This document shows, in pieces, positions 1-64,000 of a DNA stretch of 64,000 bases. The stretch spans positions 62,001-126,000 of the forward strand of contig OMYP01000007.1 in assembly GCA_900315345.1 (NCBI GenBank), in the 5' to 3' direction. Numbering within the stretch: position 1 is the first letter of the stretch; each line of letters opens with the position of its first letter. Both the position numbers and the translations under genes were made by a program. This DNA is from an uncultured Selenomonadales bacterium. Its GTDB lineage: Bacteria; Bacillota; Negativicutes; Acidaminococcales; Acidaminococcaceae. The notes beneath the pieces were generated by a model. It was not told where the DNA came from. It ran no database searches and saw only the letters and a program-made list of their open reading frames with translations.

Positions 1-473
1 TCGCTTTCCCCGTTCAGGGCGGCCTGGTCCAGTTTTAGTTCCCCTACCAATAAAATGCCATCTACCGGCACTTTATCACCGCTTTCCAACTGAACTGCGT
101 CACCGGTTACAATGTCATCGATCCGGATCTCCGTAGGTTCCCCATTCCGCCATACTTTGCAGGTAATGCGGCTGGCTTCCTCCTGCAATTTCTGGAAAGC
201 ATTTTCGTTATTGTACTCCGACCATGTAGAAACAAAAGTGGCCAGTATGATGGCCACAAAAATTCCCGCCGTTTCAAGCCAGTCCGCATGTCCCATGTAC
301 GCAAAGACAACATTGACAAGCAGCGCTACCATCAGGATCCGGATGATAGGATCCTGAAAGTTATCCAGCAGCTTGTCAAAAAAAGTTTGTTGAGGCGGTT
401 TACTTAATGCATTGTTACCGAATTTTTTTAATGATTGGGCAGCTTCCTCGCTGGTCAATCCGACTTTTTTCAT
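1..473 (-). CDS. P-type cation-transporting ATPase, N-terminal part (cut by window edge)
   Basis: This is the first ~157 residues of a P-type ATPase; the rest lies beyond position 1. Visible in order are a cation-ATPase N-terminal segment (about residues 1-55), two hydrophobic segments (about 57-95) and the start of the actuator domain, ending in LDQAALNGES, where this family carries its conserved TGES-like loop. The start without a signal peptide and this order resemble the P2 (calcium, PMCA/SERCA-like) group, which moves cations across the inner membrane with ATP. The ATG at 471-473 follows an AAGGAGA ribosome site. The ion cannot be decided because the phosphorylation and TM4-6 motifs are outside the window. 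Confidence 0.85.
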   Translation of the reverse strand, partial: MKKVGLTSEEAAQSLKKFGNNALSKPPQQTFFDKLLDNFQDPIIRILMVALLVNVVFAYMGHADWLETAGIFVAIILATFVSTWSEYNNENAFQKLQEEASRITCKVWRNGEPTEIRIDDIVTGDAVQLESGDKVPVDGILLVGELKLDQAALNGES

Positions 474-504
474 GGATTCTCCTTGCAAACTTAAATTTGT
501 GTAC

Positions 505-700
505 ATAATATTATGCGGCAGGGGAAAGGCGTGAGCAAACCGTCGGAGGCGATTGTGTCATTCCATGAGATGAAATTCGCCGTCGTGGCGAGACTGTTAC
601 GATAAAAGTTCAAGAAGCAAGCCCGCAGGGCGAAGCTGATTGAAAACTTTTATCTATACGGTGACGGGTTTGCGATGCCTTTGCCTGACAGCATAACTTT
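505..700. repeat. Intergenic palindromic repeat, family B copy 1
   Basis: About 180 bp between the ybjN-like gene (upstream on the minus strand) and the P-type ATPase. Outer arms at 513-541 and 663-690 are imperfectly complementary. An inner perfect 10-bp inverted repeat, GATAAAAGTT at 601-610 with its complement at 645-654, forms a second hairpin. The sequence around 563-592 (CATGAGATGAAATTCGCCGT) matches the copy at 27328-27441, which lacks the inner hairpin. Each copy lies just 3' of a minus-strand gene. Confidence 0.6.
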
Positions 701-726
701 GGCACACAAACTTCAATTTTCTTCCC

Positions 727-1266
727 TTAGTGCACAGGACGGATGGGGCGCTCATCCTCCGCCTCTTCTTCCCCTACATGGACGCCAACAGGACCGCCCA
801 CCACTGCAGGCAGACGCAGCAGCTCACTTTCCAGATGGGGCTGGATCACATTCAGCAGCATCACCATGATCACTTCCGGATCAAAGGTCTCGTCATTGGC
901 AATCAGGCTGCAGTCCAGTTCCAGATTTCCATCGGGAGTTACAATATATTTGAAGGCGCCGAAACGCTGGTTCAGCTGGTTCAGATACTCCAGCACCCTG
1001 CCCCGGTTCTCCTCATTGACTGCTTTATGCCCTACCAATACTTTGATCATCCCGTAAATGGAATCGTTCAGCAATACCTGGACAAACTGCTGCTGTCCGG
1101 CCGTCTGCAACCCGCTGAAATAAATTACGGTACGGAACTGGTCATCGTATTCTTCCTTATGGAAGCCGCTTACTTCCCGTTCTTTCATGAACGCGTCAAA
1201 TTTTTCCGCTTTTACTCTGGGCTGGTTTCCCATGTTCATCTGATCGCCAACATTTTCAATTGCCAT
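727..1266 (-). CDS. YbjN-family protein
   Basis: A 179-residue soluble protein with no signal peptide or membrane segment. The central part (about residues 20-150) resembles the YbjN domain, a fold related to type III secretion chaperones: VLLNDSIYGMIKVLVGHKAV, then alternating strands and helices with a conserved NDETFDPEVIM stretch. YbjN proteins are linked to stress responses in other bacteria but their biochemical role is unsettled. The C-terminus is acidic (VGEEEAEDERPIRP) and probably disordered. A GAGAGG ribosome site precedes the ATG. A likely promoter has TTGACA at 1313-1318 and AATAAA at 1290-1295 with 17-bp spacing. Confidence 0.7.
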   Translation of the reverse strand: MAIENVGDQMNMGNQPRVKAEKFDAFMKEREVSGFHKEEYDDQFRTVIYFSGLQTAGQQQFVQVLLNDSIYGMIKVLVGHKAVNEENRGRVLEYLNQLNQRFGAFKYIVTPDGNLELDCSLIANDETFDPEVIMVMLLNVIQPHLESELLRLPAVVGGPVGVHVGEEEAEDERPIRPVH

Positions 1267-1330
1267 AATCGCACCTCTCTGATAATTTTTTTATTAATGG
1301 TTTAACTGATTTTGTCAAAGTAAAACTTAC

Positions 1331-1399
1331 GGAACCGCTGATTAATTCATCCGCACGCTTACTCTGTGTAAGCGCTCAAACTCATTTAATCAGCAGTTC
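1331..1399. repeat. Family A inverted-repeat element, copy 1
   Basis: Terminal inverted repeats GGAACCGCTGATTAA (1331-1345) and its near-complement at 1385-1399 match at 13 of 15 positions. The interior carries CGCTTACTCTGTGTAAGCG, itself a small palindrome. Read on the minus strand it matches both ends of the longer copy at 22264-22428, with about 100 bp of interior missing. It lies between the ABC transporter stop and the ybjN-like promoter. Confidence 0.75.
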
Positions 1400-1417
1400 A
1401 TTATAAATTTCATTATA

Positions 1418-3154
1418 TCACAGGGCTTCTTTTTCTTTCCAGTACAGGGAATGATTTTCCTTATCCAAGTATAGCACATTCTGGTGATATTTGCTTAAGG
1501 TACTCCGGTGCCCTACGCTGACCAGCGTAGTGGAGGAAGCATCCGTCATCAGCAGTGTGTAGACCTTGGCTTCTGTTTCTTCGTCCAAAGCAGACGATGC
1601 TTCATCCAGGAACAGCCACAGGGGTTTGTAGATCAGGGCCCGTACAAAGGCCAGCCGCTGCTGTTCCCCGATGGAAAGGACATGGCTCCAGTCCGCTTCA
1701 ATGTAGAGTTTTTCAAACAGATAGCCGATGCTGCAGGAGTCCATCAGTTCTTTTAATTCTTCATCCGTCCGTGTCTTTGTGCCGGGATATAACAGGGATT
1801 CCTTTAACGTTCCCAAAGGCAGGTAAGGACGCTGGGGAATAAACATGATCCTGTCGTCGGCGGGAATTTCCAGTGTTCCCTTGGCATAGGGCCAGATACC
1901 GGCCAGCACCCGCAGCAGGGTACTTTTCCCGCTGCCGGAAACGCCTTTGATCAGCACATTGGTTCCGGGTTCCAGCGTAAAGGAAACCTGTTTTAACACA
2001 GAAGAACCGTCCGGCAGGTCCACATCCATTTCCCGGGCAATGATATTTTCCGAAGGGCTTACCTTCCGATCCAAATCTTTCTGGGCATTTTCCTGTTTCA
2101 CCTGCTGCATGTGGAGGCCGAAACCGGTGAGACGTTCTACCACGGCCTGCCATTCCGCAATGGAGGAATACATGTCAACAAAATAGGACAAACTTTCCTG
2201 TACCCGTCCGAAAGCACTGGATATCTGCATCAGGCCCCCCAGTGTGATTTCTTTTGCCAGATACCGGGGCATGGCAACCACCAGAGGGAAGATGATGGCG
2301 ATCTGTGAGTACCAGCTGTTCAGCCAGGTCAGCTGTTTCTGCTTTTTAATGATATTCCAGAAATTGTCCAGCAGCAGGGTAAAGCGTTTTTTGAACACGC
2401 TGCCTTCATGGCCTTCCCCGCTGTAAAAAGCCACGCTTTCCGCATTTTCACGCATACGCATCATGGCAAAACGGAAATCCGCTTCGTATTTCTGCTGCAC
2501 AAAGTTCAGGCCCACCAGCCTGTTGCCAACTTTATACGTCAGCCAGGTCCCTATGATGGAATATAACAGGGCCGTCCACACCAGATAGCCGGGAATATGG
2601 ATATCCATGCCCGCCAGTTTAAATTGCAGGGGGCCGGACAGGTTGTAAAGGATCACAACAAAAGAAGCGAATGTGGTAAAGGCCTTCAGGATGCCGATGC
2701 CGAACCGCAGGGTATATTCTACGAACAGGCGGACGTCTTCACTGATACGCTGGTCCGGGTTATCTGTGGCCGTGCCGAACATCTGGAGGCGGTAATAGGT
2801 CTTATGCTCCAGCCATTCGTCGATATACCGGTTGGTGAGCCAGCGGCGCCAGTTGATGATCAGCACCTGCTGCAGGTAAAAGGCGTACACGGCCAAAATA
2901 ATATAAATAAATGCCAGCCAGCTGAAATGAAACAGCTCGGAAAATATTTTTTCTTTTTCGTAATTTTGCAGGGCGCTGTAAAAAATATTGTACCACTGGT
3001 TCAGCTGCACCAGCATGAATACCACGCCCAGGGTCAGGGCGACGATTGCAAGGAGCAGCAGGTACGCCTTCTTTTTCTCTTCACTCTGCCAGTATGATTT
3101 TGTCAGCGCCCAGACATTTTTCAGAAAGCGGACGCTGTCATCCATTTTTTTCAT
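1418..3154 (-). CDS. SbmA/YddA-like ABC transporter, fused permease and ATPase
   Basis: A 578-residue half transporter: a membrane domain with about six helices (roughly residues 20-330), then an ATPase domain. Walker A is GVSGSGKST, the signature loop is SIGEQQRLAF and Walker B is LWLFLDEASSALD, all intact. The membrane domain has the EWLEHKTYYRLQ and NPDQRI motifs of the ABCD/YddA/SbmA-BacA group; members move peptides, cobalamin or fatty acyl compounds and usually act as homodimers in the inner membrane. The substrate cannot be told here. The ATG at 3154 is preferred over the ATG four codons upstream because TGGAGA sits at proper distance before it. It appears monocistronic. Confidence 0.88.
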   Translation of the reverse strand: MKKMDDSVRFLKNVWALTKSYWQSEEKKKAYLLLLAIVALTLGVVFMLVQLNQWYNIFYSALQNYEKEKIFSELFHFSWLAFIYIILAVYAFYLQQVLIINWRRWLTNRYIDEWLEHKTYYRLQMFGTATDNPDQRISEDVRLFVEYTLRFGIGILKAFTTFASFVVILYNLSGPLQFKLAGMDIHIPGYLVWTALLYSIIGTWLTYKVGNRLVGLNFVQQKYEADFRFAMMRMRENAESVAFYSGEGHEGSVFKKRFTLLLDNFWNIIKKQKQLTWLNSWYSQIAIIFPLVVAMPRYLAKEITLGGLMQISSAFGRVQESLSYFVDMYSSIAEWQAVVERLTGFGLHMQQVKQENAQKDLDRKVSPSENIIAREMDVDLPDGSSVLKQVSFTLEPGTNVLIKGVSGSGKSTLLRVLAGIWPYAKGTLEIPADDRIMFIPQRPYLPLGTLKESLLYPGTKTRTDEELKELMDSCSIGYLFEKLYIEADWSHVLSIGEQQRLAFVRALIYKPLWLFLDEASSALDEETEAKVYTLLMTDASSTTLVSVGHRSTLSKYHQNVLYLDKENHSLYWKEKEAL

Positions 3155-3192
3155 AGAAATCTCCATTCCGCCGTTGGCCGACGGCGCAAACA

Positions 3193-3221
3193 GTAGTGAA
3201 AGCTACAATCTTTCACACTAC
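3193..3221 (-). promoter_or_regulatory. Hairpin or operator upstream of the ABC transporter
   Basis: GTAGTG-AAAG and CTTTCA-CACTAC form a near-perfect inverted repeat 40-65 bp upstream of the ABC transporter start. In RNA it folds to a ~10-bp stem with a 2-nt bulge; in DNA it could bind a dimeric regulator. There is no U-tract, so it is not a terminator. Confidence 0.35.
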
Positions 3222-3308
3222 AGAAGCTTCATTGTTTTTAATCCTGTTGCGAAAACAGCACGGAAGTATGCGTGCCTATTCGTCAGATAAACTACATACC
3301 TATTTTAT

Positions 3309-3351
3309 AAAAAAGAAAAACGCCTGACAAGTGGTTCGCACCTGCCAGGCG
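3309..3351 (-). terminator. Intrinsic terminator after the efflux operon
   Basis: A stem of 13 positions with two mismatches (CGCCTGGCAGGTG against its partner, loop CGAA) is followed on the minus strand by TTTTTCTTTTTT. It lies 115 bp past the RND pump stop codon. Confidence 0.8.
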
Positions 3352-3390
3352 TAAATGTTTACTTACTTTTCACAACCTTACGGCAATTCC

Positions 3391-3455
3391 GCAAAAAATC
3401 CGCTGCCTTTTTCGAGGATCAGGGGAGTTCCCCAAATCCGGCTTCCGTAAGGCAG
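3391..3455 (-). terminator. First of two tandem terminators after the RND pump
   Basis: CTGCCTT at 3403-3409 pairs with AAGGCAG at 3449-3455 around an inner GGGGAACTCCCC hairpin. On the minus strand the stem is followed within four bases by TTTTTT. The + strand also has a T-run after the stem (3459-3465), so it may act in both directions. An alternative pairing of CCTTACGG (3376-3383) with CCGTAAGG (3445-3452) is possible. Confidence 0.5.
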
Positions 3456-3464
3456 AGTGTTTTT

Positions 3465-6400
3465 TTATGCCTCGTTGACTTCTTTATGTTTATTGCGGCT
3501 GAAGAACCGTTCCACCACAACAAACAGCACCGGGATCAGGAAGATACCTACAAAGGTGTTGAAGGTCATACCGCCTACAACCGCGTTACCCATGGACACA
3601 CGGGAACCGGCGCCGGGGCCGGTGGCAATGGCCAGAGGCAGACAGCCTAAAATAAATGCGAAGGACGTCATCAGAATGGGCCGCAGACGAAGGTGGGCCG
3701 CATTGATGGCTGCCGTCACCACATCCTGTCCGTTTTCCAGGTTCATCTTGGCAAATTCCACGATCAGGATAGCGTTTTTCGCCGCCAGCCCGATGAGCAT
3801 GATCATAGCAACCTGCATGTAAATGTCATTCTGCTGGCCCCGGAGGAACTGGGAACCCAGGCAGCCCATAACCGCCGGCGGAACCGACAGTAATACGGCG
3901 ATGGGGATGGTCCAGCTTTCGTACAGGGCGCACAGTACCAGGAATACGAATACCAGGGAAATGGCATACAGACCGTAGGCCTGGTTGCCGGCTTCCCGTT
4001 CGTCCCGGCTCTGGTCTGTCCATTCATAGGTGTACGTAGTAGGCAGCACCTCGTGCGCTACTTCTTCCAAGGCCGCCATGGCCTGGCCGGTAGAATACCC
4101 GTCTGCCGGGGAACCGGCGATCTTGAAGGCGCTGGCGCCATTGAACCGGGTAATGGAGGGAACCGTCATCTCCGATTCTACGGAGACCAAAGAATCCAGA
4201 GGAACCATTTCCCCTTTAGTGCTGCGCACAAAGAAGAAACGCATATTTTTGATGTCGTCACGGTACTGGGGCTGTGCCTGCATGACTACCTTCCAGGTAC
4301 GGCCGAAGTTATTGAAGTCGTTCACTTCCATACCGCCCAGGAATGTCTGCAGGGTGGCAAAGACACTGGCTACCGGAACATTCAGGGATTCGGCCTTTTC
4401 ACGGTTTACGTTAAACTTATAACCGGGAGTATCCGTATTAAAGGTCGTGTATGCGACACCCACTTCCGGACGCTGGTTGGCTTTCATAACAAACTGCCGG
4501 GCATACTCGTTCATCTGGGTAATGGAGTCGCCGCCCAGATTCATAATGTACATGCTCAGGGAACCGGTACTGGACAGGCCGGGAAGGGCCGGCTCGTTAA
4601 AGGCCATGATATTCATTTCCGGGGTCTGGGCCGCCATGGCATAGGTACGCTGGATCAGTTCAAAAGAACTTGTGGACCGTTTGTCGTAATCTTCCATCAT
4701 GACCGGAATGATTCCGGCGCTGGATTTGGGCGCCATGCTCAGCACGTCGAAACCGTTTACCGGCATAACATATTTTACACCGGGCAGTTCCGCCAGCTTC
4801 CGTGAGAAATCTTCCATCTGCTTCATACCCCGATTGGAAGAGGCCCCTTCCGGAAGGTTATAGGATACCAGATACATGCCCTGGTCTTCATCCGGCACAT
4901 AACCGGTAGGAGTAATTTTAAACAGGAGACCGGTCAGGATACAGATCACCAGCAGACCGCACATCATCAGCTTGGAATAACGGATGCACTTGCCTACCTG
5001 GTTCGTATATTTTGCCAGGGTATTGGCATACCACACATTGAACCGGTAAATCACTTTGCCGATAATGCCTTTGTTGGACTCTTCGCTGGCTGCGCTTGCG
5101 TGAGGTTTCAGCAGCTTGGCGCACAGGGCAGGCGTCAGGGACAGAGCCACGACGGCAGACAGCATCATGGAAACGGAAATGGTCAGGGCGAACTGCTTGT
5201 ACAGCTGGCCGGTTGAACCGCTCATAAAGGAAATTGGCACAAATACTGCGGCCAGCACGCAGGCGATGGCCACAACAGGGCCCGACACTTCTTTCATGGC
5301 CCGGTAAGTTGCTTCTTTCGGGGAAAGACCTGTTTCCTGGATATGATGCTCTACTGCTTCCACCACTACGATGGCGTCGTCCACCACCAGGCCGATGGCC
5401 AGGATCATGGCAAACATGGACAGGGTATTGATGGAAAAACCCAGCAGCACGAAGGCGCCAAAAGTGCCGATCAGGGAAACGGGGACCGCCAACATGGGAA
5501 CCAGGGTGGCCCGCATATTACCCAGAAAAATATAAACTACGATCAGCACCAGGACCAGGGCTTCAAAAAAGGTATGGGCAACCTTCTCCAGAGATTCCTT
5601 GATGAACTGGGTCTTATCCATGGCAATGATCAGTTTCATATCCGGAGGGAAGCGGGTCTCCGCATCTTCCAGTACTTTCCGGATCTCCGCTACGGTATCG
5701 ATGGCATTGGCATCGGTAGTCAGGGATATCGGGTAAACGACTGAATCGCCGCCTGCGCCTTTATCCAGGAACAGGGAAGAAGGGGTATCCATACGTTCGC
5801 CTTCATAAATGTCAGCGATATCTTTCAGTTTCATGATCTGCCCGTTTGACGCACGGACAATAATGTTTCCGAATTCTTCCGGTGTTTTCAGACGGCCCTG
5901 GGCGCTGGCGGAATATTTCATTTCCTGGTCGTTGGTGGTAGGTTTGGAACCGATTGAACCAACCGGCGCCTGGATGTTCTGGTTCTGGATGGCAGCCGCA
6001 ATATCAGAAGCTGTCAGTCCCAGCTGGGCCATAAGGTCCGGTTTTATTTCCACGCGCATGGAATATTCGGGACCGTATTCGCCTACAGAAGAAACACCTT
6101 TGACGCGCTTGATCGGGTCGACTACGTTAGACGCCCCATAAGCTTTCAGGAACATGCCGTCGTAGGTCTTGTTAGGCGATGTCAGGGCAAAATACATAAT
6201 GGTCTGGGAAGACATCTTTGCCGTGGTGATACCGTACTGGGCAACCTCCGTAGGCATGGAAGCCTTAGCCTGGTCTACACGGTTCTGCACTTCTACGGAA
6301 GCGATGTCGCCGTTTTTTTCCAGGTTGAAGTTTACGTCCAATACGTAACGGCCGGTATTGGTAGAAGTGGACCGCATGTCCCGCATATTTTCTACGCCGT

Positions 6401-6608
6401 TGACTTTCTGTTCAATAGCCTGGGCGATAGATTCTTCTACCGTTGTAGCATTGGCGCCAACATAGTTGGTTTCTACTTCAATCTGGGGTTTTGTAATATT
6501 GGGATACTGTGCAATAGGGAGGCTGAACCCCGCAATTACGCCCGCAAAGACGATAATCAGGGACAGGGCTATTGCAAATATCGGTCTGTCGATAAAGAAC
6601 TTAGCCAC
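3465..6608 (-). CDS. acrB: RND multidrug efflux pump, inner-membrane subunit (HAE1 family)
   Basis: The 1047-residue length is that of AcrB/MexB. The N-terminus (FIDRPIFAIALSLIIVFAG) is the usual first helix. The TM4 proton-relay pair is present in GLVVDDAIVVVEAVEH and the TM10 lysine in AAKNAILIVEF. Two large periplasmic loops follow TM1 and TM7, as in the family. It exports drugs, bile acids or other amphiphiles using proton flow, with a periplasmic adaptor and an outer-membrane channel. The start codon is GTG at 6608 with AGGAGG eight bases upstream. The adaptor gene ends 12 bp upstream. Two terminators follow. No TolC-like channel gene is nearby. Confidence 0.97.
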   Translation of the reverse strand: MAKFFIDRPIFAIALSLIIVFAGVIAGFSLPIAQYPNITKPQIEVETNYVGANATTVEESIAQAIEQKVNGVENMRDMRSTSTNTGRYVLDVNFNLEKNGDIASVEVQNRVDQAKASMPTEVAQYGITTAKMSSQTIMYFALTSPNKTYDGMFLKAYGASNVVDPIKRVKGVSSVGEYGPEYSMRVEIKPDLMAQLGLTASDIAAAIQNQNIQAPVGSIGSKPTTNDQEMKYSASAQGRLKTPEEFGNIIVRASNGQIMKLKDIADIYEGERMDTPSSLFLDKGAGGDSVVYPISLTTDANAIDTVAEIRKVLEDAETRFPPDMKLIIAMDKTQFIKESLEKVAHTFFEALVLVLIVVYIFLGNMRATLVPMLAVPVSLIGTFGAFVLLGFSINTLSMFAMILAIGLVVDDAIVVVEAVEHHIQETGLSPKEATYRAMKEVSGPVVAIACVLAAVFVPISFMSGSTGQLYKQFALTISVSMMLSAVVALSLTPALCAKLLKPHASAASEESNKGIIGKVIYRFNVWYANTLAKYTNQVGKCIRYSKLMMCGLLVICILTGLLFKITPTGYVPDEDQGMYLVSYNLPEGASSNRGMKQMEDFSRKLAELPGVKYVMPVNGFDVLSMAPKSSAGIIPVMMEDYDKRSTSSFELIQRTYAMAAQTPEMNIMAFNEPALPGLSSTGSLSMYIMNLGGDSITQMNEYARQFVMKANQRPEVGVAYTTFNTDTPGYKFNVNREKAESLNVPVASVFATLQTFLGGMEVNDFNNFGRTWKVVMQAQPQYRDDIKNMRFFFVRSTKGEMVPLDSLVSVESEMTVPSITRFNGASAFKIAGSPADGYSTGQAMAALEEVAHEVLPTTYTYEWTDQSRDEREAGNQAYGLYAISLVFVFLVLCALYESWTIPIAVLLSVPPAVMGCLGSQFLRGQQNDIYMQVAMIMLIGLAAKNAILIVEFAKMNLENGQDVVTAAINAAHLRLRPILMTSFAFILGCLPLAIATGPGAGSRVSMGNAVVGGMTFNTFVGIFLIPVLFVVVERFFSRNKHKEVNEA

Positions 6609-6620
6609 TTAGGTTACCTC

Positions 6621-7784
6621 CTACTGTTTGCTTTCGTTGCTCAGGTCGGCTTCCGTCATGGCGGCAGGTTTTACTTCGGACCCTTTGTTTACTTTCTGGA
6701 TGCCTTCCACTACCAGGGTCTCGTCTCCGTTCAGGCCGCTTTCCACAAGCCACAGCTTGCCCACCCGGGCACCCAGGGTAACTTCTTTCATATCAACTTT
6801 ATTGTCGCTGCCAACAGTAAATACAAATTTTTTGTACAGCATTTCTTTTACTGCCCGCTGGGGAACCAGCATGGCATTTTTGATGGTTCCCGCGTTGGCC
6901 TGGAGACGGGCGAACATACCGGGCATCAGGATATTGTTATCGTTGCTGAAGCGGGCCTTCAGTGTGAGGGCGCCGGTTCCGCTGCCGATCTCACGGTCCA
7001 CCTGGTCCACCGTGCCGGCGCCGGTATAGACGCTGCCGTCAGACAAAATCAGCTTTAAATCTTCCAGGGCTTTGGCGCCGGAATCGGAATGGGCCTTGGA
7101 AAGCTGCAGGTATTCATTTTCAGACATGCTGAACTTGATCCGCACCGGGTTGGTGTTACTCATAGTGGCCAGTACGGTCTGCCCTGCCGCAACAAAATTT
7201 CCAACAGACAGATCGCTGGTGCTGATCTTGCCAGAGAAAGGCGCCTTTACTTCCGTATCCCCCATGTTGATCTGGGCATTTTCCAAAATCGCTTCCTGGG
7301 CCGCTACCTGAGCTTTTGCAGAATCCCGCTGGGCCACAGCCAGATCATACTGCTGTTTGGATACGGCATTCTGCTCAAACAATTTGGCATAACGTTCCGC
7401 ATCCGCGTTCAGCCGGTTGTATTCCGTACGGGCAGCCGCAAGGCCTGCCTGGGCATTCAGCACGTTGGCCTTATAGGTCCGCTGGTCAATAGTGAACAGG
7501 ACCTGACCGGCTTCCACCCAGTCGCCGCCGTTAAAATTCTTACTGGTAATTTTACCGGAAACATTGGCAGTCAGCTTCGCTTCCTGCTGGGCTTCCACAA
7601 AACCGGTAAATTCATGCACATTAGGCGTATCCCGTTTGATCACCTGCATCGTCTTGACCGGTACGACCGCAGCGGCTTTCTGCTGAGCCTGTTTGTTGCC
7701 GCAGCCGGCAAACACTAACAATCCGGAAACCGCCAGAGCTACCGCCAGGCTTTTCCCCCATTTCCCACGGAAATTACATAACAT
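6621..7784 (-). CDS. acrA: RND efflux periplasmic adaptor lipoprotein
   Basis: A 387-residue membrane fusion protein. The N-terminus has a basic stretch and a hydrophobic core ending in a lipobox (LLVFAGC), so it should be a lipoprotein. A lipoyl-like half motif (EAKLTANVSGKI), an alpha-helical hairpin (about residues 95-165, rich in Ala, Gln and Glu), the second lipoyl half (VKAPFSGKISTSDLSVGNFV) and beta-barrel and membrane-proximal domains follow, as in AcrA/MexA. The ATG at 7784 is favoured over the TTG two codons upstream because GGGGAGG then has nine-base spacing. It is the first gene of the acrAB pair; no adjacent TetR-type repressor is present. Confidence 0.95.
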   Translation of the reverse strand: MLCNFRGKWGKSLAVALAVSGLLVFAGCGNKQAQQKAAAVVPVKTMQVIKRDTPNVHEFTGFVEAQQEAKLTANVSGKITSKNFNGGDWVEAGQVLFTIDQRTYKANVLNAQAGLAAARTEYNRLNADAERYAKLFEQNAVSKQQYDLAVAQRDSAKAQVAAQEAILENAQINMGDTEVKAPFSGKISTSDLSVGNFVAAGQTVLATMSNTNPVRIKFSMSENEYLQLSKAHSDSGAKALEDLKLILSDGSVYTGAGTVDQVDREIGSGTGALTLKARFSNDNNILMPGMFARLQANAGTIKNAMLVPQRAVKEMLYKKFVFTVGSDNKVDMKEVTLGARVGKLWLVESGLNGDETLVVEGIQKVNKGSEVKPAAMTEADLSNESKQ

Positions 7785-8067
7785 AAACAAAGTCCTCCCC
7801 GAAATCTACAGCCAAAGGCTTTCCAACTTATGGAACCGCGTATCCATTCGTCTGTACTTTTCTGAAAAAATGAAGCGCAAACAATCACGCAATCCAAAAT
7901 CAAAATAATAACAGAATTAATCACCATGCCGAAACTTTCCCAGTTTTCAGCATGTTTTACATTATAATTGAAAATAGGGAAAAGCGCAACTCCGGTATTT
8001 TTCGATTTATATTCTGTTTTCTCCGTTTTACTCTAAAATTCTCGCTTTTTCTTTCCCGGCTGACTGG
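7785..8067. other. Intergenic region upstream of acrAB
   Basis: AT-rich stretch of 283 bp between the efflux operon and the upstream secreted-protein gene. Apart from the ribosome site of acrA I see no strong promoter, terminator, repeat or small gene. It must hold the acrAB promoter unless the upstream gene is co-transcribed. Confidence 0.4.
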
Positions 8068-9531
8068 TTAGTCAGTTTTTTCATTTTCCACCAGGGTTTT
8101 ATCTTTTAAAAAGGGTTTCATGTCTTCAGCCGCTACCGTTGCCATGTGAATTGCCTCTTCATCCTGGAAATCTTCGGCAAGGAGACGGTCCTGAATTACA
8201 TAAAACTTCCCGGTATAGTGCCAGAAAGCAGGTTTCGCCGTGGCAAAGGCATCTCCCGGTTTTCCCGTCAGGTTCAAAACCTTAACAAAATCCGGATTTT
8301 TGGTATCAAACATTTCCCCAAGTTTCAGGTTCTCGCCGGTTTTCATATTAAAATTATATAAGGTCCGGATAACCTCTCCCTTCCGGTTCCGCCTGCCCAG
8401 CTCCAAGCTCAGCAGATCCGGTCCGGCAAATTTTACCTGGAAGGCCCGTTCCTCTTCTTCCGGAGAATTTTCAAACCAGTCCTGCAGCGTTTTATTTATT
8501 TTATTCTGCAGGTCCGGCTGTTCTTCAATCGCCACAACCGGCCGGCTGATGCTGCGATCCCCGATAAAGGCCCGGCGCGGATAGATTTTCCATTTTCCCG
8601 CCCCATCCGTTTGATTGGCAGTATCTTCCTGTAACTCATCCGGCGTATCAACCAGCGTTACTTCTTCCGGATTCCATTTCCCGTCCGCCTGCCCCCAGCG
8701 CACTGCAAGGCGCCCCAGCAGAGACCTCTGGTCGGCAGCCAGTATGTTCTGCTCTGTAAAGAGCTTCCCATCCAGCCGGGTCAGGGACGCTACCTCGGTA
8801 ATATGGGGTTGCAGATAGGTTTTTGCAATCGATCCGTCATCACGGTAAAGATGCAGTATATTTCCGGCTTTTCCGGAAAAAGACAGGGTTTGTGGTTCTT
8901 TTCCGGATTCCGGCAGCTCACAGGTAACCTGGAACCGGAAATCCGGCATATATTTTGCTTGCGCCGTGATCCCCAGGGCATCTGCTCCGGAAAACACTTC
9001 TTTTACCTTCTTCTCCCCGGAAAAATCCAATATCCTGCAGCCTACCGCGCCATTTTTCCCGCCTTTGGCCGCCAGCAGCAAAATCTGGTCATGAGGTTTG
9101 TCCGATATTTTTATTTCAGTCTTTTCTTTTTTGCCGGTTTTGTCCGTTTCTTCTTTTAATGCTTCTATCAGGGCATTCAGTTCCTGTTCTGCCTTTTCTT
9201 CCTGACTGATTTTTTTCTTCTTTTCCTTTTTTACTTTCCCGGTATCTTCTTTATTCACCGGCATTTTTTCCAACAGGCAGTGATAGCCGCCTTCCAGGTC
9301 GGACTTCCAGGCAGAGACCATTTTTCCTTCTTTATTGCGGATCATGATCCACAGATCAGAATAATAATTGCTGCCCGGGATTTTTTTGTCGCCGGTCAGT
9401 TCCACAACTTTTTTTACCCCGCTGCCATCCACATCTGCTTCAATTTTTGCCAGCACGGCAGCACGGGCAGACGAAAAAGGCACTGTTACCAGCAACAGTG
9501 CGCTTAATCCTGTAATAACCTGTTTCAGCAT
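8068..9531 (-). CDS. Secreted protein of unknown function with a DUF3298-like C-terminus
   Basis: A 487-residue exported protein: cleavable signal peptide with an SARA-A site near residue 24. An N-terminal part (about 25-100) begins KIEADVDGSGVKKVVELTGD, reminiscent of repeat-type beta domains. A Lys/Glu-rich linker (about 100-145) is probably coiled or disordered, and a long mixed region follows. The C-terminal ~150 residues contain FNMKTGENLKLGEMFDTKN, which resembles the DUF3298/DUF4163 module of RsiV-type and cell-surface proteins. No catalytic motif is recognised. ATG at 9531 after GGAGAG. It stands alone between the efflux operon and the SLC13 permease. I cannot name a function. Confidence 0.65.
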   Translation of the reverse strand: MLKQVITGLSALLLVTVPFSSARAAVLAKIEADVDGSGVKKVVELTGDKKIPGSNYYSDLWIMIRNKEGKMVSAWKSDLEGGYHCLLEKMPVNKEDTGKVKKEKKKKISQEEKAEQELNALIEALKEETDKTGKKEKTEIKISDKPHDQILLLAAKGGKNGAVGCRILDFSGEKKVKEVFSGADALGITAQAKYMPDFRFQVTCELPESGKEPQTLSFSGKAGNILHLYRDDGSIAKTYLQPHITEVASLTRLDGKLFTEQNILAADQRSLLGRLAVRWGQADGKWNPEEVTLVDTPDELQEDTANQTDGAGKWKIYPRRAFIGDRSISRPVVAIEEQPDLQNKINKTLQDWFENSPEEEERAFQVKFAGPDLLSLELGRRNRKGEVIRTLYNFNMKTGENLKLGEMFDTKNPDFVKVLNLTGKPGDAFATAKPAFWHYTGKFYVIQDRLLAEDFQDEEAIHMATVAAEDMKPFLKDKTLVENEKTD

Positions 9532-9580
9532 ACCTGACTCTCCATTCTATCTCTGCACTTTCAGCAGTTAACGTTACTAT

Positions 9581-9673
9581 AAGGACCCACTGACTCATTC
9601 GCCTGCCCGCTTACTCTGTATAAGCGATAACCTGAAGGCACAGGCTGCGGCCGGTCAGTAAATCGGTTCCTTA
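9581..9673. repeat. Family A inverted-repeat element, copy 2 (degenerate)
   Basis: Divergent copy upstream of the secreted-protein gene. It keeps the interior CGCTTACTCTGTATAAGCG found at 1331-1399 and, in degenerate form, the end AAGGACCCACTGACTCATTC. The opposite end, GGTCAGTAAATCGGTTCCTT, pairs with it only in part. Confidence 0.55.
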
Positions 9674-9805
9674 ACAATCCATTATGCGTTGCCAATTCAG
9701 ATTATTATATCATATTTTAAGTAAGGAATCACAGATATAATTCACATAAAACTACAGTATCTTCCTTTCCTTTAAAGCAATATTTCCTTCTCATCACAGA
9801 CTGCA

Positions 9806-11215
9806 TCACAGTTTTCCGAACCAGGGAATCTGAAGGCAGATCCAGCCAATGCAGGCTGTCAGCAAAATATTCAGGACTGTCAGTTTGATTCCCTCCTGTA
9901 TCTGTTTTCCTGCATCAAGCCCGAAGGCAACGGGAATGGCCCGTGTTGATACAGGCAGCACATAGGCGCAGCTCTGGGCCACGATAGTTATCAGTACATA
10001 AGGAATCGGATTCAGGGAAAGGGAGCTGCAGATGCTGGCCACGACCGGAATGGCGACGGAGGCCGCCGCCGTATTGCTGGAAATCTCCGACATCAGTGTG
10101 GTAAAAGCAGCAAACAGAAGCACTGTAACAAATCCCCCGTCCAGCGAAAACGCTGAAAGCATATCCACCACCCGGTTCACCGCTCCTGTCTGGATGATCA
10201 GTTTCCCTAAGGCGATGCCGCTGGCAAACAAAAAGTACATGCCCCACATGGCATGGCTTTCCGCATATTCCCAGCGCAACATGACGTTACCGTTTTCATC
10301 ATAAAGGACAAACATCAGAAGTCCCAGCAGAAGAAAACAATAGGCCGGTTTTAACCCCGGCAGAAAATCCGCAAACAAGGGACGCAGGAAGGCCAGTGCC
10401 GTAGCCAGGGAAAATACGGTGAGCCCGATCTTTTCGCCCCGTCCCATTGAGCCGAAGGACGCATACTTTTCCCTGAAATATTCTTTTGTTCCTTTCAGTT
10501 CTTTTACCGGAACCGGCAGATGCCAGAGGAACAGAAGGTTTAACAGAAAGATCAGAAGTAACAGAGGCACAAAACGCGTAATCCAGTCAACATACATAAA
10601 CTCATGGCCCGTCATTTTTTCCAGATAACTGATGGCCACCAGGTTGGCGCTGCTGCCGATAGGGGAACCGAAACCGCCTATTCCGCTGCCCCATCCGATA
10701 GCAAGCAGAACAGGCGCCGCCAGTTTACTTTTCGCAATATCCGATTCTCCTGTAAATTTCAGCATAGCCACTGCAATGGGACAAAAAATTTCCGCTACCA
10801 CTACATTAGGCAAAAAAACGGACAGCAGGGCAGATGCTCCCAGCCAGACCAGGATCTGCTGTTTCACGGAAGTCCCGATACAGCAAAGGGCCTTTACCGA
10901 AAGCCGTTTGTCCAGCCCCGTGGAAGACCATGTCATGCAAATCATATCCGAACCCAGCAGAAGTATACATATTTCCGAGAAATACTGGCTGATAACCTGA
11001 CTGTTAGGTATTAAACCAAACAACGCATTGATGACAATGGGAAGAAGCGACGTTACCGCTATGTTCACTGGACGCAAAATCCACCACGCCGCCATCCATA
11101 CCGCTGTCGCTGCAGCAACAGCTCCTTTAAAACCGAAACTCCGGTACAGCAGCAAAATCGTTACGAAAAAAAAGACCGGACCTGCCATTAATTTGATCCA
11201 TTGATTTCGATGCAT
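9806..11215 (-). CDS. SLC13 (DASS) family anion permease
   Basis: A 469-residue membrane protein with about 11-12 hydrophobic helices. It carries the duplicated Ser-Asn-type motifs of the divalent anion/sodium symporter family: GGFGSPIGSSANLVAISYL in the first half and EISSNTAAASVAIPVV in the second. Family members import di- or tricarboxylates, citrate, or sulfate with sodium, or exchange them. The ATG at 11215 has AAAGG nine bases ahead, better than the GTG three codons upstream. A divergent lysR gene and the operator between them suggest substrate-dependent control by that regulator. The substrate is not determinable; a carboxylate is the most usual for this arrangement. Confidence 0.9.
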   Translation of the reverse strand: MHRNQWIKLMAGPVFFFVTILLLYRSFGFKGAVAAATAVWMAAWWILRPVNIAVTSLLPIVINALFGLIPNSQVISQYFSEICILLLGSDMICMTWSSTGLDKRLSVKALCCIGTSVKQQILVWLGASALLSVFLPNVVVAEIFCPIAVAMLKFTGESDIAKSKLAAPVLLAIGWGSGIGGFGSPIGSSANLVAISYLEKMTGHEFMYVDWITRFVPLLLLIFLLNLLFLWHLPVPVKELKGTKEYFREKYASFGSMGRGEKIGLTVFSLATALAFLRPLFADFLPGLKPAYCFLLLGLLMFVLYDENGNVMLRWEYAESHAMWGMYFLFASGIALGKLIIQTGAVNRVVDMLSAFSLDGGFVTVLLFAAFTTLMSEISSNTAAASVAIPVVASICSSLSLNPIPYVLITIVAQSCAYVLPVSTRAIPVAFGLDAGKQIQEGIKLTVLNILLTACIGWICLQIPWFGKL

Positions 11216-11238
11216 AATACTCACCCTTTCTGGTGTCT

Positions 11239-11267
11239 ATTATACGCAGTTGCAATATCGATTTAAA
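11239..11267 (-). promoter_or_regulatory. Promoter of the SLC13 permease
   Basis: A perfect TATAAT at 11239-11244 with a poor -35 (TTTAAA, 11262-11267) at 17-bp spacing. A weak -35 is typical of promoters that need an activator such as the divergent LysR protein. Confidence 0.6.
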
Positions 11268-11287
11268 ACTGTTATATTTTGTATATA

Positions 11288-11307
11288 TTACAGTAATATT
11301 TCTGTAA
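11288..11307. promoter_or_regulatory. Palindromic operator between lysR and the permease
   Basis: TTACAGTAATATTTCTGTAA is a near-perfect 20-bp palindrome with TTACAG/CTGTAA arms and AATATT at the centre. Its centre lies about 65 bp upstream of the start point expected from the permease -10 box, the usual place of the recognition site of LysR-type activators. Confidence 0.6.
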
Positions 11308-11410
11308 TATTGATGTTATTAACAGATTTTTCTGTCAGCCAATAAAATTTTGCCTGCGCAAACGATGGATGATCTGTCCGTCATCTGAAATTCACCCGAA
11401 ACGGAACTTT

Positions 11411-11450
11411 CACGAAAGGAAAAAGCCTGCCCGTTTTTCTTCCGGCAGGC
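11411..11450 (-). terminator. Minus-strand terminator just in front of lysR
   Basis: GCCTGCC (11425-11431) pairs with GGCAGGC (11444-11450) around a 12-base loop. On the minus strand it is followed by TTTTTCCTTT; the + strand has no T-run after it. It would stop transcripts that run antisense through lysR from the gene at 12359-13171, before the permease promoter. In the lysR mRNA the same stem sits a few bases ahead of the start codon. Confidence 0.6.
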
Positions 11451-11463
11451 CGGTCATTACAAT

Positions 11464-12402
11464 ATGAACTTTTTAAGTATGGATTATTTTATTACGCTGG
11501 CCCGGGAACGCAACTTTACCCGGGCAGCGGAAAAACTCCACATCACCCAGCAGACATTAAGCGCGCATATTTCGAATCTGGAAAAGGAAACAGGAGCACC
11601 CCTGTTCCTTCGCCATGTTCCTCTGGAATTAACGTATGCGGGACGGATCTTTTACCGTTACGCGCAGGAATTCCAAAGAACCGCCCGTTCCCTGAAGCGG
11701 GAACTGGACGATATTGCAACCAAAGAAGCAGGGGAACTGCGTATCGGAACCTCGCCGGTTCGCGAGAATTATCTGCTGCCGGAGCTGATTACCGGATTTC
11801 GTAAACAGCATCCGCTGGTATCATTTCATCTTATCGAAGCCGCAAACCAACAGCTCCATGAGAAGCTCCGGAACGGAGAGATCGACCTTGCCATTGCCAA
11901 TTTTCCTAAAAGGCTGCCCGGGATAGAATTAATTCCTTATTATGAAGAAGAAGTCATTATCCTGGTAGCCAGCAAACTATTAAGAAAGTACCAAAATGAA
12001 AATACAACCGAAAAAGGCGAAAGGCTGCCGATGATTCCTCAAGAACTGCCGGAAGCCATACGCGCCTGCCCTTTTTTGCTGAACAGTAAAAAAAATATAG
12101 CCGGGCAAATTGCCCGGCATGTATTTGAAGAAAATTATATGCAGCCAACAATCAGCATCGAGTCTGACAATATGGTAACCCTGATCAATCTCTGCTTTTC
12201 AGGGAACGGCGCCATGTTCTGTCCGGAGAACCTTGCCCGTAATGTTTTAAATGCTGCACAATTAAGGGAAATGACAATGATCCGCTTCCCCCAATCCCGG
12301 TATACTATTTCTTTCGGTTGCCGCAAAGAGCCCCACCGCTGGAGCATGCTGGATGCTTTTATTTCTTTTTCCCGAAGTCATAGCCCGGCGGCACAGCTGT
12401 AA
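11464..12402 (+). CDS. LysR-type transcriptional regulator
   Basis: A 312-residue LysR regulator and the only recognised + strand gene. The winged helix-turn-helix fills about residues 1-60 (FITLARERNFTRAAEKLHIT, then QTLSAHISNLEKETGAPLFL). A periplasmic-binding-protein-like effector domain occupies about 90-305. It most likely senses the substrate of the divergent SLC13 permease and binds the palindrome at 11288-11307. The ATG at 11464 has no clear Shine-Dalgarno; a hairpin at 11425-11450 sits where one would be expected, so translation may be weak or structured. Its last 44 bp overlap the convergent C39-like peptidase gene tail to tail. Confidence 0.93.
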   Translation: MNFLSMDYFITLARERNFTRAAEKLHITQQTLSAHISNLEKETGAPLFLRHVPLELTYAGRIFYRYAQEFQRTARSLKRELDDIATKEAGELRIGTSPVRENYLLPELITGFRKQHPLVSFHLIEAANQQLHEKLRNGEIDLAIANFPKRLPGIELIPYYEEEVIILVASKLLRKYQNENTTEKGERLPMIPQELPEAIRACPFLLNSKKNIAGQIARHVFEENYMQPTISIESDNMVTLINLCFSGNGAMFCPENLARNVLNAAQLREMTMIRFPQSRYTISFGCRKEPHRWSMLDAFISFSRSHSPAAQL

Positions 12403-13171
12403 GCCATTGCCGTTCCTTCTCTTTTTCACGGAACAGGTGGGCGTCAAACCACATGTAATAGAAACGTGTGGCAGAAATAATATTATATCCGTCATGACTG
12501 TGATCTGTAGTATCATAAGGGTCTGCAACAATGAGTACATCATTCATACCGTTGCTGTCGCCCATGGTATCGTGCCCGATGATCACCCGCCAGTGGCCGC
12601 CCCAGTCTACATTTTCCACCATAATGGGGACGCCCTGTTTCAGATTTTCATCAACAAATTTTATAAAATCTTCATAGGTTTCAGGCGAACCGTGTTTCAA
12701 CGAATTTTTAACGGTCCATCCTTTCTTCTCAAAATACCGGCTCATGCCACGGGTGTTCGTCCCCGGATCCTTTACACCGGCCGGATGGGTCTCCATGATC
12801 TTCGCAATTTCCATTTCCGAATCAGGAGCATTCCCAAGAAAATGCTGTACCACCGTCAGGGCTGCAGCCGGACCGCAGGTGTACTCCGTATGCTGCTGGT
12901 GCGTCTTATATTTTTCCAGCAGCAGCAGGCTGCCCCCGGATTTTAAGTTATATACATCCACCTTTTTAAAATAAGGCGAATCTTTTACATCGGCCTTACT
13001 CTGGACAGCCGCCGATCCTCCACCGTCCCTTCCCAGTAAAAGGACCATTTTAGCCGTAAGATCGTTCTTTACGTCAGAATGTGCCGATTCCTGGCCAACT
13101 GAACTTCCAAGATAAAAATATAAAATAGCGCCGACTGCTGCAACCGCCAATAATATGTCTGTTTTTTTCAT
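12359..13171 (-). CDS. C39-like papain-fold peptidase, membrane-anchored or secreted
   Basis: A 270-residue protein with an N-terminal signal or anchor helix (about residues 5-25). The peptidase domain has the catalytic Cys in EYTCGPAAALTVVQHFL, the His in GGHWRVIIGHD and the Asp in VADPYD, the order of C39-like double-glycine peptidases (PF13529 type). Such domains cleave leader peptides or act in envelope processing; no ABC transporter domain is attached and no bacteriocin precursor is nearby, so the substrate is open. The ATG at 13171 is chosen over the GTG at 13183, which would abut its ribosome site. It follows the CCA-adding enzyme gene by 18 bp and probably shares its transcript. Its 3' end overlaps lysR. 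Confidence 0.75.
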   Translation of the reverse strand: MKKTDILLAVAAVGAILYFYLGSSVGQESAHSDVKNDLTAKMVLLLGRDGGGSAAVQSKADVKDSPYFKKVDVYNLKSGGSLLLLEKYKTHQQHTEYTCGPAAALTVVQHFLGNAPDSEMEIAKIMETHPAGVKDPGTNTRGMSRYFEKKGWTVKNSLKHGSPETYEDFIKFVDENLKQGVPIMVENVDWGGHWRVIIGHDTMGDSNGMNDVLIVADPYDTTDHSHDGYNIISATRFYYMWFDAHLFREKEKERQWLTAVPPGYDFGKKK

Positions 13172-13189
13172 CACGGTAAGCACCTTTTC

Positions 13190-14968
13190 TTATTCCTGTT
13201 TTATCCTGGCTATTTTGCCCTGCATGGCAGACAACAACGCGTCTTTATCATTAGGCAGACTTCCATTCTGCACACGCTTTAACAGATACTTCATGGCGTC
13301 TCCTACGGTTACTGGGAAAAGACCTGCATCGTTTTTCCCAACAGCAATAGATTTATCCTTATTTGAAAAGATTTCTGCCAGCAGCTGCTGTATCTCACCG
13401 CCACGCACTTTTAAATCTGAAGTGTGAACCGGCATCCGCTCCCTGGCAATCTCTATAGCTTCTTCCCCCAGACGGCGTCCCTCTTCCATCACCGGCTCCT
13501 GCAATACTCCGGCCCAGGTTGCCCCCATATCTGCCAGGAATATCTCGACCAGCTGGGCAAAAGCCTCTGCCATTTCTGCTTCCGTCCGAAAGGCGCCGGC
13601 CGTTGCTTCACTGCGGATCCATCGCAACAGCGTATTATTCTTCCTTATCAGCATAGGCGCAAAGCGCATGTGACGGGCAACCAGCCAATTTACCCGCTTT
13701 ACAAAATCATGGGGATAGCGGAGCCTCGTCAATATAGTTTCTGCAATGACAGCGCTCTCTTTTTCATGACCGTGGTCGTTAGGATAGCCATCCGGCGTAG
13801 TACCACGGATCCCCGGCAGACCTTTTGCCACATCGTGCAGCAGCAGGGCCCAGCGTAAGGTGATCTCCCGGGGGCCGTTATCCACTGCAGCCAGTATATG
13901 TTCCCACACATTATAACAATGGAACCGGATATTCTGCGGCAGGCCGGTCAGATGGACCAGTTCCGGCAGCACGTCTACATACGATTCGCTGCCCCTGTCC
14001 CGCACCCGGCACCGGGCACAGGCCAGACCGCTGGACAAAAACAGGGCCAGCCCTTTACCGGCAGCTTTTCCCAGCAGCATCTTGTCCAGTTCCGTTTTCA
14101 CCCGCTCCAGGGAAAGATTATGACACTGACTGATATCGAAAGTATAGCGTTTTTTCAGATAATATTTTGTACCCGGCTGTCCAAACCCAGCTGCACCCGT
14201 TTCCGGTCCGGAACAGCAGGCGTTTTGCACACCGGCATCCCTTTGCCGCTGCGCCTCCGTAAGGTTTTCCCTCTGAAATCCGGTAAGCTGGGCATCCGGC
14301 CCCATGGTTTTCATGTCACCCGGCACAGGCTTTCCCGCTTTCTCCATAGCAGCCCGCAGGTTCTGTTCTATGGTCAGCCTGTCATCATAATCACCGGCAA
14401 CATCTGCTGCCGTGTCATTACCTTCCACATAAGTAAAATTTAGCTGGGCCACAAACCGGCAGGCCCGGTACATGCGAAGGGCATCTTCCGCGTATCTTTT
14501 CCTCGGATCTCCTACAGTGCGAAGGAGCTTTGCATCCAAATCACGTTTCCCCCCGTGGAAATCGTATAACTTCCCGAAGCGGTCCATGGCCATGGCGTTT
14601 ACGGTAAAATCCCTGCGGGAAAGATCCTCTGCCAGGGTATCGCAGTACCATACCTCTGCAGGGCGGTGGGCATCCTGTCCGTAAGTATACCGCTCGTTAC
14701 GAAAAGTCGCCACTTCCATGGCGTGTCCTTCTGTCACCGCCACTACTACGCCGAAATTTTCTCCCAGTTTTTCCGCCAGTGTATACCCTGCATTGCGCAG
14801 CACAGCCGCTGCCTGTTCCGGGCGTGCGTTTGTCGTAATATCGTAATCGCCAGGCTCCAGTCCCAGCAGCAAATCGCGAACAGCGCCGCCCACTACGTAG
14901 GCTTCGTATCCGGCGTCACACAAAACATTTAAAGTTTTTAATACATAGAAAGGGAACTGAGGCTCCAT
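13190..14968 (-). CDS. cca: CCA-adding tRNA nucleotidyltransferase with a large insertion
   Basis: Adds or repairs the 3' CCA of tRNAs. The class II head domain is clear: VVGGAVRDLLLG, the metal-binding GDYDIT, and RRDFTVNAMAMDR. The RNA-binding part follows, then an HD domain (LLHDVAKGLPG, NDHGHEKESA). At 592 residues it is longer than the usual ~450. About 100 extra residues (roughly 180-278) lie between the head and the LSLERVKTELDKML helix; they are low-complexity and Gln/Gly/Cys-rich. I chose the ATG at 14968, with AGGTG just ahead and a family-typical start (MEPQFPFYVLKTL); an in-frame ATG 20 codons upstream lacks a ribosome site. Likely co-transcribed with the C39-like peptidase. Confidence 0.92.
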   Translation of the reverse strand: MEPQFPFYVLKTLNVLCDAGYEAYVVGGAVRDLLLGLEPGDYDITTNARPEQAAAVLRNAGYTLAEKLGENFGVVVAVTEGHAMEVATFRNERYTYGQDAHRPAEVWYCDTLAEDLSRRDFTVNAMAMDRFGKLYDFHGGKRDLDAKLLRTVGDPRKRYAEDALRMYRACRFVAQLNFTYVEGNDTAADVAGDYDDRLTIEQNLRAAMEKAGKPVPGDMKTMGPDAQLTGFQRENLTEAQRQRDAGVQNACCSGPETGAAGFGQPGTKYYLKKRYTFDISQCHNLSLERVKTELDKMLLGKAAGKGLALFLSSGLACARCRVRDRGSESYVDVLPELVHLTGLPQNIRFHCYNVWEHILAAVDNGPREITLRWALLLHDVAKGLPGIRGTTPDGYPNDHGHEKESAVIAETILTRLRYPHDFVKRVNWLVARHMRFAPMLIRKNNTLLRWIRSEATAGAFRTEAEMAEAFAQLVEIFLADMGATWAGVLQEPVMEEGRRLGEEAIEIARERMPVHTSDLKVRGGEIQQLLAEIFSNKDKSIAVGKNDAGLFPVTVGDAMKYLLKRVQNGSLPNDKDALLSAMQGKIARIKQE

Positions 14969-15080
14969 AATACACCTGTTATCCTGACCGGCAAACATTC
15001 CGCCTGGATTCCATCGTCTTGGTTTCATTGATTAATTTATTGCAGGTTCATTGTACCATATTTTATACGCCAGTGCCTAC

Positions 15081-15114
15081 AAAAAACGGGATCTGCGTTG
15101 ATACGCAGATCCCG
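15081..15114 (-). terminator. Terminator after the dipeptidase pseudogene
   Basis: A perfect 12-bp stem (CGGGATCTGCGT and complement, loop ATCA) followed on the minus strand by TTTTTT. It lies 20 bp past the dipeptidase stop codon. Confidence 0.9.
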
Positions 15115-15133
15115 CTGTTATGTTGCAGACTTA

Positions 15134-16781
15134 TTACGATTCCGCTTTCACCTTATCCGTTGCCAGCTTTTCATGCCCTGCGTCCGGTTTACCGTGGTAT
15201 TTTTCCGGAGTTCCGGGATCAGGCAAGCGTTCATACTGTACCCCTGCTCCGGCGTTGTATTTTGTCAGCAGCCGGATATACAGGTCTTTCCAGTCATCAA
15301 AAACCTTCACCGCATTATGATTCAGCGCCTCGCTGAACTTTTCTCCGGTAAGTCCCCAGGAAGAGTTCACCAATTCCAAGGAGTTGCTCTCCGATTTGCG
15401 CAGCGCTTCACTCACAAGGGGCTGCATAATATTGTAATAGCCCTGGGTCAGTGCCATGACCTGGCTCGAGGCCCAGTACATCTTTGACGGGTCATAGCTG
15501 TCCCGCAGAGAGTTGCTGTATGCTGCCGGCAGCTTTGCCACAGCAAAAGGAACAAAGGGGTTGGCACCGGCATCATTGGTAGAAAGCCACATCACCGGTG
15601 ATGGAAGGTTGTCGTTGAGCTGAGTAACATAGGTAAAACTGCTCTTCGCTGTCATAATGGCCCGTTCGCCCTTCTCCTTTCCGTAATGGTAGGGAGAACC
15701 GTACAACCCTGCCAGAGGGCTTTTGCTCTTATCAAATTCGATACCTTCGTAGTAATCACGGTAAATACTGATAATATCGCCAAGTTTCAGCTTTTTGTCA
15801 GGACGTACAGACAGCGGATAGGCTTTTGTGTCCCAGTTTTCCGTTTCGGGCGAAAGACCCAGGGAGGGAGCCACAGTACTCATGGCCCGCCATACGCGCC
15901 GCAGGGAATAATAGGGGTGGTTATATTCGCCCCCCTGCAGGGATTTCACCCAGTCCAGTTTCCCCTGTTCATCATATGCGGCCCAGCCCAGTTCTTTTAA
16001 CCGCTAGGGAAGGTCGGGATTGAATATCTGATTGGGATCGCCTTCGTTGATGGAACGGATCCGAAGCTGATTGGCAGCTACAAAAAAGTGTCCGTCAGGT
16101 ATCCGTTCCGCAATCCACAGGCCGCCCTTCTGATCAGGCGCCGGCTGCATCTCCAGCACCCAGCCCTCGTTCTTATCCGCTACAATCAGGGTCTCAGCCG
16201 TACCCCACAGCCCATACTCATCGATCAGGCTGCCCATCAGCGCAATAGCTTCACGGGCAGTCTTGCAGCGTTCCATGGCCACGCGTCCCAGTTCGTCGGC
16301 ATAAAACAGTCCGGATTTTCCTTTTTCAAAGGGCGTTTCAGGCTGGCGGACGGACAGGTCGGTACATTCCCCCATCATCAGGCCATGTTCATTTACAATA
16401 GGATAGAAAGAATCAATATATGCGTAAGTGTGTTCTACTTCCGGAATATGCCCGATGGGCTTTGTCTGGGGCCTGCCGGGATAATTGTATCCATCTCCCC
16501 GTTCCGGGGCTACCAGATTTGGCTGGATAAAACAGTTATATTCCGGCATTTCATCAACTGCTGCCGCACTGGGATAAACCGGCCGGAGGCTGCCTTTTGG
16601 ATGGTTCCGGGCAGGTACATAGGCTGTGTTGGCAGACACCCCAAATCCGTCGTTGGAATGAGCAACCAGTACGCTTCCATCCTCCGTAGCTCCTTTAAGT
16701 CGCCAGCATGGTAGTGCAGGCCTCTGTACTGCCATTCAAAAGCAGCAACATGGCCAACCCCGCTGCAACTTTCTTCAGCAT
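15134..16781 (-). pseudogene. pepD: C69-family dipeptidase gene broken by a frameshift and an amber stop
   Basis: The intact parent would be a secreted C69 (PepD-like) dipeptidase. From the ATG at 16781, after GGAGAGGGAG, a signal peptide is read, then ACTTMLAT, where the Cys after Ala is the N-terminal nucleophile of the family. A stop (TAA, 16695-16697) follows at once; skipping one base restores KGATEDGSVLVAHSNDG, the expected continuation. The body runs to DLP, then TAG at 16004-16006. The same frame goes on with RLKELGWAAYDEQGKLDW and family-like sequence (GGEYNHPYYSLRRVWRAM) to the TAA at 15134. Two independent lesions point to a decayed gene. It starts 34 bp past leuB. Sequencing error at the A/T run could explain the first lesion but not easily the second. 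Confidence 0.85.
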
Positions 16782-16815
16782 AATAACAACTCCCTCTCCT
16801 GCAGTCATGCGATCC

Positions 16816-17889
16816 TTACAGTTCCAGCAGTGCTTTCGCCACCAGGTCACCCATTTCCTGGGTATTAACTTTGGTCATACCTTCCCCGAACAGGTCCGGG
16901 GTGCGGTAGCCGGCTTCATACACTTTGTCAACGGCTGCTTCCACCGCGTCAGCCGCAGCCTGCCGGTCCAGGGAGTAACGGAACAGCATGGCAGCGGAAA
17001 GTATGGTCCCCGTAGGATTGGCAATGCCCATACCCGCAATATCCGGGGCGCTGCCGTGGATAGGTTCATAGAGGCCGGTACCGTCCCCCAGGCTTGCGCT
17101 TGGAAGAAGTCCGATGGATCCGCCTAACACGGAAGCCTCGTCAGAAAGGATATCGCCGAAAATATTATTGGTCAGCACCACGTCGAACTGGCTGGGATTC
17201 AGCACAAGCTGCATGGCACAGTTATCTACGTACAGATGGTTCAGTTCAATTTCCGGATATTCTTTTGCCTGCATCTCTGTAACGATTTTACGCCACATGC
17301 GGGATTCCGCCAGTACATTAGCTTTATCTACAGAAGTTACCTTACCCCGGCGTACTTTTGCCGCTTCAAAGGCCTTCCTTGCAATCCGTTCTACTTCCGG
17401 ACGGGTGTACAGGTCAATATCGGAAGCCGTTTCAACACCATCTACAATAGCCGCTTCGTTATGGGTTCCGAAATAAATGCCGCCGGTCAGCTCACGGACG
17501 ATCAAAAGATCCGTATTCTGTGCCCGTTCCGGTTTCAGCGGGGACAGGTGCGCCGTAAAGCGGCTCACCTTCATAGGACGCAGGTTGCAGTACAGGCCCA
17601 GATCTTTACGGATGCGCAGCAGACCTTTTTCCGGACGGATGGAAGGATCCACGTTGTCCCATTTAGGACCGCCGACTGCACCTAACAGCACTGCATCCGC
17701 GGCCTTGGCAGATTTTTCCGTAACTTCCGGATAGGGATCGTTGTAGGCGTCAATGGCGCAACCGCCCAGTAGCTGATGGTCATATTCCAAAGTAAAACCG
17801 AATTTTTTCGCTGCCGCGTCCATGACTTTCACAGTTGCTTCCACAATTTCCGGGCCGATTCCGTCCCCCGGCAATAACGTAATTTTCAT
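16816..17889 (-). CDS. leuB: 3-isopropylmalate dehydrogenase
   Basis: Third step of leucine synthesis: NAD-dependent oxidation and decarboxylation of 3-isopropylmalate. The 357-residue length is standard. Visible signatures are LLPGDGIGPEIV at the N-terminus, VRELTGGIYFG with the substrate-binding residues, and GSAPDIAGMGIANPTGTIL, the NAD-binding family motif. An AAGGAGAAC ribosome site precedes the ATG. It follows leuD after 159 bp, a gap that contains an ATTATAA-like stretch but no terminator, so it probably belongs to the T-box-controlled leuCDB transcript. leuA is not in the window. Confidence 0.98.
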   Translation of the reverse strand: MKITLLPGDGIGPEIVEATVKVMDAAAKKFGFTLEYDHQLLGGCAIDAYNDPYPEVTEKSAKAADAVLLGAVGGPKWDNVDPSIRPEKGLLRIRKDLGLYCNLRPMKVSRFTAHLSPLKPERAQNTDLLIVRELTGGIYFGTHNEAAIVDGVETASDIDLYTRPEVERIARKAFEAAKVRRGKVTSVDKANVLAESRMWRKIVTEMQAKEYPEIELNHLYVDNCAMQLVLNPSQFDVVLTNNIFGDILSDEASVLGGSIGLLPSASLGDGTGLYEPIHGSAPDIAGMGIANPTGTILSAAMLFRYSLDRQAAADAVEAAVDKVYEAGYRTPDLFGEGMTKVNTQEMGDLVAKALLEL

Positions 17890-18048
17890 AATCGCTGTTC
17901 TCCTTATTTATCAATATGCATTGCTTTTCAGAATTATGGATAAGGCGAAGCCGTTGAAGCTCCGCCCTTTCCTTTTATAATGCTATTTCTCCATATCGCA
18001 TTTGCGCACTGCCGCCAGTCATTACACCGGACAGGCGCCTGAAACAGG

Positions 18049-18528
18049 TCAGCCCTGTTCTTTTACATAATTCACAAGTCCGCCGCAGTCCGCAATTTTC
18101 TGGCAGAATTCCGGCAGGGGTTTCGTTTTGATAACAATATTTTTATTTACAATTTTAATTTCCCCGGTCTTCAGGTCTGCTTCCACCTGATCGCCATTTT
18201 CAATCTTTTCTACCTCAGCGCCGATCTCCAGCAGCGGCAGACCGATGTTAATGGCATTGCGATAGAAGATACGGGCAAAACTGTCTGCGATAATGCATTT
18301 TACGCCTTTCACTTTCAGCACCACCGGTGCATGTTCACGGGAGGAACCGCAGCCGAAATTTTTACCGGCAACGATGATCTCACCCTGCTTCACATTGGGG
18401 GCAAAGGTAGTATCAATATCTTCCATGGCATGTTCTGCCAGTTCGTTAAAGTCAGAAATATTCAAATACCGGGCCGGAATAATTACATCCGTATCGATAT
18501 GATCCCCGTAACGCCAGATCCTGCTCAT
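18049..18528 (-). CDS. leuD: 3-isopropylmalate dehydratase, small subunit
   Basis: Small subunit of isopropylmalate isomerase, second step of leucine synthesis. Its 159 residues match the short LeuD type found in Firmicutes and archaea. The swivel-domain motif [11 protein letters not shown] is intact. Its ATG overlaps the leuC stop (ATGA), and GAGGAGG lies inside the end of leuC, so the subunits are translationally coupled. LeuC and LeuD form the active heterodimer. Confidence 0.97.
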
Positions 18529-19787
18529 CCTAAAACCTCCTCTGCCGAAGCGATATAGCCTTTTACCGCGCTGGCCGCCGCCGTGTAGGGGCTGGCCAGA
18601 TATACTTCACTGTCAACGTGTCCCATACGGCCGCGGAAATTGCGGTTCGTTGTGGAAACGCACCGTTCGCCTGCAGCCAGGATACCCATATAGCCTCCCA
18701 GGCAGGGTCCGCAGGTAGGTGTGGAAACAGCGGCGCCGGCATTGATGAAAATATCCACATAGCCTAACCGGATTGCTTCCTGATAAACCTCCTGGGTCGC
18801 CGGTATAATGATGCACCGTACATTATCGTTCACTTTATGGTTTTTCAGCACTTCCGCCGCCTGGGCAATATCTTCCAGCCGGCCGTTGGTGCAGGAACCG
18901 ACCACCACTTGGTCGATTTTGATGTGATGGGACTCGCTGACCGGATGGGTATTTTCCGGAAGATGCGGATAGGAAACCACCGGCACCAGCTTGGACAGGT
19001 CAATCTGTACCGTCTGTACATATTCCGCATCCGGATCCGGTTCTACCGCTGTCCAGGGGCGGGTCACCCGGCCTTCCAGGAATGCTTTCGTCTTTTCATC
19101 CACGGGGAAGATACCATTCTTTCCGCCGGCTTCAATGGCCATGTTGCAGATGGTGAAGCGGTCGGACATATCTAATTCGGCAACTCCGGGACCCGTGAAT
19201 TCAAGGCTCTGGTAGCGGGCTCCGTCCACGCCGATCATTCCGATCAGGGTGAGGATCAGGTCTTTGCCTTTAACATATTTGGGCATCTTGCCGGTGAGTT
19301 CCACCTTGATGGCAGCCGGTACCTTGAACCAGGTAGTTCCGCTGGCCATGGCGCAGCCGATATCCGTCTGGCCCATACCGGTAGACAGGGCGTTCAGCGC
19401 TCCATAGGTACAGGTATGGGAATCCGCCCCGATGATGATTTCACCGGGAGCAACCAGGCCTTTGTCCGGCAGCAGGGCGTGCTCAATGCCCATGCGACCC
19501 ACTTCAAAATAATTGGTAATATTATGCTTTCTTGCAAAATCCCGCATCTGTTTGCACAGGGTAGCGGATTTAATATCCTTGCAGGGAGAAAAATGATCCG
19601 GCACCAGCGCGATTTTATCTTTGTCAAAAACCGGACGCCCAATCTTTTCAAACTCATTGATGGCCGGCGGTCCTGTAATATCGTTCGCCAGTATCAGGTC
19701 CACCTGGGAAACCAGCAGGTCGCCGGCTTCCACAAAGTCCCGGCCTACATGCATGGCCAGGATTTTCTGTGTCATTGTCATGCCCAT
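18525..19787 (-). CDS. leuC: 3-isopropylmalate dehydratase, large subunit
   Basis: Fe-S catalytic subunit of isopropylmalate isomerase. The 420-residue length fits the shorter LeuC/HacA-type subgroup. The three cluster cysteines are in VVGSCTNGR and TCGPCLGG, and [13 protein letters not shown] is conserved. GGAGGA lies seven bases before the ATG at 19787. First gene after the leucine T-box; overlaps leuD by four bases. Confidence 0.97.
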
Positions 19788-19832
19788 AAGAAATTCCTCC
19801 TCATTATAAAAAAATTTAACAATTCAATAAAC

Positions 19833-20075
19833 AAAAAACGCCCTTGCCTGCTTTGCAGACAGGGGCGAATTAATTCGCGGTACCACCCTGATTTGTCACT
19901 CATTGGGTTCCGGCTTTTTGCAGCCGGGCGATTAACGCACGCTGACGGCGCCTGCTACTTTATTCACAGGCACAGCTCCCGGATGAGATGGTCTTTAGCC
20001 GGGAAAAGCTCGCACCAGCCGCTTTTTCTCTGAACGCCTTCCAAAAACCAATTTCCGTTCTTCGCATTTAACACA
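19833..20075 (-). promoter_or_regulatory. T-box riboswitch controlling leuCDB
   Basis: The conserved T-box core AGGGTGGTACCGCG is at 19876-19889 on the minus strand. A terminator stem (19839-19867) with TTTTTTG (19833-19838) follows. Upstream are a long stem I with a GGTGCGAG stretch and a CTC triplet at 19985-19987 that could be the leucine specifier. Uncharged tRNA-Leu would stabilise the antiterminator. Specifier choice is by position and context and has not been folded. Confidence 0.92.
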
Positions 20076-20099
20076 AGATTCATATTAATGTACTATTTC

Positions 20100-20128
20100 A
20101 TTATCCTAAAAATGTAATAATAAGTCAA
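20100..20128 (-). promoter_or_regulatory. Promoter of the leuCDB T-box transcript
   Basis: TTGACT at 20123-20128 and GATAAT at 20100-20105 with exact 17-bp spacing, just upstream of the T-box. Confidence 0.8.
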
Positions 20129-20148
20129 GGTTTTTTTAACAACACCGT

Positions 20149-21537
20149 CTAAATCAGCACATATTTTGCGATGAAGATAATGGCCAGTATGTACAACAGC
20201 GGACTAACACGGCTGGCATGGCCGGTCATCGTATTCACGATCGCGTACGAAATGATACCGAAGGAAATCCCTTCGGATATGCTGTACGCAAAGGGCATGG
20301 CGATGATGCACATGTAAGCAGGAATGGCTTCCGGCAGGTTGCCGAAGTCAATCTGGCTGATAGAGGATACCATCAGGAACCCAACCATGACCAGGGCAGG
20401 AGCCGTAGCAAACGCAGGAATCGCCATAAAGAACGGAGCCAGGAAGAGGGAAAGGAAGAACAGTACCGCCGTCGTAACAGCGGTCAGGCCGGTTCGTCCG
20501 CCTTCACTGACGCCGGAAGCAGATTCCACGAAAGTGGTTACCGTACTGGTTCCCATCAGGGCCCCTGCCACTGTTCCTATAGAGTCTGCCATCAGGGCGC
20601 CTTTGATGCGGGGCAGGGTTCCGTCCTTTTCCAGCATATTGGCTTTGGAGGCAACCCCCATCAGTGTACCCAGTGTATCAAAAAAGTCCACAAACAGGAA
20701 CGACATTACAATAACAGCAAAATCTACAGATGCGACCTTGCTGAAATCCAGTTTCAGGAAAATAGGCGACGGATCAGCGGGAAGGAAGGATGCCATGCCC
20801 GCTGAAAAGTCCGGCAATACGCTGAAGGCGCCGACTTTCGGATCAGGGATATACAGTCCTGTGATTTCACAGATGACGCCCATAATCCAGGTAAATAAAA
20901 TGCCCCACAAAATACCGCCCTTCACATCCCGGGCCACCATGATACCGGTTACGATAATACCGATAATTGCCAAAACGACCGTGATGCCCACCGTATGGAA
21001 CGAGCCGCCCAGCACGGACTGCTTAAAGTTAAAAAGAGCAATCTTGGTTGCCGGATTTCCCACAATGATCTGGGCGTTGAACAGGCCGATCAGCGCAATA
21101 AACAGGCCAATGCCTACAGAAACCGCCCGTTTCAGGCTTAAAGGGATTACATTAAACACCGCCTGGCGGATGTTCGTCAGGGACATCAGGATAAACAAAA
21201 GCCCTTCTACGCAAACTGCCGCCAGGGCCATTTCCCAGGAATATCCCATCTGCTTGACCACAGTAAAGGCAAAAAAAGCATTCAGCCCCATACCTGCAGA
21301 CAGGGCAAAAGGATAGTTGGCAAAGGCCGCCATCAGCAGCGTGGCAAAACATGAAGCCAGCGCAGTCACTGTCAGCACGGCCCCCTTATCCATACCGGTC
21401 ACACTCAAGATTGACGGGTTGACAGCCAGAATATAAGCCATGGTCATAAAGGTAGTTATACCTGCCATGATTTCTGTTTTTACCGTGGTGCCGTTCTCCC
21501 GAAGGTGAAATAGTTTTTCCAATGCACCGTCCTGCAT
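20149..21537 (-). CDS. NCS2-family purine permease (AzgA/PbuG type)
   Basis: A 462-residue inner-membrane protein with 12-14 hydrophobic helices. The N-terminus (VKTEIMAGITTFMTMAYILA) and MGTSTVTTFVESASGVSEGG are hallmarks of the AzgA/PbuG/GhxP branch, which imports hypoxanthine, guanine or adenine with protons. GGAGG precedes the ATG at 21537. A perfect -10 box (TATAAT) lies at 21603-21608 with no good -35. No purine riboswitch is visible in the 130-bp leader. Downstream it faces the leu promoter region. Confidence 0.92.
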   Translation of the reverse strand: MQDGALEKLFHLRENGTTVKTEIMAGITTFMTMAYILAVNPSILSVTGMDKGAVLTVTALASCFATLLMAAFANYPFALSAGMGLNAFFAFTVVKQMGYSWEMALAAVCVEGLLFILMSLTNIRQAVFNVIPLSLKRAVSVGIGLFIALIGLFNAQIIVGNPATKIALFNFKQSVLGGSFHTVGITVVLAIIGIIVTGIMVARDVKGGILWGILFTWIMGVICEITGLYIPDPKVGAFSVLPDFSAGMASFLPADPSPIFLKLDFSKVASVDFAVIVMSFLFVDFFDTLGTLMGVASKANMLEKDGTLPRIKGALMADSIGTVAGALMGTSTVTTFVESASGVSEGGRTGLTAVTTAVLFFLSLFLAPFFMAIPAFATAPALVMVGFLMVSSISQIDFGNLPEAIPAYMCIIAMPFAYSISEGISFGIISYAIVNTMTGHASRVSPLLYILAIIFIAKYVLI

Positions 21538-21668
21538 GATTACCTCCGTTTCCCAGGCCGGCTTCTGTTTTTTGTATCTGACAGATACGATGCCTGGTCC
21601 AAATTATAGTACTGTATCTTTATATTCGGAGTATAACCGCCTCATACCCGGTACTCCGTTACAAAACG

Positions 21669-22157
21669 TTATTCCTTCAAAAGCAGTTCCACAAAAACAG
21701 AACGGCTGATGACTCCCAGAAGATGTCCTTCTTCTGCCACAAAAACGCGCTTTACCTTATCGTCAAGCATTATCTGGCCAACGCTTTCAATGGTATCATC
21801 AGGCCTTACGCAAATAGCGGGAGCCGTCATGGCGTCCTCAGCCGTTTTCGCATTCCAGCGGGTCAGAGCCTTGCGGTATTCCAGGATTTTATCGCTTGGC
21901 GCAAGGGCCGCATGGTACAGAAAGGTCATGATTCCCGGTTCATGGGGCCTGACGACCTTATTGATCAAATCATTTTCACTTACCACGCCCACGATTTCAT
22001 TGTACTTGGTAACCACGGGAATGGCAGAAATTTTATTGTCAATCATGAGACGGGCGACTTCCTTTACCGGCGTCTCCGGCAGCACGGAAATAATTTCGGT
22101 CGTCATTACTTCTTTAGCCAAAACGTTCCCGTTTGCATTCACCGCATTTGCATCCAT
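21669..22157 (-). CDS. CBS-domain pair protein
   Basis: A 162-residue cytosolic protein made almost only of two CBS domains: about residues 12-75 (VMTTEIISVLPETPVKEVAR) and about 105-160 (DAMTAPAICVRPDDTIESVG). Paired CBS domains bind adenine nucleotides or S-adenosyl compounds and act as energy sensors for partner proteins. No effector domain is attached. It lies upstream of the purine permease and downstream of codBA, which is consistent with nucleotide sensing, but a direct link is only an inference. GGAGG precedes the ATG. Promoter: TTCACA (22249-22254) and TATAAT (22226-22231), spacing 17. Confidence 0.88.
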   Translation of the reverse strand: MDANAVNANGNVLAKEVMTTEIISVLPETPVKEVARLMIDNKISAIPVVTKYNEIVGVVSENDLINKVVRPHEPGIMTFLYHAALAPSDKILEYRKALTRWNAKTAEDAMTAPAICVRPDDTIESVGQIMLDDKVKRVFVAEEGHLLGVISRSVFVELLLKE

Positions 22158-22225
22158 AAAAACCCCTCCTTCAGATTCAGGACATAGAACAGAAAAACAA
22201 ATAAATAGTAAACAAATTGTAGTAT

Positions 22226-22254
22226 ATTATACCATTTTATAAAATTCCTGTGAA
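22226..22254 (-). promoter_or_regulatory. Promoter of the CBS-domain gene
   Basis: TTCACA at 22249-22254, 17-bp spacer, perfect TATAAT at 22226-22231. Starts ten bases from the end of repeat A copy 3. Confidence 0.7.
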
Positions 22255-22263
22255 CTGTATTTT

Positions 22264-22428
22264 TAGGGAAACGCTGATTAAATGAGTTTGTGCGATCGCC
22301 GAGGCATTTTTGCGAATGGCAAGAAAGTGGTTCGAAGGCGCAGCGTAAGCAGGGATCCGCAAGTTTACATGCGTGCGCATCGCTTATAAAGAGTAAGCGT
22401 GCAGACGAATTAATCAGCAATTCCTTAG
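22264..22428. repeat. Family A inverted-repeat element, copy 3 (longest)
   Basis: About 165 bp with ends TAGGGAAACGCTGATTAA (22264-22281) and the near-complement TTAATCAGCAATTCCTTA (22410-22427). Internal to the right end is AGAGTAAGCGTGCAGACGAA, shared with copies 1 and 2 and, in part, with copy 4. The interior (22290-22390) holds further small palindromes and no reading frame of note. It fills most of the 343-bp gap between codA and the CBS gene. Confidence 0.8.
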
Positions 22429-22500
22429 ATTATAAAGACAACGAAGACAATGATTTTTGTGCAAATTTGGATATATTTACTAATCATCGCAATAACTCGT

Positions 22501-23730
22501 TCATTGCAATGCATTTATCCGGTTTCCATTTCTATACGAAAGAAGTACAGGCGAATTACAATTCAGCGCCTCGTAATAATTTTTTGCATCCAACACAATA
22601 AAATTGGCCGGTTTTCCGGGTTCAAGACCATAATGGTCAGACACGTGCAGCGTTCTTGCGGCATTCGTTGTAATGAAACGGTAACTGTCCATGATATCCC
22701 GATATCCCATCATCTGGCACACATGCAGTCCCATGAACACCACATCCCGCAAATTACCGTTCCCCATCGGATACCAGGGATCGCAGATATCATCGTGTCC
22801 GAAGGAAACGTTGATGCCTTCTGACAACAGTTCTTTTACGCGGGTTACCCCCCTGCGTTTCGGATACGAGTCCGCCCTTCCCTGCAAATGCGTATTCACC
22901 AACGGATTCGCCACAAAGTTGATACGGCTCATTTTCAGCAACCGCATCAGCCTCAGCACATAGGCATTATTATACGAATGCATGGCTGTGGTATGGCTGG
23001 CCGTAACGCGGTCATACAGCTCCAGCTCCAACGCGCGGGCAGCCAGCGTTTCCAGTCCGCGCGAGGCTTCGTCGTCAATTTCATCACAGTGCACATCCAC
23101 AAGAAGCTTATGCTCTGCAGCCAGCTGTAAGGCAAAATTCAGGGATTCCACGCTGTATTCCCGGGTAAATTCAAAGTGCGGAATGGCGCCCACCGCATCT
23201 GCCCCCATGCGCACTGCGTCCTGCATCAGCCGCCTGCCGTCGGGATAACTGAGGATGCCCTCCTGAGGAAATGCAACTATCTGGATTTCCATAAAGTCTT
23301 TCAGTTCTTCCCTGAGTTCCAGCATGGTTTCCAAAGCCAGCAGCGAAGGGTCGGTCACATCAACATGGGTACGGATATACTGGACGCCATGAGCCGCGTA
23401 CATGCGGACTGCCCGGACGACCCGCTCCCGTATATCGGCTTTATTCAGCTTACTCTTCCGTTTAGCCCAGCATTCAATACCTTCAAACAATGTCCCGGAC
23501 TGGTTCCAGACCGGTTCGCCCGCAGTCAGGCAGGTATCTAGATGGACATGGGATTCGATGAACGGTGGGAGAACCAGCCTGCCCTCCAGGTCTGTCACGG
23601 TTTCGCCCTGTTCAGGCAAAAGCTTAGTCCCGATTTCCAAAAACAAGCCGTTTTTGATCCGGATATCCTGTAATGTTGTTTTGTTTTCAATACACGCATT
23701 TGTGAATAGCATGGCACTCTCCTGTTTCAT
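22501..23730 (-). CDS. codA: Cytosine deaminase
   Basis: Hydrolyses cytosine to uracil and ammonia. The amidohydrolase metal site is intact: HVHLD near the N-terminus, VDVHCDEIDD, TASHTTAMHSY and the FGHDD aspartate. The conserved stretches QIVAFPQEGILSYP and ANPLVNTHLQGR are close to the well-studied enterobacterial enzyme. ATG at 23730 is placed after GAGGTG, which overlaps the codB stop; a second in-frame ATG at 23712 also has a fair ribosome site. It is translationally linked to codB, forming a cytosine uptake and use unit. Confidence 0.96.
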   Translation of the reverse strand: MKQESAMLFTNACIENKTTLQDIRIKNGLFLEIGTKLLPEQGETVTDLEGRLVLPPFIESHVHLDTCLTAGEPVWNQSGTLFEGIECWAKRKSKLNKADIRERVVRAVRMYAAHGVQYIRTHVDVTDPSLLALETMLELREELKDFMEIQIVAFPQEGILSYPDGRRLMQDAVRMGADAVGAIPHFEFTREYSVESLNFALQLAAEHKLLVDVHCDEIDDEASRGLETLAARALELELYDRVTASHTTAMHSYNNAYVLRLMRLLKMSRINFVANPLVNTHLQGRADSYPKRRGVTRVKELLSEGINVSFGHDDICDPWYPMGNGNLRDVVFMGLHVCQMMGYRDIMDSYRFITTNAARTLHVSDHYGLEPGKPANFIVLDAKNYYEALNCNSPVLLSYRNGNRINALQ

Positions 23731-23739
23731 CAAATCACC

Positions 23740-24969
23740 TCAACGGCCTGTTGCTTTATCATAAACCAGATAGCAGATACAGCCTGTGAGCATAGCATTG
23801 ATACTGGCAATACCGGCATGGATAAAATTACCGGCCAGCGCGCCGGCAACGACACCTGCCACTGCGCCCCAGTGAACGCCCGAGGCCGCTTCCGCCCCTG
23901 CTTCGTAATGCTGCGGGTGCCCGAAATAATCAAAGATGATGATGGCGCCTATCGGCGGCAACGTTGCATTTAAAAAGCTGAGCCAGCTCACAAAGTTATT
24001 GTACAAATAGACAGAAGCCACTGTGCCGATCACGCCGCTTACAATTACCAAGGGGCGTTTGCGGATCCCGGTAATATTGGAAAGGCTGAGGCCGCCACTG
24101 TACAGGGCATTGTCATTCGTTGTCCAGATGTTAGCTCCCAGCACCACAAGGGCTGGCAACAGAAGCCCCTGGGCCATCATCACATAAAAAATATCGTCTT
24201 TCCCGGTAAAGGCTCCGCCGACTGCGCCGAAAGCAAACATCAGCGAGTTGCCTATCAGGAACGCAACGACCGTGGTGAACACGGCAGTTTTTCTATTTGG
24301 GGCAAAACGGGTAAAATTAGGCGTTGTCGTTCCGCCGCTGACAAAAGAACCCACCACCATCCCGATGGCGTTAAAGACAGTAATGTTGCCGACACTTCTG
24401 GCAAAAACTGCCGCAAGGCCGCCGCCTTCATGGGTTGCCGTGACCATTGAATAAATTCCCAGAATGAGGATCAGTGGAACAGATATATAACTGACAATTT
24501 CCATGCCCCGGATGCCAAAGTAAGCGGATGCAGTCATGCAGAAACCACCGGCAATAATCAGCAGCAACGGGTTTACATGGAGCGCTTCCGCGGCAGGAAA
24601 CGCGAACATGGCAACCCCCACGCCGAACCAGCCGATCTGTGTAAGGCTGATCAGTAGGGACGGAAGGCGGGAACCGGACACGCCAAAGGAACGCCGGGCC
24701 AGCAAGTCAAACGAAAGCCCGGTGCCGCAACCGATATATCCTAAAACACCGGTATAAACCGCAAGAATGATTCCGCCGGCTATGACGGAAAAGATAAATT
24801 CAGAAAGATCCAGCCCGTTGCCCATGGTAGCGCCTACCGACATGCTGGCAGAAAAAAAAGTGAAACCCAGCATGATAAAAAACATGGACCAGAAATTCTT
24901 TCTGGCATACAGCGGAACGGATTCAAAGCTGTAATCTTTGTCTGTATGTGGCTGCTTATCGGACGACAT
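23740..24969 (-). CDS. codB: Cytosine permease (NCS1 family)
   Basis: A 409-residue inner-membrane transporter with about 12 helices of the NCS1 family. The N-terminal SFESVPLYARKNFWSMFFIM, GCGTGLSFDLLARRSFG, and the GGTTTPNFTRFAPN loop are typical of CodB. It imports cytosine for the downstream deaminase. The ATG at 24969 follows GGGGAGG; the open frame extends 15 codons further up but without a ribosome site. A TATAAT box at 25050-25055 is probably its -10 element. Ten bases separate it from codA. Confidence 0.95.
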   Translation of the reverse strand: MSSDKQPHTDKDYSFESVPLYARKNFWSMFFIMLGFTFFSASMSVGATMGNGLDLSEFIFSVIAGGIILAVYTGVLGYIGCGTGLSFDLLARRSFGVSGSRLPSLLISLTQIGWFGVGVAMFAFPAAEALHVNPLLLIIAGGFCMTASAYFGIRGMEIVSYISVPLILILGIYSMVTATHEGGGLAAVFARSVGNITVFNAIGMVVGSFVSGGTTTPNFTRFAPNRKTAVFTTVVAFLIGNSLMFAFGAVGGAFTGKDDIFYVMMAQGLLLPALVVLGANIWTTNDNALYSGGLSLSNITGIRKRPLVIVSGVIGTVASVYLYNNFVSWLSFLNATLPPIGAIIIFDYFGHPQHYEAGAEAASGVHWGAVAGVVAGALAGNFIHAGIASINAMLTGCICYLVYDKATGR

Positions 24970-25100
24970 GGCAAACCTCCCCTCATACCTTCCTGTTTGT
25001 CTCATAATCTGCAAGTCTTGTTTCTTTCATTTTTTGCTAACCTGCATCCATTATAACAAACCCTCTGTAAAAAAATCTACGACCATAGGAAAATCTTGAT

Positions 25101-25154
25101 TTAAGGAAACACTGATTAACAAACGTGCAGACGAATTAATCAGTGTTTCCTTAA
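25101..25154. repeat. Family A inverted-repeat element, copy 4 (minimal, perfect arms)
   Basis: Perfect 19-bp inverted repeat: TTAAGGAAACACTGATTAA at 25101-25119 and its exact complement at 25136-25154, around 16 bases that match the right inner end of copy 3 (ACGTGCAGACGAA). It lies between the serA terminator and the codB promoter. Confidence 0.9.
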
Positions 25155-25211
25155 GTTTAATTATTAGGCTGTCTCTGTTTTGTTAAGAACCGCACGCTAA
25201 ACCCGTGTTGC

Positions 25212-25241
25212 AAAAAAGAAGCGCAGATTTCTCTGCGCTTC
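25212..25241 (-). terminator. Terminator after serA
   Basis: Perfect 10-bp stem (GAAGCGCAGA and complement, 4-base loop) at 25218-25241, followed on the minus strand by TTTTTTG. Confidence 0.92.
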
Positions 25242-25265
25242 CCCGTAAACCTACTAAAATTTTAA

Positions 25266-26843
25266 TCAGATTTTCAGCAGACGGACTTTCGTAATCCCGT
25301 CCAGACCCTGGAGCAGGCGTAGGGTCTCCTTGCCCACTTCGCTGTCTACCGTCAGGAACATCATAGCTATACCATTTTGCTGGTTGCGGCTTACCTGCAT
25401 GGTAGCAATATTCACCTTGGCAGCCCCCAGCAGCGTCCCAATCTGGCCGATCATGCCAGGTTTATCTTCGTTATTGACCGCCAGCATAAAGGACGTAGGT
25501 TCCACATCAAACTGGTAGCCGTTGATATCCTTAATCCGTACTTCCCCTTCCGGATTTACATTGCCTGCCGCTGTAAAAGTACCTTTCTTTGTGTGGATCT
25601 TCACGGTCAGCAGGGTTACCGAACTGTTTTCCTTACTTTCCACAACTTCTACGCCGCGGCCTTCTGCAGTCAGTTCCGCGTTAACATAGTTGACCCGTTC
25701 TTTCAGGACAGGCTCAAATAATCCTTTCAATACGGCGCGCGTTACCATATCCGTTTCAATTTCAGCCAGAGAGCCGCTGTAGATTACTTCCACCTTCTCT
25801 ACTGCGTCGTGCTCCAGCTGATAGTACAATTTGCCAAGGTCTTCCCCAAGAGCCATGAAGGTCTTCATCACATCCAGCTCGCTTGCCTGTAATGCAGGCA
25901 GGTTCACCGCATTGGGAACCATTTCACCCCGAAGGGCAGCAATAACTTCTTCCGCAATGGCAATACCTACGTTGTCCTGTGCTTCCTGGGTATCAGCGCC
26001 CAAATGGGGAGTCAGCACGCACTGGGGCAGGTCAATCAACGGGGAAATAGGTTTCGGTTCGTCTACCAACACATCGATACCGGCGCTTGCTACAATGCCT
26101 TCCCGGATGGCCCTTGCCAGATCCTGCTCATTATACAAACCACCCCGGGCGCAGTTTACAACGCGAACGCCCTTTTTGCACTTCTGCCATTCTTTGTAGG
26201 TGATCATGTTCATGGTCTCTTCGGTCTTGGGGGTATGGATAGAGATCACGTCGGAGTTTTCCAGCAGCTCATCTAACGTCTCACATTTTTTAACATTATA
26301 TTTTTTGAAACGTGCGTCGGCAATATAGGGATCATAAGCAATAACCTTCATACCGAAGGCCTGCATGCGGGTGGTCAGCAACCCGCCGATACGGCCCAGA
26401 CCGATGATACCCAGCGTCTTGCCCAGCAGTTCCATACCCTTCAGACCGTCACGGTTCCATACCCGGCTCTCGATCATCTTGTGGGCTTTTACTGTGTTGC
26501 GGCAGGAAGCCAGCAGCAGGCCTACCGTATGCTCGCAGGCAGAAACAATATTGGATTCCGGGGTGTTCACAACGATGATACCCCGTTTGGTAGCCCCTTC
26601 CATCTGGATATTATCCACGCCGTTCCCGGCACGGCCTACCACTTTCAGGTTGGTAGCGTGTTCGTAAAATTCTTCATTGATCTTTGTTACGCTGCGAACG
26701 ATGATGGCATCGTATTCGGGAATCCGTTTCAGTAACTCTTCCCGGGGCAGGTTCATCTCTACATCAACCTGTAAGTCCTTCTGCGCCTTCAGCAGTGCAA
26801 CGCCCTTGTCTGAAATTTTCTCAGTTACAATAATTTTTTTCAT
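25266..26843 (-). CDS. serA: D-3-phosphoglycerate dehydrogenase
   Basis: First committed step of serine synthesis, NAD-linked oxidation of 3-phosphoglycerate. At 525 residues it is the long bacterial form. Substrate-binding and Rossmann domains (TLGIIGLGRIGGLL) come first, with catalytic residues in the RGGLYNE and LTPHLGAD motifs; then an allosteric-substrate-binding domain (about 320-450) and a C-terminal ACT domain (NKDKPG-like NNEDKPGMIGQIGTLL) that usually binds serine for feedback. The second ATG (26843) has better spacing from AAAGGAGG than the ATG two codons earlier. It is expressed alone behind a T-box, with its own promoter and terminator. Confidence 0.97.
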   Translation of the reverse strand: MKKIIVTEKISDKGVALLKAQKDLQVDVEMNLPREELLKRIPEYDAIIVRSVTKINEEFYEHATNLKVVGRAGNGVDNIQMEGATKRGIIVVNTPESNIVSACEHTVGLLLASCRNTVKAHKMIESRVWNRDGLKGMELLGKTLGIIGLGRIGGLLTTRMQAFGMKVIAYDPYIADARFKKYNVKKCETLDELLENSDVISIHTPKTEETMNMITYKEWQKCKKGVRVVNCARGGLYNEQDLARAIREGIVASAGIDVLVDEPKPISPLIDLPQCVLTPHLGADTQEAQDNVGIAIAEEVIAALRGEMVPNAVNLPALQASELDVMKTFMALGEDLGKLYYQLEHDAVEKVEVIYSGSLAEIETDMVTRAVLKGLFEPVLKERVNYVNAELTAEGRGVEVVESKENSSVTLLTVKIHTKKGTFTAAGNVNPEGEVRIKDINGYQFDVEPTSFMLAVNNEDKPGMIGQIGTLLGAAKVNIATMQVSRNQQNGIAMMFLTVDSEVGKETLRLLQGLDGITKVRLLKI

Positions 26844-27010
26844 TTTCATTTCCTCCTTTTCTATTCCAGGCAGAGGATAATTTTTGAATTATTCCCGAAA
26901 CGTGTTGTGTTTCTATTGAAACTTTTTGCTTCCCTCATAAAACTTCATCAAAAACAGAACGCGTTCTTTTAGTTCCTCTACCTTCTGTAAGGACCGGAGC
27001 CAAAGCAAAT

Positions 27011-27240
27011 AAAAAACTCCCGTCCTGCTGTAAGGACGGGAGTTCGTTTGTTTATGAACTCGCGTGGTGCCACCTTAGTTCACTGCAATCAAAAATTACA
27101 GCCTCATTTCCGGGATATCGGCCGGAACCGGACAGGTTGCAACCCCTGCCTTCTCCAGAGCGGAATTCGGTCTTCGACAGAGCGGTTCACACTGCCCACC
27201 GCCTCTCTGTACTGCCTGAGACTTACTTTTCTCTTTCATA
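27011..27240 (-). promoter_or_regulatory. T-box riboswitch controlling serA
   Basis: The T-box core AAGGTGGCACCACGCG sits at 27061-27076. A 15-position perfect terminator stem (27015-27044, ACTCCCGTCCT arm) and TTTTTT (27011-27016) follow. Upstream is a long paired region with GGCGGTGGG; a TCC triplet at 27162-27164 is a plausible serine specifier. The core uses GGCACCACG where the leu T-box uses GGTACCGCG. It should sense uncharged tRNA-Ser. Confidence 0.9.
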
Positions 27241-27268
27241 GAAATTGCGTTTTGCTTTTATAAGTGAG

Positions 27269-27297
27269 ATTATAGGCTTTTCATCACAAAAAGTCAA
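27269..27297 (-). promoter_or_regulatory. Promoter of the serA T-box transcript
   Basis: TTGACT at 27292-27297 and perfect TATAAT at 27269-27274, spacing exactly 17 bp. Confidence 0.85.
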
Positions 27298-27321
27298 ATA
27301 CAAGTTGTGTAAAGTTTGAAA

Positions 27322-27441
27322 CAAAAAACAGCGGTGTAACTGGAATAAGCAAAAAATAGTGAGCGCTTGCATCAGTTCATGAGGCGAAATTTGCCGTGAT
27401 AGCGAGCGGGAACGGTTTTGCGATTCCTTTTCCACCGCTGT
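27322..27441 (-). terminator. Long terminator-like hairpin after aroQ; family B repeat copy 2
   Basis: ACAGCGGTG (27328-27336 on +) and its exact complement at 27433-27441 close a ~115-base structure, and the minus strand continues with TTTTTTG. A second inner stem pairs GGAAAAGGAATCGCAAAA with its partner near 27341-27359. The enclosed sequence (27373-27420) matches family B copy 1 at 505-700. It probably ends the aro operon. The loop is much larger than in ordinary terminators. Confidence 0.65.
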
Positions 27442-27454
27442 GTTGCCCCGTTTC

Positions 27455-27883
27455 TTACTTTCCTGCCAGAAATTCCAATGCCAGCAGATATCCTTTCAGG
27501 CCCAATCCGCAGATCTGGCCGGTACATCCTGCCGTTGTTACACAGTGGTGACGGAATTCTTCCCGCTGGTGGATATTGCTGATATGTACCTCTACAGCAG
27601 GCAGGCTGACAGATTTTAACGCATCCAGGACTGCCACGCTGTAATGGGTATAGGCCCCCGGATTCATTACAATTCCATCCACTGTCCCGTAGCATTCCTG
27701 GATCCAGTCCACCAGCTGCCCTTCGGAGTTACTTTGTTTTATTTCAACCTCAATATGAAGTTCATCCGCCTTTTTCCGGATCATATCACAGAGATCCGTA
27801 TAAGTTGCCGTCCCGTAGACGTTTTTCTCCCGAATACCCAGCATGTTGATATTCGGCCCGTTCAGTACAAGAATTTTTTTCAT
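27455..27883 (-). CDS. aroQ: 3-dehydroquinate dehydratase, type II
   Basis: Third step of the shikimate pathway. 142 residues, the normal length of the dodecameric type II enzyme. GPNINMLG at the start, the catalytic tyrosine segment (KNVYG), NPGAYTHYS, and VEVHISNIHQREEFR are all present. It is the last gene of the aro operon, 100 bp after aroK, and precedes the large terminator-like repeat. Confidence 0.97.
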   Translation of the reverse strand: MKKILVLNGPNINMLGIREKNVYGTATYTDLCDMIRKKADELHIEVEIKQSNSEGQLVDWIQECYGTVDGIVMNPGAYTHYSVAVLDALKSVSLPAVEVHISNIHQREEFRHHCVTTAGCTGQICGLGLKGYLLALEFLAGK

Positions 27884-27983
27884 TATAACACTTCCCCGTA
27901 TTTGTTTCTGTCATCCCGACAACATTACCAGCCCGTTGTCCGAATTCAAACAGGATCCACAAAACAGATCTTTATTTTTCCTG

Positions 27984-28487
27984 TTACCTTTTTTCTGCTG
28001 ATTCAGCCGCTTCTGCCAGACATCGCAGCACGTCCTGCAGATTACCTGCATTGCGCACGGTACTATCCGCTGCCTGTCGGTACAATGCTTCCCGCTGCCG
28101 GTACAGGTCGTAGATACGCTGCCGCCCCGCCGCCAGCAACGGTCTCGTTTCCGTATCCACGTCCCCGATAATATCTTCGGGAGACCTGTCCAGAAAAATA
28201 ATAGTCCCGTTCTCTTTTAAATACTTTATATTCTCCTGCCGCATCACCACGCCGCCGCCCATGGCCAGTACTTTATCCTGCATCCGGGCAAGGCGTTTTA
28301 CCGTCTTTGTTTCCTGATTACGGAAATACGCTTCACTTACGGCAAACAGTTCCGGAATCGTCTTCCCAGCATCCTTTTCAATCTCAGGATCCGCATCGAT
28401 AAAATCCCGGTTCATAATTTCTGCCAGTTTTCTTCCCAGCGTACTTTTCCCGCTTCCGGGCATTCCGATCAGTACAATATTTTTCAT
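27984..28487 (-). CDS. aroK: Shikimate kinase
   Basis: Phosphorylates shikimate with ATP. 167 residues from the ATG at 28487, which has GGTGA ahead; the open frame reaches four codons further to a TTG. Walker A is GMPGSGKSTLG, the shikimate-binding DADPEIE and GGGVVMR follow, and the lid has the usual RPLL segment. Located between aroE and aroQ in the operon. Confidence 0.97.
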   Translation of the reverse strand: MKNIVLIGMPGSGKSTLGRKLAEIMNRDFIDADPEIEKDAGKTIPELFAVSEAYFRNQETKTVKRLARMQDKVLAMGGGVVMRQENIKYLKENGTIIFLDRSPEDIIGDVDTETRPLLAAGRQRIYDLYRQREALYRQAADSTVRNAGNLQDVLRCLAEAAESAEKR

Positions 28488-28535
28488 TTTATTCACCAAT
28501 TTTGTTTAAGTCATTGCGTAAGCAGAGTGTAAAAA

Positions 28536-29339
28536 TCATAACAGCAATCTCATTTTTTCTGTTATATCTGCAATCAGTCCGGTTTCAAGCTTCCGTCCCA
28601 GCCATATCTCGTCTGCCGCCACAGCCTGGGCCACCAGCATGAAAAGGCCGTTCACCGCAGGTTTCCCCTGTTGTTTTGCCAGCTGCATGAACCGGGTCTC
28701 TGCCGGATTATAGATAATATCCACCGCTGCGCCAAAATGTTCCATCACCGCTGCGTCAACAGGCGAGGCGTCCACCGAAGGAAACATTCCAACCGGCGTA
28801 CAGTTTATCAGCAGATTCCCCGCCATATGTTTCAAATCGTCATAGTTTTTTACCTCATAGCGGGTCCTGATATCTTCCGGGGCATTTTCAATTTTCCGCG
28901 AGATGACTGTGATATGTTTTGCCTTCATGTCCCTGATACATTGCAGGATGGCCCGGCTGGCCCCTCCCGTGCCTAACACACACACCTCTTTTCCGGTGGG
29001 GACAAGGCCATTGTGTTCCAGCAAACGGGCGAAGCCGAAATAATCTGTATTGTATCCTTCTGCCTTTTCGCCGTTAAAAAAGATCGTATTCACTGCCCCG
29101 ATAGCTTTTGCTTCCGTTGCAACATCATCAAGGCTTTCCATGACAGCCACTTTATGGGGAATAGTAACATTCAGCCCCAGATATGTTTTACGAAGCTCTG
29201 CAACTTTATCCGCCAGGCACTCCCCGGGAACTTCAATCAGTTCATACGTCGCCGTAATGCCCAGCTGCCGGAACACTTCCTGATGAATCTGCGGGGACAG
29301 GCTGTGTCCCAGTTTTGCCCCCAATAATCCGAATTTCAT
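28536..29339 (-). CDS. aroE: Shikimate dehydrogenase
   Basis: NADPH-dependent reduction of 3-dehydroshikimate. 267 residues from the ATG at 29339, preceded by CGGAGA; the longer open frame adds 21 codons without a ribosome site. Shikimate-binding SLSPQIH, catalytic lysine in VTIPHK, NTDYFGF and the nucleotide loop GTGGASRA are conserved. Follows pheA by 80 bp. Confidence 0.96.
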   Translation of the reverse strand: MKFGLLGAKLGHSLSPQIHQEVFRQLGITATYELIEVPGECLADKVAELRKTYLGLNVTIPHKVAVMESLDDVATEAKAIGAVNTIFFNGEKAEGYNTDYFGFARLLEHNGLVPTGKEVCVLGTGGASRAILQCIRDMKAKHITVISRKIENAPEDIRTRYEVKNYDDLKHMAGNLLINCTPVGMFPSVDASPVDAAVMEHFGAAVDIIYNPAETRFMQLAKQQGKPAVNGLFMLVAQAVAADEIWLGRKLETGLIADITEKMRLLL

Positions 29340-29419
29340 GATGGTCTCCGTTCCACCGCTTCTGACAGCGGCATAATCAGCCGTGAAAGAACTTGCTTTC
29401 ATGCCGTTCCTTGTGTAAG

Positions 29420-30550
29420 CTACGACCTGTCGCTCACATAGTTCCCCAGGATTTTACAGTAGGCACTGTATTCCGCTACGTCCTGCAAACCTTTCCGCAC
29501 TTTTGGATCCTCCAGATTTCCCGTCAGGTCAATATGGAAAAAATATTCCCAGGAGCGCCCTTCCATTGGACGGGATTCCAGATTCAGCATGTTAAGGCCC
29601 CCGTTGTAAAAATGCTGCAGCACTTTGTACAGGGACCCGGGTTCATGCTGGGTAGCAATGACCACGGTGATTTTGTCTGCATCCGGCCGGTGCTCCGGCT
29701 GATCTGCAATAATTATAAACCGTGTGTGGTTAGCAGAATTGTAATTGATATTTTCCGCCAGAATATCCAGCCCGTACAACTTTGCCGCCTGCCGGGACGC
29801 CACTGCCCCTTTTGCTGGGTCGCCGCTCTCGCTTACCATCTGGGCACTGCGTGCCGTATTAAAGAAAGGTATCAGCTCAATAGCCGGGTGCTTTTTAAAA
29901 AATTCACGGCTCTGCTCCAATCCCTGAGGGTGGGAATACACTTGTTTCAGTCCATCGATGGAAGCGCCGGGAAGTCCCAGCAGGTTCTGATCTACTTTTA
30001 TGATTTTTTCCCCGACGATATGACAGTCGTACTTACGTATCAGGTCATATACTTCCGTAATACCACCGGTAGATGAATTCTCGATGGGCAGTACCCCGTA
30101 TTTGATTTCATGGTTCTTTATGGCCGCCGCCACATCCTCAAAATGGACAAAGTTCATTTCTACCTTAGCAATATCGGCAAAATAGTCCTCCAGGGCCTGG
30201 TGACTGAAGGAGCCTCGTACGCCCTGATACCCCACCCGGACAGGATCGGCCTTTTGATTTTTTTTCTTAATATTGGCCGCCAGAATATCAATTTGCATAT
30301 TACGGCTGGTCTCCATGATTTTTTCCATGATACGCTGCATATGAGGCGCGTACGCAGGATTCTTCAGTTGTCCCACCGTTTTGGCAATGACCTGGTTTTC
30401 CCGTTCTCTATCCAGCACCTGCATGTTTCGGGCATCCTTGTAGGCCGCTACCTGCCGTACCACATCCATCCGCTGTTCCAGAGCCTCTACCAGGATCGAA
30501 TCCAGCCGGTCTATTTCCTGACGCAGTTTCGTTAAATCCGGTTCTGTCAC
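29420..30550 (-). CDS. pheA: Bifunctional chorismate mutase / prephenate dehydratase (P-protein)
   Basis: Makes phenylpyruvate from chorismate. An AroQ-type chorismate mutase occupies about residues 1-90 (LRQEIDRLDSILVEALEQR). The prephenate dehydratase domain (about 105-280) has the GYQGVRGSFSHQAL start and the catalytic NHTRFIII. A C-terminal ACT domain (about 290-370) includes the LESRP phenylalanine-binding motif, so feedback inhibition by Phe is likely. The start is GTG at 30550 after AAAGGA; an ATG nearby is out of frame. Fourteen bases follow aroC. The leader peptide before the operon, rich in Phe and Tyr codons, fits this product. Confidence 0.97.
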   Translation of the reverse strand: MTEPDLTKLRQEIDRLDSILVEALEQRMDVVRQVAAYKDARNMQVLDRERENQVIAKTVGQLKNPAYAPHMQRIMEKIMETSRNMQIDILAANIKKKNQKADPVRVGYQGVRGSFSHQALEDYFADIAKVEMNFVHFEDVAAAIKNHEIKYGVLPIENSSTGGITEVYDLIRKYDCHIVGEKIIKVDQNLLGLPGASIDGLKQVYSHPQGLEQSREFFKKHPAIELIPFFNTARSAQMVSESGDPAKGAVASRQAAKLYGLDILAENINYNSANHTRFIIIADQPEHRPDADKITVVIATQHEPGSLYKVLQHFYNGGLNMLNLESRPMEGRSWEYFFHIDLTGNLEDPKVRKGLQDVAEYSAYCKILGNYVSDRS

Positions 30551-30564
30551 GTTCTTTCATCCTT

Positions 30565-31650
30565 TCATTCCAATAACAAATCCAGTAAAGTCCATGCTGT
30601 AACCGCTTCAATTACAGGAACAGCCCTGGGCACAATGCAGGGGTCATGCCTTCCTTTTATTTCCAGCATCACATTCTTACCGGAGGCCAGGTCAACTGTC
30701 TGCTGGGACCGGCTGATGGAGGGGGTCGGTTTGATTGCCACCCTGAACAGTACCGGCATACCATTAGTGATACCTCCGGTGATGCCGCCGTTGTTGTTTT
30801 TCGTTGTCCTTACCTGATTGCAGTCAAATTTCATAGGGTCGTTGGCTTCAGTGCCTCTCATGCCGGCTATCGCAAACCCGGCTCCAAATTCCACACCCTT
30901 CACAGCCGGTACGGAGAACAGCACATGGGCCAGACGGCTTTCCACAGAATCAAAAAAGGGATCTCCCAGGCCCGGCGGCATTCCCACTGCCATGACCTCT
31001 ACCACGCCACCAACACTGTCCCCATCTTCCCGTGCTTTAAGGACTTCCGCCTCCATCAAAGGCCCTTTGCTTTCATCCAGCACCGGCAGGATATGATTCC
31101 GCAGCTTCTGAAGCCGATCAATGCTTTCACCCAGCGGGTCGAACAGTTCATCCTTTACTTTCCCGATCCGCGCGATGTGAGCTCCCACCGTTATTCCTTT
31201 TGCCGCCAGCACGGTTTTCGCCACTGCCCCCGTAAATACTAGAGGGGCTGTCAGGCGTCCGGAAAAATGCCCGCCGCCACGGTAATCGTTATATCCTTTA
31301 TATTTTACCCTGCCTGCATAATCCGCATGGCCGGGCCGCATCTGATACTTCAGTATGCTGTAATCCCTGGAATGCTGGTCGCTGTTGGGAATCAGCACGC
31401 AAAGTGGCGTTCCCGTTGCTTTTCCTTCGAAAACACCGCTCTCTATAATGAAAGCATCCGTCTCCTTCCGCTGGGTGCTCATCAGGTTTTTGCCCGGAGC
31501 CCTGCGGGCCATCTCTTCTTTGATAAACCCTTCCTCTATCGGAGTTCCCGGCGGAAGGCCGTCTAAAACAAGGCCAATGCCCTTCCCATGGGATTCGCCA
31601 AAAATAGTCATTCGAATATTACGCCCAAAGGTTGCCCCCATACCACGCAT
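30565..31650 (-). CDS. aroC: Chorismate synthase
   Basis: Last step of the shared aromatic pathway, FMN-dependent. 361 residues from the ATG at 31650, 11 bp after aroA. The family start GATFGRNIRMTIFGESHGKG and the third signature GRHDPC are intact. The open frame runs 55 codons further upstream inside aroA, but that part is not family sequence. A second ATG three codons downstream is a possible start; the ribosome site is weak for both, so coupling to aroA is likely. Confidence 0.95.
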   Translation of the reverse strand: MRGMGATFGRNIRMTIFGESHGKGIGLVLDGLPPGTPIEEGFIKEEMARRAPGKNLMSTQRKETDAFIIESGVFEGKATGTPLCVLIPNSDQHSRDYSILKYQMRPGHADYAGRVKYKGYNDYRGGGHFSGRLTAPLVFTGAVAKTVLAAKGITVGAHIARIGKVKDELFDPLGESIDRLQKLRNHILPVLDESKGPLMEAEVLKAREDGDSVGGVVEVMAVGMPPGLGDPFFDSVESRLAHVLFSVPAVKGVEFGAGFAIAGMRGTEANDPMKFDCNQVRTTKNNNGGITGGITNGMPVLFRVAIKPTPSISRSQQTVDLASGKNVMLEIKGRHDPCIVPRAVPVIEAVTAWTLLDLLLE

Positions 31651-31661
31651 CACTTCTTTCT

Positions 31662-32969
31662 TTATTTTAACCCGGCCTGTCCGCCAATGGAAGCATAGTC
31701 CTTCCAGAATTCCGGATAGGATTTGGACACGCTTTCTCCTCCCGTAAGTGTAACAGGCTTTTTGCAAGCCAATGCCGCTACCGCCATGCTCATGGCGATG
31801 CGATGATCGTTCCATGCATCCACCACAGCATCACCGGTCAGCCCATCCGGGTTTCCATGGATCAGCAGCCCTTCCGGTTCTTCTGTGATATCTGCACCCA
31901 GCTTCCGCAGCTCTGAATACATGGCAGCCAGCCGGTCACACTCCTTAATTCGCAGCCGCCCTGCATTGATGATATGAGTTGTCCCTTCTGCCACAGCCGC
32001 CGCCACAGATAACACAGGCACCAGGTCCGGACAGTCCGCCGCATCGATAACACAGCCACGGAGGCGGGAGGGCCTGACCATAAATGCATCGCCATTTTCT
32101 GCAATCGTCGCACCCATTGTTTGAAGGATCTGCAGGATCGCCTTATCTCCCTGCAGGGAACCTGCATCCAGCCCGCGACAGGCTAACACGTCCCTGCCGC
32201 CGACAGCCCCCGCTACCAGCCAGAATGCCGCCTGGGACCAGTCCCCTTCAACATCGGTCCGTTCTGAAGGGGCCTTATATCGCTGACCTCCCGGAATGCG
32301 GTAGTGTAATTCGTCAGTTCTCTCGATCATAATGTCAAACTGTCCCAAAGCACTTAATGTCAGCTCTATGTAACTTGCCGATTCCAACGGTGGAAGGATC
32401 TCCAGCGTCGAATCATCTTCAAGCAGCGGCAGGGCAAATAAAAGTCCCGAGACAAACTGGGAACTCACATCTCCCGGAAGCACATAGGCGCCAGGTTCCA
32501 GTCTTCCATCCACCGTCAGGGGCAGCTGTCCCTTTTCCCCGGTCCGGTACCGCAATCCCTGCCTGTCGAAAATCTCATAATAAGGATATAAGGGACGGGA
32601 AACCAGTTTTCCCTGCCCAATAAAAGTCACCGGCACGTTACACAGCGCCCCCAGAGGAATAAAGAAGCGAAGTGTGGAGCCGGACTCCCCGCAATCCATG
32701 GTAACCGGATCCGCAGGAAAACGCCGGGGCCAGTTATACCTGAAAGCCCTGCGCCCGTCATATCGGGATGGGACACCGGTCACAGTCGCCCCTAATCCCG
32801 CAAGGCAGCGATTGGTGGCTTCTATATCTTTTGAAATAGCAATATTGTCTACAATGCTTTGCTGTGAAGACAGCCCGGCACAGATACACATCCGGTGTCC
32901 CATACTTTTGGAAGAAGGGATCAGCACGCTGCCCTGTACAGCAGAAGGCCTAATCTGATATGTTTTCAC
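31662..32969 (-). CDS. aroA: 5-enolpyruvylshikimate-3-phosphate synthase
   Basis: Transfers enolpyruvate from PEP to shikimate 3-phosphate. The 435-residue length is standard. Substrate-binding SSKSMGHRM, the PEP-binding DCGESGSTLRFFIPLGA loop and NDHRIAMSMAV are conserved. It starts with GTG at 32969, whose last two bases are the beginning of the aroB stop (GTGA overlap), so it is translated by coupling to aroB. Confidence 0.97.
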   Translation of the reverse strand: MKTYQIRPSAVQGSVLIPSSKSMGHRMCICAGLSSQQSIVDNIAISKDIEATNRCLAGLGATVTGVPSRYDGRRAFRYNWPRRFPADPVTMDCGESGSTLRFFIPLGALCNVPVTFIGQGKLVSRPLYPYYEIFDRQGLRYRTGEKGQLPLTVDGRLEPGAYVLPGDVSSQFVSGLLFALPLLEDDSTLEILPPLESASYIELTLSALGQFDIMIERTDELHYRIPGGQRYKAPSERTDVEGDWSQAAFWLVAGAVGGRDVLACRGLDAGSLQGDKAILQILQTMGATIAENGDAFMVRPSRLRGCVIDAADCPDLVPVLSVAAAVAEGTTHIINAGRLRIKECDRLAAMYSELRKLGADITEEPEGLLIHGNPDGLTGDAVVDAWNDHRIAMSMAVAALACKKPVTLTGGESVSKSYPEFWKDYASIGGQAGLK

Positions 32970-34045
32970 GACGCATCACCGTCCGGCAAAAATTTTGGCA
33001 ACCCGGAAAATTCTATCTTCTGTAAAAAACTTTCCCCTATCGTCTTCAGCAGGACCAAAGTAATCTCGGATCCCCGTTTCTTTTTATCCAATGCAATCGC
33101 TTTCAGGAAATCCGCCTGGTCCATCTGTACGGAAACAGGCAGATTAAATTTTTTCAGCAGCCCTTCAATTCTCTCTGCCGTTCCCGGTACCGTCAGCCCC
33201 AGCTTTTCAGCCTGCCGGGTCAGCAACACCATACCGATGGCGACTCCTTCCCCGTGGCTGTACGTATCAAAACGGAAAGTTTTTTCCACCGCATGTCCCA
33301 GTGTATGTCCGAAGTTCAGCAGCATTCGTTCGCCGGTATCAAATTCATCATGCTCTACGATACGTGCTTTTATATTGCAGCAGGCTTCGATAATCTCATC
33401 CCCGTGGGTCAGCAGATCCCCGTCATCCTGCAGCGCCTCCAGTCTCCCGAACAAGTCCCGGTCACAGATACAACCGTATTTAATAACTTCCGCCATACCG
33501 TCGTGAAGATAACGCCCCGGCAGCGTCTGCAACAAATTTGGATCGATAAAAACCCCTTTCGGCTGATAAAAGGCACCTACCAGATTTTTTCCCTCCGGCA
33601 GGTCGACGGCTACCTTCCCCCCTACGCTGCTGTCTACGGCAGCCAGCAGGGATGTGGGAATCTGTACAAAGGCAATCCCCCGCAAGAACGTAGCCGCTGC
33701 CAGCCCGCCCATGTCGCCGGTTACACCGCCACCCAGCGCCACGACCATGTCGCTCCGGGTCAGTCCGGCCTTGGCCAGACCACCGTACAAGTTTCCCAAG
33801 GTTATAAGATTCTTGCTTTCCTCCCCGGCTTTAAAGGTCAGTACGGTAACCGCCAATCCTTCCCGTTCCAGGGACCGACGAAGCACATCAGCATATAATG
33901 GTCCCACATTACTGTCGGTAATGACAGCTGCTTTTTCCACTTTGGGCAGCAGCGCCTTAACCTTCTTTCCAACCTTTTCTAAAAGCCCTCTTTCAATCTC
34001 TATATTGTAACTTTTCGTTCCCAGATCCACGTGGACGTTTCCCAT
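32966..34045 (-). CDS. aroB: 3-dehydroquinate synthase
   Basis: Second step of the shikimate pathway, NAD- and metal-dependent. 359 residues from the ATG at 34045 with GGAGG five bases ahead; a TTG four codons upstream overlaps that site and is rejected. Visible motifs are the NAD loop GGGVTGDMGGLAAATF, DSSVGGKVAVD, and the metal ligands in GHTLGHAVE and SHGEGVAIGM. Overlaps aroA by four bases. Confidence 0.97.
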   Translation of the reverse strand: MGNVHVDLGTKSYNIEIERGLLEKVGKKVKALLPKVEKAAVITDSNVGPLYADVLRRSLEREGLAVTVLTFKAGEESKNLITLGNLYGGLAKAGLTRSDMVVALGGGVTGDMGGLAAATFLRGIAFVQIPTSLLAAVDSSVGGKVAVDLPEGKNLVGAFYQPKGVFIDPNLLQTLPGRYLHDGMAEVIKYGCICDRDLFGRLEALQDDGDLLTHGDEIIEACCNIKARIVEHDEFDTGERMLLNFGHTLGHAVEKTFRFDTYSHGEGVAIGMVLLTRQAEKLGLTVPGTAERIEGLLKKFNLPVSVQMDQADFLKAIALDKKKRGSEITLVLLKTIGESFLQKIEFSGLPKFLPDGDAS

Positions 34046-34075
34046 CGTATCCTCCAAATTTTTGCTGCATTCGCC

Positions 34076-34948
34076 TCAGTACAGCATCCGTCTTCTTGGG
34101 CCTGCTTCCCGCATAATCGTCCTGAGCATTTCCCGGTCATTCTCCGCAATAGCTTTCTTCCACCGCTCCAGCTGGCTCTGATAATTTTCGATCTCCGCTA
34201 TGACGTTTTCCCGGTTGGACAGGAACAGGTCGCTCCACAGCTCCGGATTGATATCTGCCACCCTTGTAGCGTCCCGGAACCCGCCCGCAATAAAGTACTG
34301 TGTATTTTCATTATAGGAAGCGCTGTTTACCAGGGCTACCGCTGTAATATGGGGCAAATCGCTGGTGTATGCGATAATCTTGTCATGATCTTCTGCAGTA
34401 ACCTTCACGGACCGGGCGCAGCCAATGGCTTTTGCAAATCCTTCCAGCCAGCCTACCGCCTCTTCCGTATTCTTTTCCGTCGGTACGATAATGTAGTTGG
34501 AATCGTTAAAAATCCCGGCGTCCGACATGCCCAGCCCGCTGCCCTGCCGCCCGGCCATCGGATGTCCTGACAGGAACTCACAGCCTTCCGGAAGCATTGC
34601 CTGAATTTCCCGGGGCATTGATCCTTTTACTCCGGTGGCATCCGTCAGCAGCATGCCTTCCGCAAAATTTGCCAGGTTACTGCGGACAAACTCAACAATT
34701 GCTTCCGGGTACACGCTGCAGATAACAACATCGGCTTCCATCAGGTTCTTCCCATCTTCCTCCACGATTTCATCAATCATGTTGGCATTCAGACAGGCCC
34801 GGGCGATTCCATGGCTGATGTCCATTCCCAGAATCCGTTTTACCTTCAGTTTGCGAAGGGCTTTGGCGTAAGAGCCGCCTATCAGCCCCAGTCCCACGAT
34901 GGCAAAGGTCAATTCCTGCAACGGTTTTTCCAGATATGGTTTTGTCAT
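34076..34948 (-). CDS. tyrA: Prephenate dehydrogenase
   Basis: NAD-dependent conversion of prephenate to 4-hydroxyphenylpyruvate for tyrosine. A 290-residue, single-function TyrA without chorismate mutase or C-terminal ACT domain. The Rossmann motif GLGLIGGSYAKAL, SGHPMAG, and the catalytic histidine region SDLPHITAVAL are present. Lacking an ACT domain, it may rely on control of transcription. AGGGGAG precedes the ATG. It lies 140 bp after aroF and 30 bp before aroB. Confidence 0.95.
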   Translation of the reverse strand: MTKPYLEKPLQELTFAIVGLGLIGGSYAKALRKLKVKRILGMDISHGIARACLNANMIDEIVEEDGKNLMEADVVICSVYPEAIVEFVRSNLANFAEGMLLTDATGVKGSMPREIQAMLPEGCEFLSGHPMAGRQGSGLGMSDAGIFNDSNYIIVPTEKNTEEAVGWLEGFAKAIGCARSVKVTAEDHDKIIAYTSDLPHITAVALVNSASYNENTQYFIAGGFRDATRVADINPELWSDLFLSNRENVIAEIENYQSQLERWKKAIAENDREMLRTIMREAGPRRRMLY

Positions 34949-35088
34949 AGCGCTTCTCCCCTCTGCAATAATTCCGATTTTTCTCTTACGGATGTCTCCA
35001 ACTATACATCCAGACTCACAGGCAGTCTCTTCTTTCAGTCAAAAAAGATACTTTTGTAATATATTATATCATATTGTCAGCACAGCAA

Positions 35089-36102
35089 TCACATGTCCCT
35101 GCCAATAATCCGTGCTATGCCTTTTAATTCCCCCATCAGCTCCGCAAAACGTTCCGGTTTCAGGGACTGGGCTCCGTCGCACAGGGCCCGCTCCGGATCA
35201 TTATGGACTTCGATCAGGAGCCCGTCTGCCCCTACCGCAACCGCAGCTTTGGCCAGGGCAGGTACCATCCACCAAAGTCCTGCCGCATGACTGGGATCCA
35301 CGATAACCGGCAGGTGGCTCAGTTTTTTTGCAGCACAGACTGCGCTGAGATCCAGCGTATTTCGTGTATATGTCTCATAAGTACGAATGCCCCGCTCACA
35401 CAAAATAACATTGGTATTCCCTTCTGCCATAATATATTCCGCACTCATGATCCATTCCTGCACCGTGGCGGAAAGTCCCCTCTTTAACAGGATTGGTTTA
35501 TTTGTCTTACCCAGTTCTTTCAGCAGGGAATAATTCTGCATGTTCCGGGCGCCTACCTGGATAAGGTCCACGTCCTCCACAAACCGGTCCAGCACATCTG
35601 CGCTCATGATTTCCGTTACAATAGGAAGCCCCGTTTCTTCTCTGGCCTCCTTCAGCAGATCCAGTCCGGGCATTCCCATTCCCTGGAAAGAATAAGGGGA
35701 AGTACGGGGCTTGAAGGCTCCACCCCGCATCAGATGCGCGCCCCCCATCTTAACCGATTTCGCTACACCGATCACCTGTTCCCGGGTCTCCACGCTGCAG
35801 GGACCGGCAATGACCTGCACCTGCCTGCCACCTATCTTTACCCCGGCCACGTCAATCACGCTGTCATCGGGATGGAAGGCACGGTTTGCCCGTTTAAAAG
35901 GCTCCTGCACCCGCAGAACCTTTTCGATCCAGTCATTAACCATGATATCATGGGGGTTCAGGATGCTGGTATCGCCGACGATTCCTAAAATGGCAGCCTG
36001 ATTGCCGGTACTCAGGTCGATTTTAAAGCCTTTTGCCTCCAGACCGGCAATGATCTTATTTCTCTCTTCTACAGGGGCGTTGGGTTTCATTACGATAATC
36101 AT
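35089..36102 (-). CDS. aroF: DAHP synthase with N-terminal regulatory domain
   Basis: Condenses PEP and erythrose 4-phosphate, the entry step of aromatic synthesis. A 337-residue type I-beta enzyme: an N-terminal ferredoxin-like domain (about residues 1-70), as in the Thermotoga-type DAHP synthase where it binds Tyr/Phe for feedback, then the catalytic barrel with AGPCSVET, GGAFKPRTSPYSFQG and the metal ligands in DPSHAAG. AAGGAGAG precedes the ATG. First structural gene of the operon, 158 bp after the attenuator terminator. Confidence 0.96.
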   Translation of the reverse strand: MIIVMKPNAPVEERNKIIAGLEAKGFKIDLSTGNQAAILGIVGDTSILNPHDIMVNDWIEKVLRVQEPFKRANRAFHPDDSVIDVAGVKIGGRQVQVIAGPCSVETREQVIGVAKSVKMGGAHLMRGGAFKPRTSPYSFQGMGMPGLDLLKEAREETGLPIVTEIMSADVLDRFVEDVDLIQVGARNMQNYSLLKELGKTNKPILLKRGLSATVQEWIMSAEYIMAEGNTNVILCERGIRTYETYTRNTLDLSAVCAAKKLSHLPVIVDPSHAAGLWWMVPALAKAAVAVGADGLLIEVHNDPERALCDGAQSLKPERFAELMGELKGIARIIGRDM

Positions 36103-36259
36103 GGGGTACGCACTCTCCTTTTACAATTATTTTTTTGATGCATTGGAATCTCTTTTAAAACTATCGCCGAAAGCGATTACGGAATACATTCATTTTTTAA
36201 GAATTTTATCCAATTGCCAATGGTTAAAATATCAGTTTCGAACATCACGTCTTATAAAC

Positions 36260-36287
36260 AAAAAAGCGGGCTCGTAAAAGAGCCCGC
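36260..36287 (-). terminator. Attenuator terminator before aroF
   Basis: Perfect 8-bp G+C-rich stem (GCGGGCTC / GAGCCCGC, six-base loop) at 36266-36287, followed on the minus strand by TTTTTTG. It sits between the leader peptide and the first structural gene, 65 bp past the leader stop codon. Confidence 0.92.
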
Positions 36288-36351
36288 CTGTTTCCGGTTG
36301 GCAGCCTTTGAAAATTCTCCGGCCTTTTCTGTTTACGATTCCATGTTATCT

Positions 36352-36447
36352 TCAGTTTTCCCGCACGAAATAGCCATAGCCGTAATAATAGCTATAGCTA
36401 AAGGAAAAACCGTATTCAGCAGTAAACATGGAATTTATTTTCATCAT
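36352..36447 (-). CDS. Tyr/Phe-rich leader peptide of the aro operon (attenuation)
   Basis: A 31-codon reading frame, read ATG at 36447 or the next codon ATG at 36444, with GCAGGTG just upstream (five-base spacing to the second ATG). The product begins MMKINSMFTAEY and continues with GFSFSYSYYYGYGYF, then VRENstop. It has seven Tyr and four Phe codons in 31, no Trp. It is placed between a good promoter and the intrinsic terminator at 36260-36287, directly before the operon that makes Phe and Tyr. GGUUUUUCC within the aromatic codons can pair with GGGAAAAC near its end, as a pause hairpin would. I could not find by eye a clear antiterminator that takes up the terminator's 5' arm. Function as a sensor of Tyr/Phe-tRNA charging is inferred from codon content and position. 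Confidence 0.85.
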   Translation of the reverse strand: MMKINSMFTAEYGFSFSYSYYYGYGYFVREN

Positions 36448-36512
36448 TGCACCTGCACGCCATATATCTTTACTTATTACTCAACCTGTAATAAGTACTT
36501 TAATATGTTATC

Positions 36513-36541
36513 AGTTTAAACCTGTTTAAGCATCCCGTCAA
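36513..36541 (-). promoter_or_regulatory. Promoter of the aro operon
   Basis: TTGACG at 36536-36541, 17-bp spacer, TAAACT at 36513-36518. It would start RNA near 36506, about 60 bases before the leader peptide. Confidence 0.65.
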
Positions 36542-36551
36542 GAAGCAGTTG

Positions 36552-36567
36552 TGTAACGAATGTTACA
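36552..36567. promoter_or_regulatory. Palindrome upstream of the aro promoter
   Basis: TGTAACGAATGTTACA, perfect 6-bp arms around four bases, centred about 53 bp upstream of the expected start. It recalls the TyrR box (TGTAAA-N6-TTTACA) but is two bases shorter. No T-tract follows, so it is not a terminator. Confidence 0.4.
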
Positions 36568-36579
36568 GTTTTAATAAAT

Positions 36580-38640
36580 TTATTTTACTTCCCCGGCAGG
36601 CAATCCGCTCACATAGTATGTGTACATGACAAAATTCGCCAGGGCATCCTCGTATTCATGCTGGGGATACGGTTCGTCGATCTTATCCACGAAATGCATA
36701 TCCCGGCTGAAATAGTAGGCTTTATCCCCAAAAAATCCCAAAGCAGATTCTTTTTCCCTGTACTGCTGCAACAGGTTACGTCCTATAAACCGTTCCGGCG
36801 GTTTGATTCCCTGCAGGCACAGGAGAGTAGGCGCAATATCGATTTGGGATGCATAAGTGCTGTTATCCAGATTCTCCAGAGGAGCCGTATTTTTCGACAC
36901 AAAAATCAGCGGGATCGGCGCCACGCTGAGCCGGTCCTGTTCCTTTTTCACTAACTGGGTGTATTCACCCCCGGAATGAGGATTATGATCGCTGGTAACG
37001 ATATAAAGAGTGCGGTCGTCCATCAGCCCGGCCTCTTCCGCTGCTTTAAAGAAATTGCGCAGGGTACAGTCCACCCAGTACATGCCGTGGACGGTCACGA
37101 TCTGGTTATTGCGGAACGATTCCGGCGTCTCCTCCCATTTCGTCGCATAGTACGGATAGGGCTGATGCATATCCAGCGTCTTTGTCACATAAAAATATTT
37201 CTGTCCCTTCAGCTTTTTCAGCTGTTCCAAGGTACGCCGGTACATTTCATCATTATGGAAGCCCCAGCCGGAAGCGCCGGAATAACCAGCTTTTTCCAAA
37301 TCTTCCCTGGCTTCATAATGGGCCATGCCAAACTGTTCCGTATACTGGCGGAATTCATTGTTATAATAGCGGCTGGAAGCGCTCTGAAAATAACCGTCAA
37401 AGCCATGCTCCTGCATGCTGCGGAACAGGGAGGGTTTATCGCTTCCGTCTACATCACCGTCAAACAGAAGCTGGGACCGGAAAGTAGCGTTCAGTCCTTC
37501 AGTGGTAGGAACGGCAGAAGAATAATAATTATCTATGCGCGGGTACTGTTTTATCAGGGAATCAAGAAAAGGGGTAGCTTCCGCCGGAATCTCACTATTA
37601 TAGCAGTGTATATAATCCCGGTGTACCGACTCCAGTATCAGCATGACGATACGGTCATAGGCAGGAACCGGCAACGGGCGGGGTGCCGCCTTCCGCACGA
37701 CCCCCAGCTTATACATCCACTCCCTGTCTTTATCCGTCAACTCCTTTTTCTTATGCTGGGTAGCCATAACCACCTTTTCCTTGTTGAAAAGAGCTTTGCT
37801 TATGATATTCCCCGCAATGGGGGTCGCCAGCATATCCCGGTATTCCTGCCGGCTTTTTTCAATCTGTTCCTCACTCCACAACCCGGACTCATGCAATGCG
37901 TAAAGCCCTACCTGGCTGCCAGTATAGTAAAGCAGGTTACAGCATAAAGTCCATCCCAGAACAGCCAGCAGGGCCCAGGCCGCATTGGGTTTATGCCGCC
38001 GGGGCTTCGTAACGCGGAACAGTAAAATAACCCCCAGTACAAAGCCGCCGATTTCCATCAACTGGGTTTTGGAAAAAGACGACATGACTCCTTCAATAGC
38101 ATAGATGTTAAAATTCCGGAAGAAAACAGCCTGCACATGCATGGTAGTCTGCCAGAAATAGACCATATCCATCAGCATCAGCAGCGCGCAGACAAAGTAT
38201 ACAGCAAAATAAAGTAACTTGTTCCCTCGTGAGGGATTCCGGTGATACCAAACCGCTGCAAGGATAGCAGGAAAGATATTATTCATCAGCCCGGCCAGAA
38301 TAGCCAGCGTTGTCAAAAAATAAGAATCCAGTGCCAGTTTACCGCACATGTACCAGGCAAACCCAAGATACAGAATTCCCAGCACCACAGCCGGAAAATA
38401 CCGTTGCAGCCGATCCGGTATCCGTTTGCGGCGCAAAAAAAGCAGGCCCCCCACTATGAGAAGCACAACATCCCGCAACAGGGCGTTGACCAGCGTTTCC
38501 CAGTAGTCCCCTTCCGGAAATGGCGTAATCGCCGCATATAGCAGCCGGGCATGTTCTTCTTCCCAAAAGTAAACAGCACCTGCCACCACTAAAAAAACCA
38601 ACAGGGCCGCAATACGTTTTCCATTTCTCGTCAAGTTCAT
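36580..38640 (-). CDS. LtaS/sulfatase-fold membrane transferase
   Basis: A 686-residue protein with about six N-terminal membrane helices (to residue ~255) and a large extracytoplasmic alkaline-phosphatase-like domain. Signs of that fold are LILESVHRDYIHCY (first metal ligand), the probable Thr nucleophile in AVPTTEGLNATF, and SDHNPHSGG (second metal site). Relatives (LtaS, OpgB, EptA) move phosphoglycerol or phosphoethanolamine from phospholipid to an envelope glycan. Next to lptD and heptose genes it may decorate LPS or a related polymer; that is inference. AGGT lies six bases before the ATG. It ends the envelope locus, 39 bp before the aro promoter. Confidence 0.8.
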   Translation of the reverse strand: MNLTRNGKRIAALLVFLVVAGAVYFWEEEHARLLYAAITPFPEGDYWETLVNALLRDVVLLIVGGLLFLRRKRIPDRLQRYFPAVVLGILYLGFAWYMCGKLALDSYFLTTLAILAGLMNNIFPAILAAVWYHRNPSRGNKLLYFAVYFVCALLMLMDMVYFWQTTMHVQAVFFRNFNIYAIEGVMSSFSKTQLMEIGGFVLGVILLFRVTKPRRHKPNAAWALLAVLGWTLCCNLLYYTGSQVGLYALHESGLWSEEQIEKSRQEYRDMLATPIAGNIISKALFNKEKVVMATQHKKKELTDKDREWMYKLGVVRKAAPRPLPVPAYDRIVMLILESVHRDYIHCYNSEIPAEATPFLDSLIKQYPRIDNYYSSAVPTTEGLNATFRSQLLFDGDVDGSDKPSLFRSMQEHGFDGYFQSASSRYYNNEFRQYTEQFGMAHYEAREDLEKAGYSGASGWGFHNDEMYRRTLEQLKKLKGQKYFYVTKTLDMHQPYPYYATKWEETPESFRNNQIVTVHGMYWVDCTLRNFFKAAEEAGLMDDRTLYIVTSDHNPHSGGEYTQLVKKEQDRLSVAPIPLIFVSKNTAPLENLDNSTYASQIDIAPTLLCLQGIKPPERFIGRNLLQQYREKESALGFFGDKAYYFSRDMHFVDKIDEPYPQHEYEDALANFVMYTYYVSGLPAGEVK

Positions 38641-38823
38641 GGAGATACCTGCCTGATGTTAAGACCAGAGCGGAAACTTACCACGCCCTGTTCCTGATTT
38701 ATAAAATAAAAGCTATAAATGTACCGAACCGTTTATACCGATCGGGTCTTTCACCAAATTTTTACATTCAACTGCAAGATCCTGCATCTGTCTGTTTTAT
38801 GCCGGCGTGCATCCAGGATCGCC

Positions 38824-39771
38824 TTACGGAATCAGCAGCAGCGGCCGGTCCATAATTTCCAGCCGTAAAGGCGTAACCGCTACTACGTCCCCATCCAGCT
38901 CAACCGGAAAGTCTTCTATCAAATGGACAGACTCTATTTCTACCTTTTTTGCTTTCCGGCAAAGGATGTCCTTGTCCAGGTTCAGCCCTTCCAGTGCAAT
39001 CAGAGAAGCGTATTTCAGTATGTCGGCCCGTTTGTTTCCCGGAAATACCGCAGCATAAAGATACGGAGAAGATAACGCTGCTTCGGGGAAAAGGTTGTAG
39101 CGTCCGGCATAGTACCGACTTTTTCCTACAATGACCGAAGAACCGGAATGCCACACATCCTCATCATCAAAACGGACCCTGAAGGAGTACCGCCAGTCAC
39201 TGAAAATCAGTTCTTTGCGCACCAGCTGTGTACCCTGCAAGACGTACGCAAACTTATTCAGAAGCCGTTTCTGCACAGCGCCTACATTATCCACCACAAG
39301 GGAATCAAAGCCTACGCTGGCTACCGTAAGAAACAGGCTGCCGTTAGCCCTGGCAGTATAAAAGGGATACACGAACCCTTTTAAAGCACGGTGGACCCAC
39401 CTACCCGGTTCATTTCGCAAGGAAATTTCTTTGGCAATCAGGTTTACGGTTCCCGCCGGGAATACACTGATATAGGGCCGGTAATCCAACCGCAGCATAT
39501 CTTCCACAAAAGCGCGGATCGTCCCGTCGCCTCCAGCAATGATTACCCAGTCACATTGCTCTTCTGCCGCCTTTTTAGCCAAGTCTGGCATCTGCTCAAA
39601 ATATTTCACATCCAGAAGGGTAATATCCGCGTCCAGCTCTTGCTTCAGCAGTTTATAAACTTCATTGATACGGGTTATCATGCTGGCAAAAAGCTGCTTG
39701 CCGGAATATCGGTTATACAGGATAAAAATCTTTTTAAAATGTCTTACGTCAACCTGTCCCTGTGGCTGCAT
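38824..39771 (-). CDS. Diacylglycerol / YegS-type lipid kinase family protein
   Basis: A 315-residue cytosolic protein of the DAGK catalytic family. FILYNRYSGK is the N-terminal strand and GGDGTIRAFVEDML the ATP-binding motif; a C-terminal beta-sandwich holds the family's GFDSLVV segment. It may phosphorylate diacylglycerol released when the neighbouring LtaS-fold enzyme consumes phospholipid head groups, a pairing known in Gram-positive lipoteichoic acid cycles. The ATG at 39771 with GAGGA is chosen over one ten codons upstream. Substrate not proven. Confidence 0.82.
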   Translation of the reverse strand: MQPQGQVDVRHFKKIFILYNRYSGKQLFASMITRINEVYKLLKQELDADITLLDVKYFEQMPDLAKKAAEEQCDWVIIAGGDGTIRAFVEDMLRLDYRPYISVFPAGTVNLIAKEISLRNEPGRWVHRALKGFVYPFYTARANGSLFLTVASVGFDSLVVDNVGAVQKRLLNKFAYVLQGTQLVRKELIFSDWRYSFRVRFDDEDVWHSGSSVIVGKSRYYAGRYNLFPEAALSSPYLYAAVFPGNKRADILKYASLIALEGLNLDKDILCRKAKKVEIESVHLIEDFPVELDGDVVAVTPLRLEIMDRPLLLIP

Positions 39772-39877
39772 TACAACGTTCCTCACAATCTTACCTGTCA
39801 TGGCCTGCTGCCATTACAGGCTTTATAATACTCTTAACTCTTCCCGATCCTTTTCCTTCGTTCCCTGCATTTTCCCT

Positions 39878-40927
39878 TCACTGCAGATGCAGCCATTTTC
39901 CACAGGCATCCAGTACCTGCTTCACTGTCAGTTCTTTCATACAGCGCATATTATATTGCGGATCATCACAATGATGTTTCATACCTGCCGCGCAGCCGGG
40001 GCAGGGCGGCTCGGCAGTCACGATGGTCGCCAGTCTCGTGTAGGGACCGTACAGGTCGGGATGACTGGGACCGTACATGGCCACAATGGGCACCCTCTGG
40101 CTTATAGCTACATGCATGGGCCCGCTGTCGTTAGTAACGATAAGACTGCACCGGCGCATGGCGGCAGCCAGCTGTCCGATGGAAAAATGCCCGGTTGCAA
40201 TGACCGGTCTTGTTCTCATATGACTTACCGCTTCCCTGACCATTTCCTCATCCATGGTTCCGCCAAAGAAAACAGAACGATATCCTTTTCCCGCCAGCGT
40301 ATCGGCCACTTCCGCAAACCGCTCCGGCGCCCATCGTTTCGTCTCCACTGCACTGCCGATATTAAACCCTACCAGTTTATCTTCCGGCATTATCCCATGT
40401 TCTTTCCAGAATGTATCAGCAAACGCTTTGTTCTCACTGCCAGGGAATATTTCCAGCCCCCGGTGTTTTAATTCATTCACCCCAAGCTGTGTCAACACAT
40501 CCAGATACATATCTGCCGCATGTTTTTTCCGGTCTAACGGCGTCAGCACATCAAACCATGGCTTAAAGAGCCAGTTGGTACAACCGGTCCGTTTCCCCAC
40601 TTTTGTCATGGCACAGATAAAAGAACACCGCTCATTAGGATGCAGATTGATCAGAATGTCGAACTGCATCTTTCCCAGGTTATGGGCACAACTCAGCAAT
40701 GCAAGGATACTGTTATCCCTTCCTTTTTTGTCAATAGTGATGACCTCATCCAGACAGGGATTGTGCAAAACCACGTCTTTCAGCTTCTCATCCACCAGCA
40801 TCGTAATATGGGAATCCGGAGCAGCTTCCCGTAAAGCGCGGATAAAAGGTGTGGTAAGGGTAAGATCGCCCAGATGCATCAGGAAGGTTACCAGGATTTT
40901 TTTACGGTTCAACTCCACGCCCTTCAC
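39878..40927 (-). CDS. Heptosyltransferase, GT9 family (WaaF-like)
   Basis: A 349-residue cytosolic glycosyltransferase adding heptose to the LPS inner core. FLMHLGDLTLTTPFIRAL is the GT9 N-terminal motif, GSAVETKRWAPERFAEVA the middle motif, and TNDSGPMHVAISQRVPIVAMYGPSHP the nucleotide-sugar site. A Cys-rich tail (CPGCAAGMKHHCDD) occurs in many GT9 proteins. The GTG at 40927 overlaps the stop of the upstream gene (GTGA); a TTG at 40912, seven bases after AAGGG, is an equally plausible start. WaaC versus WaaF identity is not certain. Confidence 0.9.
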   Translation of the reverse strand: MKGVELNRKKILVTFLMHLGDLTLTTPFIRALREAAPDSHITMLVDEKLKDVVLHNPCLDEVITIDKKGRDNSILALLSCAHNLGKMQFDILINLHPNERCSFICAMTKVGKRTGCTNWLFKPWFDVLTPLDRKKHAADMYLDVLTQLGVNELKHRGLEIFPGSENKAFADTFWKEHGIMPEDKLVGFNIGSAVETKRWAPERFAEVADTLAGKGYRSVFFGGTMDEEMVREAVSHMRTRPVIATGHFSIGQLAAAMRRCSLIVTNDSGPMHVAISQRVPIVAMYGPSHPDLYGPYTRLATIVTAEPPCPGCAAGMKHHCDDPQYNMRCMKELTVKQVLDACGKWLHLQ

Positions 40928-41937
40928 TTCACTTTCTTTTTATATTCGTCAAAGACTGCTTCGGGTGTAATGGCTTTCATACATACCCAGTCATCACAGT
41001 GTTTTTTCAGACAACCGGCACAGGAAACCGGCGCGATCATTACGGTTGCCTCTTTACTCCCATAGGGGCCCGTACGATCCGGACGGGTGGGTCCGTACAG
41101 GGCCACCAGCGGTCGTTTCATCGCTGCCGCAATAAACAAAGGTCCTGTATCCCCGCTTATATACCCATCGCAATGTTGGATCAGGGCTCCTAACTCTCTC
41201 AGACTTGTTTTCCCCGTCAAATCGGTTACACCGGGGGACAGCTTCCGAATCTCCGCTCCAAGGGCTGTTTCATCCGGTCCACCGGCCAGTACAACTTTTT
41301 TCCCATCTTTTTGTAGCATGTCTGCCAGCTTTGCAAAATTTTCCGCAGGCCACTTCTTGGTCTCCCAGCGGGCACCGGGCACCAGCACCACATACGGACG
41401 CAGGACAGCCTCTGCTTTTTCCTTCACGGCAAGCCATTCCTTTTCCAGATCCGGCATGGGAAACCGTATTTCATCCACCTTACATCCCAGGTAGCGGGCC
41501 ACATCCAGATACCGTTCAATCACATGGTCTTTTGCATGGGAACCGGTGACTGCCCGACTTACGAAACCGCTTCCTTCCCGCATCTCGCAATAGCCGATAC
41601 GGTTATCACAACCGCTGATAGCAGCCAGCACCGCGCTTTTGAACAGGCCCTGCATATCAATGACAAGATCGAACTTTTTACTGTGAAGTAGCCTTCGCAT
41701 CTCTTTAAAATATGCCCATTTTCCACTGAGACTCATTTTATTAAATTTTACCTTATCAAAATAGATCACTTCATCCACCATAGGCGGATCCGGCACAAAA
41801 GCGCCGAACTGCGGGTGCACCAGCCATGTCAGCCGGGCCTTGGGAAAGCGATCTCGCAATACCGCAACAAAGGGCAACGTATGCAATACGTCGCCCAGTG
41901 AGCTCATTTTGATAATGAGGATGTTTGTATATTCCAT
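40924..41937 (-). CDS. Heptosyltransferase, GT9 family (WaaC-like)
   Basis: A 337-residue GT9 enzyme. IIKMSSLGDVLHTLPFVAVL is typical of heptosyltransferase I, and DMQGLFKSAV, VLVPGARWETKKWPAENFAKL and YISGDTGPLFIAAAMKRPLVAL follow the family order. It should attach the first L,D-heptose to Kdo. ATG at 41937 with GGGGA ahead. A second GT9 gene follows with overlapping stop and start. Confidence 0.9.
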   Translation of the reverse strand: MEYTNILIIKMSSLGDVLHTLPFVAVLRDRFPKARLTWLVHPQFGAFVPDPPMVDEVIYFDKVKFNKMSLSGKWAYFKEMRRLLHSKKFDLVIDMQGLFKSAVLAAISGCDNRIGYCEMREGSGFVSRAVTGSHAKDHVIERYLDVARYLGCKVDEIRFPMPDLEKEWLAVKEKAEAVLRPYVVLVPGARWETKKWPAENFAKLADMLQKDGKKVVLAGGPDETALGAEIRKLSPGVTDLTGKTSLRELGALIQHCDGYISGDTGPLFIAAAMKRPLVALYGPTRPDRTGPYGSKEATVMIAPVSCAGCLKKHCDDWVCMKAITPEAVFDEYKKKVK

Positions 41938-41956
41938 GAATATCCCCGACAAAAAA

Positions 41957-42469
41957 TTATTTTTCCTCTTTCAATATCCCCTGCATAAATTCTAACAGAC
42001 TGCCTCCGTGGTACAGATATCCCCTTACTCCGGCAGCTTCTGCCGCCTCCACGTCCCGGGGACTGTCCCCTGCCATAAAGGCGTTCTCCGGTCCTACACA
42101 GAAATCATGCAGGGCCTGCAAAATCATGCCCGGCTTCGGCTTACGGCAGTTGCAGTCCCTGTCGTATTCCTTTACAGGCGCCCCTGGCAGGTGGGGACAG
42201 TAGTAGAAAGCGGAAATGTTCCCGCCTGCTTTCTGCACTTCCTCCTGCATCCATGCATGGAGCTTTATTACATCAGATTCTGAAAAATACCCCCGGGCCA
42301 CGCCGCTCTGGTTTGTCACCACAGCAACTTTGATTCCCTTCCGGTTCAGCCAGGCAATGGCCTTCAGGCTATCTGTCACCCATTCCACAGCTTCCGGCTT
42401 ATACAGGTAGGCTTTGTCTACGTTTAAAACTCCATCCCTGTCCAATAAGCATAATTTTATTTCTGCCAT
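41957..42469 (-). CDS. gmhB: D-glycero-beta-D-manno-heptose 1,7-bisphosphate 7-phosphatase
   Basis: A 170-residue HAD-superfamily phosphatase. CLLDRDGVLNVD holds the nucleophile and acid Asp; VVTNQSGVARGYF is motif II; the zinc-binding loop has CPHLPGAPVKEYDRDCNCRKP; GDSPRDVEAAEAAG is motif IV. All fit GmhB of the ADP-heptose pathway. The open frame continues 48 codons upstream into hldD, but the ATG at 42469 gives the correct family N-terminus. The ribosome site is weak (AAGGA at longer spacing). Confidence 0.94.
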   Translation of the reverse strand: MAEIKLCLLDRDGVLNVDKAYLYKPEAVEWVTDSLKAIAWLNRKGIKVAVVTNQSGVARGYFSESDVIKLHAWMQEEVQKAGGNISAFYYCPHLPGAPVKEYDRDCNCRKPKPGMILQALHDFCVGPENAFMAGDSPRDVEAAEAAGVRGYLYHGGSLLEFMQGILKEEK

Positions 42470-42488
42470 AAAAACAGCTTTTCCTTCA

Positions 42489-43475
42489 TCAAATGGTGTC
42501 CTGCCGCGTATAATACCCGCCAGTCTTATCCAATACCTGACAGTATTCTTCCACAGCCTTTTCGATATCTGTAAAACCACCGTCATAACCAACAGACATA
42601 AGTTTCGTCTCATCCGCCTGGGTATAGCTTTGGTACTTTCCTTTCAGCACTTCAGGGAACGGAACATATTCCAGTTTTTCCATGGGCGCCCCAAAATGCT
42701 TCAACACCGCCTTAGCCACCGTGTTAAAAGGATGGGCATGGCCGGTACCGCAGTTGTAGATTCCCTTCAGTTCCGGATGATCCCAGAAGAAGAAATTCAC
42801 TTTAACCACGTCTTTTACATATACGAAATCCCGGGTCTGTTCCCCCGGTCCGTAGCCATCATATCCCTCAAACAGTTTAACCTTTCCTTCCGCCTTAAAC
42901 TGGTTATACATCTGGAAGGCCATGGAAGCCATTTTTCCTTTATGATTTTCCTGAGGCCCGTACACATTAAAATACCGCAATCCCACGACTTGGCTTTCCA
43001 GCCCCTCCAGATACCGGCGCAGGTAATTATCCATGAACAGTTTGGAAAAAGCATATACGTTTAACGCTTCTTCACATTCTGGCTTTTCAATAAATCCATG
43101 TTTACCGCTGCCGTAAGTTGAAGCAGAAGACGCATACATAAACTGTATCTTCCTGTCCGTGGCAAAATGGAACAGGTTCTTGGTGTATTCAAAGTTGTTT
43201 TCCATCATATATTTTCCGTTATATTCCATGGTATCGGAGCAGGCTCCTTCATGGAAGATAACATCAATTTTTTCATGATTGAATTTGCCTTCAAGAACAG
43301 CTTTCCCAAAAACAACCTTGTCCATGTAATCCATGGCCTTCAGGCCCTGGATATTTTTAAACTTCACCATATTGGTCAGGTTATCCACTATCAGGATATC
43401 GTCCCGGCCCCGTTCATTCAGCCCTTTAACTATGTTGCTGCCGATAAAGCCGGCGCCTCCGGTTACAATGATCAT
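42489..43475 (-). CDS. hldD: ADP-L-glycero-D-manno-heptose 6-epimerase
   Basis: Final step of ADP-heptose supply, inverting C6. 328 residues of the extended short-chain dehydrogenase type: VTGGAGFIGSNIVKGL for NADP, SASTYGSGKHGF, catalytic Tyr-Lys in NVYAFSKLFMDN, and RYFNVYGPQENHKGKMASM, which is diagnostic for HldD. ATG at 43475 follows AGGCGG; a TTG two codons earlier is less likely. Confidence 0.96.
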   Translation of the reverse strand: MIIVTGGAGFIGSNIVKGLNERGRDDILIVDNLTNMVKFKNIQGLKAMDYMDKVVFGKAVLEGKFNHEKIDVIFHEGACSDTMEYNGKYMMENNFEYTKNLFHFATDRKIQFMYASSASTYGSGKHGFIEKPECEEALNVYAFSKLFMDNYLRRYLEGLESQVVGLRYFNVYGPQENHKGKMASMAFQMYNQFKAEGKVKLFEGYDGYGPGEQTRDFVYVKDVVKVNFFFWDHPELKGIYNCGTGHAHPFNTVAKAVLKHFGAPMEKLEYVPFPEVLKGKYQSYTQADETKLMSVGYDGGFTDIEKAVEEYCQVLDKTGGYYTRQDTI

Positions 43476-43496
43476 AATCAAACCGCCTTTCGCGAA

Positions 43497-44978
43497 TTAA
43501 AGCTTTCCGTCCCGTACCAGAGCGGCGATACGCTCTACCAGCCCGGTAGTGGAATAGCCTTCTTCAAACTCAATAATCTCGACTTTGCCGGCGTATTCGC
43601 GGCCTGCCACCTGATCCGGCCGGTAATCCCCTCCCTTTACCAGAATATCGGGCCGGATCGTCTTTATAAGCTTGGCCGGAGTGTCTTCATGGAATATGAC
43701 TACAGCATCTACACAGGCAAGAGAGGCCAGAATACGGGCCCGGTCCAATTCATGGACCAGAGGACGTGTCTCCCCTTTCAGACGGCGCACGGAACTGTCC
43801 GCATTCAGTCCTACGATGAGATGGTTTCCCAGCTTCGCTGCTTTTTCCAGATAGGATACATGACCCACGTGAAGGATGTCAAAGCATCCGTTGGTAAAGA
43901 CGATTTTTTCACCGCTTTTATGCCATATCTGGGCCAGATCCGCAATCTCTTTCCATGACAGGGGACGGAACCCATACCCCAGTTTCCGCTCCTCATTCAG
44001 CAGATCCTGCAATAGCTCATCCCTGTGAACCGGATAGGTACCCACTTTGCCTACAACAATACCGGCAGCCCGGTTTGCCATATAGACGGCCTCCTGCAAA
44101 GGAAGCCCTCCTGCTGCCGCAGCCAGCAGCGCAGCAGCCGCTGTATCCCCGGCGCCGGAAACATCAAACACTTCCAGCGCAGAAGCCGGACAGTGAATTA
44201 CGGTCCGTTTTTCCCCCACCAACGTCATTCCCTTTTCGCTTCGGGTAACTACCACGTTTTTGATCCGGTAGCGCTCCCTGGCCATCTGGGCAATCTGCAG
44301 TACGGGACCGTCTTCATTTGGCACTGTCTGTCCCGCAGCCTCACACATTTCCTTTAAGTTCGGGGTAATAAATGTACAGCCTTCATATTTTTCCCAGTGG
44401 GGGCCTTTGGGATCTACCAGAACCGGAATACTGTGGGCCGCAGCCATGCGGATCACCCACTGACAGAATGCATCGGAGCATACTCCCTTTGCATAATCAG
44501 ACACAGCGATTCCATCAATGCCTTCCTCCATCAGCTTCAGCAGCCATTGCTTGATGGCGTCCGCTTCTTCCGGGAACAGATCCCCTACCTCTTCAAAATC
44601 CAGCCGCAGCATCTGCTGACGGGCCCCTAGGATCCGCATTTTGGTTACGGTTGACCGGTGACATGATTTCACCAGACCGGAAAAATCGATTTTTTCTTTT
44701 TCCAACAGGCCTTCCAATATCTTCCGGTTATCGTCATCCCCGGTGACCCCGCCCACATAAACATGACAGCCAAGATTTGCCAGATTGGCAGCCACGTTGG
44801 CAGCGCCGCCCAATACAGACTCAATCTTTTTCACCCGGTTTACCGGAACCGGAGCTTCCGGGGAAATCCGTTTCACTTCACCGAAGAAATACCGGTCTAC
44901 CATTACATCACCAATTACGGCGATTCGCAGATCCTGCATTTTTTCCGCTACGAATGTTGTACAGTTCATTTTATTCAT
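43497..44978 (-). CDS. hldE: Bifunctional heptose 7-phosphate kinase / heptose 1-phosphate adenylyltransferase
   Basis: Two domains in 493 residues. The PfkB-type kinase (about 1-330) has VLGGAANVAANLANLG and the DVSGAGDTAAAALL anion hole. The nucleotidyltransferase (about 355-493) has FTNGCFDILHVGHVSYL (HxGH) and KGGDYRPDQVAG. It phosphorylates heptose 7-phosphate and later joins it to AMP. Its ATG lies eight bases inside the 3' end of gmhA, so the two are coupled. Confidence 0.97.
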   Translation of the reverse strand: MNKMNCTTFVAEKMQDLRIAVIGDVMVDRYFFGEVKRISPEAPVPVNRVKKIESVLGGAANVAANLANLGCHVYVGGVTGDDDNRKILEGLLEKEKIDFSGLVKSCHRSTVTKMRILGARQQMLRLDFEEVGDLFPEEADAIKQWLLKLMEEGIDGIAVSDYAKGVCSDAFCQWVIRMAAAHSIPVLVDPKGPHWEKYEGCTFITPNLKEMCEAAGQTVPNEDGPVLQIAQMARERYRIKNVVVTRSEKGMTLVGEKRTVIHCPASALEVFDVSGAGDTAAAALLAAAAGGLPLQEAVYMANRAAGIVVGKVGTYPVHRDELLQDLLNEERKLGYGFRPLSWKEIADLAQIWHKSGEKIVFTNGCFDILHVGHVSYLEKAAKLGNHLIVGLNADSSVRRLKGETRPLVHELDRARILASLACVDAVVIFHEDTPAKLIKTIRPDILVKGGDYRPDQVAGREYAGKVEIIEFEEGYSTTGLVERIAALVRDGKL

Positions 44979-45534
44979 GATCCACCAGTTCGCATAAAAT
45001 ATGACCCAATAATATGTGCATCTCCTGGGCCCGGGCCGTGACTTTTGCCGGCACCGCCAGGCAGATATTGCATTCGTCTGCCATTTTCCCGCCGCCTTCC
45101 GCAGTCATACCGATACACGTTATACCTTTTCCCTTTGCCTCTTTTATGGCCAGCAGTACATTTTGGCTGTTTCCGGATGTGGAAATCCCCACCAGTACGT
45201 CCCCGGCTTCCCCTAATGCCTGAACCTGACGGGCGAACACCGTTTCATATCCGTAATCATTGGCTATGGCAGTCAGTATAGAAGTATCGACTGTCAGCGC
45301 CACTGCCGGCAGTCCCTTCCGTTCCTTCTGAAAACGGCCCACAAACTCCGCTGCCAGGTGCTGGCTGTCTGCCGCGCTTCCCCCGTTACCGCAGAAAAGC
45401 ACCTTGTGACCTTCTGCCAGCGCCCGTTCCACAATTTTTGCGCATTTTTCCAGCTTCAGCGGCATATCAGAAGCTGAGAGCTTCTGTAATACTTCCATAT
45501 GTTCCGCCAGACGTTGCCTGATAATCTGATCCAT
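44971..45534 (-). CDS. gmhA: Sedoheptulose 7-phosphate isomerase
   Basis: First step of the ADP-heptose route. A 187-residue SIS-domain protein: FCGNGGSAADSQHLAAEFVGRF is the GmhA signature, and LVGISTSGNSQNVLLA and the Gln/His-containing C-terminal helices (AQEMHILLGHILCELVD) match the active-site residues of the family. AGGTTAAGTA precedes the ATG. It follows lptD by 113 bp in which nothing else is seen. Confidence 0.96.
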   Translation of the reverse strand: MDQIIRQRLAEHMEVLQKLSASDMPLKLEKCAKIVERALAEGHKVLFCGNGGSAADSQHLAAEFVGRFQKERKGLPAVALTVDTSILTAIANDYGYETVFARQVQALGEAGDVLVGISTSGNSQNVLLAIKEAKGKGITCIGMTAEGGGKMADECNICLAVPAKVTARAQEMHILLGHILCELVDHE

Positions 45535-45647
45535 TACTTAACCTGGTATCCTTTCATTTATAAATTAAAGACATACGCAATATCAATACAGTTTTCAACC
45601 TTGCAGCCCACCATGCCAGCCATTTTCGTTACGCGTCCGTCACCTTG

Positions 45648-47696
45648 TTACCAGTTCAGGAACTCAAGTTCCACAGTCCATTCGTTATCATCTTTATAAT
45701 GCTTCCGTTCATACATGACGGAAAGAACTTCGCAGCAGAAACGATGTGACCAGCGGAATACCGTAGAATAATTGCCGTGAGTACTTGAGCCGCTGTCTGA
45801 ATTATGGCGATTTACAACGGTAAGCGTGTTGCGGTCATCCGGGTTCCAGGATATGCCGGTCCGCCATCCCCTGGCAAAGTCCGGCTGCCCAAGACTGAAC
45901 AGGTGACTGGTCTTGTGTTCGTTGTGATACAGTGTCCAGATATTCCATTTATTCGAAAATTTGTAGCCAAGCGTTCCTTCATATATATTACTGTTCAGAT
46001 TTTTTCCATAACGTGTCGTAACACCGTTCTGGCTGGTTGCAAAGTTGCCATAGCTCTCATCCACCCACCTGCGGCCAACCATCAGATCCATATACAGTTT
46101 CTTCCCGCCTAAGGGATAAAAACGGTCATGACGCAGGCGCACAACTTTTTCCGTATGCCAGCTGGACCAGTTTTGATTGGTATACTTCCACAAACCATGG
46201 GTAATATAGGCCTCATAAGTCAGAGGCAGCTTCTTCGAAATGCGGTGGGGTTTCCAGAAAAGGCCCCAGTCCATTTTCTTGTGGAGCCAGATGCCTTCAT
46301 CAATATCGTCATTATCCGAGTCATATACATACCCATGATTCAGGCGGATATAAAAATCCTTTTCATCATGCCGGATTCCATAAAAGGGCTTATATTTAGA
46401 TTTTGTATAATAGACCTGGCGCATATATGCTTTAGTAGGATTTTTCAGCATCGGGTTTCCGATGGGCTGTTCGTAATCCAGGGCAATGTAAACCCCTTTG
46501 TCCTTACTCCATCCCACATGAGGCAACAATCGATTGTTCGACTGTTGCAAATCATTAACCCACACATCCCGGGAATATACATGCTTTCCTTTTACAAAGA
46601 CCTGGACCCCTCTTGCAATAATCCGGTCATTCGGCACAATCGTAATAGTCTTTGCTCTGACGGAAAGGCAGGGGGTATGACGCTGTGCCGGACAGCTGGT
46701 GACCATGCCTCCTTGATCAATAATCAGCATACCATTTTCAATCAGACCGTGAGGCGCCTCGTAATAATCGTTCTTTTTCCCATCCGATCCCTTTTGGGAA
46801 GCGCCCTTTATGCGCAATAACTCACCGGTCTCGCTGTTATAATTGTAATGGGCCCAGTGGGCATGCACATTATTAGTTTGCTCTTTCAGGTTTCCGCCTT
46901 CCAGCAGCCAGATGTCACCGGTCTTAGCATTGCCCACGGCTTTAGTCGATGTCATAACTGTGGGCCCCTGCTCCAGCCGGACATTTCCTTCGATGATGAA
47001 GTCTCCGCTTTCACTGGCATACTGCGCATCATCCCCTGTAATAACAGTGGGCAGTTTCCTCGGTTTGTTCTTTCCGTTTTTTCCTTCAGTTTCCGTCGTT
47101 TTATCAGAACCCACAAGGTTTTTCCGTTTCTGTATCGTCTGGGAATCAGCGGCACCTGCCTCTTTTGGCAATACAGAAACTTGTCCCTTTCCTTCGGCAT
47201 CCAATATCGCTTTTATTTGCTTACGGGCCTGGTACTCATGTCCCCAGTATTTCGGTTCCAAATCCGGTTCAAAATCCTCGTCGTTTTCCACAAGTACCGT
47301 CTCCGCCTCTTTTTCCGCTTTTTCAACGGCAGCTCGTTTCACTGCTTCGGCAGGAGATTCTGCAACCGGTTCTGATTCAGTTTCCTGCGCTTTTTCGGTT
47401 TCCCCGTCATCCCCGAGTATGGAACCGGCAATACGATAAGAGGACGCCTTCCCTTTGCCGCGTCCCGAAGCATCACCGCTAAGCATCTGTCCGGCAGCTT
47501 CTGCAAAGACATCGCTTTCATCCACAGCCTGGGCGGTCATCCTGTCGTTTACAACAGCCGGCCGGTCTATGTCCAAAGGAGACATATATTTTTCGTTGCT
47601 GTTATATTCGTCAGGCGTCCTGTCACCGTCAGCATAGACCGGAAATGCCATGGTCATGCCGGCAAGCAGTACAGAAGCCATTATCTTTCTATTCAT
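45648..47696 (-). CDS. lptD: LptD-like LPS assembly outer-membrane protein
   Basis: Delivers LPS to the outer leaflet. 682 residues: signal peptide (cleavage after VYA), a ~185-residue charged linker rich in Glu, Lys and Ala, an OstA/LptA-type beta-jellyroll (about 205-365) and a C-terminal beta barrel ending in aromatic EFLNW, a usual barrel-assembly signal. The NDYYEAPHGLIENG and TSCPAQRHTPCLSVRAK stretches are typical of LptD. It has just four Cys: two at about 335 and 343 and an adjacent pair at about 654-655, recalling the disulfide set of proteobacterial LptD. GGAGG precedes the ATG at 47696. A TATAAT box at 47735-47740 overlaps the upstream terminator. Confidence 0.88.
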   Translation of the reverse strand: MNRKIMASVLLAGMTMAFPVYADGDRTPDEYNSNEKYMSPLDIDRPAVVNDRMTAQAVDESDVFAEAAGQMLSGDASGRGKGKASSYRIAGSILGDDGETEKAQETESEPVAESPAEAVKRAAVEKAEKEAETVLVENDEDFEPDLEPKYWGHEYQARKQIKAILDAEGKGQVSVLPKEAGAADSQTIQKRKNLVGSDKTTETEGKNGKNKPRKLPTVITGDDAQYASESGDFIIEGNVRLEQGPTVMTSTKAVGNAKTGDIWLLEGGNLKEQTNNVHAHWAHYNYNSETGELLRIKGASQKGSDGKKNDYYEAPHGLIENGMLIIDQGGMVTSCPAQRHTPCLSVRAKTITIVPNDRIIARGVQVFVKGKHVYSRDVWVNDLQQSNNRLLPHVGWSKDKGVYIALDYEQPIGNPMLKNPTKAYMRQVYYTKSKYKPFYGIRHDEKDFYIRLNHGYVYDSDNDDIDEGIWLHKKMDWGLFWKPHRISKKLPLTYEAYITHGLWKYTNQNWSSWHTEKVVRLRHDRFYPLGGKKLYMDLMVGRRWVDESYGNFATSQNGVTTRYGKNLNSNIYEGTLGYKFSNKWNIWTLYHNEHKTSHLFSLGQPDFARGWRTGISWNPDDRNTLTVVNRHNSDSGSSTHGNYSTVFRWSHRFCCEVLSVMYERKHYKDDNEWTVELEFLNW

Positions 47697-47752
47697 GAAG
47701 TCCTCCATTTTTCTTCAATAAATATCCAGTAAACATTATATCACATAATAAG

Positions 47753-47788
47753 AAAAAAAAATACCGGTGCACTAAGTTGTACCGGTAT
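47753..47788 (-). terminator. Terminator between the repeat protein gene and lptD
   Basis: ATACCGGT / ACCGGTAT arms at 47761-47788 followed on the minus strand by nine T residues (47752-47760 on +). Confidence 0.85.
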
Positions 47789-47899
47789 TTTCACGCTACT
47801 TTAATTTGTTTTATGATATTTTTACTTCGGGGAATTTCCTGTTTCCCTGTGATTCGCTTTAAAACAACTGCAATAACACGAGAAGCCGACTATTCTTCC

Positions 47900-48847
47900 T
47901 TATTCATTCGAGGCTGCTACAGCTGCCTCCTGATAGACGATACCGCTGATATTCTGGTCCTGAACGACCTGTACATAGGTTGTGGAGCCTTCCGGGATAA
48001 CAATAGACTGTCCCGTAACAAATGCTCCGCCAATTGCACCAATCGGCCCCAGAACGATCATACCACCTATAGTCGCCCCGGCTGCACCTGCCGCGGTTTT
48101 CGCTTCCTGCTTGGCAAGTTTGCCAATGTAAATCGGAACCTGATTCCCATCCACAGCAAATACATGGCTGAATTTCACGTCAATCCGTGCATCCCGTCCA
48201 AAACTGCGGGGCTGCACGACTTTAGCAACTTCCGCCACACCGGTTGCGCCTTTAGACAGTACCAGCACATCATTCACATACAGATTATCCGCCACCTTAA
48301 ACGATACCGGATCCCCAGTCCGTGCAGTTTTACTACTTAGCGGAGAAGTAAACTCAATTTTTACCAGCGAATCTTTAGGCAATACAACAGCTTCCACAGG
48401 AACCTGCCCACCTGCATATGCCGTTTCCACCAACCGGTCCAGACGCTGATTCAGCGATCCTCCCTGTGCCTGTCCGTAAATCGTATTTTCCAGGTCCTCA
48501 ATCCTTGTTTTAGCAGGGCCCGATGTAATCTGGGCGTTAAAACGGCTGTCCACTGCATTCAGCTTTTGTAAAAAGCTGCCGTTTCCGCCGTTTGTTCCAC
48601 ATACATAATCATAAGCGCTCTGGATCCGGTCCAAAATATTTCGGTTTGCATCCGGGGCACCATAAATATCATCTTCCAAACTTTCCATACGTTCCATCAT
48701 GGAGCTGCTTTGATGTGTTCCATACAGGGCTGTCTCTACCGCATCCAACTGTTCAGACGCCACCGGTACCGCGCCTTCCGCAAAAACCGACGTCGCAAGG
48801 CCAAGACATAAAGCAAGGCTTGCGATAAAAGATAAAAACTTCTTCAT
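47900..48847 (-). CDS. Secreted protein with YG-type helical repeats and a glycine zipper
   Basis: 315 residues with a signal peptide (VFA-EG). Residues about 30-145 hold four to five repeats of ~30 residues around (E/D)xxIYG...R...LE, for example ESLEDDIYGAPDANRNILDR and DLENTIYGQAQGGSLNQRLD, probably helical. A beta-rich region follows (LPKDSLVKIEFTSPLSSKT). A glycine-zipper segment (GAAGATIGGMIVLGPIGAIG) near residue 250 could insert in membrane or form oligomers. No enzyme motif. TATAAT at 48909-48914 gives a promoter, and a terminator follows at 47753-47788, so it is a single-gene unit next to lptD. Function unknown; an envelope role is likely. Confidence 0.7.
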   Translation of the reverse strand: MKKFLSFIASLALCLGLATSVFAEGAVPVASEQLDAVETALYGTHQSSSMMERMESLEDDIYGAPDANRNILDRIQSAYDYVCGTNGGNGSFLQKLNAVDSRFNAQITSGPAKTRIEDLENTIYGQAQGGSLNQRLDRLVETAYAGGQVPVEAVVLPKDSLVKIEFTSPLSSKTARTGDPVSFKVADNLYVNDVLVLSKGATGVAEVAKVVQPRSFGRDARIDVKFSHVFAVDGNQVPIYIGKLAKQEAKTAAGAAGATIGGMIVLGPIGAIGGAFVTGQSIVIPEGSTTYVQVVQDQNISGIVYQEAAVAASNE

Positions 48848-48908
48848 TTTCTGTCCCTCCGAAATTAAAATTTCTCTAAAAAACTACAGATAGACTTGTT
48901 ATGCTTTT

Positions 48909-48914
48909 ATTATA
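48909..48914 (-). promoter_or_regulatory. -10 box of the repeat-protein gene
   Basis: Perfect TATAAT on the minus strand, 62 bases before the start codon; TTGATT lies upstream at 15-bp spacing. Confidence 0.55.
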
Positions 48915-49101
48915 GCATATCTTGTGCCAAATCAACATGTATTTTTATAAAATCCCGAAACTTTTCACAGAAAAAACAGTTTTTCGCCACATCTGAATAC
49001 GTTGTTTTCCATTTCCAGAGAAAAATCCACAAACTCTGCAGATACAGGCAAGTCTTCATCATCAGCGAACTTGTTTCGCAGAAGGACGTTCAAAAAACTC
49101 T

Positions 49102-50511
49102 CTAACTGCCGCTGTTATCCAGAATCATGAAGGCTTCCACATGAAGGGATGGGTCAGCTTCGGTCACAATATGGCAGGAAAGTTCCCGGTCCCAGTCCTT
49201 CAGCACGTTCTGCTGCAAATACTCTGCTTCCAACGGATGGGCTACCACCAAAATGTCTTTCGCGCTGCCCTGTTTCTTCAGAAGGCCACGTATCCGCCGT
49301 TTAATCTCCAGTGCGATAGCCTCCTTGGACTGTACCCGTCCACTTCCGCTGCAGACAGGGCAGTCTTCATACAAAATCGCTTCCAGATTCTGCCTGGATT
49401 TCTTCCGGGTTATCTCAACCAGGTTCAGCACCGTAATATCCTGCACCCGGGGCCGCATCTTATCTCCTGCAAAGGAAGATTCAAGTACAGACAATACCTC
49501 CTGCCGGTTTTCCTCACTGTGCATATCGATAAAATCTACCACAATGATACCGCCAATATCCCGCAGCCGCAGCTGATGGGAAATTTCCCTTGCAGCATTC
49601 CGGTTTATTTCCATAATTGTATCTTCCAGGCTGCTTTTACCGCTGTAGCTCCCGCTGTTCACATCGATAACCGTCATAGCTTCCGTATGGTCGATGACAA
49701 GATACCCGCCTCCGGACAACTCTACTCTCCGGTCTGACATGGAAGCCAGGGTATCCCCCAACCCGAAAGCGGAAAAAACATCTTCGCTGCCTTCCCACAG
49801 CTCCAGCCTTGTTTCCCCGGTTCTTTTCATCCGGGCAAGAAGTTCCCGGATGCGCTGAAATGCTACCGGATTGTCCGTCACAATTTCTTTCACGTCTTTC
49901 GTAAAATAATCCCGCACCATGCGGACTGACAAATCCAGTTCCCGGTGAAGAAAAGAAGGCGCCTTGGCAAGTTTTGCCCTTGCAGCTACAATATTCCATT
50001 CCGCCACAAGACCTTCGATATCTTCCTTCAGGATTTCCGGTTCCATTCCTTCCGCTTCCGTACGAAGAACGATGCCCATGCCTTCCGGCTTATAGGCTTC
50101 CGCAACAGCATGCAGCCGGTTCCGTTCCGTTTCATCTGTAATCTTTCTGGAAATTCCAATATAGTCCGCAAAAGGAAACAATACAACATAATGGCCGGGA
50201 AATGTAATTTCACGACTTGCCGTAGGGCCTTTCGTCCCCCGGGGATCCTTGGTGATTTGGATCATGACAGAAGCCCCCTCTGTCAGGTCTTTGGAATCTC
50301 CAAGATACAAAAAAGCATTCTGGGCAAGGCCAATATCAATAAACGCAGCCTGTATACCTTTTACCACATTGCTGACGCGGCCTAGGAATATACTTCCTAC
50401 CAGATGGGCAGACATGGCCCGTTCTACCAGAAACTCCTGCAATATCCCGTTGTCCAGCAGCCCCATCCGGACTTCTTCCGGCGCACTGCTGATGATAATC
50501 TGCTGCGGCAT
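49102..50511 (-). CDS. rng: Ribonuclease E/G family endoribonuclease
   Basis: Single-strand-specific endonuclease for rRNA and mRNA processing. 469 residues: S1 domain at about 35-125 (VGSIFLGRVSNVVKGIQAAF), then the RNase H-like catalytic core with metal-binding DVNSG and DFIDM, and the zinc-link cysteines in EDCPVCSGSGRVQSKE. No RNase E-type C-terminal scaffold, so it is RNase G-like. AAGGAGGG lies upstream of the ATG. It follows the DUF2344 gene; ribosomal L21/L27 genes often placed after it are absent here. Confidence 0.95.
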   Translation of the reverse strand: MPQQIIISSAPEEVRMGLLDNGILQEFLVERAMSAHLVGSIFLGRVSNVVKGIQAAFIDIGLAQNAFLYLGDSKDLTEGASVMIQITKDPRGTKGPTASREITFPGHYVVLFPFADYIGISRKITDETERNRLHAVAEAYKPEGMGIVLRTEAEGMEPEILKEDIEGLVAEWNIVAARAKLAKAPSFLHRELDLSVRMVRDYFTKDVKEIVTDNPVAFQRIRELLARMKRTGETRLELWEGSEDVFSAFGLGDTLASMSDRRVELSGGGYLVIDHTEAMTVIDVNSGSYSGKSSLEDTIMEINRNAAREISHQLRLRDIGGIIVVDFIDMHSEENRQEVLSVLESSFAGDKMRPRVQDITVLNLVEITRKKSRQNLEAILYEDCPVCSGSGRVQSKEAIALEIKRRIRGLLKKQGSAKDILVVAHPLEAEYLQQNVLKDWDRELSCHIVTEADPSLHVEAFMILDNSGS

Positions 50512-50631
50512 CTGCCTGCCCTCCTTTCATTAATATCTATTAAACAGTTCTATCCATTTATGAAAGCACTGTCTGAATGAGGTTGTGGGATTCCATCCCT
50601 AACCATCGTTCTTACTACTTCATTTAATATG

Positions 50632-51336
50632 TTAACCTTGTTCATACAAACTGTCCAGCATGGGCCACTTATTTCCCATTTCATCTGTGCGATACAGATC
50701 CATCCGCTCAATATCTGCTTTTTCCACCGGAATCTGCAGTCCGTACTGTTCGTTTAACGTATTTAAAAGATTTACCGCTTTCATGCTGCCGTTATGGGTA
50801 ATGCGGCAGTGGAAATGTAATTCCGTTTCAGTTTCCCTCTGTACAACACTGATTTCAGGAATGTAAAACTTGACATCGATCCGTTTGACCTTTTCTTTCG
50901 CTTTCGGAGCCTGCTTTTCAAAAAACACCTCATCCGCACTGTTAAATTTTTCCACAGCATCTGCAACATTTCCGGTCCATGGAACCGTAACACGGTATTC
51001 CGCTCCTCCGGCTACGCTCATGAGAGCCGGGGCGTTGGTTTCCACCGCGTCTACCGCCAACACCCGTATGCCCCGGGGCAGGGCCTTTTTAAAAGCTTCC
51101 GCCGCCTCCAGCGGGTTCATGGGTTCTGTCAGTTCCAGCTCCACAAATTCCGCATAACTTACTACGCCCACGCCTAAAGCAGAAGCCAGGGAATATTTCA
51201 TGTGAGGATTAAAGCCCTGGGAATAGGCAGCCGGCAGTTTAGCACGGCGAATAGCCCTGCCGATGGTGCGCACATATTCCAGATGGGAAATGAAACGGAT
51301 TTCCTTTTCCTTGGTTATCTGAAACCGTAACTTCAT
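50632..51336 (-). CDS. DUF2344 / TIGR03936 radical-SAM-linked protein
   Basis: 234 residues, beginning LRFQITKEKEIRFISHLEYV with IRRAKLPAAYSQGFNPHMKY, the family signature. It is always found with, or fused to, the TIGR03960 radical SAM protein, here as a separate gene whose ATG overlaps that stop (ATGA). The pair is thought to modify tRNA or ribosome-related targets, but the reaction is not established to my knowledge. Next gene is rng. Confidence 0.92.
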   Translation of the reverse strand: MKLRFQITKEKEIRFISHLEYVRTIGRAIRRAKLPAAYSQGFNPHMKYSLASALGVGVVSYAEFVELELTEPMNPLEAAEAFKKALPRGIRVLAVDAVETNAPALMSVAGGAEYRVTVPWTGNVADAVEKFNSADEVFFEKQAPKAKEKVKRIDVKFYIPEISVVQRETETELHFHCRITHNGSMKAVNLLNTLNEQYGLQIPVEKADIERMDLYRTDEMGNKWPMLDSLYEQG

Positions 51337-53306
51337 TTTGCGTCACCTTCCTTTCCCGGAAGTCCCGGATGCTGGGTAGACATGCTATAGCTACGGTTAT
51401 CTCCCCCTGCCATTTTTTCTCCAAGGGAAGCAAAGCCCTTTTCTTTTGAGGCGTCATAAGCCCGGTTCCCAAAATCCATAACGGGAACCCCCAGCCGCTG
51501 GCAAACGCCGCAGCCGTTGCAGCTGCCCTGCCGGCAATCCTTTGTCAGCATCTCCTGCTGCGCCTTTTTGTATTCACTGGCTAGAAAAGCCCGGTTCACT
51601 GCAGGCTGCAAATGCTCCCAGGGAAACACTTCCTGTTCTCCCCGGAGCCGGTGACTGTAAAAAGCCGGATCCAGCCCGCAGTCCTGTAACGCCCGCTGCC
51701 ACCGTTCAAAATTGAACACATCAGCCCAGCCGTCAAAACGCTGGCCCCGCTGCCAGGCAAGGTACAAAGCTTTTCCAAGCCGACGGTCACCCCGGGCAAA
51801 GACCCCTTCCATAATGCTGGTCTGCCCATCATGATACTGGAACGTAATATTTTTGACCCGTGTAGCTTCAATCAGAAGGCCCTGCTTCCGGCGGATCTCC
51901 TCCAGGGTATCCTGAGGCGCCCACTGAAACGCCGTATAAGGTTTCGGCACAAAGGAAGAAGCGCTCACCGTCACCTGACAGCCGCCCTGGCCGGTAATTT
52001 CCTTAAATTTCCACTGCACCTTCCGGGCCAGCTGGGCAATAGCTAGCACATCTTCATCGGTTTCTCCCGGAAGCCCGATCATGAAATACAGTTTGACCTT
52101 TTTCCAGCCGTTTTCAAAAGCCGCGCTGACCGCGTGCATCAGGTCTTCTTCGGTAACGCCTTTATTGATCACATTCCGCATGCGCTGGCTGCCGGCTTCT
52201 GGCGCAAAAGTAAGCCCGCTTTTCCGGACCGCCTGCACCTTTTTCGCTACGTCTACGCTGAAAGCGTCAATGCGAAGGCTGGGCAGGGAAACGCTGACCT
52301 TTTTATCCTTGAAATCGGCAATCATGTCATCCAGAAACGGTCCCAGGCAGGAATAATCCGCCGTGCTGAGGGACACCAGGGAAATTTCTTCATAGCCGGT
52401 ATTTTCCACCTGTTTATGGGCCAGTTCCCGCAATATTTCCGGACGGCGTTCCCGTACCGGACGGTACACCATGCCCGCATGGCAGAACCGGCATCCCCGG
52501 CTGCAGCCACGGAACATTTCCAGCATGATCCGGTCATGGACGATTTCCCCGAAAGGCACAATAGGTGCAGTGGGAAAATCCACGGTATTCAGGTCTGCCA
52601 CCACCCGTTTTGTCACAGTCGGCGGAGTATCCGGATTGTTCGGCACAACTGACTGTACCGTATTATCTTCGTTATATGTTACATCATAAAAAGAAGGAAC
52701 ATAAACCCCGGGAACTTGCACAACACGGTGCAGGAATCCTGGCCTGCCACCGGGCCGGCCTTCCCGTTTCCAGTCACGGTAACAGGTCAACACTTCCGGC
52801 AGGGCCTCTTCCCCTTCTCCCAGAATGGCGAAATCAAAGAAATCCGCTAAAGGTTCCGGATTGAACACACAGGGACCGCCGACCACAACAAAGGGGTCGT
52901 CATCCCCCCGGTCTTTCGCCAGCACGGAAACACCGCCCAGGTCCAGCATATTCAAAATATTCGTATAGCTTAATTCATATTGCAGCGTGAAACCCACCAA
53001 ATCGCATTCCGACAGGGCTTTTTTAGTTTCCAGCGTCGTCAGCACCACATGGCGTTCCCGCATCAGCCGTTCCATGTCTATCCAGGGGGCATAGATCCGT
53101 TCAGCCGCAATGCCCTCCATCTTATTGACCAGATGATATAAAATTTTAAAGCCCAGATAGCTCATCCCTACTTCATATACGTCCGGAAAGGCAAGGGCTA
53201 TCCGCACTTCCGCATCTTCTTTGAAAATGCTGCCGAATTCCCCGCCCGTGTACCGGGCCGGTTTTTTTACAGCAGCAAGCATATCTATGGTCAATTCCTT
53301 ATTCAT
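51333..53306 (-). CDS. TIGR03960-type B12-binding-like radical SAM protein
   Basis: 657 residues. The N-terminal half resembles a cobalamin-binding Rossmann domain (ALAFPDVYEVGMSYLGFK). The radical SAM cluster motif CSRGCRFCHAGM is at about residues 268-279, followed by a TIM-barrel region with VSLPSLRIDAF and LTFAPEAGSQRMRNVINKG. A second Cys set near the C-terminus (CRQGSCNGCGVCQRLG) may hold another Fe-S cluster. The ATG at 53306 after GGAGG is preferred to one 23 codons up. Overlaps the DUF2344 gene. Confidence 0.92.
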   Translation of the reverse strand: MNKELTIDMLAAVKKPARYTGGEFGSIFKEDAEVRIALAFPDVYEVGMSYLGFKILYHLVNKMEGIAAERIYAPWIDMERLMRERHVVLTTLETKKALSECDLVGFTLQYELSYTNILNMLDLGGVSVLAKDRGDDDPFVVVGGPCVFNPEPLADFFDFAILGEGEEALPEVLTCYRDWKREGRPGGRPGFLHRVVQVPGVYVPSFYDVTYNEDNTVQSVVPNNPDTPPTVTKRVVADLNTVDFPTAPIVPFGEIVHDRIMLEMFRGCSRGCRFCHAGMVYRPVRERRPEILRELAHKQVENTGYEEISLVSLSTADYSCLGPFLDDMIADFKDKKVSVSLPSLRIDAFSVDVAKKVQAVRKSGLTFAPEAGSQRMRNVINKGVTEEDLMHAVSAAFENGWKKVKLYFMIGLPGETDEDVLAIAQLARKVQWKFKEITGQGGCQVTVSASSFVPKPYTAFQWAPQDTLEEIRRKQGLLIEATRVKNITFQYHDGQTSIMEGVFARGDRRLGKALYLAWQRGQRFDGWADVFNFERWQRALQDCGLDPAFYSHRLRGEQEVFPWEHLQPAVNRAFLASEYKKAQQEMLTKDCRQGSCNGCGVCQRLGVPVMDFGNRAYDASKEKGFASLGEKMAGGDNRSYSMSTQHPGLPGKEGDAK

Positions 53307-53427
53307 GTGAGAGCCTCCAAAACAAAAACCTATACCAGTTGTGCTTTTCCTTAGCAGAAACATACACCGAACCAAGTGCCGGAACCGGAAAACTCACCCA
53401 GCCCGGCTCTGCCAGCAGCACAACAGC

Positions 53428-54528
53428 TCAGAACTGCAGCCGTGTGTGCCGCAGGTTGATATTTAACAAAATTCCCGCCAATAACATATTGGTCGTAAGA
53501 GAACTAACTCCATAGCTGAGAAAAGGCAGCGGCACACCGGTCACCGGCATGATGCCAATGGTCATGCCTACATTCACAAATACATGAAACAGATACATAC
53601 CCGTTATCCCCGAAGCAAGCAGGGCGCCAAACCGGTCTTCCGCATTCAGGGCAATGGTCAGTCCCCGCCAGATCAGCAACATATATAACAACAATATAAC
53701 GATTGAACCAATAAAACCAAACTCTTCCCCTGCCACAGCGAAAATGAAATCAGTGTGATTTTCCGGCAGAAAATTCAGCTGGCTCTGGGTACCCTGCATA
53801 AAACCCTTGCCCCACAGCATGCCGCTGCCAATGGCAATCTTGGACTGAATTACATGATACCCCGCCCCGAAAGGATCAAGCTCCGGATTCAGAAATACCC
53901 GGATGCGGTTCCGTTGGTATTCATGAAGAAACTGCCACAGCACCGGAGCTGCAACAATAAAAGCGCCCGACAGTACACCGATCCATTTCATCTTAAATCC
54001 GCATACCCAGAACATGGAAAAGGCAATGGCCGCAAATACCAGGGCCGTTCCCAGGTCCGGCTGCCGCAGCACCAGAAAAAAAGGAACCAGCATAAACAGT
54101 ATAGAAGGAATATAATCCTTCCACTGTTCAAGGTATTCGCTCCGCTCATCCAAAAATGCCGCCAGGCAAACGATCATAAATGCCTTGGAAAACTCGCTGG
54201 GCTGAAAAGTTACCGGGCCCACCTGGATCCAGCGCTGGGCACCCAGACTTGAATGGCCGAAGAACATGACGCCCAAAAGAAGCAAGACTGTAAATGCGTA
54301 CAAGGGCAGCGATATCCGTTTTAAAGAATGGTAATCCTGCAAAAGCACCCCAATTACAACAAGAACATTAATGGCCAGAAAAAGTCCCTGCCTCTGTACA
54401 AAACGGTTCGTCCCCGAAGCCAGGGCATCCCCGTGGGTAGCACTGGCAATCAGAACCATTCCGATTCCTGTCAGGAGTATCACGGTCAGTATTAAAATCC
54501 AGTCCAAATTGCGTATATAGCGACGCAA
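53428..54528 (-). CDS. rodA: RodA peptidoglycan glycosyltransferase (SEDS family)
   Basis: 366 residues with about ten membrane helices. SEDS features include GAQRWIQVGPVTFQPSEFSK, RQPDLGTALVFAAIAF (functional Asp loop), and the C-terminal PFLSYGVSSLTTNMLLAGIL. It polymerises glycan strands for rod elongation with PBP2, whose gene is 41 bp upstream. Start codon TTG at 54528 with AAGGA/TAAGG ahead. Confidence 0.95.
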   Translation of the reverse strand: MRRYIRNLDWILILTVILLTGIGMVLIASATHGDALASGTNRFVQRQGLFLAINVLVVIGVLLQDYHSLKRISLPLYAFTVLLLLGVMFFGHSSLGAQRWIQVGPVTFQPSEFSKAFMIVCLAAFLDERSEYLEQWKDYIPSILFMLVPFFLVLRQPDLGTALVFAAIAFSMFWVCGFKMKWIGVLSGAFIVAAPVLWQFLHEYQRNRIRVFLNPELDPFGAGYHVIQSKIAIGSGMLWGKGFMQGTQSQLNFLPENHTDFIFAVAGEEFGFIGSIVILLLYMLLIWRGLTIALNAEDRFGALLASGITGMYLFHVFVNVGMTIGIMPVTGVPLPFLSYGVSSLTTNMLLAGILLNINLRHTRLQF

Positions 54529-54569
54529 TGCCTTAGTTCCTTTCCTCTAACAGCCTTTTATGCAAAATT

Positions 54570-56372
54570 TCAGTTGGGACTTGCTTTCTTCAACTTGTCG
54601 GTAAGATACTTTTCCAGCACTTCATACACAATAGGTCCGGAAGCTGTAGCTCCATAACTTCCCTGCTCCACAATACAGGCAATTGCCAGATCCGGCTTTT
54701 CCGCCGGGGCATAGGCAATAAACCAGCCATGATCCTGCCCATGTGGGTTTTCCGCCGTTCCGGTCTTACCGGCAACCGGAACCGGAAGATTGGCGAACCA
54801 GGCGCCGGTTCCCCCAGGCTGGGTAACCCCTTTCAGCCCCTTCTGAATTAACCGTATGGTTTCCGGTTCAATCGAAAGCTTCCGGGCCGCAGGCCGTTCC
54901 GGTATTTTATGCACAGTACCGTCTGCATTCAAGATTTTTTCTACAAGATAGGGTGGATGGATCACCCCGTCTGCCGCCACCGCGGACAGCATCTGGCAAA
55001 TCTGGACCGGTGTTACCAGCGTCAGCCCCTGACCGATAGCCGCATTAAATGTATCCCCAAGGGTCCAGTCTTCATCAAAGACTTTCTTCTTGGCAGCAGG
55101 CCCGGCGATGAGCCCCGAAGACTCCCCTTCCAGATCAATGCCAGTGGGTTTCCCGAAACCATACTCTTTCGCATATCCGTTCAGGTTTTCAATGCCGGCA
55201 CGACGCCCCATTTCATAAAAATATACGTTATCCGACATGGCAAAAGCCGTCTGGAAATTGATCCAGCCTAAAGCCTCCCCGCCGGCGTTTCCCATATCTG
55301 CCAGCCAGTGCTTTCCGGAGTCAAAGATCATTTCTTCAGGCGTTACCTTATGACAGTCCAAAGCTGCCGACCCGGTTACCACCTTGAATGTGGAACCTGC
55401 AGGATACTGCCCGTTGATTACTTTATTTGTCAGAGGATGGAACACATCCTCGTTGATTATTTTCCAGTGAGCCGTGGAAATGCCACCTACAAACCAGTTA
55501 GGGTCAAACCCCGGACGGGATACCAAAGCCCGAACCGCCCCTGTGTTGGGATCCATGGCCACCGCAGCCGCCGCATACGCATTGGGGGCGATCCCGCTGC
55601 TGCGCAGCGCCTTCAACTGTTTATCCACTGCCTGTTCCAGGCTTTGCTGCAACTCCAGGTCGATAGTCAGCATCAGCCCTTTTCCTGATTCGGGAGGCTG
55701 GCCTGCCAGCTCACGTATCACCTTGCCCCGGACATCCACTTCCTCTGTCTTATGCCCGGCTTTTCCGCGCAACAGATCATTATAGACAAGCTCAAGCCCG
55801 TCTTTCCCTACAATACTTCCGGGGGGCAGGCCTTTATACCTTCCCTGCCTGATCTGCTCTTCGGACACTTCGCCAACATACCCCAACACATGGGCAGCCA
55901 CAGGCCCGTATGTATAATGCCGCATAGGCTGCAGATCCAGAGACAGGCCCGGGAGATCTTTTAAATGCTCTTCCAAAGAAGTGATCTCACGGGTATCCAG
56001 TTCAGCCTTAACGGTTATGGGTTCGTATGTATTCTCTGCCCGGTCTGCTTTCTTACGTATCACTTCCGGTTTCATTTTCAGCAGACGGGCAAGCAGATTC
56101 ACTTCCCGGTCAGAAACCGCGTGTCCCGCCTGGAAGCTGAGCACATATCCAGGCGAACTGTCCGCCAGTACTTTCCCGTGGATATCCGTAATCCGCCCCC
56201 GGGGAGCCATGACCACCGCGTTGCGCATCCGGTTCCCATCAGCCTGCCTGCCGTAATAGAGTCCTTTATATAACTGCAGCCAGGCCAGGCGGCCCCCAAG
56301 CAGTAAAAAGACAGCCAGCGCAGCTGCCAGCATCTTTTTCAACCGGTCAGCAGAAGTATGATGGTTCAGCAA
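54570..56372 (-). CDS. mrdA: Penicillin-binding protein 2 (elongasome transpeptidase)
   Basis: 600-residue class B PBP: N-terminal membrane anchor (about 13-33), dimerisation/pedestal region, and transpeptidase with active-site PAGSTFKVVTG (SxxK), AMSDNVYFYEMG (SxN) and VAGKTGTAENPHG (KTG). It cross-links new wall for elongation, working with RodA and the MreBCD scaffold encoded beside it. The start is TTG at 56372 after AAGGA; the next ATG, 13 codons in, would remove part of the anchor's basic flank. Confidence 0.95.
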   Translation of the reverse strand: MLNHHTSADRLKKMLAAALAVFLLLGGRLAWLQLYKGLYYGRQADGNRMRNAVVMAPRGRITDIHGKVLADSSPGYVLSFQAGHAVSDREVNLLARLLKMKPEVIRKKADRAENTYEPITVKAELDTREITSLEEHLKDLPGLSLDLQPMRHYTYGPVAAHVLGYVGEVSEEQIRQGRYKGLPPGSIVGKDGLELVYNDLLRGKAGHKTEEVDVRGKVIRELAGQPPESGKGLMLTIDLELQQSLEQAVDKQLKALRSSGIAPNAYAAAAVAMDPNTGAVRALVSRPGFDPNWFVGGISTAHWKIINEDVFHPLTNKVINGQYPAGSTFKVVTGSAALDCHKVTPEEMIFDSGKHWLADMGNAGGEALGWINFQTAFAMSDNVYFYEMGRRAGIENLNGYAKEYGFGKPTGIDLEGESSGLIAGPAAKKKVFDEDWTLGDTFNAAIGQGLTLVTPVQICQMLSAVAADGVIHPPYLVEKILNADGTVHKIPERPAARKLSIEPETIRLIQKGLKGVTQPGGTGAWFANLPVPVAGKTGTAENPHGQDHGWFIAYAPAEKPDLAIACIVEQGSYGATASGPIVYEVLEKYLTDKLKKASPN

Positions 56373-56391
56373 AACAACTATCCTTTCCGTC

Positions 56392-56892
56392 TCAATATGT
56401 CAGGTCATCTTCGGTGACCCAACGATACAGGGCCAGCAATATACGGGTAACCGGGAGTACCAGCAGCATATTTCCCAGGCAATACCAGGCAGTATCCTGT
56501 AAATACAGAATAAGCAATGACGCACCAAATCCACCTTCCCACAGTGCCGGCGCCATATACAAAACACGCAGCACCAGGCTCACGGCTCCAATGATCAGCA
56601 CATGATAGCCATAATTGTTTTTGAAAATCATTTCCTTGATGCTGCCGATACCCAAGCCCGTCATTCCCCTTGTCAGCAGATAAAAGCCGAAAACAAGGGG
56701 AGAGGAAATATCCTGCAGAAAGCCAAAGAACAAGCCACAGAACAGGCCGGCCTTTGCGCCGTAAAACAATCCGATACTGTAAATAAAAAGCAAGGGCAAG
56801 TCAAAAAACAGATTGCCCCCGAAAAATCCGAAAGAAGTGGTCTGCAATATCAGAACAGCAAAGGCTGCTGCAGCCCATGACCAGTTTCTCAT
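56392..56892 (-). CDS. mreD: Rod shape-determining protein MreD
   Basis: 166-residue membrane protein with about five helices and typical FFGGNLFFDLPLLFIYSIG and GLFCGLFFGFLQDI segments. It bridges MreC and the PBP2/RodA complex. Its ATG overlaps the mreC stop (ATGA); 19 bp separate it from mrdA. Confidence 0.9.
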   Translation of the reverse strand: MRNWSWAAAAFAVLILQTTSFGFFGGNLFFDLPLLFIYSIGLFYGAKAGLFCGLFFGFLQDISSPLVFGFYLLTRGMTGLGIGSIKEMIFKNNYGYHVLIIGAVSLVLRVLYMAPALWEGGFGASLLILYLQDTAWYCLGNMLLVLPVTRILLALYRWVTEDDLTY

Positions 56893-57857
56893 GGCGCAGC
56901 CTCCCCGGCATCCTTACCCTTATCCCCGGCCGGGGCGCCGGTACCTGCAGTTCCATTGTTTCCGGGAAGGACATCTGCCTTGTTGCTTCCGCTTTTCTGT
57001 TCCCTGACCTTGTCCGCTATTTCATTTTCAATTTTACGTCTGATATCTTCCTGTAAAACAATAAAAACCCGGTCCAAATGACTGAGATTTGCCGCCGGGT
57101 CAACCTGCACCAGCTTCTGCAACCCGGTAACATCCGATTCCACAGCGCTTACCGTACCGATAAACAGACCGGAAGGATATTTTCCGCCGATTCCGCTGGT
57201 TACCAGCATATCCCCCGGCTTTACATCATCATCCCTGCCGAAATATTCAGCCTGCAGCAGCGAATGGTTTGGTCCCTGTCCTGTCAGGACTCCTGCTGCC
57301 CGGGACTCCCTCCGCAGCACCTTGACCCCCATACGGGATCGCCTTGCGGAAATCAGCATGAACCGGCTGTAGTGGCGGTAGACCTGGTCTACCACCCCGG
57401 CCACTCCGCTGCTGGTAGTTACTACCATATCCGGATGCACGCCGTCTGCTTCCCCTTTGTCCAGAAAGAAACTTTCATGCATGTCTCCCAGGCTTACGCC
57501 CAGCACACGGGCAGAAAGCAGTGTCAGTCCGTTATTTTCCCGGCGGTATCCGGCCATGGCCAGCAGTTCCTTATTTTCCGCCTCCAGCAGCCCAAGCCGG
57601 TATTCCGCACTGCGAAGAGCATCCAGTTTTTCTTTCAGCCGACGGTTTTCTTCCTGCAGGGTCCCATTCATCCGCCGGTCTTCCTTAAACGTTACAACAG
57701 CATCGCTCACGCGGCGAATCGCTTCATTAAAAGGCAGCAACACAGTGTTTACGGCTGCGTTCACTAATGGGAACCGCCACCGCTGATGCACTGCCAGGGC
57801 CATGCAGGAACAAAGGCCAAATACAGCCAGCACCGCCACAAACTGCCGTTTTCTCAT
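56889..57857 (-). CDS. mreC: Rod shape-determining protein MreC
   Basis: 322 residues: a single N-terminal helix, a periplasmic coiled coil (about 60-110, RLKEKLDALRSAEYRLGLLE) and two beta domains with the usual GVAGVVDQVYRHYSRFMLIS and VTSGIGGKYPSGLFIG. The tail after ~285 is Gly/Lys/Pro-rich and likely disordered, a lineage-specific extension. It activates PBP2. Confidence 0.95.
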   Translation of the reverse strand: MRKRQFVAVLAVFGLCSCMALAVHQRWRFPLVNAAVNTVLLPFNEAIRRVSDAVVTFKEDRRMNGTLQEENRRLKEKLDALRSAEYRLGLLEAENKELLAMAGYRRENNGLTLLSARVLGVSLGDMHESFFLDKGEADGVHPDMVVTTSSGVAGVVDQVYRHYSRFMLISARRSRMGVKVLRRESRAAGVLTGQGPNHSLLQAEYFGRDDDVKPGDMLVTSGIGGKYPSGLFIGTVSAVESDVTGLQKLVQVDPAANLSHLDRVFIVLQEDIRRKIENEIADKVREQKSGSNKADVLPGNNGTAGTGAPAGDKGKDAGEAAP

Positions 57858-57882
57858 AACACATCAACCAACGGCTTACAGC

Positions 57883-58917
57883 TTACAGTTTGCTGCTGGA
57901 AGCCATAAACCCTTTCTTATACACGTCAATATTTTCCACACAGATACCGGTACCCAAAACCACACAGGCCAGCGCTTCATCGCTGACATACACAGGCATA
58001 CCGGTCTCTTTGCTGATCAGCTTATCCAGATTCCGCAACAGGGACGATCCCCCTGTCATGATGATTCCGTGATCAATAATGTCCGAAGCCAGTTCCGGCG
58101 GAGTCCGCTCCAAAGTATTTCGCACTGCATCCACAATGTTGGCTACCGGTTCCGCAATGCCGGTGCAGACCTGATTGGCATTGATCATAAGATTTTTCGG
58201 AAGCCCGCTTACCAGATCCCGGCCCCGTATCTCCATGGTATCCGGATTATCTACAAACATGGCAGTACCCAGGGTGATCTTGATCTGCTCCGCAGTCCGC
58301 TCCCCAATCAGCAGGCTGAAGGTCTTGCGGATATAGCGGGAGATTGCGTCGTCAATGGCATCCCCACCTGTACGGATCGACCGGGAGACTACAATACCTC
58401 CCAGAGAAATGACTGCAACCTCACAGGTACCGCCGCCTATATCGACCACCATGCTTCCCGTTGCTTCCTGAACCGGAAGCCCGGCACCGATAGCGGCAGC
58501 CATAGGCTCCTCGATCAGATAGGCCTCCCTGGCCCCGGCCTGGATGGCAGCATCTACTACCGCCCGCTTTTCCACTTCCGTTACCCCGCTGGGAACGCCC
58601 ACTACGATACGGGGACGTATAAAGGAATGAAAACCAATGGCCTTGTGAATAAAATACTTCAGCATAGACTGGGTAATATCAAAATCTGCAATGACCCCGT
58701 CCTTCATAGGCCGTATGGCCACAATGGTGCCCGGCGTGCGGCCGATCATCTGCTTTGCTTCCGCCCCGATCTCAAGCACTTCATTTGTCTCGCTGTCCAC
58801 AGCTACCACGGACGGTTCCCTGATAATGATTCCTTTGCCCTTGCAATGTACCAACGTATTTGCCGTACCCAGGTCGATCCCCAGGTCGTGGGAAAATCTG
58901 CCAAAAAAGCTAAACAT
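57883..58917 (-). CDS. mreB: Actin-like cell-shape protein MreB
   Basis: 344 residues. [20 protein letters not shown] is the phosphate-1 loop, [32 protein letters not shown] and [15 protein letters not shown] the other actin-fold motifs. Filaments on the inner membrane guide wall synthesis. ATG at 58917 follows GGGGTGA; the frame extends eight codons up without a site. First gene of the mre-mrd cluster; 25 bp to mreC. Confidence 0.98.
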
Positions 58918-59005
58918 ATTGCTACTCACCCCGTAAAACATTTACGCAACTATTAAAGCCGGTCCATATTCTTCAAATCCGGCTGCCGATATCGTACAAA
59001 CAAAA

Positions 59006-59692
59006 CTACAGGTCACCGTGTTCCTTAAAGCTGTAATACCGGCCATCCCCAATGACCAGATGATCCAGCAGGGGAATGCCCAGAACATTCCCTGCCTCTT
59101 CCAGCGCCCTGGTAAGGTTGCGATCCTCCGCGCTGGGATAAGGATCCCCTGAAGGATGGTTATGAGCTACCAGAATGCATGCCGCATGGGCAATCACCGC
59201 AGGCGCAAACACCTCTCTTGGATGCACCACAGCACTGGTCAGTGAACCTTCCGCAATCTGTTCGGTTTTGATGATCCGGTTTTTGGTATTTAACAACAAA
59301 ACGAGAAACTTTTCATGGGTCTCGTTTCGTAGTCTGCCCATCAGGTATTGAGCACCGGCACCCGGTGACGTAATGTGCTCTGATTCAATCGCTGATGCGC
59401 AAGCTATCCGCTTTCCCAGTTCCATAGCCGCCAGTATACGAGCCGCTCTGGCGTGACCCAGCCCTTTAATGTGGCTGAATTCCTGTACCCGCCGCCAACG
59501 GGCAACCTGCCGGTACAGCCCTTCCCCACAGGTCATCTCTTCCGCAATGCGAAGGGCGGAACGTTCCTTCGTGCCGCTTCCGATCAGTATCGCCAGCAAT
59601 TCCGCATTGGAAAGGGCCTGGGCTCCCAGGCTGCAAAGCCGTTCCCTGGGACGGTCTTCCACACTCATCTCTTTAATTTTAAACTGTGCCAA
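59006..59692 (-). CDS. radC: RadC/JAMM-domain protein (UPF0758)
   Basis: 228 residues: N-terminal helix-hairpin-helix (about 25-85) and a JAMM metalloprotease-like domain with VAHNHPSGDPYPSAED zinc ligands and the upstream Glu (EVFAPAV). Despite its name, a DNA-repair role is doubtful; the true activity is unknown. TTG start at 59692 with AGGAG nine bases ahead. Placement just before mreB is common in Firmicutes. Confidence 0.95.
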   Translation of the reverse strand: MAQFKIKEMSVEDRPRERLCSLGAQALSNAELLAILIGSGTKERSALRIAEEMTCGEGLYRQVARWRRVQEFSHIKGLGHARAARILAAMELGKRIACASAIESEHITSPGAGAQYLMGRLRNETHEKFLVLLLNTKNRIIKTEQIAEGSLTSAVVHPREVFAPAVIAHAACILVAHNHPSGDPYPSAEDRNLTRALEEAGNVLGIPLLDHLVIGDGRYYSFKEHGDL

Positions 59693-59849
59693 AATCTCAC
59701 GCTCCTATCTTATTTTTTATAATTATTGAGTCAAGCCGGATTATTTGCCCTGTACATATCAGATACCGAACAAACAATACATCCGGCTCACCCTCATAAA
59801 ATGCCGAAGACATAATCTTCGCGCCGGTTCCCCTTATGTAAGAAAACCG

Positions 59850-60320
59850 TTACCGGCCGCTGTACAGGAAGGATTTCGGCTTTTCCGCCATTTCCTTGGC
59901 TTCCTCGTCCGTATTGATCAGGTACTCTACCGGTTCCAGTTCCGCTACGGTAAGCTGTTCCCTTTTGCTGATAGCATCCCGGCGGAAAATCTTTATATAA
60001 TTATAGGCAATGAACAGCCATGCAAGCACGCTGCCTGCCACAAAGGGCCAGAACCAGAACTCCATCTGGAAATAACCTGCCAGGGCATAACCGAAAATAC
60101 CACCGGCAGCCAGGCATAAAATGGGCAGGGCAATCTGGAAAAGCTTTGCCTTTTTCTCGTCCACCTTCCGGTATTCGATGATCACATTATCCCCCGGATG
60201 GGCGCTGATGGGATTCCAGCAGTCGATATACGCCCTAAGCCCCTTTTCCGTGGTTTCCTTAAAATTCACCCTTACTTTGGCACGTTCGCCATGGGTCTCC
60301 ATTACCGTTCCTTTAATCAC
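59850..60320 (-). CDS. RseC/MucC-like membrane protein lacking the cysteine cluster
   Basis: 156 residues. The N-terminal ~60 residues (IKGTVMETHGERAKVRVN, then GDNVIIEYR) resemble the soluble domain of RseC/MucC, followed by two membrane helices (about 62-105) and a cytosolic tail. RseC proteins usually have a Cys-rich motif; here the N-terminal domain has only one Cys (YIDCWNP). The GTG start at 60320 has AAGGAG seven bases ahead. In other bacteria RseC acts with electron-transfer (Rnf-type) or sigma-E systems; no such genes are adjacent, so its role here is open. Confidence 0.6.
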   Translation of the reverse strand: MIKGTVMETHGERAKVRVNFKETTEKGLRAYIDCWNPISAHPGDNVIIEYRKVDEKKAKLFQIALPILCLAAGGIFGYALAGYFQMEFWFWPFVAGSVLAWLFIAYNYIKIFRRDAISKREQLTVAELEPVEYLINTDEEAKEMAEKPKSFLYSGR

Positions 60321-60479
60321 CTGAAAACTCCTTTTTCTTTTTACCCAGAGTCCACATTACGACCCTGTCGCAGAACCGGGAATCAATATCCCCCAGTCCA
60401 TTCTCCTTCTACAATTTTTTAACCGGCTGCCCAGTTTTCTTTATAACTATTTCGTGCTTTACAAATTAAATGCCTAAAA

Positions 60480-60773
60480 TCAGGAATAGGGATAAAAACA
60501 AATGTACCCCACTGCAATCGCAAAGATCAGCCCATACATGCCCAATGCCACCACCAGGCCCTGCCAGGTCCGGGGATAGCCGAAATTCAGGTATTCGCCG
60601 AAAATCCCGCGCCGGTTCAGCAGGGTGTAATTGGTACGGCGTTTGAACCATCTGGCCTTCCGCTCGCTTCCAATGAGACGGGCCGTAATGATAATAATAA
60701 CAAAAGCTATGGCAAAAACCGTAAACAGGCGGCCGGTAATAGCCGGCGCCGGCACAGCTGAAATGTCAATCAT
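60480..60773 (-). CDS. Small two-helix membrane protein, unknown
   Basis: 97 residues with helices at about 8-33 and 70-93, joined by a basic loop (GSERKARWFKRRTNYTLLNRR). No family recognised. A good GGAGAGG site supports translation. It lies 159 bp upstream of the RseC-like gene and may share a transcript with it. Confidence 0.55.
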   Translation of the reverse strand: MIDISAVPAPAITGRLFTVFAIAFVIIIITARLIGSERKARWFKRRTNYTLLNRRGIFGEYLNFGYPRTWQGLVVALGMYGLIFAIAVGYICFYPYS

Positions 60774-60795
60774 GCAAAATCCTCTCCATTCTGAT

Positions 60796-60863
60796 GGAAG
60801 CGCTGAATAAACAAATTTGCGTTATTGAAACGTACAGGCAAACTAATCAGCGTTTCTTTAAAG
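60796..60863. repeat. Family A inverted-repeat element, copy 5
   Basis: Ends GGAAGCGCTGAATAA (60796-60810) and its partner CTAATCAGCGTTTCTTTAAAG (60843-60863). The inner right end (ACGTACAGGCAAA) is a diverged form of the ACGTGCAGACGAA seen in copies 3 and 4. It lies between two membrane-protein genes. Confidence 0.65.
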
Positions 60864-60948
60864 ATAAAACAAGCTTGGGAAGTGTTCATCATAAATTGAA
60901 CATTTCACCAGTCTACGTTGCTCAATTTATTTCTTCACAGTTCCTTGT

Positions 60949-61449
60949 TTAAAATTCCAGATACTTGTCCGGCATCAGCCGTACCAGCTCTTTCAAAAAT
61001 TCATCGCTGCAGCAGAAAATCACTGCCGCCAGCCCCTTTCCCTCTTTAAACGCAAGGATCCGGGTAGGATTAGCGTCCGCCATGTTATAGCGGTGGATGT
61101 AGTGCTTGATACGGGTACGGCGGAAAAAGTCGTGCCGGTATTTTTTCGCAAAGCTTTCCGTCTGGGTCAGATCCACAATATAATGCCCCTGCTTCCATAA
61201 GCCGATGGTAATGATCTCCAGTTCATTGCTCCGCAGGATAATTTCGTAACGGTAATACACTTTCCAGATCCACAAGCCAAGCCAGAGAAAATTCAACCCC
61301 ATCCCCATAGGACTGATTACGCCGGTGCTGTTAAAACGAAAGCCTTCATAAGCCCAGCTGCAGCAGATAGCCAGCAACGCCATGTAGGCAAGCCCCATCT
61401 TGCCGCCGCCCCGGGTCGTAGTCTCCCGGCATATTTCCTTATTCTTCAA
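60949..61449 (-). CDS. Membrane protein with possible PH-like domain, unknown
   Basis: 166 residues from a TTG at 61449 (GGAGGG nine bases ahead; an earlier TTG overlaps that site). Two helices at about 20-65 are followed by a soluble part beginning YEIILRSNELEIITIGLWKQ, a pattern seen in bacterial PH-like membrane proteins. No family call is possible by eye. It is flanked by the ompM terminator upstream and repeat A downstream. Confidence 0.5.
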   Translation of the reverse strand: MKNKEICRETTTRGGGKMGLAYMALLAICCSWAYEGFRFNSTGVISPMGMGLNFLWLGLWIWKVYYRYEIILRSNELEIITIGLWKQGHYIVDLTQTESFAKKYRHDFFRRTRIKHYIHRYNMADANPTRILAFKEGKGLAAVIFCCSDEFLKELVRLMPDKYLEF

Positions 61450-61569
61450 AAAAATTCCCTCCAATACGCATCCGCGTTTCAGCGAGACACACTGATACAG
61501 ATTAAAATTTTGCCATATTATTATACCAAAACTTAAAATAAAAAGATAGGGGAATACAGGATGATTTTA

Positions 61570-61604
61570 TAAAAAAAGAGACTGCAATATAAATTGCAGT
61601 CTCT
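61570..61604 (-). terminator. Terminator of the SLH porin gene
   Basis: Perfect 12-bp stem AGAGACTGCAAT / complement around a four-base loop at 61577-61604; minus strand continues TTTTTTT. Confidence 0.95.
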
Positions 61605-61660
61605 TGAAGATTTTAAACAAAGTATTAGTGACGATTAACTCAGACTACTGTAATCCAAAA

Positions 61661-62935
61661 TTAGAAGGTTACAACCATCTGGCTCCACAGGGTCTTTTCT
61701 TTGTCTTTAGACTCTTTGCCTTTCAGATCATACCATTCTAAGCCGGCAACCATGTTCTTAGCAACGGTTACATAACCAGCCAGGCTGTAGCCTTTGAACC
61801 CTTCAGCAACAAAGTCCTGAGCACCGCCGTTCATGGTGTGAGCTACAAAGGTACCTACGCCCTGATTGTAGTACTTGCCAATGAATCCCCAAGAACCAAC
61901 TTTATCTGCTTCCGCGCTGCCATAACTTGCCGTAACAACAAAGCCCTTATTAGAGGCACCGGGTACAATTAAACCGCCATCAACATTAGATTTCAGATAA
62001 ATGGCATCCAACGCAGCTTTACCAAAATTGTATTTTGCCTGTACGCTCCATACGCCATTATTGTCAAGAAGATCAGCATCTTTCAGATCTACTGCTTTTG
62101 CACCTTTGTTATATAGATAAGCGTCTTTAAACTTATCGTAAGCTACATTCAGTGAGAACTTGCCCAGTTCGGCACCAATATTAGCGCCAAAGAATCTATC
62201 ATATTTTACTGTAACATCTTCAACAATTCCATTTGAGAAATCATGGTCGGTCGGTTTGCCATAGTATGCGCCAAATTTAACTTTGTTGCCATAAGAAACT
62301 TTAATACCATCCATGCGGTTATCATACAGGTTTGCATCACCCAGCTGGAAATCATGACGACCGGCAACTACATACAATCCGCCCAGACGGCCTTCCAAAT
62401 AAGCGCGCTGGAAATCAGTTCCTTCGTTACCTGTATTATCAGTCAGGTCCTGGTTATTCTGCAACATGCCAACATAATTCCAGTTATCATTTACCTGACC
62501 GGTAAACCAAATACGGGAACGCAACTTATTGCTGTGATTTGAGGTTTTGTCCCCTCCGTTAGGTTTTAACTTGTTATGAGCATAATGATAACGGAACTGG
62601 CCGGTAATTTTTACATTATCGGATTTCTTTTCCAAAGCCGCTACCCGAACGCCCAAAGCATCCAGTTCGTCTGCAAATTCAGCAGCCAGCTTGTCAACGT
62701 TAGCGCCTTTAGCCAGAGCCTTCGCTACGATCTGAGCCATTTCATAACGTGTCATCAGACGGTCGCCACGGAAGGTGTCGTCGCCATAACCTTCGATGAT
62801 GCCGGCAGCAGCCAATTTAGAGATGCTGTCATAAGCCCAGTGACCAGCCGGTACATCGCTGAACGGATTTGCGGCATAAGCGGAAGCGGTTACGCCCAGC
62901 GCCATTGCCATTGCTAATACTAAAGATTTTTTCAT
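61661..62935 (-). CDS. SLH-domain outer-membrane porin (OmpM-like)
   Basis: 424 residues: signal peptide (AYA-ANPF), one SLH domain (about 24-75, NPFSDVPAGHWAYDSISKLA, with TRYEMAQIVAKAL), a short coiled coil (about 80-105), then a beta barrel ending in VVTF. In Negativicutes the SLH domain grips polyamine-modified peptidoglycan and ties the outer membrane to the wall, while the barrel is a general porin. AGGAGG precedes the ATG. A consensus promoter and a ~178-base leader suggest very high and perhaps post-transcriptionally controlled expression. Single-gene unit. Confidence 0.95.
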   Translation of the reverse strand: MKKSLVLAMAMALGVTASAYAANPFSDVPAGHWAYDSISKLAAAGIIEGYGDDTFRGDRLMTRYEMAQIVAKALAKGANVDKLAAEFADELDALGVRVAALEKKSDNVKITGQFRYHYAHNKLKPNGGDKTSNHSNKLRSRIWFTGQVNDNWNYVGMLQNNQDLTDNTGNEGTDFQRAYLEGRLGGLYVVAGRHDFQLGDANLYDNRMDGIKVSYGNKVKFGAYYGKPTDHDFSNGIVEDVTVKYDRFFGANIGAELGKFSLNVAYDKFKDAYLYNKGAKAVDLKDADLLDNNGVWSVQAKYNFGKAALDAIYLKSNVDGGLIVPGASNKGFVVTASYGSAEADKVGSWGFIGKYYNQGVGTFVAHTMNGGAQDFVAEGFKGYSLAGYVTVAKNMVAGLEWYDLKGKESKDKEKTLWSQMVVTF

Positions 62936-63150
62936 AGTGTTTTCCTCCTTCTCAGAAAAACAATTTGTAATTTATTACAAAACGCTTTCCCTTAAGGATA
63001 TTTCACATCACTGCTCGAGTGGCCTTGTTTCCTCTGCTTCATGTGAAATTCTATCAGGGCGGACCGCGTCTGTAATCATAAAGTAATAACAATTATAAAA
63101 TCTGTAACTACTTTAAGAATAATTATACTTTAACTATTTGCTCATGTCAA
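62936..63150 (-). promoter_or_regulatory. Consensus promoter and long structured leader of the SLH porin gene
   Basis: Perfect TTGACA (63145-63150) and TATAAT (63122-63127) with 17-bp spacing. The predicted leader of about 178 bases contains ATTTCACAT (63000-63008) with its exact complement at 63041-63049, and a CACT/AGTG mini-hairpin between. The rest of this 332-bp gap is AT-rich and holds no gene. Confidence 0.8.
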
Positions 63151-63223
63151 CAAAAGCTGCTTAACAACTGTCATAATTTTCAAAAAGACAAAAAATCACC
63201 ATCAAACTGTAACTTCTGAAATA

Positions 63224-63252
63224 AAAACCGGGGTTTTTCTGGTTCCCCGGTT
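63224..63252 (-). terminator. Terminator of the small secreted-protein gene
   Basis: AACCGGGG / CCCCGGTT arms with a 12-base loop; the minus strand runs on into TTTTT. Confidence 0.85.
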
Positions 63253-63267
63253 CTGTGCTTAAAACTA

Positions 63268-63834
63268 TTAAAATTTATTTTTTGATTTTTTTACTTCAAT
63301 CGTCCGGTTGATATACCGTTTCAATTCCGAAGCAAATACCTGCTGCTGCCAGTCAGTACGCAGGGTGAGGACTTCTTCAATTTCGCCTTTGTGGTACAGT
63401 TTTTTATGGAAATATTTTCCGGTCAACCTGTTAAAAGAAGCAAATTCACCCTTCATAAAGGTTTCCAGGGTCGGTTCACGGCGGAAGTTTAACGAATGTT
63501 CATCAATTTTTTCCAAGCGCATGGCCACAACAATTTCCGCATTCGTCTTGTCACAGATATCGGTTAGCGTTGCCTGATCAAAGTCTTTTAAACCTTCCTC
63601 AGGGACAAACTTATCAATATCTTCCTCGTCCATCAGTTCATAATCCGGGTACTTGAATTTTTCAATCATAACATCCCAGTAATAACTGTAAAAATCACCG
63701 GCACGCTCTACCTGCGCCTCATCAACCTGGAGGGGAAGAACTGCCACCCGGGCCGCCTCAGCCGTTCCGCCAAACGGCATGCTCATGAATATTACAGCTA
63801 ATGACGCAAATATGAAAGCAAATATTTTTTTCAT
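63268..63834 (-). CDS. Small secreted protein, unknown (CsgG/TolB-like N-terminal strand)
   Basis: 188 residues with a signal peptide (AEA-A). The mature start RVAVLPLQVDEAQ resembles the first strand of CsgG/DUF799-like periplasmic proteins (VAVLPF...), followed by acidic helices (DYELMDEEDIDKFVPEEGL) and a stretch with AEIVVAMRLEKID. The C-terminus is basic. No active site seen. Promoter TTGACT (63913-63918) and TATGGT (63890-63895), spacing 17; own terminator. Function unknown. Confidence 0.65.
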   Translation of the reverse strand: MKKIFAFIFASLAVIFMSMPFGGTAEAARVAVLPLQVDEAQVERAGDFYSYYWDVMIEKFKYPDYELMDEEDIDKFVPEEGLKDFDQATLTDICDKTNAEIVVAMRLEKIDEHSLNFRREPTLETFMKGEFASFNRLTGKYFHKKLYHKGEIEEVLTLRTDWQQQVFASELKRYINRTIEVKKSKNKF

Positions 63835-63889
63835 ACTGTTTCCTCCTAATTATAAGACTGATTCCAGCCTGTCGACTCTTGCCTATCTT

Positions 63890-63918
63890 ACCATACTTTT
63901 TTTAATAATTCCAGTCAA
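63890..63918 (-). promoter_or_regulatory. Promoter of the small secreted-protein gene
   Basis: TTGACT and TATGGT separated by 17 bp on the minus strand. Confidence 0.65.
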
Positions 63919-63946
63919 AATTGTGAAATTTTGTAAAATAAAAAAG

Positions 63947-63979
63947 ACAGGACCGATACGATCCTGTCTAATCTGGTTT
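63947..63979 (-). terminator. Terminator of a gene beyond the window
   Basis: AGACAGGA / TCCTGTCT stem (63955-63979, ~9-base loop) followed on the minus strand by TTTTTATTTTA. It ends a minus-strand transcript that starts past position 64000. Confidence 0.75.
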
Positions 63980-64000
63980 TATTACTATCTAATTTTTTCC

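Follow-up and report, generated by a model that had tools for sequence, protein, structure and literature searches.

A short open reading frame (ORF) rich in Tyr and Phe codons precedes a complete aromatic operon in the window, by which we mean the whole 64-kb stretch of DNA that was analysed, and is very probably the leader of a ribosome-mediated transcription attenuator, which would sense the charging of tRNA-Tyr and tRNA-Phe, in most relatives also of tRNA-Trp, and control the aromatic pathway. The window is from a rumen bacterium, a species of Succiniclasticum (Acidaminococcaceae), the genus of its closest named relatives, and its leader belongs to a widespread attenuator family that had formerly been only glimpsed; two surveys list F/Y-coding upstream ORFs (uORFs) before shikimate genes or aroF. 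The initial annotation had proposed a leader and attenuator in front of this operon; classical attenuation is supported by the conservation of the leader, by its association with aromatic genes in two classes, Negativicutes and Clostridia, and by two specific pairings of the RNA, 1:2 and 2:3, described below.

The Leader ORF and the Aromatic Operon

The leader elements and the aromatic genes are all encoded on the minus strand. The ORF extends from 36447 to 36352 (MMKINSMFTAEYGFSFSYSYYYGYGYFVREN) and its 31 codons include seven for Tyr, four for Phe and none for Trp, exactly as had been counted. The start is more likely at the second ATG, 36444, which would give a peptide of 30 residues (MKINSMFTAEYGFSFSYSYYYGYGYFVREN, 36352..36444), because of the position of the putative ribosome binding site AGGTG (36454-36450) and of the genus alignment, in which the start codon of the congeners falls at the position matching 36444. 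The AGGTG is kept across this alignment, and the leader is predicted to be translated. A promoter, TTGACG-17-TAAACT (36513..36541), was found by a consensus scan and is kept in the congeners; thus, the two signals that had been placed before the leader are both backed by conservation in the genus, although the bare consensus match of the promoter does not score above shuffles. Downstream, a G+C-rich intrinsic terminator (36289..36264), with a 10-bp stem in which 7 of the 10 pairs are G-C, is followed by a U tract (TTTTTTGTTTA) and then by aroF, in the order described at the outset.

The Tyr+Phe run is unusual: the window reaches a maximum of 11 Tyr and Phe per 18 residues, and in none of 40 Markov-shuffled sequences of 64 kb did the count rise above 9. 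This figure alone is not decisive, because the window holds another Phe-rich stretch on the plus strand (about 9.1 kb), and it is conservation that decides. The second stretch, at about 9088-9250 (VRYFYFSLFFFAGFVRFF), is open and dense in Phe and Tyr, and may either encode a membrane protein or lie antisense to another gene. The leader before aroF is kept throughout Succiniclasticum and its relatives and the ORF is open in all the congeners read. An open frame equipped with a promoter and a ribosome site would also suit a functional small protein, with the terminator merely ending the ORF's own transcript, but the conservation is limited to the aromatic core, lengths and stops differ, and the location is fixed 5' of aromatic genes, so that we give this explanation next to no weight.

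Behind the leader, nine genes follow in the same orientation, in most cases separated by only a short gap: aroF, encoding DAHP synthase and putatively the first controlled gene (35089..36102; NCBIfam NF006421, TIGR01361); tyrA, encoding prephenate dehydrogenase (34076..34948; below curated cut-offs, with nearly all matched families being prephenate or arogenate dehydrogenase); aroB (32966..34057; TIGR01357); aroA (31662..32969; TIGR01356); aroC (30565..31614; NF003793, TIGR00033, with the profile starting at residue 67-68 of a longer ORF); pheA, encoding chorismate mutase/prephenate dehydratase (29420..30550), aroE (28536..29402) and aroK (27984..28499); and aroQ, encoding type II dehydroquinate dehydratase (27455..27883; TIGR01088). 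These genes, which presumably form a single transcript, cover all steps from DAHP synthesis to chorismate as well as the terminal enzymes of the Phe and Tyr branches, and the operon is therefore complete, as had been claimed.

Distribution of the Leader Family

Upstream of aroF relatives, the same type of leader was found in Succiniclasticum, Phascolarctobacterium, Acidaminococcus, Sporomusa and many Clostridium species. From these upstream regions, and from no others, 40 leader peptides were used for a family profile, which the window leader, itself one of the 40 rows, matches with E 4.3e-11. Searching 380 Negativicutes genomes gave 136 genomes with a match at E<=0.1 and 108 matches at E<=5e-4. 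The great majority of the latter (91/108) share their strand with a listed DAHP synthase and sit 84-347 bp 5' of it. The remainder comprises 14 matches that lead to tyrA, aroA-aroC, aroK or an additional DAHP synthase, and three that are situated at the end of a contig or close to it. A search 5' of aroF in other Negativicutes had been recommended, and both the aromatic codon run and the terminator proved to be conserved there. In other Negativicutes families, the weak profile matches (E 0.01-0.1) were put down to chance. Among the Clostridia, 48 of 391 genomes match at E<=1e-5, and all the 35 loci read (Clostridia and one Sporomusa) have an aromatic gene next, namely aroF, tyrA, aroB or aroK in 34 cases and an aroG-type DAHP synthase in one. 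Every examined match with a readable downstream gene therefore leads to an aromatic gene, chiefly aroF and also aroA-aroC, aroK, aroB, tyrA or the aroG-type gene; since the profile was built from aroF leaders only, the targets other than aroF represent independent evidence. The terminator is present after 166 of 168 leaders.

The mean composition of 162 leaders is 6.1 Phe, 5.0 Tyr and 1.0 Trp. The description of the leader as a Tyr/Phe peptide without Trp is thus true of this genus but not of the family, in which Phe codons are about as frequent as those for Tyr and one Trp is usually found. Four of the aroF relatives without the leader (Massilimicrobiota, Faecalitalea and others) carry a T-box at the same place.

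In several Acidaminococcaceae (G024, G033-G039, G045, G049, G050, G056) two aroF genes, often in tandem, follow a single leader. One Clostridium magnum genome has four leader copies (L236, L240, L241, L242), which stand in front of aroF, of two genes resembling aroK and of an aroG-type DAHP synthase, a regulon that was apparently built through copying of the leader.

Antiterminator Pairing across the Family

In the mechanism that we propose, three strands would compete. Region 1, in the early codons just 5' of the aromatic run, can pair near region 2; region 2, at the end of the ORF or slightly past it, can pair with region 3, the 5' arm and loop of the terminator; and the pairing of region 3 with region 4 would lead to termination. 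When charged aromatic tRNAs are abundant, the ribosome would reach the stop codon and disturb region 2, and the terminator would form; when they are scarce, the ribosome would stall early in the run and cover region 1, leaving region 2 to hold region 3, and transcription would proceed through the operon from aroF onward. With no translation, 1:2 would form and transcription would end. Ribosome stalling, the direction of the response and pausing are presumptive parts of this scheme.

Shuffles made species by species gave only a modest signal for the antiterminator (mean z -0.97) and, for this reason, a swap test was needed. So that no pair had to be picked by eye, the stretch running from the aromatic core up to the terminator was matched against the 5' arm and loop of a terminator, either its own or a swapped one, in 71 mutually dissimilar representatives, with 20000 permutations in which the tree is not explicitly modelled. 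Region 2 pairs with its own region 3 at -10.6 kcal/mol and with swapped ones at -8.7 kcal/mol (z -7.2; 0/20000 permutations), and the signal is found in both the Negativicutes (z -4.5) and the Clostridia (z -4.5). Neither of the two controls showed specific pairing, the 3' arm of the terminator giving z 0.15 and the 5' UTR upstream z +1.67. In the same test, the 5' part of the leader has two specific partners, region 2 (z -7.9) and the segment immediately 5' of it (z -11.2), and in 62 of the 71 representatives the best 1:2 duplex has a 3' arm that overlaps region 2; the aromatic core itself showed no own-partner pairing with region 2 (z -0.6). A specific signal was also absent between region 2 and the stretch separating it from the terminator, so that a small hairpin located there in the window is not family-wide. 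At family level, the predicted pairings 1:2, 2:3 and 3:4 are those of a classical attenuator.

A typical 2:3 pair in the Clostridia is CUAAUGAGUU with GGCUCAUUA, and variants changed on both sides are UAAAGCCCGUUUA/GGAUGGGCUUUGC, UAAAGCUCGCUU/AAGGCGAGCUUUGG and CCUUUGAGCCUGU/GGGCGGGUUCAGAG; in the Acidaminococcaceae, CGUAAACAGAxGCC pairs with GGCUCUxUUAC. Two leaders of another Negativicutes family (L218 and L229, family f11) have a different terminator arm, AAGAGGUUCUU, with GAAUCUCU or GAACCUUU as its predicted leader partner, a compensated variant of the antiterminator.

The effect of a ribosome was modelled by means of its footprint. The antiterminator probability was higher with the ribosome at the aromatic codons than at the stop codon in 59/71 representatives (p 8e-7), and higher than with no ribosome in 47/71 (p 0.0014). 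In the profiles inspected, the modelled effect was often largest right at the start of the aromatic run, on its first codons, which is what would be expected if region 1 were covered by a stalled ribosome.

The Proposed Switch in the Window's Own Leader

In the leader of the window, region 1 (36425..36434) would form the 5' arm of a long-range helix, P1, with a 3' arm directly past the stop codon (36338..36347), the pairing that corresponds to the family z of -11.2. Three candidate antiterminators were compared, AGGCUGCC:GGCGGGCU, AAAAGGCC:GGCUCUUUU with one bulge, and GUAAACAGA:UCUUUUAC. The last one, pairing region 2 (36336-36328) with region 3 (36281-36274), is the preferred candidate because the motif reported above for the Acidaminococcaceae recurs in that family. 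Where the initial annotation had seen no obvious antiterminator, a candidate does exist, and it is backed by the family-wide swap test, although it is not obvious by eye. Between region 2 and the terminator lies the small hairpin mentioned above, GGCC ... GGCU (36303..36324), with 73% of cells paired and an uncertain role.

When the leader was folded with masked ribosome footprints, the complete terminator always won at equilibrium, and the modelled antiterminator probability was 0.60 for the free RNA, 0.55 with the ribosome stalled and 0.49 with the ribosome at the stop; the switch modelled in this sequence is weak. A terminator far stabler than the antiterminator, together with such a weak switch, is what would be seen in this genome if the terminator were constitutive, or if the leader acted via translation or Rho (polarity) with no 2:3 antiterminator. 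We consider this very improbable, since across the 71 representatives region 2 has its specific partner in the 5' arm of its own terminator, the 3' arm giving no such signal, and the terminator loops contain conserved sequences (UUUUACG, CUCAUUA) that match region 2.

In Succiniclasticum, the ORF ends 15 nt 5' of region 2 and P1 abuts region 2 with no clear overlap, P1 and the 2:3 helix not being mutually exclusive; in Phascolarctobacterium, region 2 is still inside the coding frame. Past the leader stops (36317-36352, minus strand), the old frame reads on as ...IVNRKGR, which matches the coding VNRCR of Phascolarctobacterium: in Succiniclasticum the leader ORF has become shorter. Covariation at genus level is sparse, with changes on both sides at two P1 pairs and at one terminator pair, the latter a compensatory change in L049. 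Covariation within the genus alone was mostly not above shuffles, the sequences being too alike for most measures to be informative. The attenuation mechanism is backed by the family, and we infer its details in this species.

A Hairpin within the Aromatic Codons

The aromatic run itself folds as UAGCUGGxGCUA-loop-UAGCxCUGGCUA, a predicted hairpin with its arms at 36400-36390 and 36381-36371 in the window. In 51 species its stability exceeds that of synonymous recodings (mean z -2.8) and of reordered codons (mean z -2.3); an arm-swap value was also obtained, which is biased because the best local hairpin had been picked. Codon use in the run is uneven, Ser being encoded by AGC in 104 of 117 cases and Gly by GGC in 69 of 103. 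The Ser, Gly and Ala codons lie between the A/U-rich Phe and Tyr codons of the stem and give it G and C. This accounts for the apparent conservation of the peptide in both classes, a case in which the explanation lies in codon content together with RNA fold.

The same observations bear on a nascent-chain sensor, that is, an arrest peptide like TnaC or SecM, in which sensing or stalling would depend on the nascent chain inside the exit tunnel rather than on its codons. The pattern F-S-x-G-Y-[YF]-F-S-x-G-Y-F, common to Negativicutes and Clostridia, would fit such a peptide. However, no invariant non-aromatic residue was found in the core among the 40 aligned leaders, SAG, STG, SVG, SFG, GYG, GAG and SFD all occur, and the contribution of the S, G and A codons, mostly AGC and GGC, to the G/C of the hairpin explains the pattern with no selection on the peptide. 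An arrest peptide is thus very improbable.

Pause hairpins are known in the trp and his leaders and, by analogy, the hairpin of the aromatic codons is probably a pause or timing hairpin for RNA polymerase. A bolder reading, which we regard as rather unlikely, is that of an old, mobile sensor made of codons and RNA, which would read the aromatic tRNAs together, whose sensing codons would form the regulatory hairpin, and which, in Bacillota-type classes, would have traded places with T-boxes in front of one and the same gene; in the strongest form of this idea, the hairpin would be a ribosome roadblock with an active part in sensing. If it were true, peptide sequence, codon choice and RNA fold would be one constrained object.

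Relation to Known Systems

Amino acid control in Bacillota-type organisms is usually told in terms of T-boxes and protein regulators and codon-counting switches had been considered rare in Negativicutes and Clostridia. In Rfam 15, no family reached the gathering score over the leader, either in the window or in 17 relatives. A leader attenuator of common architecture in two classes, absent from Rfam, would fill a gap in the control of shikimate flux, both in clostridia and in bacteria of the rumen and gut. Its cultured carriers, Succiniclasticum ruminis, Phascolarctobacterium faecium, Clostridium tyrobutyricum and C. beijerinckii, allow testing.

The enterobacterial attenuators (trpL, pheL, pheM, hisL) have a run of product codons, an intrinsic terminator, mutually exclusive pairings and pathway genes 3'. 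The aromatic leaders are alike in having an ORF with product codons, the terminator, predicted exclusive pairings and the pathway genes downstream. They differ in that they occur in Negativicutes and Clostridia, mix Phe, Tyr and often Trp codons, and cover the common pathway; moreover, the run itself is a conserved hairpin and region 1 lies 5' of the run. The likeness is one of architecture, and no sequence relationship is claimed.

The literature search, in which most subscription papers were out of reach, found no paper describing the mechanism or the distribution of the aromatic leader family. Two surveys list uORFs that may belong to it. It has been reported that uORFC-13-1 occurs only upstream of aroF, in 24 examples from Acholeplasma and environmental sequences, with at least one Phe codon; it has a promoter and a ribosome site, stands directly before an intrinsic terminator and contains an extra base-paired substructure, and attenuation was proposed (PMC8632094). 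Compared by text description only, its features agree with those of the aromatic leaders, the difference being that it was reported only from Acholeplasma and environmental sequences. That both are the same family is plausible because some MAGs labelled Acholeplasmataceae (L070, L072, L073) carry the aromatic leader. The aroF of these three MAGs is Acidaminococcaceae-like (70-72% identity), as is their leader, and the label is probably wrong. In the other survey, two F- and Y-coding uORFs were tied to shikimate genes (Fig. 6b there), with no mechanism or distribution given (PMC6429828); they resemble the aromatic leader, by description, in their F/Y codons and in the genes concerned.

The initial annotation had described such leaders as known mainly from proteobacteria and some actinobacteria, with Firmicutes mostly using T-boxes or TRAP. 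Leader peptides are not unknown in Firmicutes, as ribosome-mediated ones of hisS/hisZ were reported in bacilli (PMC2965389) and an attenuator peptide rich in Leu is reported for S. aureus (PMC5794164). Both are ribosome-mediated and from Firmicutes, but concern other amino acids and genes and have no known sequence relationship with the aromatic leader. The window contains two T-boxes, both belonging to genes located past the aromatic operon, at 27029-27248 (minus strand) before serA and at 19858-20071 (minus strand) before leuC.

A T-box reads the tRNA directly, with no ORF. It resembles the aromatic leader in that tRNA charging controls biosynthesis, and it takes the same site before aroF in some homologues. 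A T-box as the identity of the leader was rejected, since the covariance model RF00230 has no match there, its two matches in the window being the ones just given. The same genome thus has T-boxes for other pathways, before serA, leuC and a TrpB-like gene, and a leader peptide before the aromatic operon. T-box matches in the genome amount to 13, and include matches before genes resembling ilvN, leuA, valS, thrS and metA and before the TrpB-like gene.
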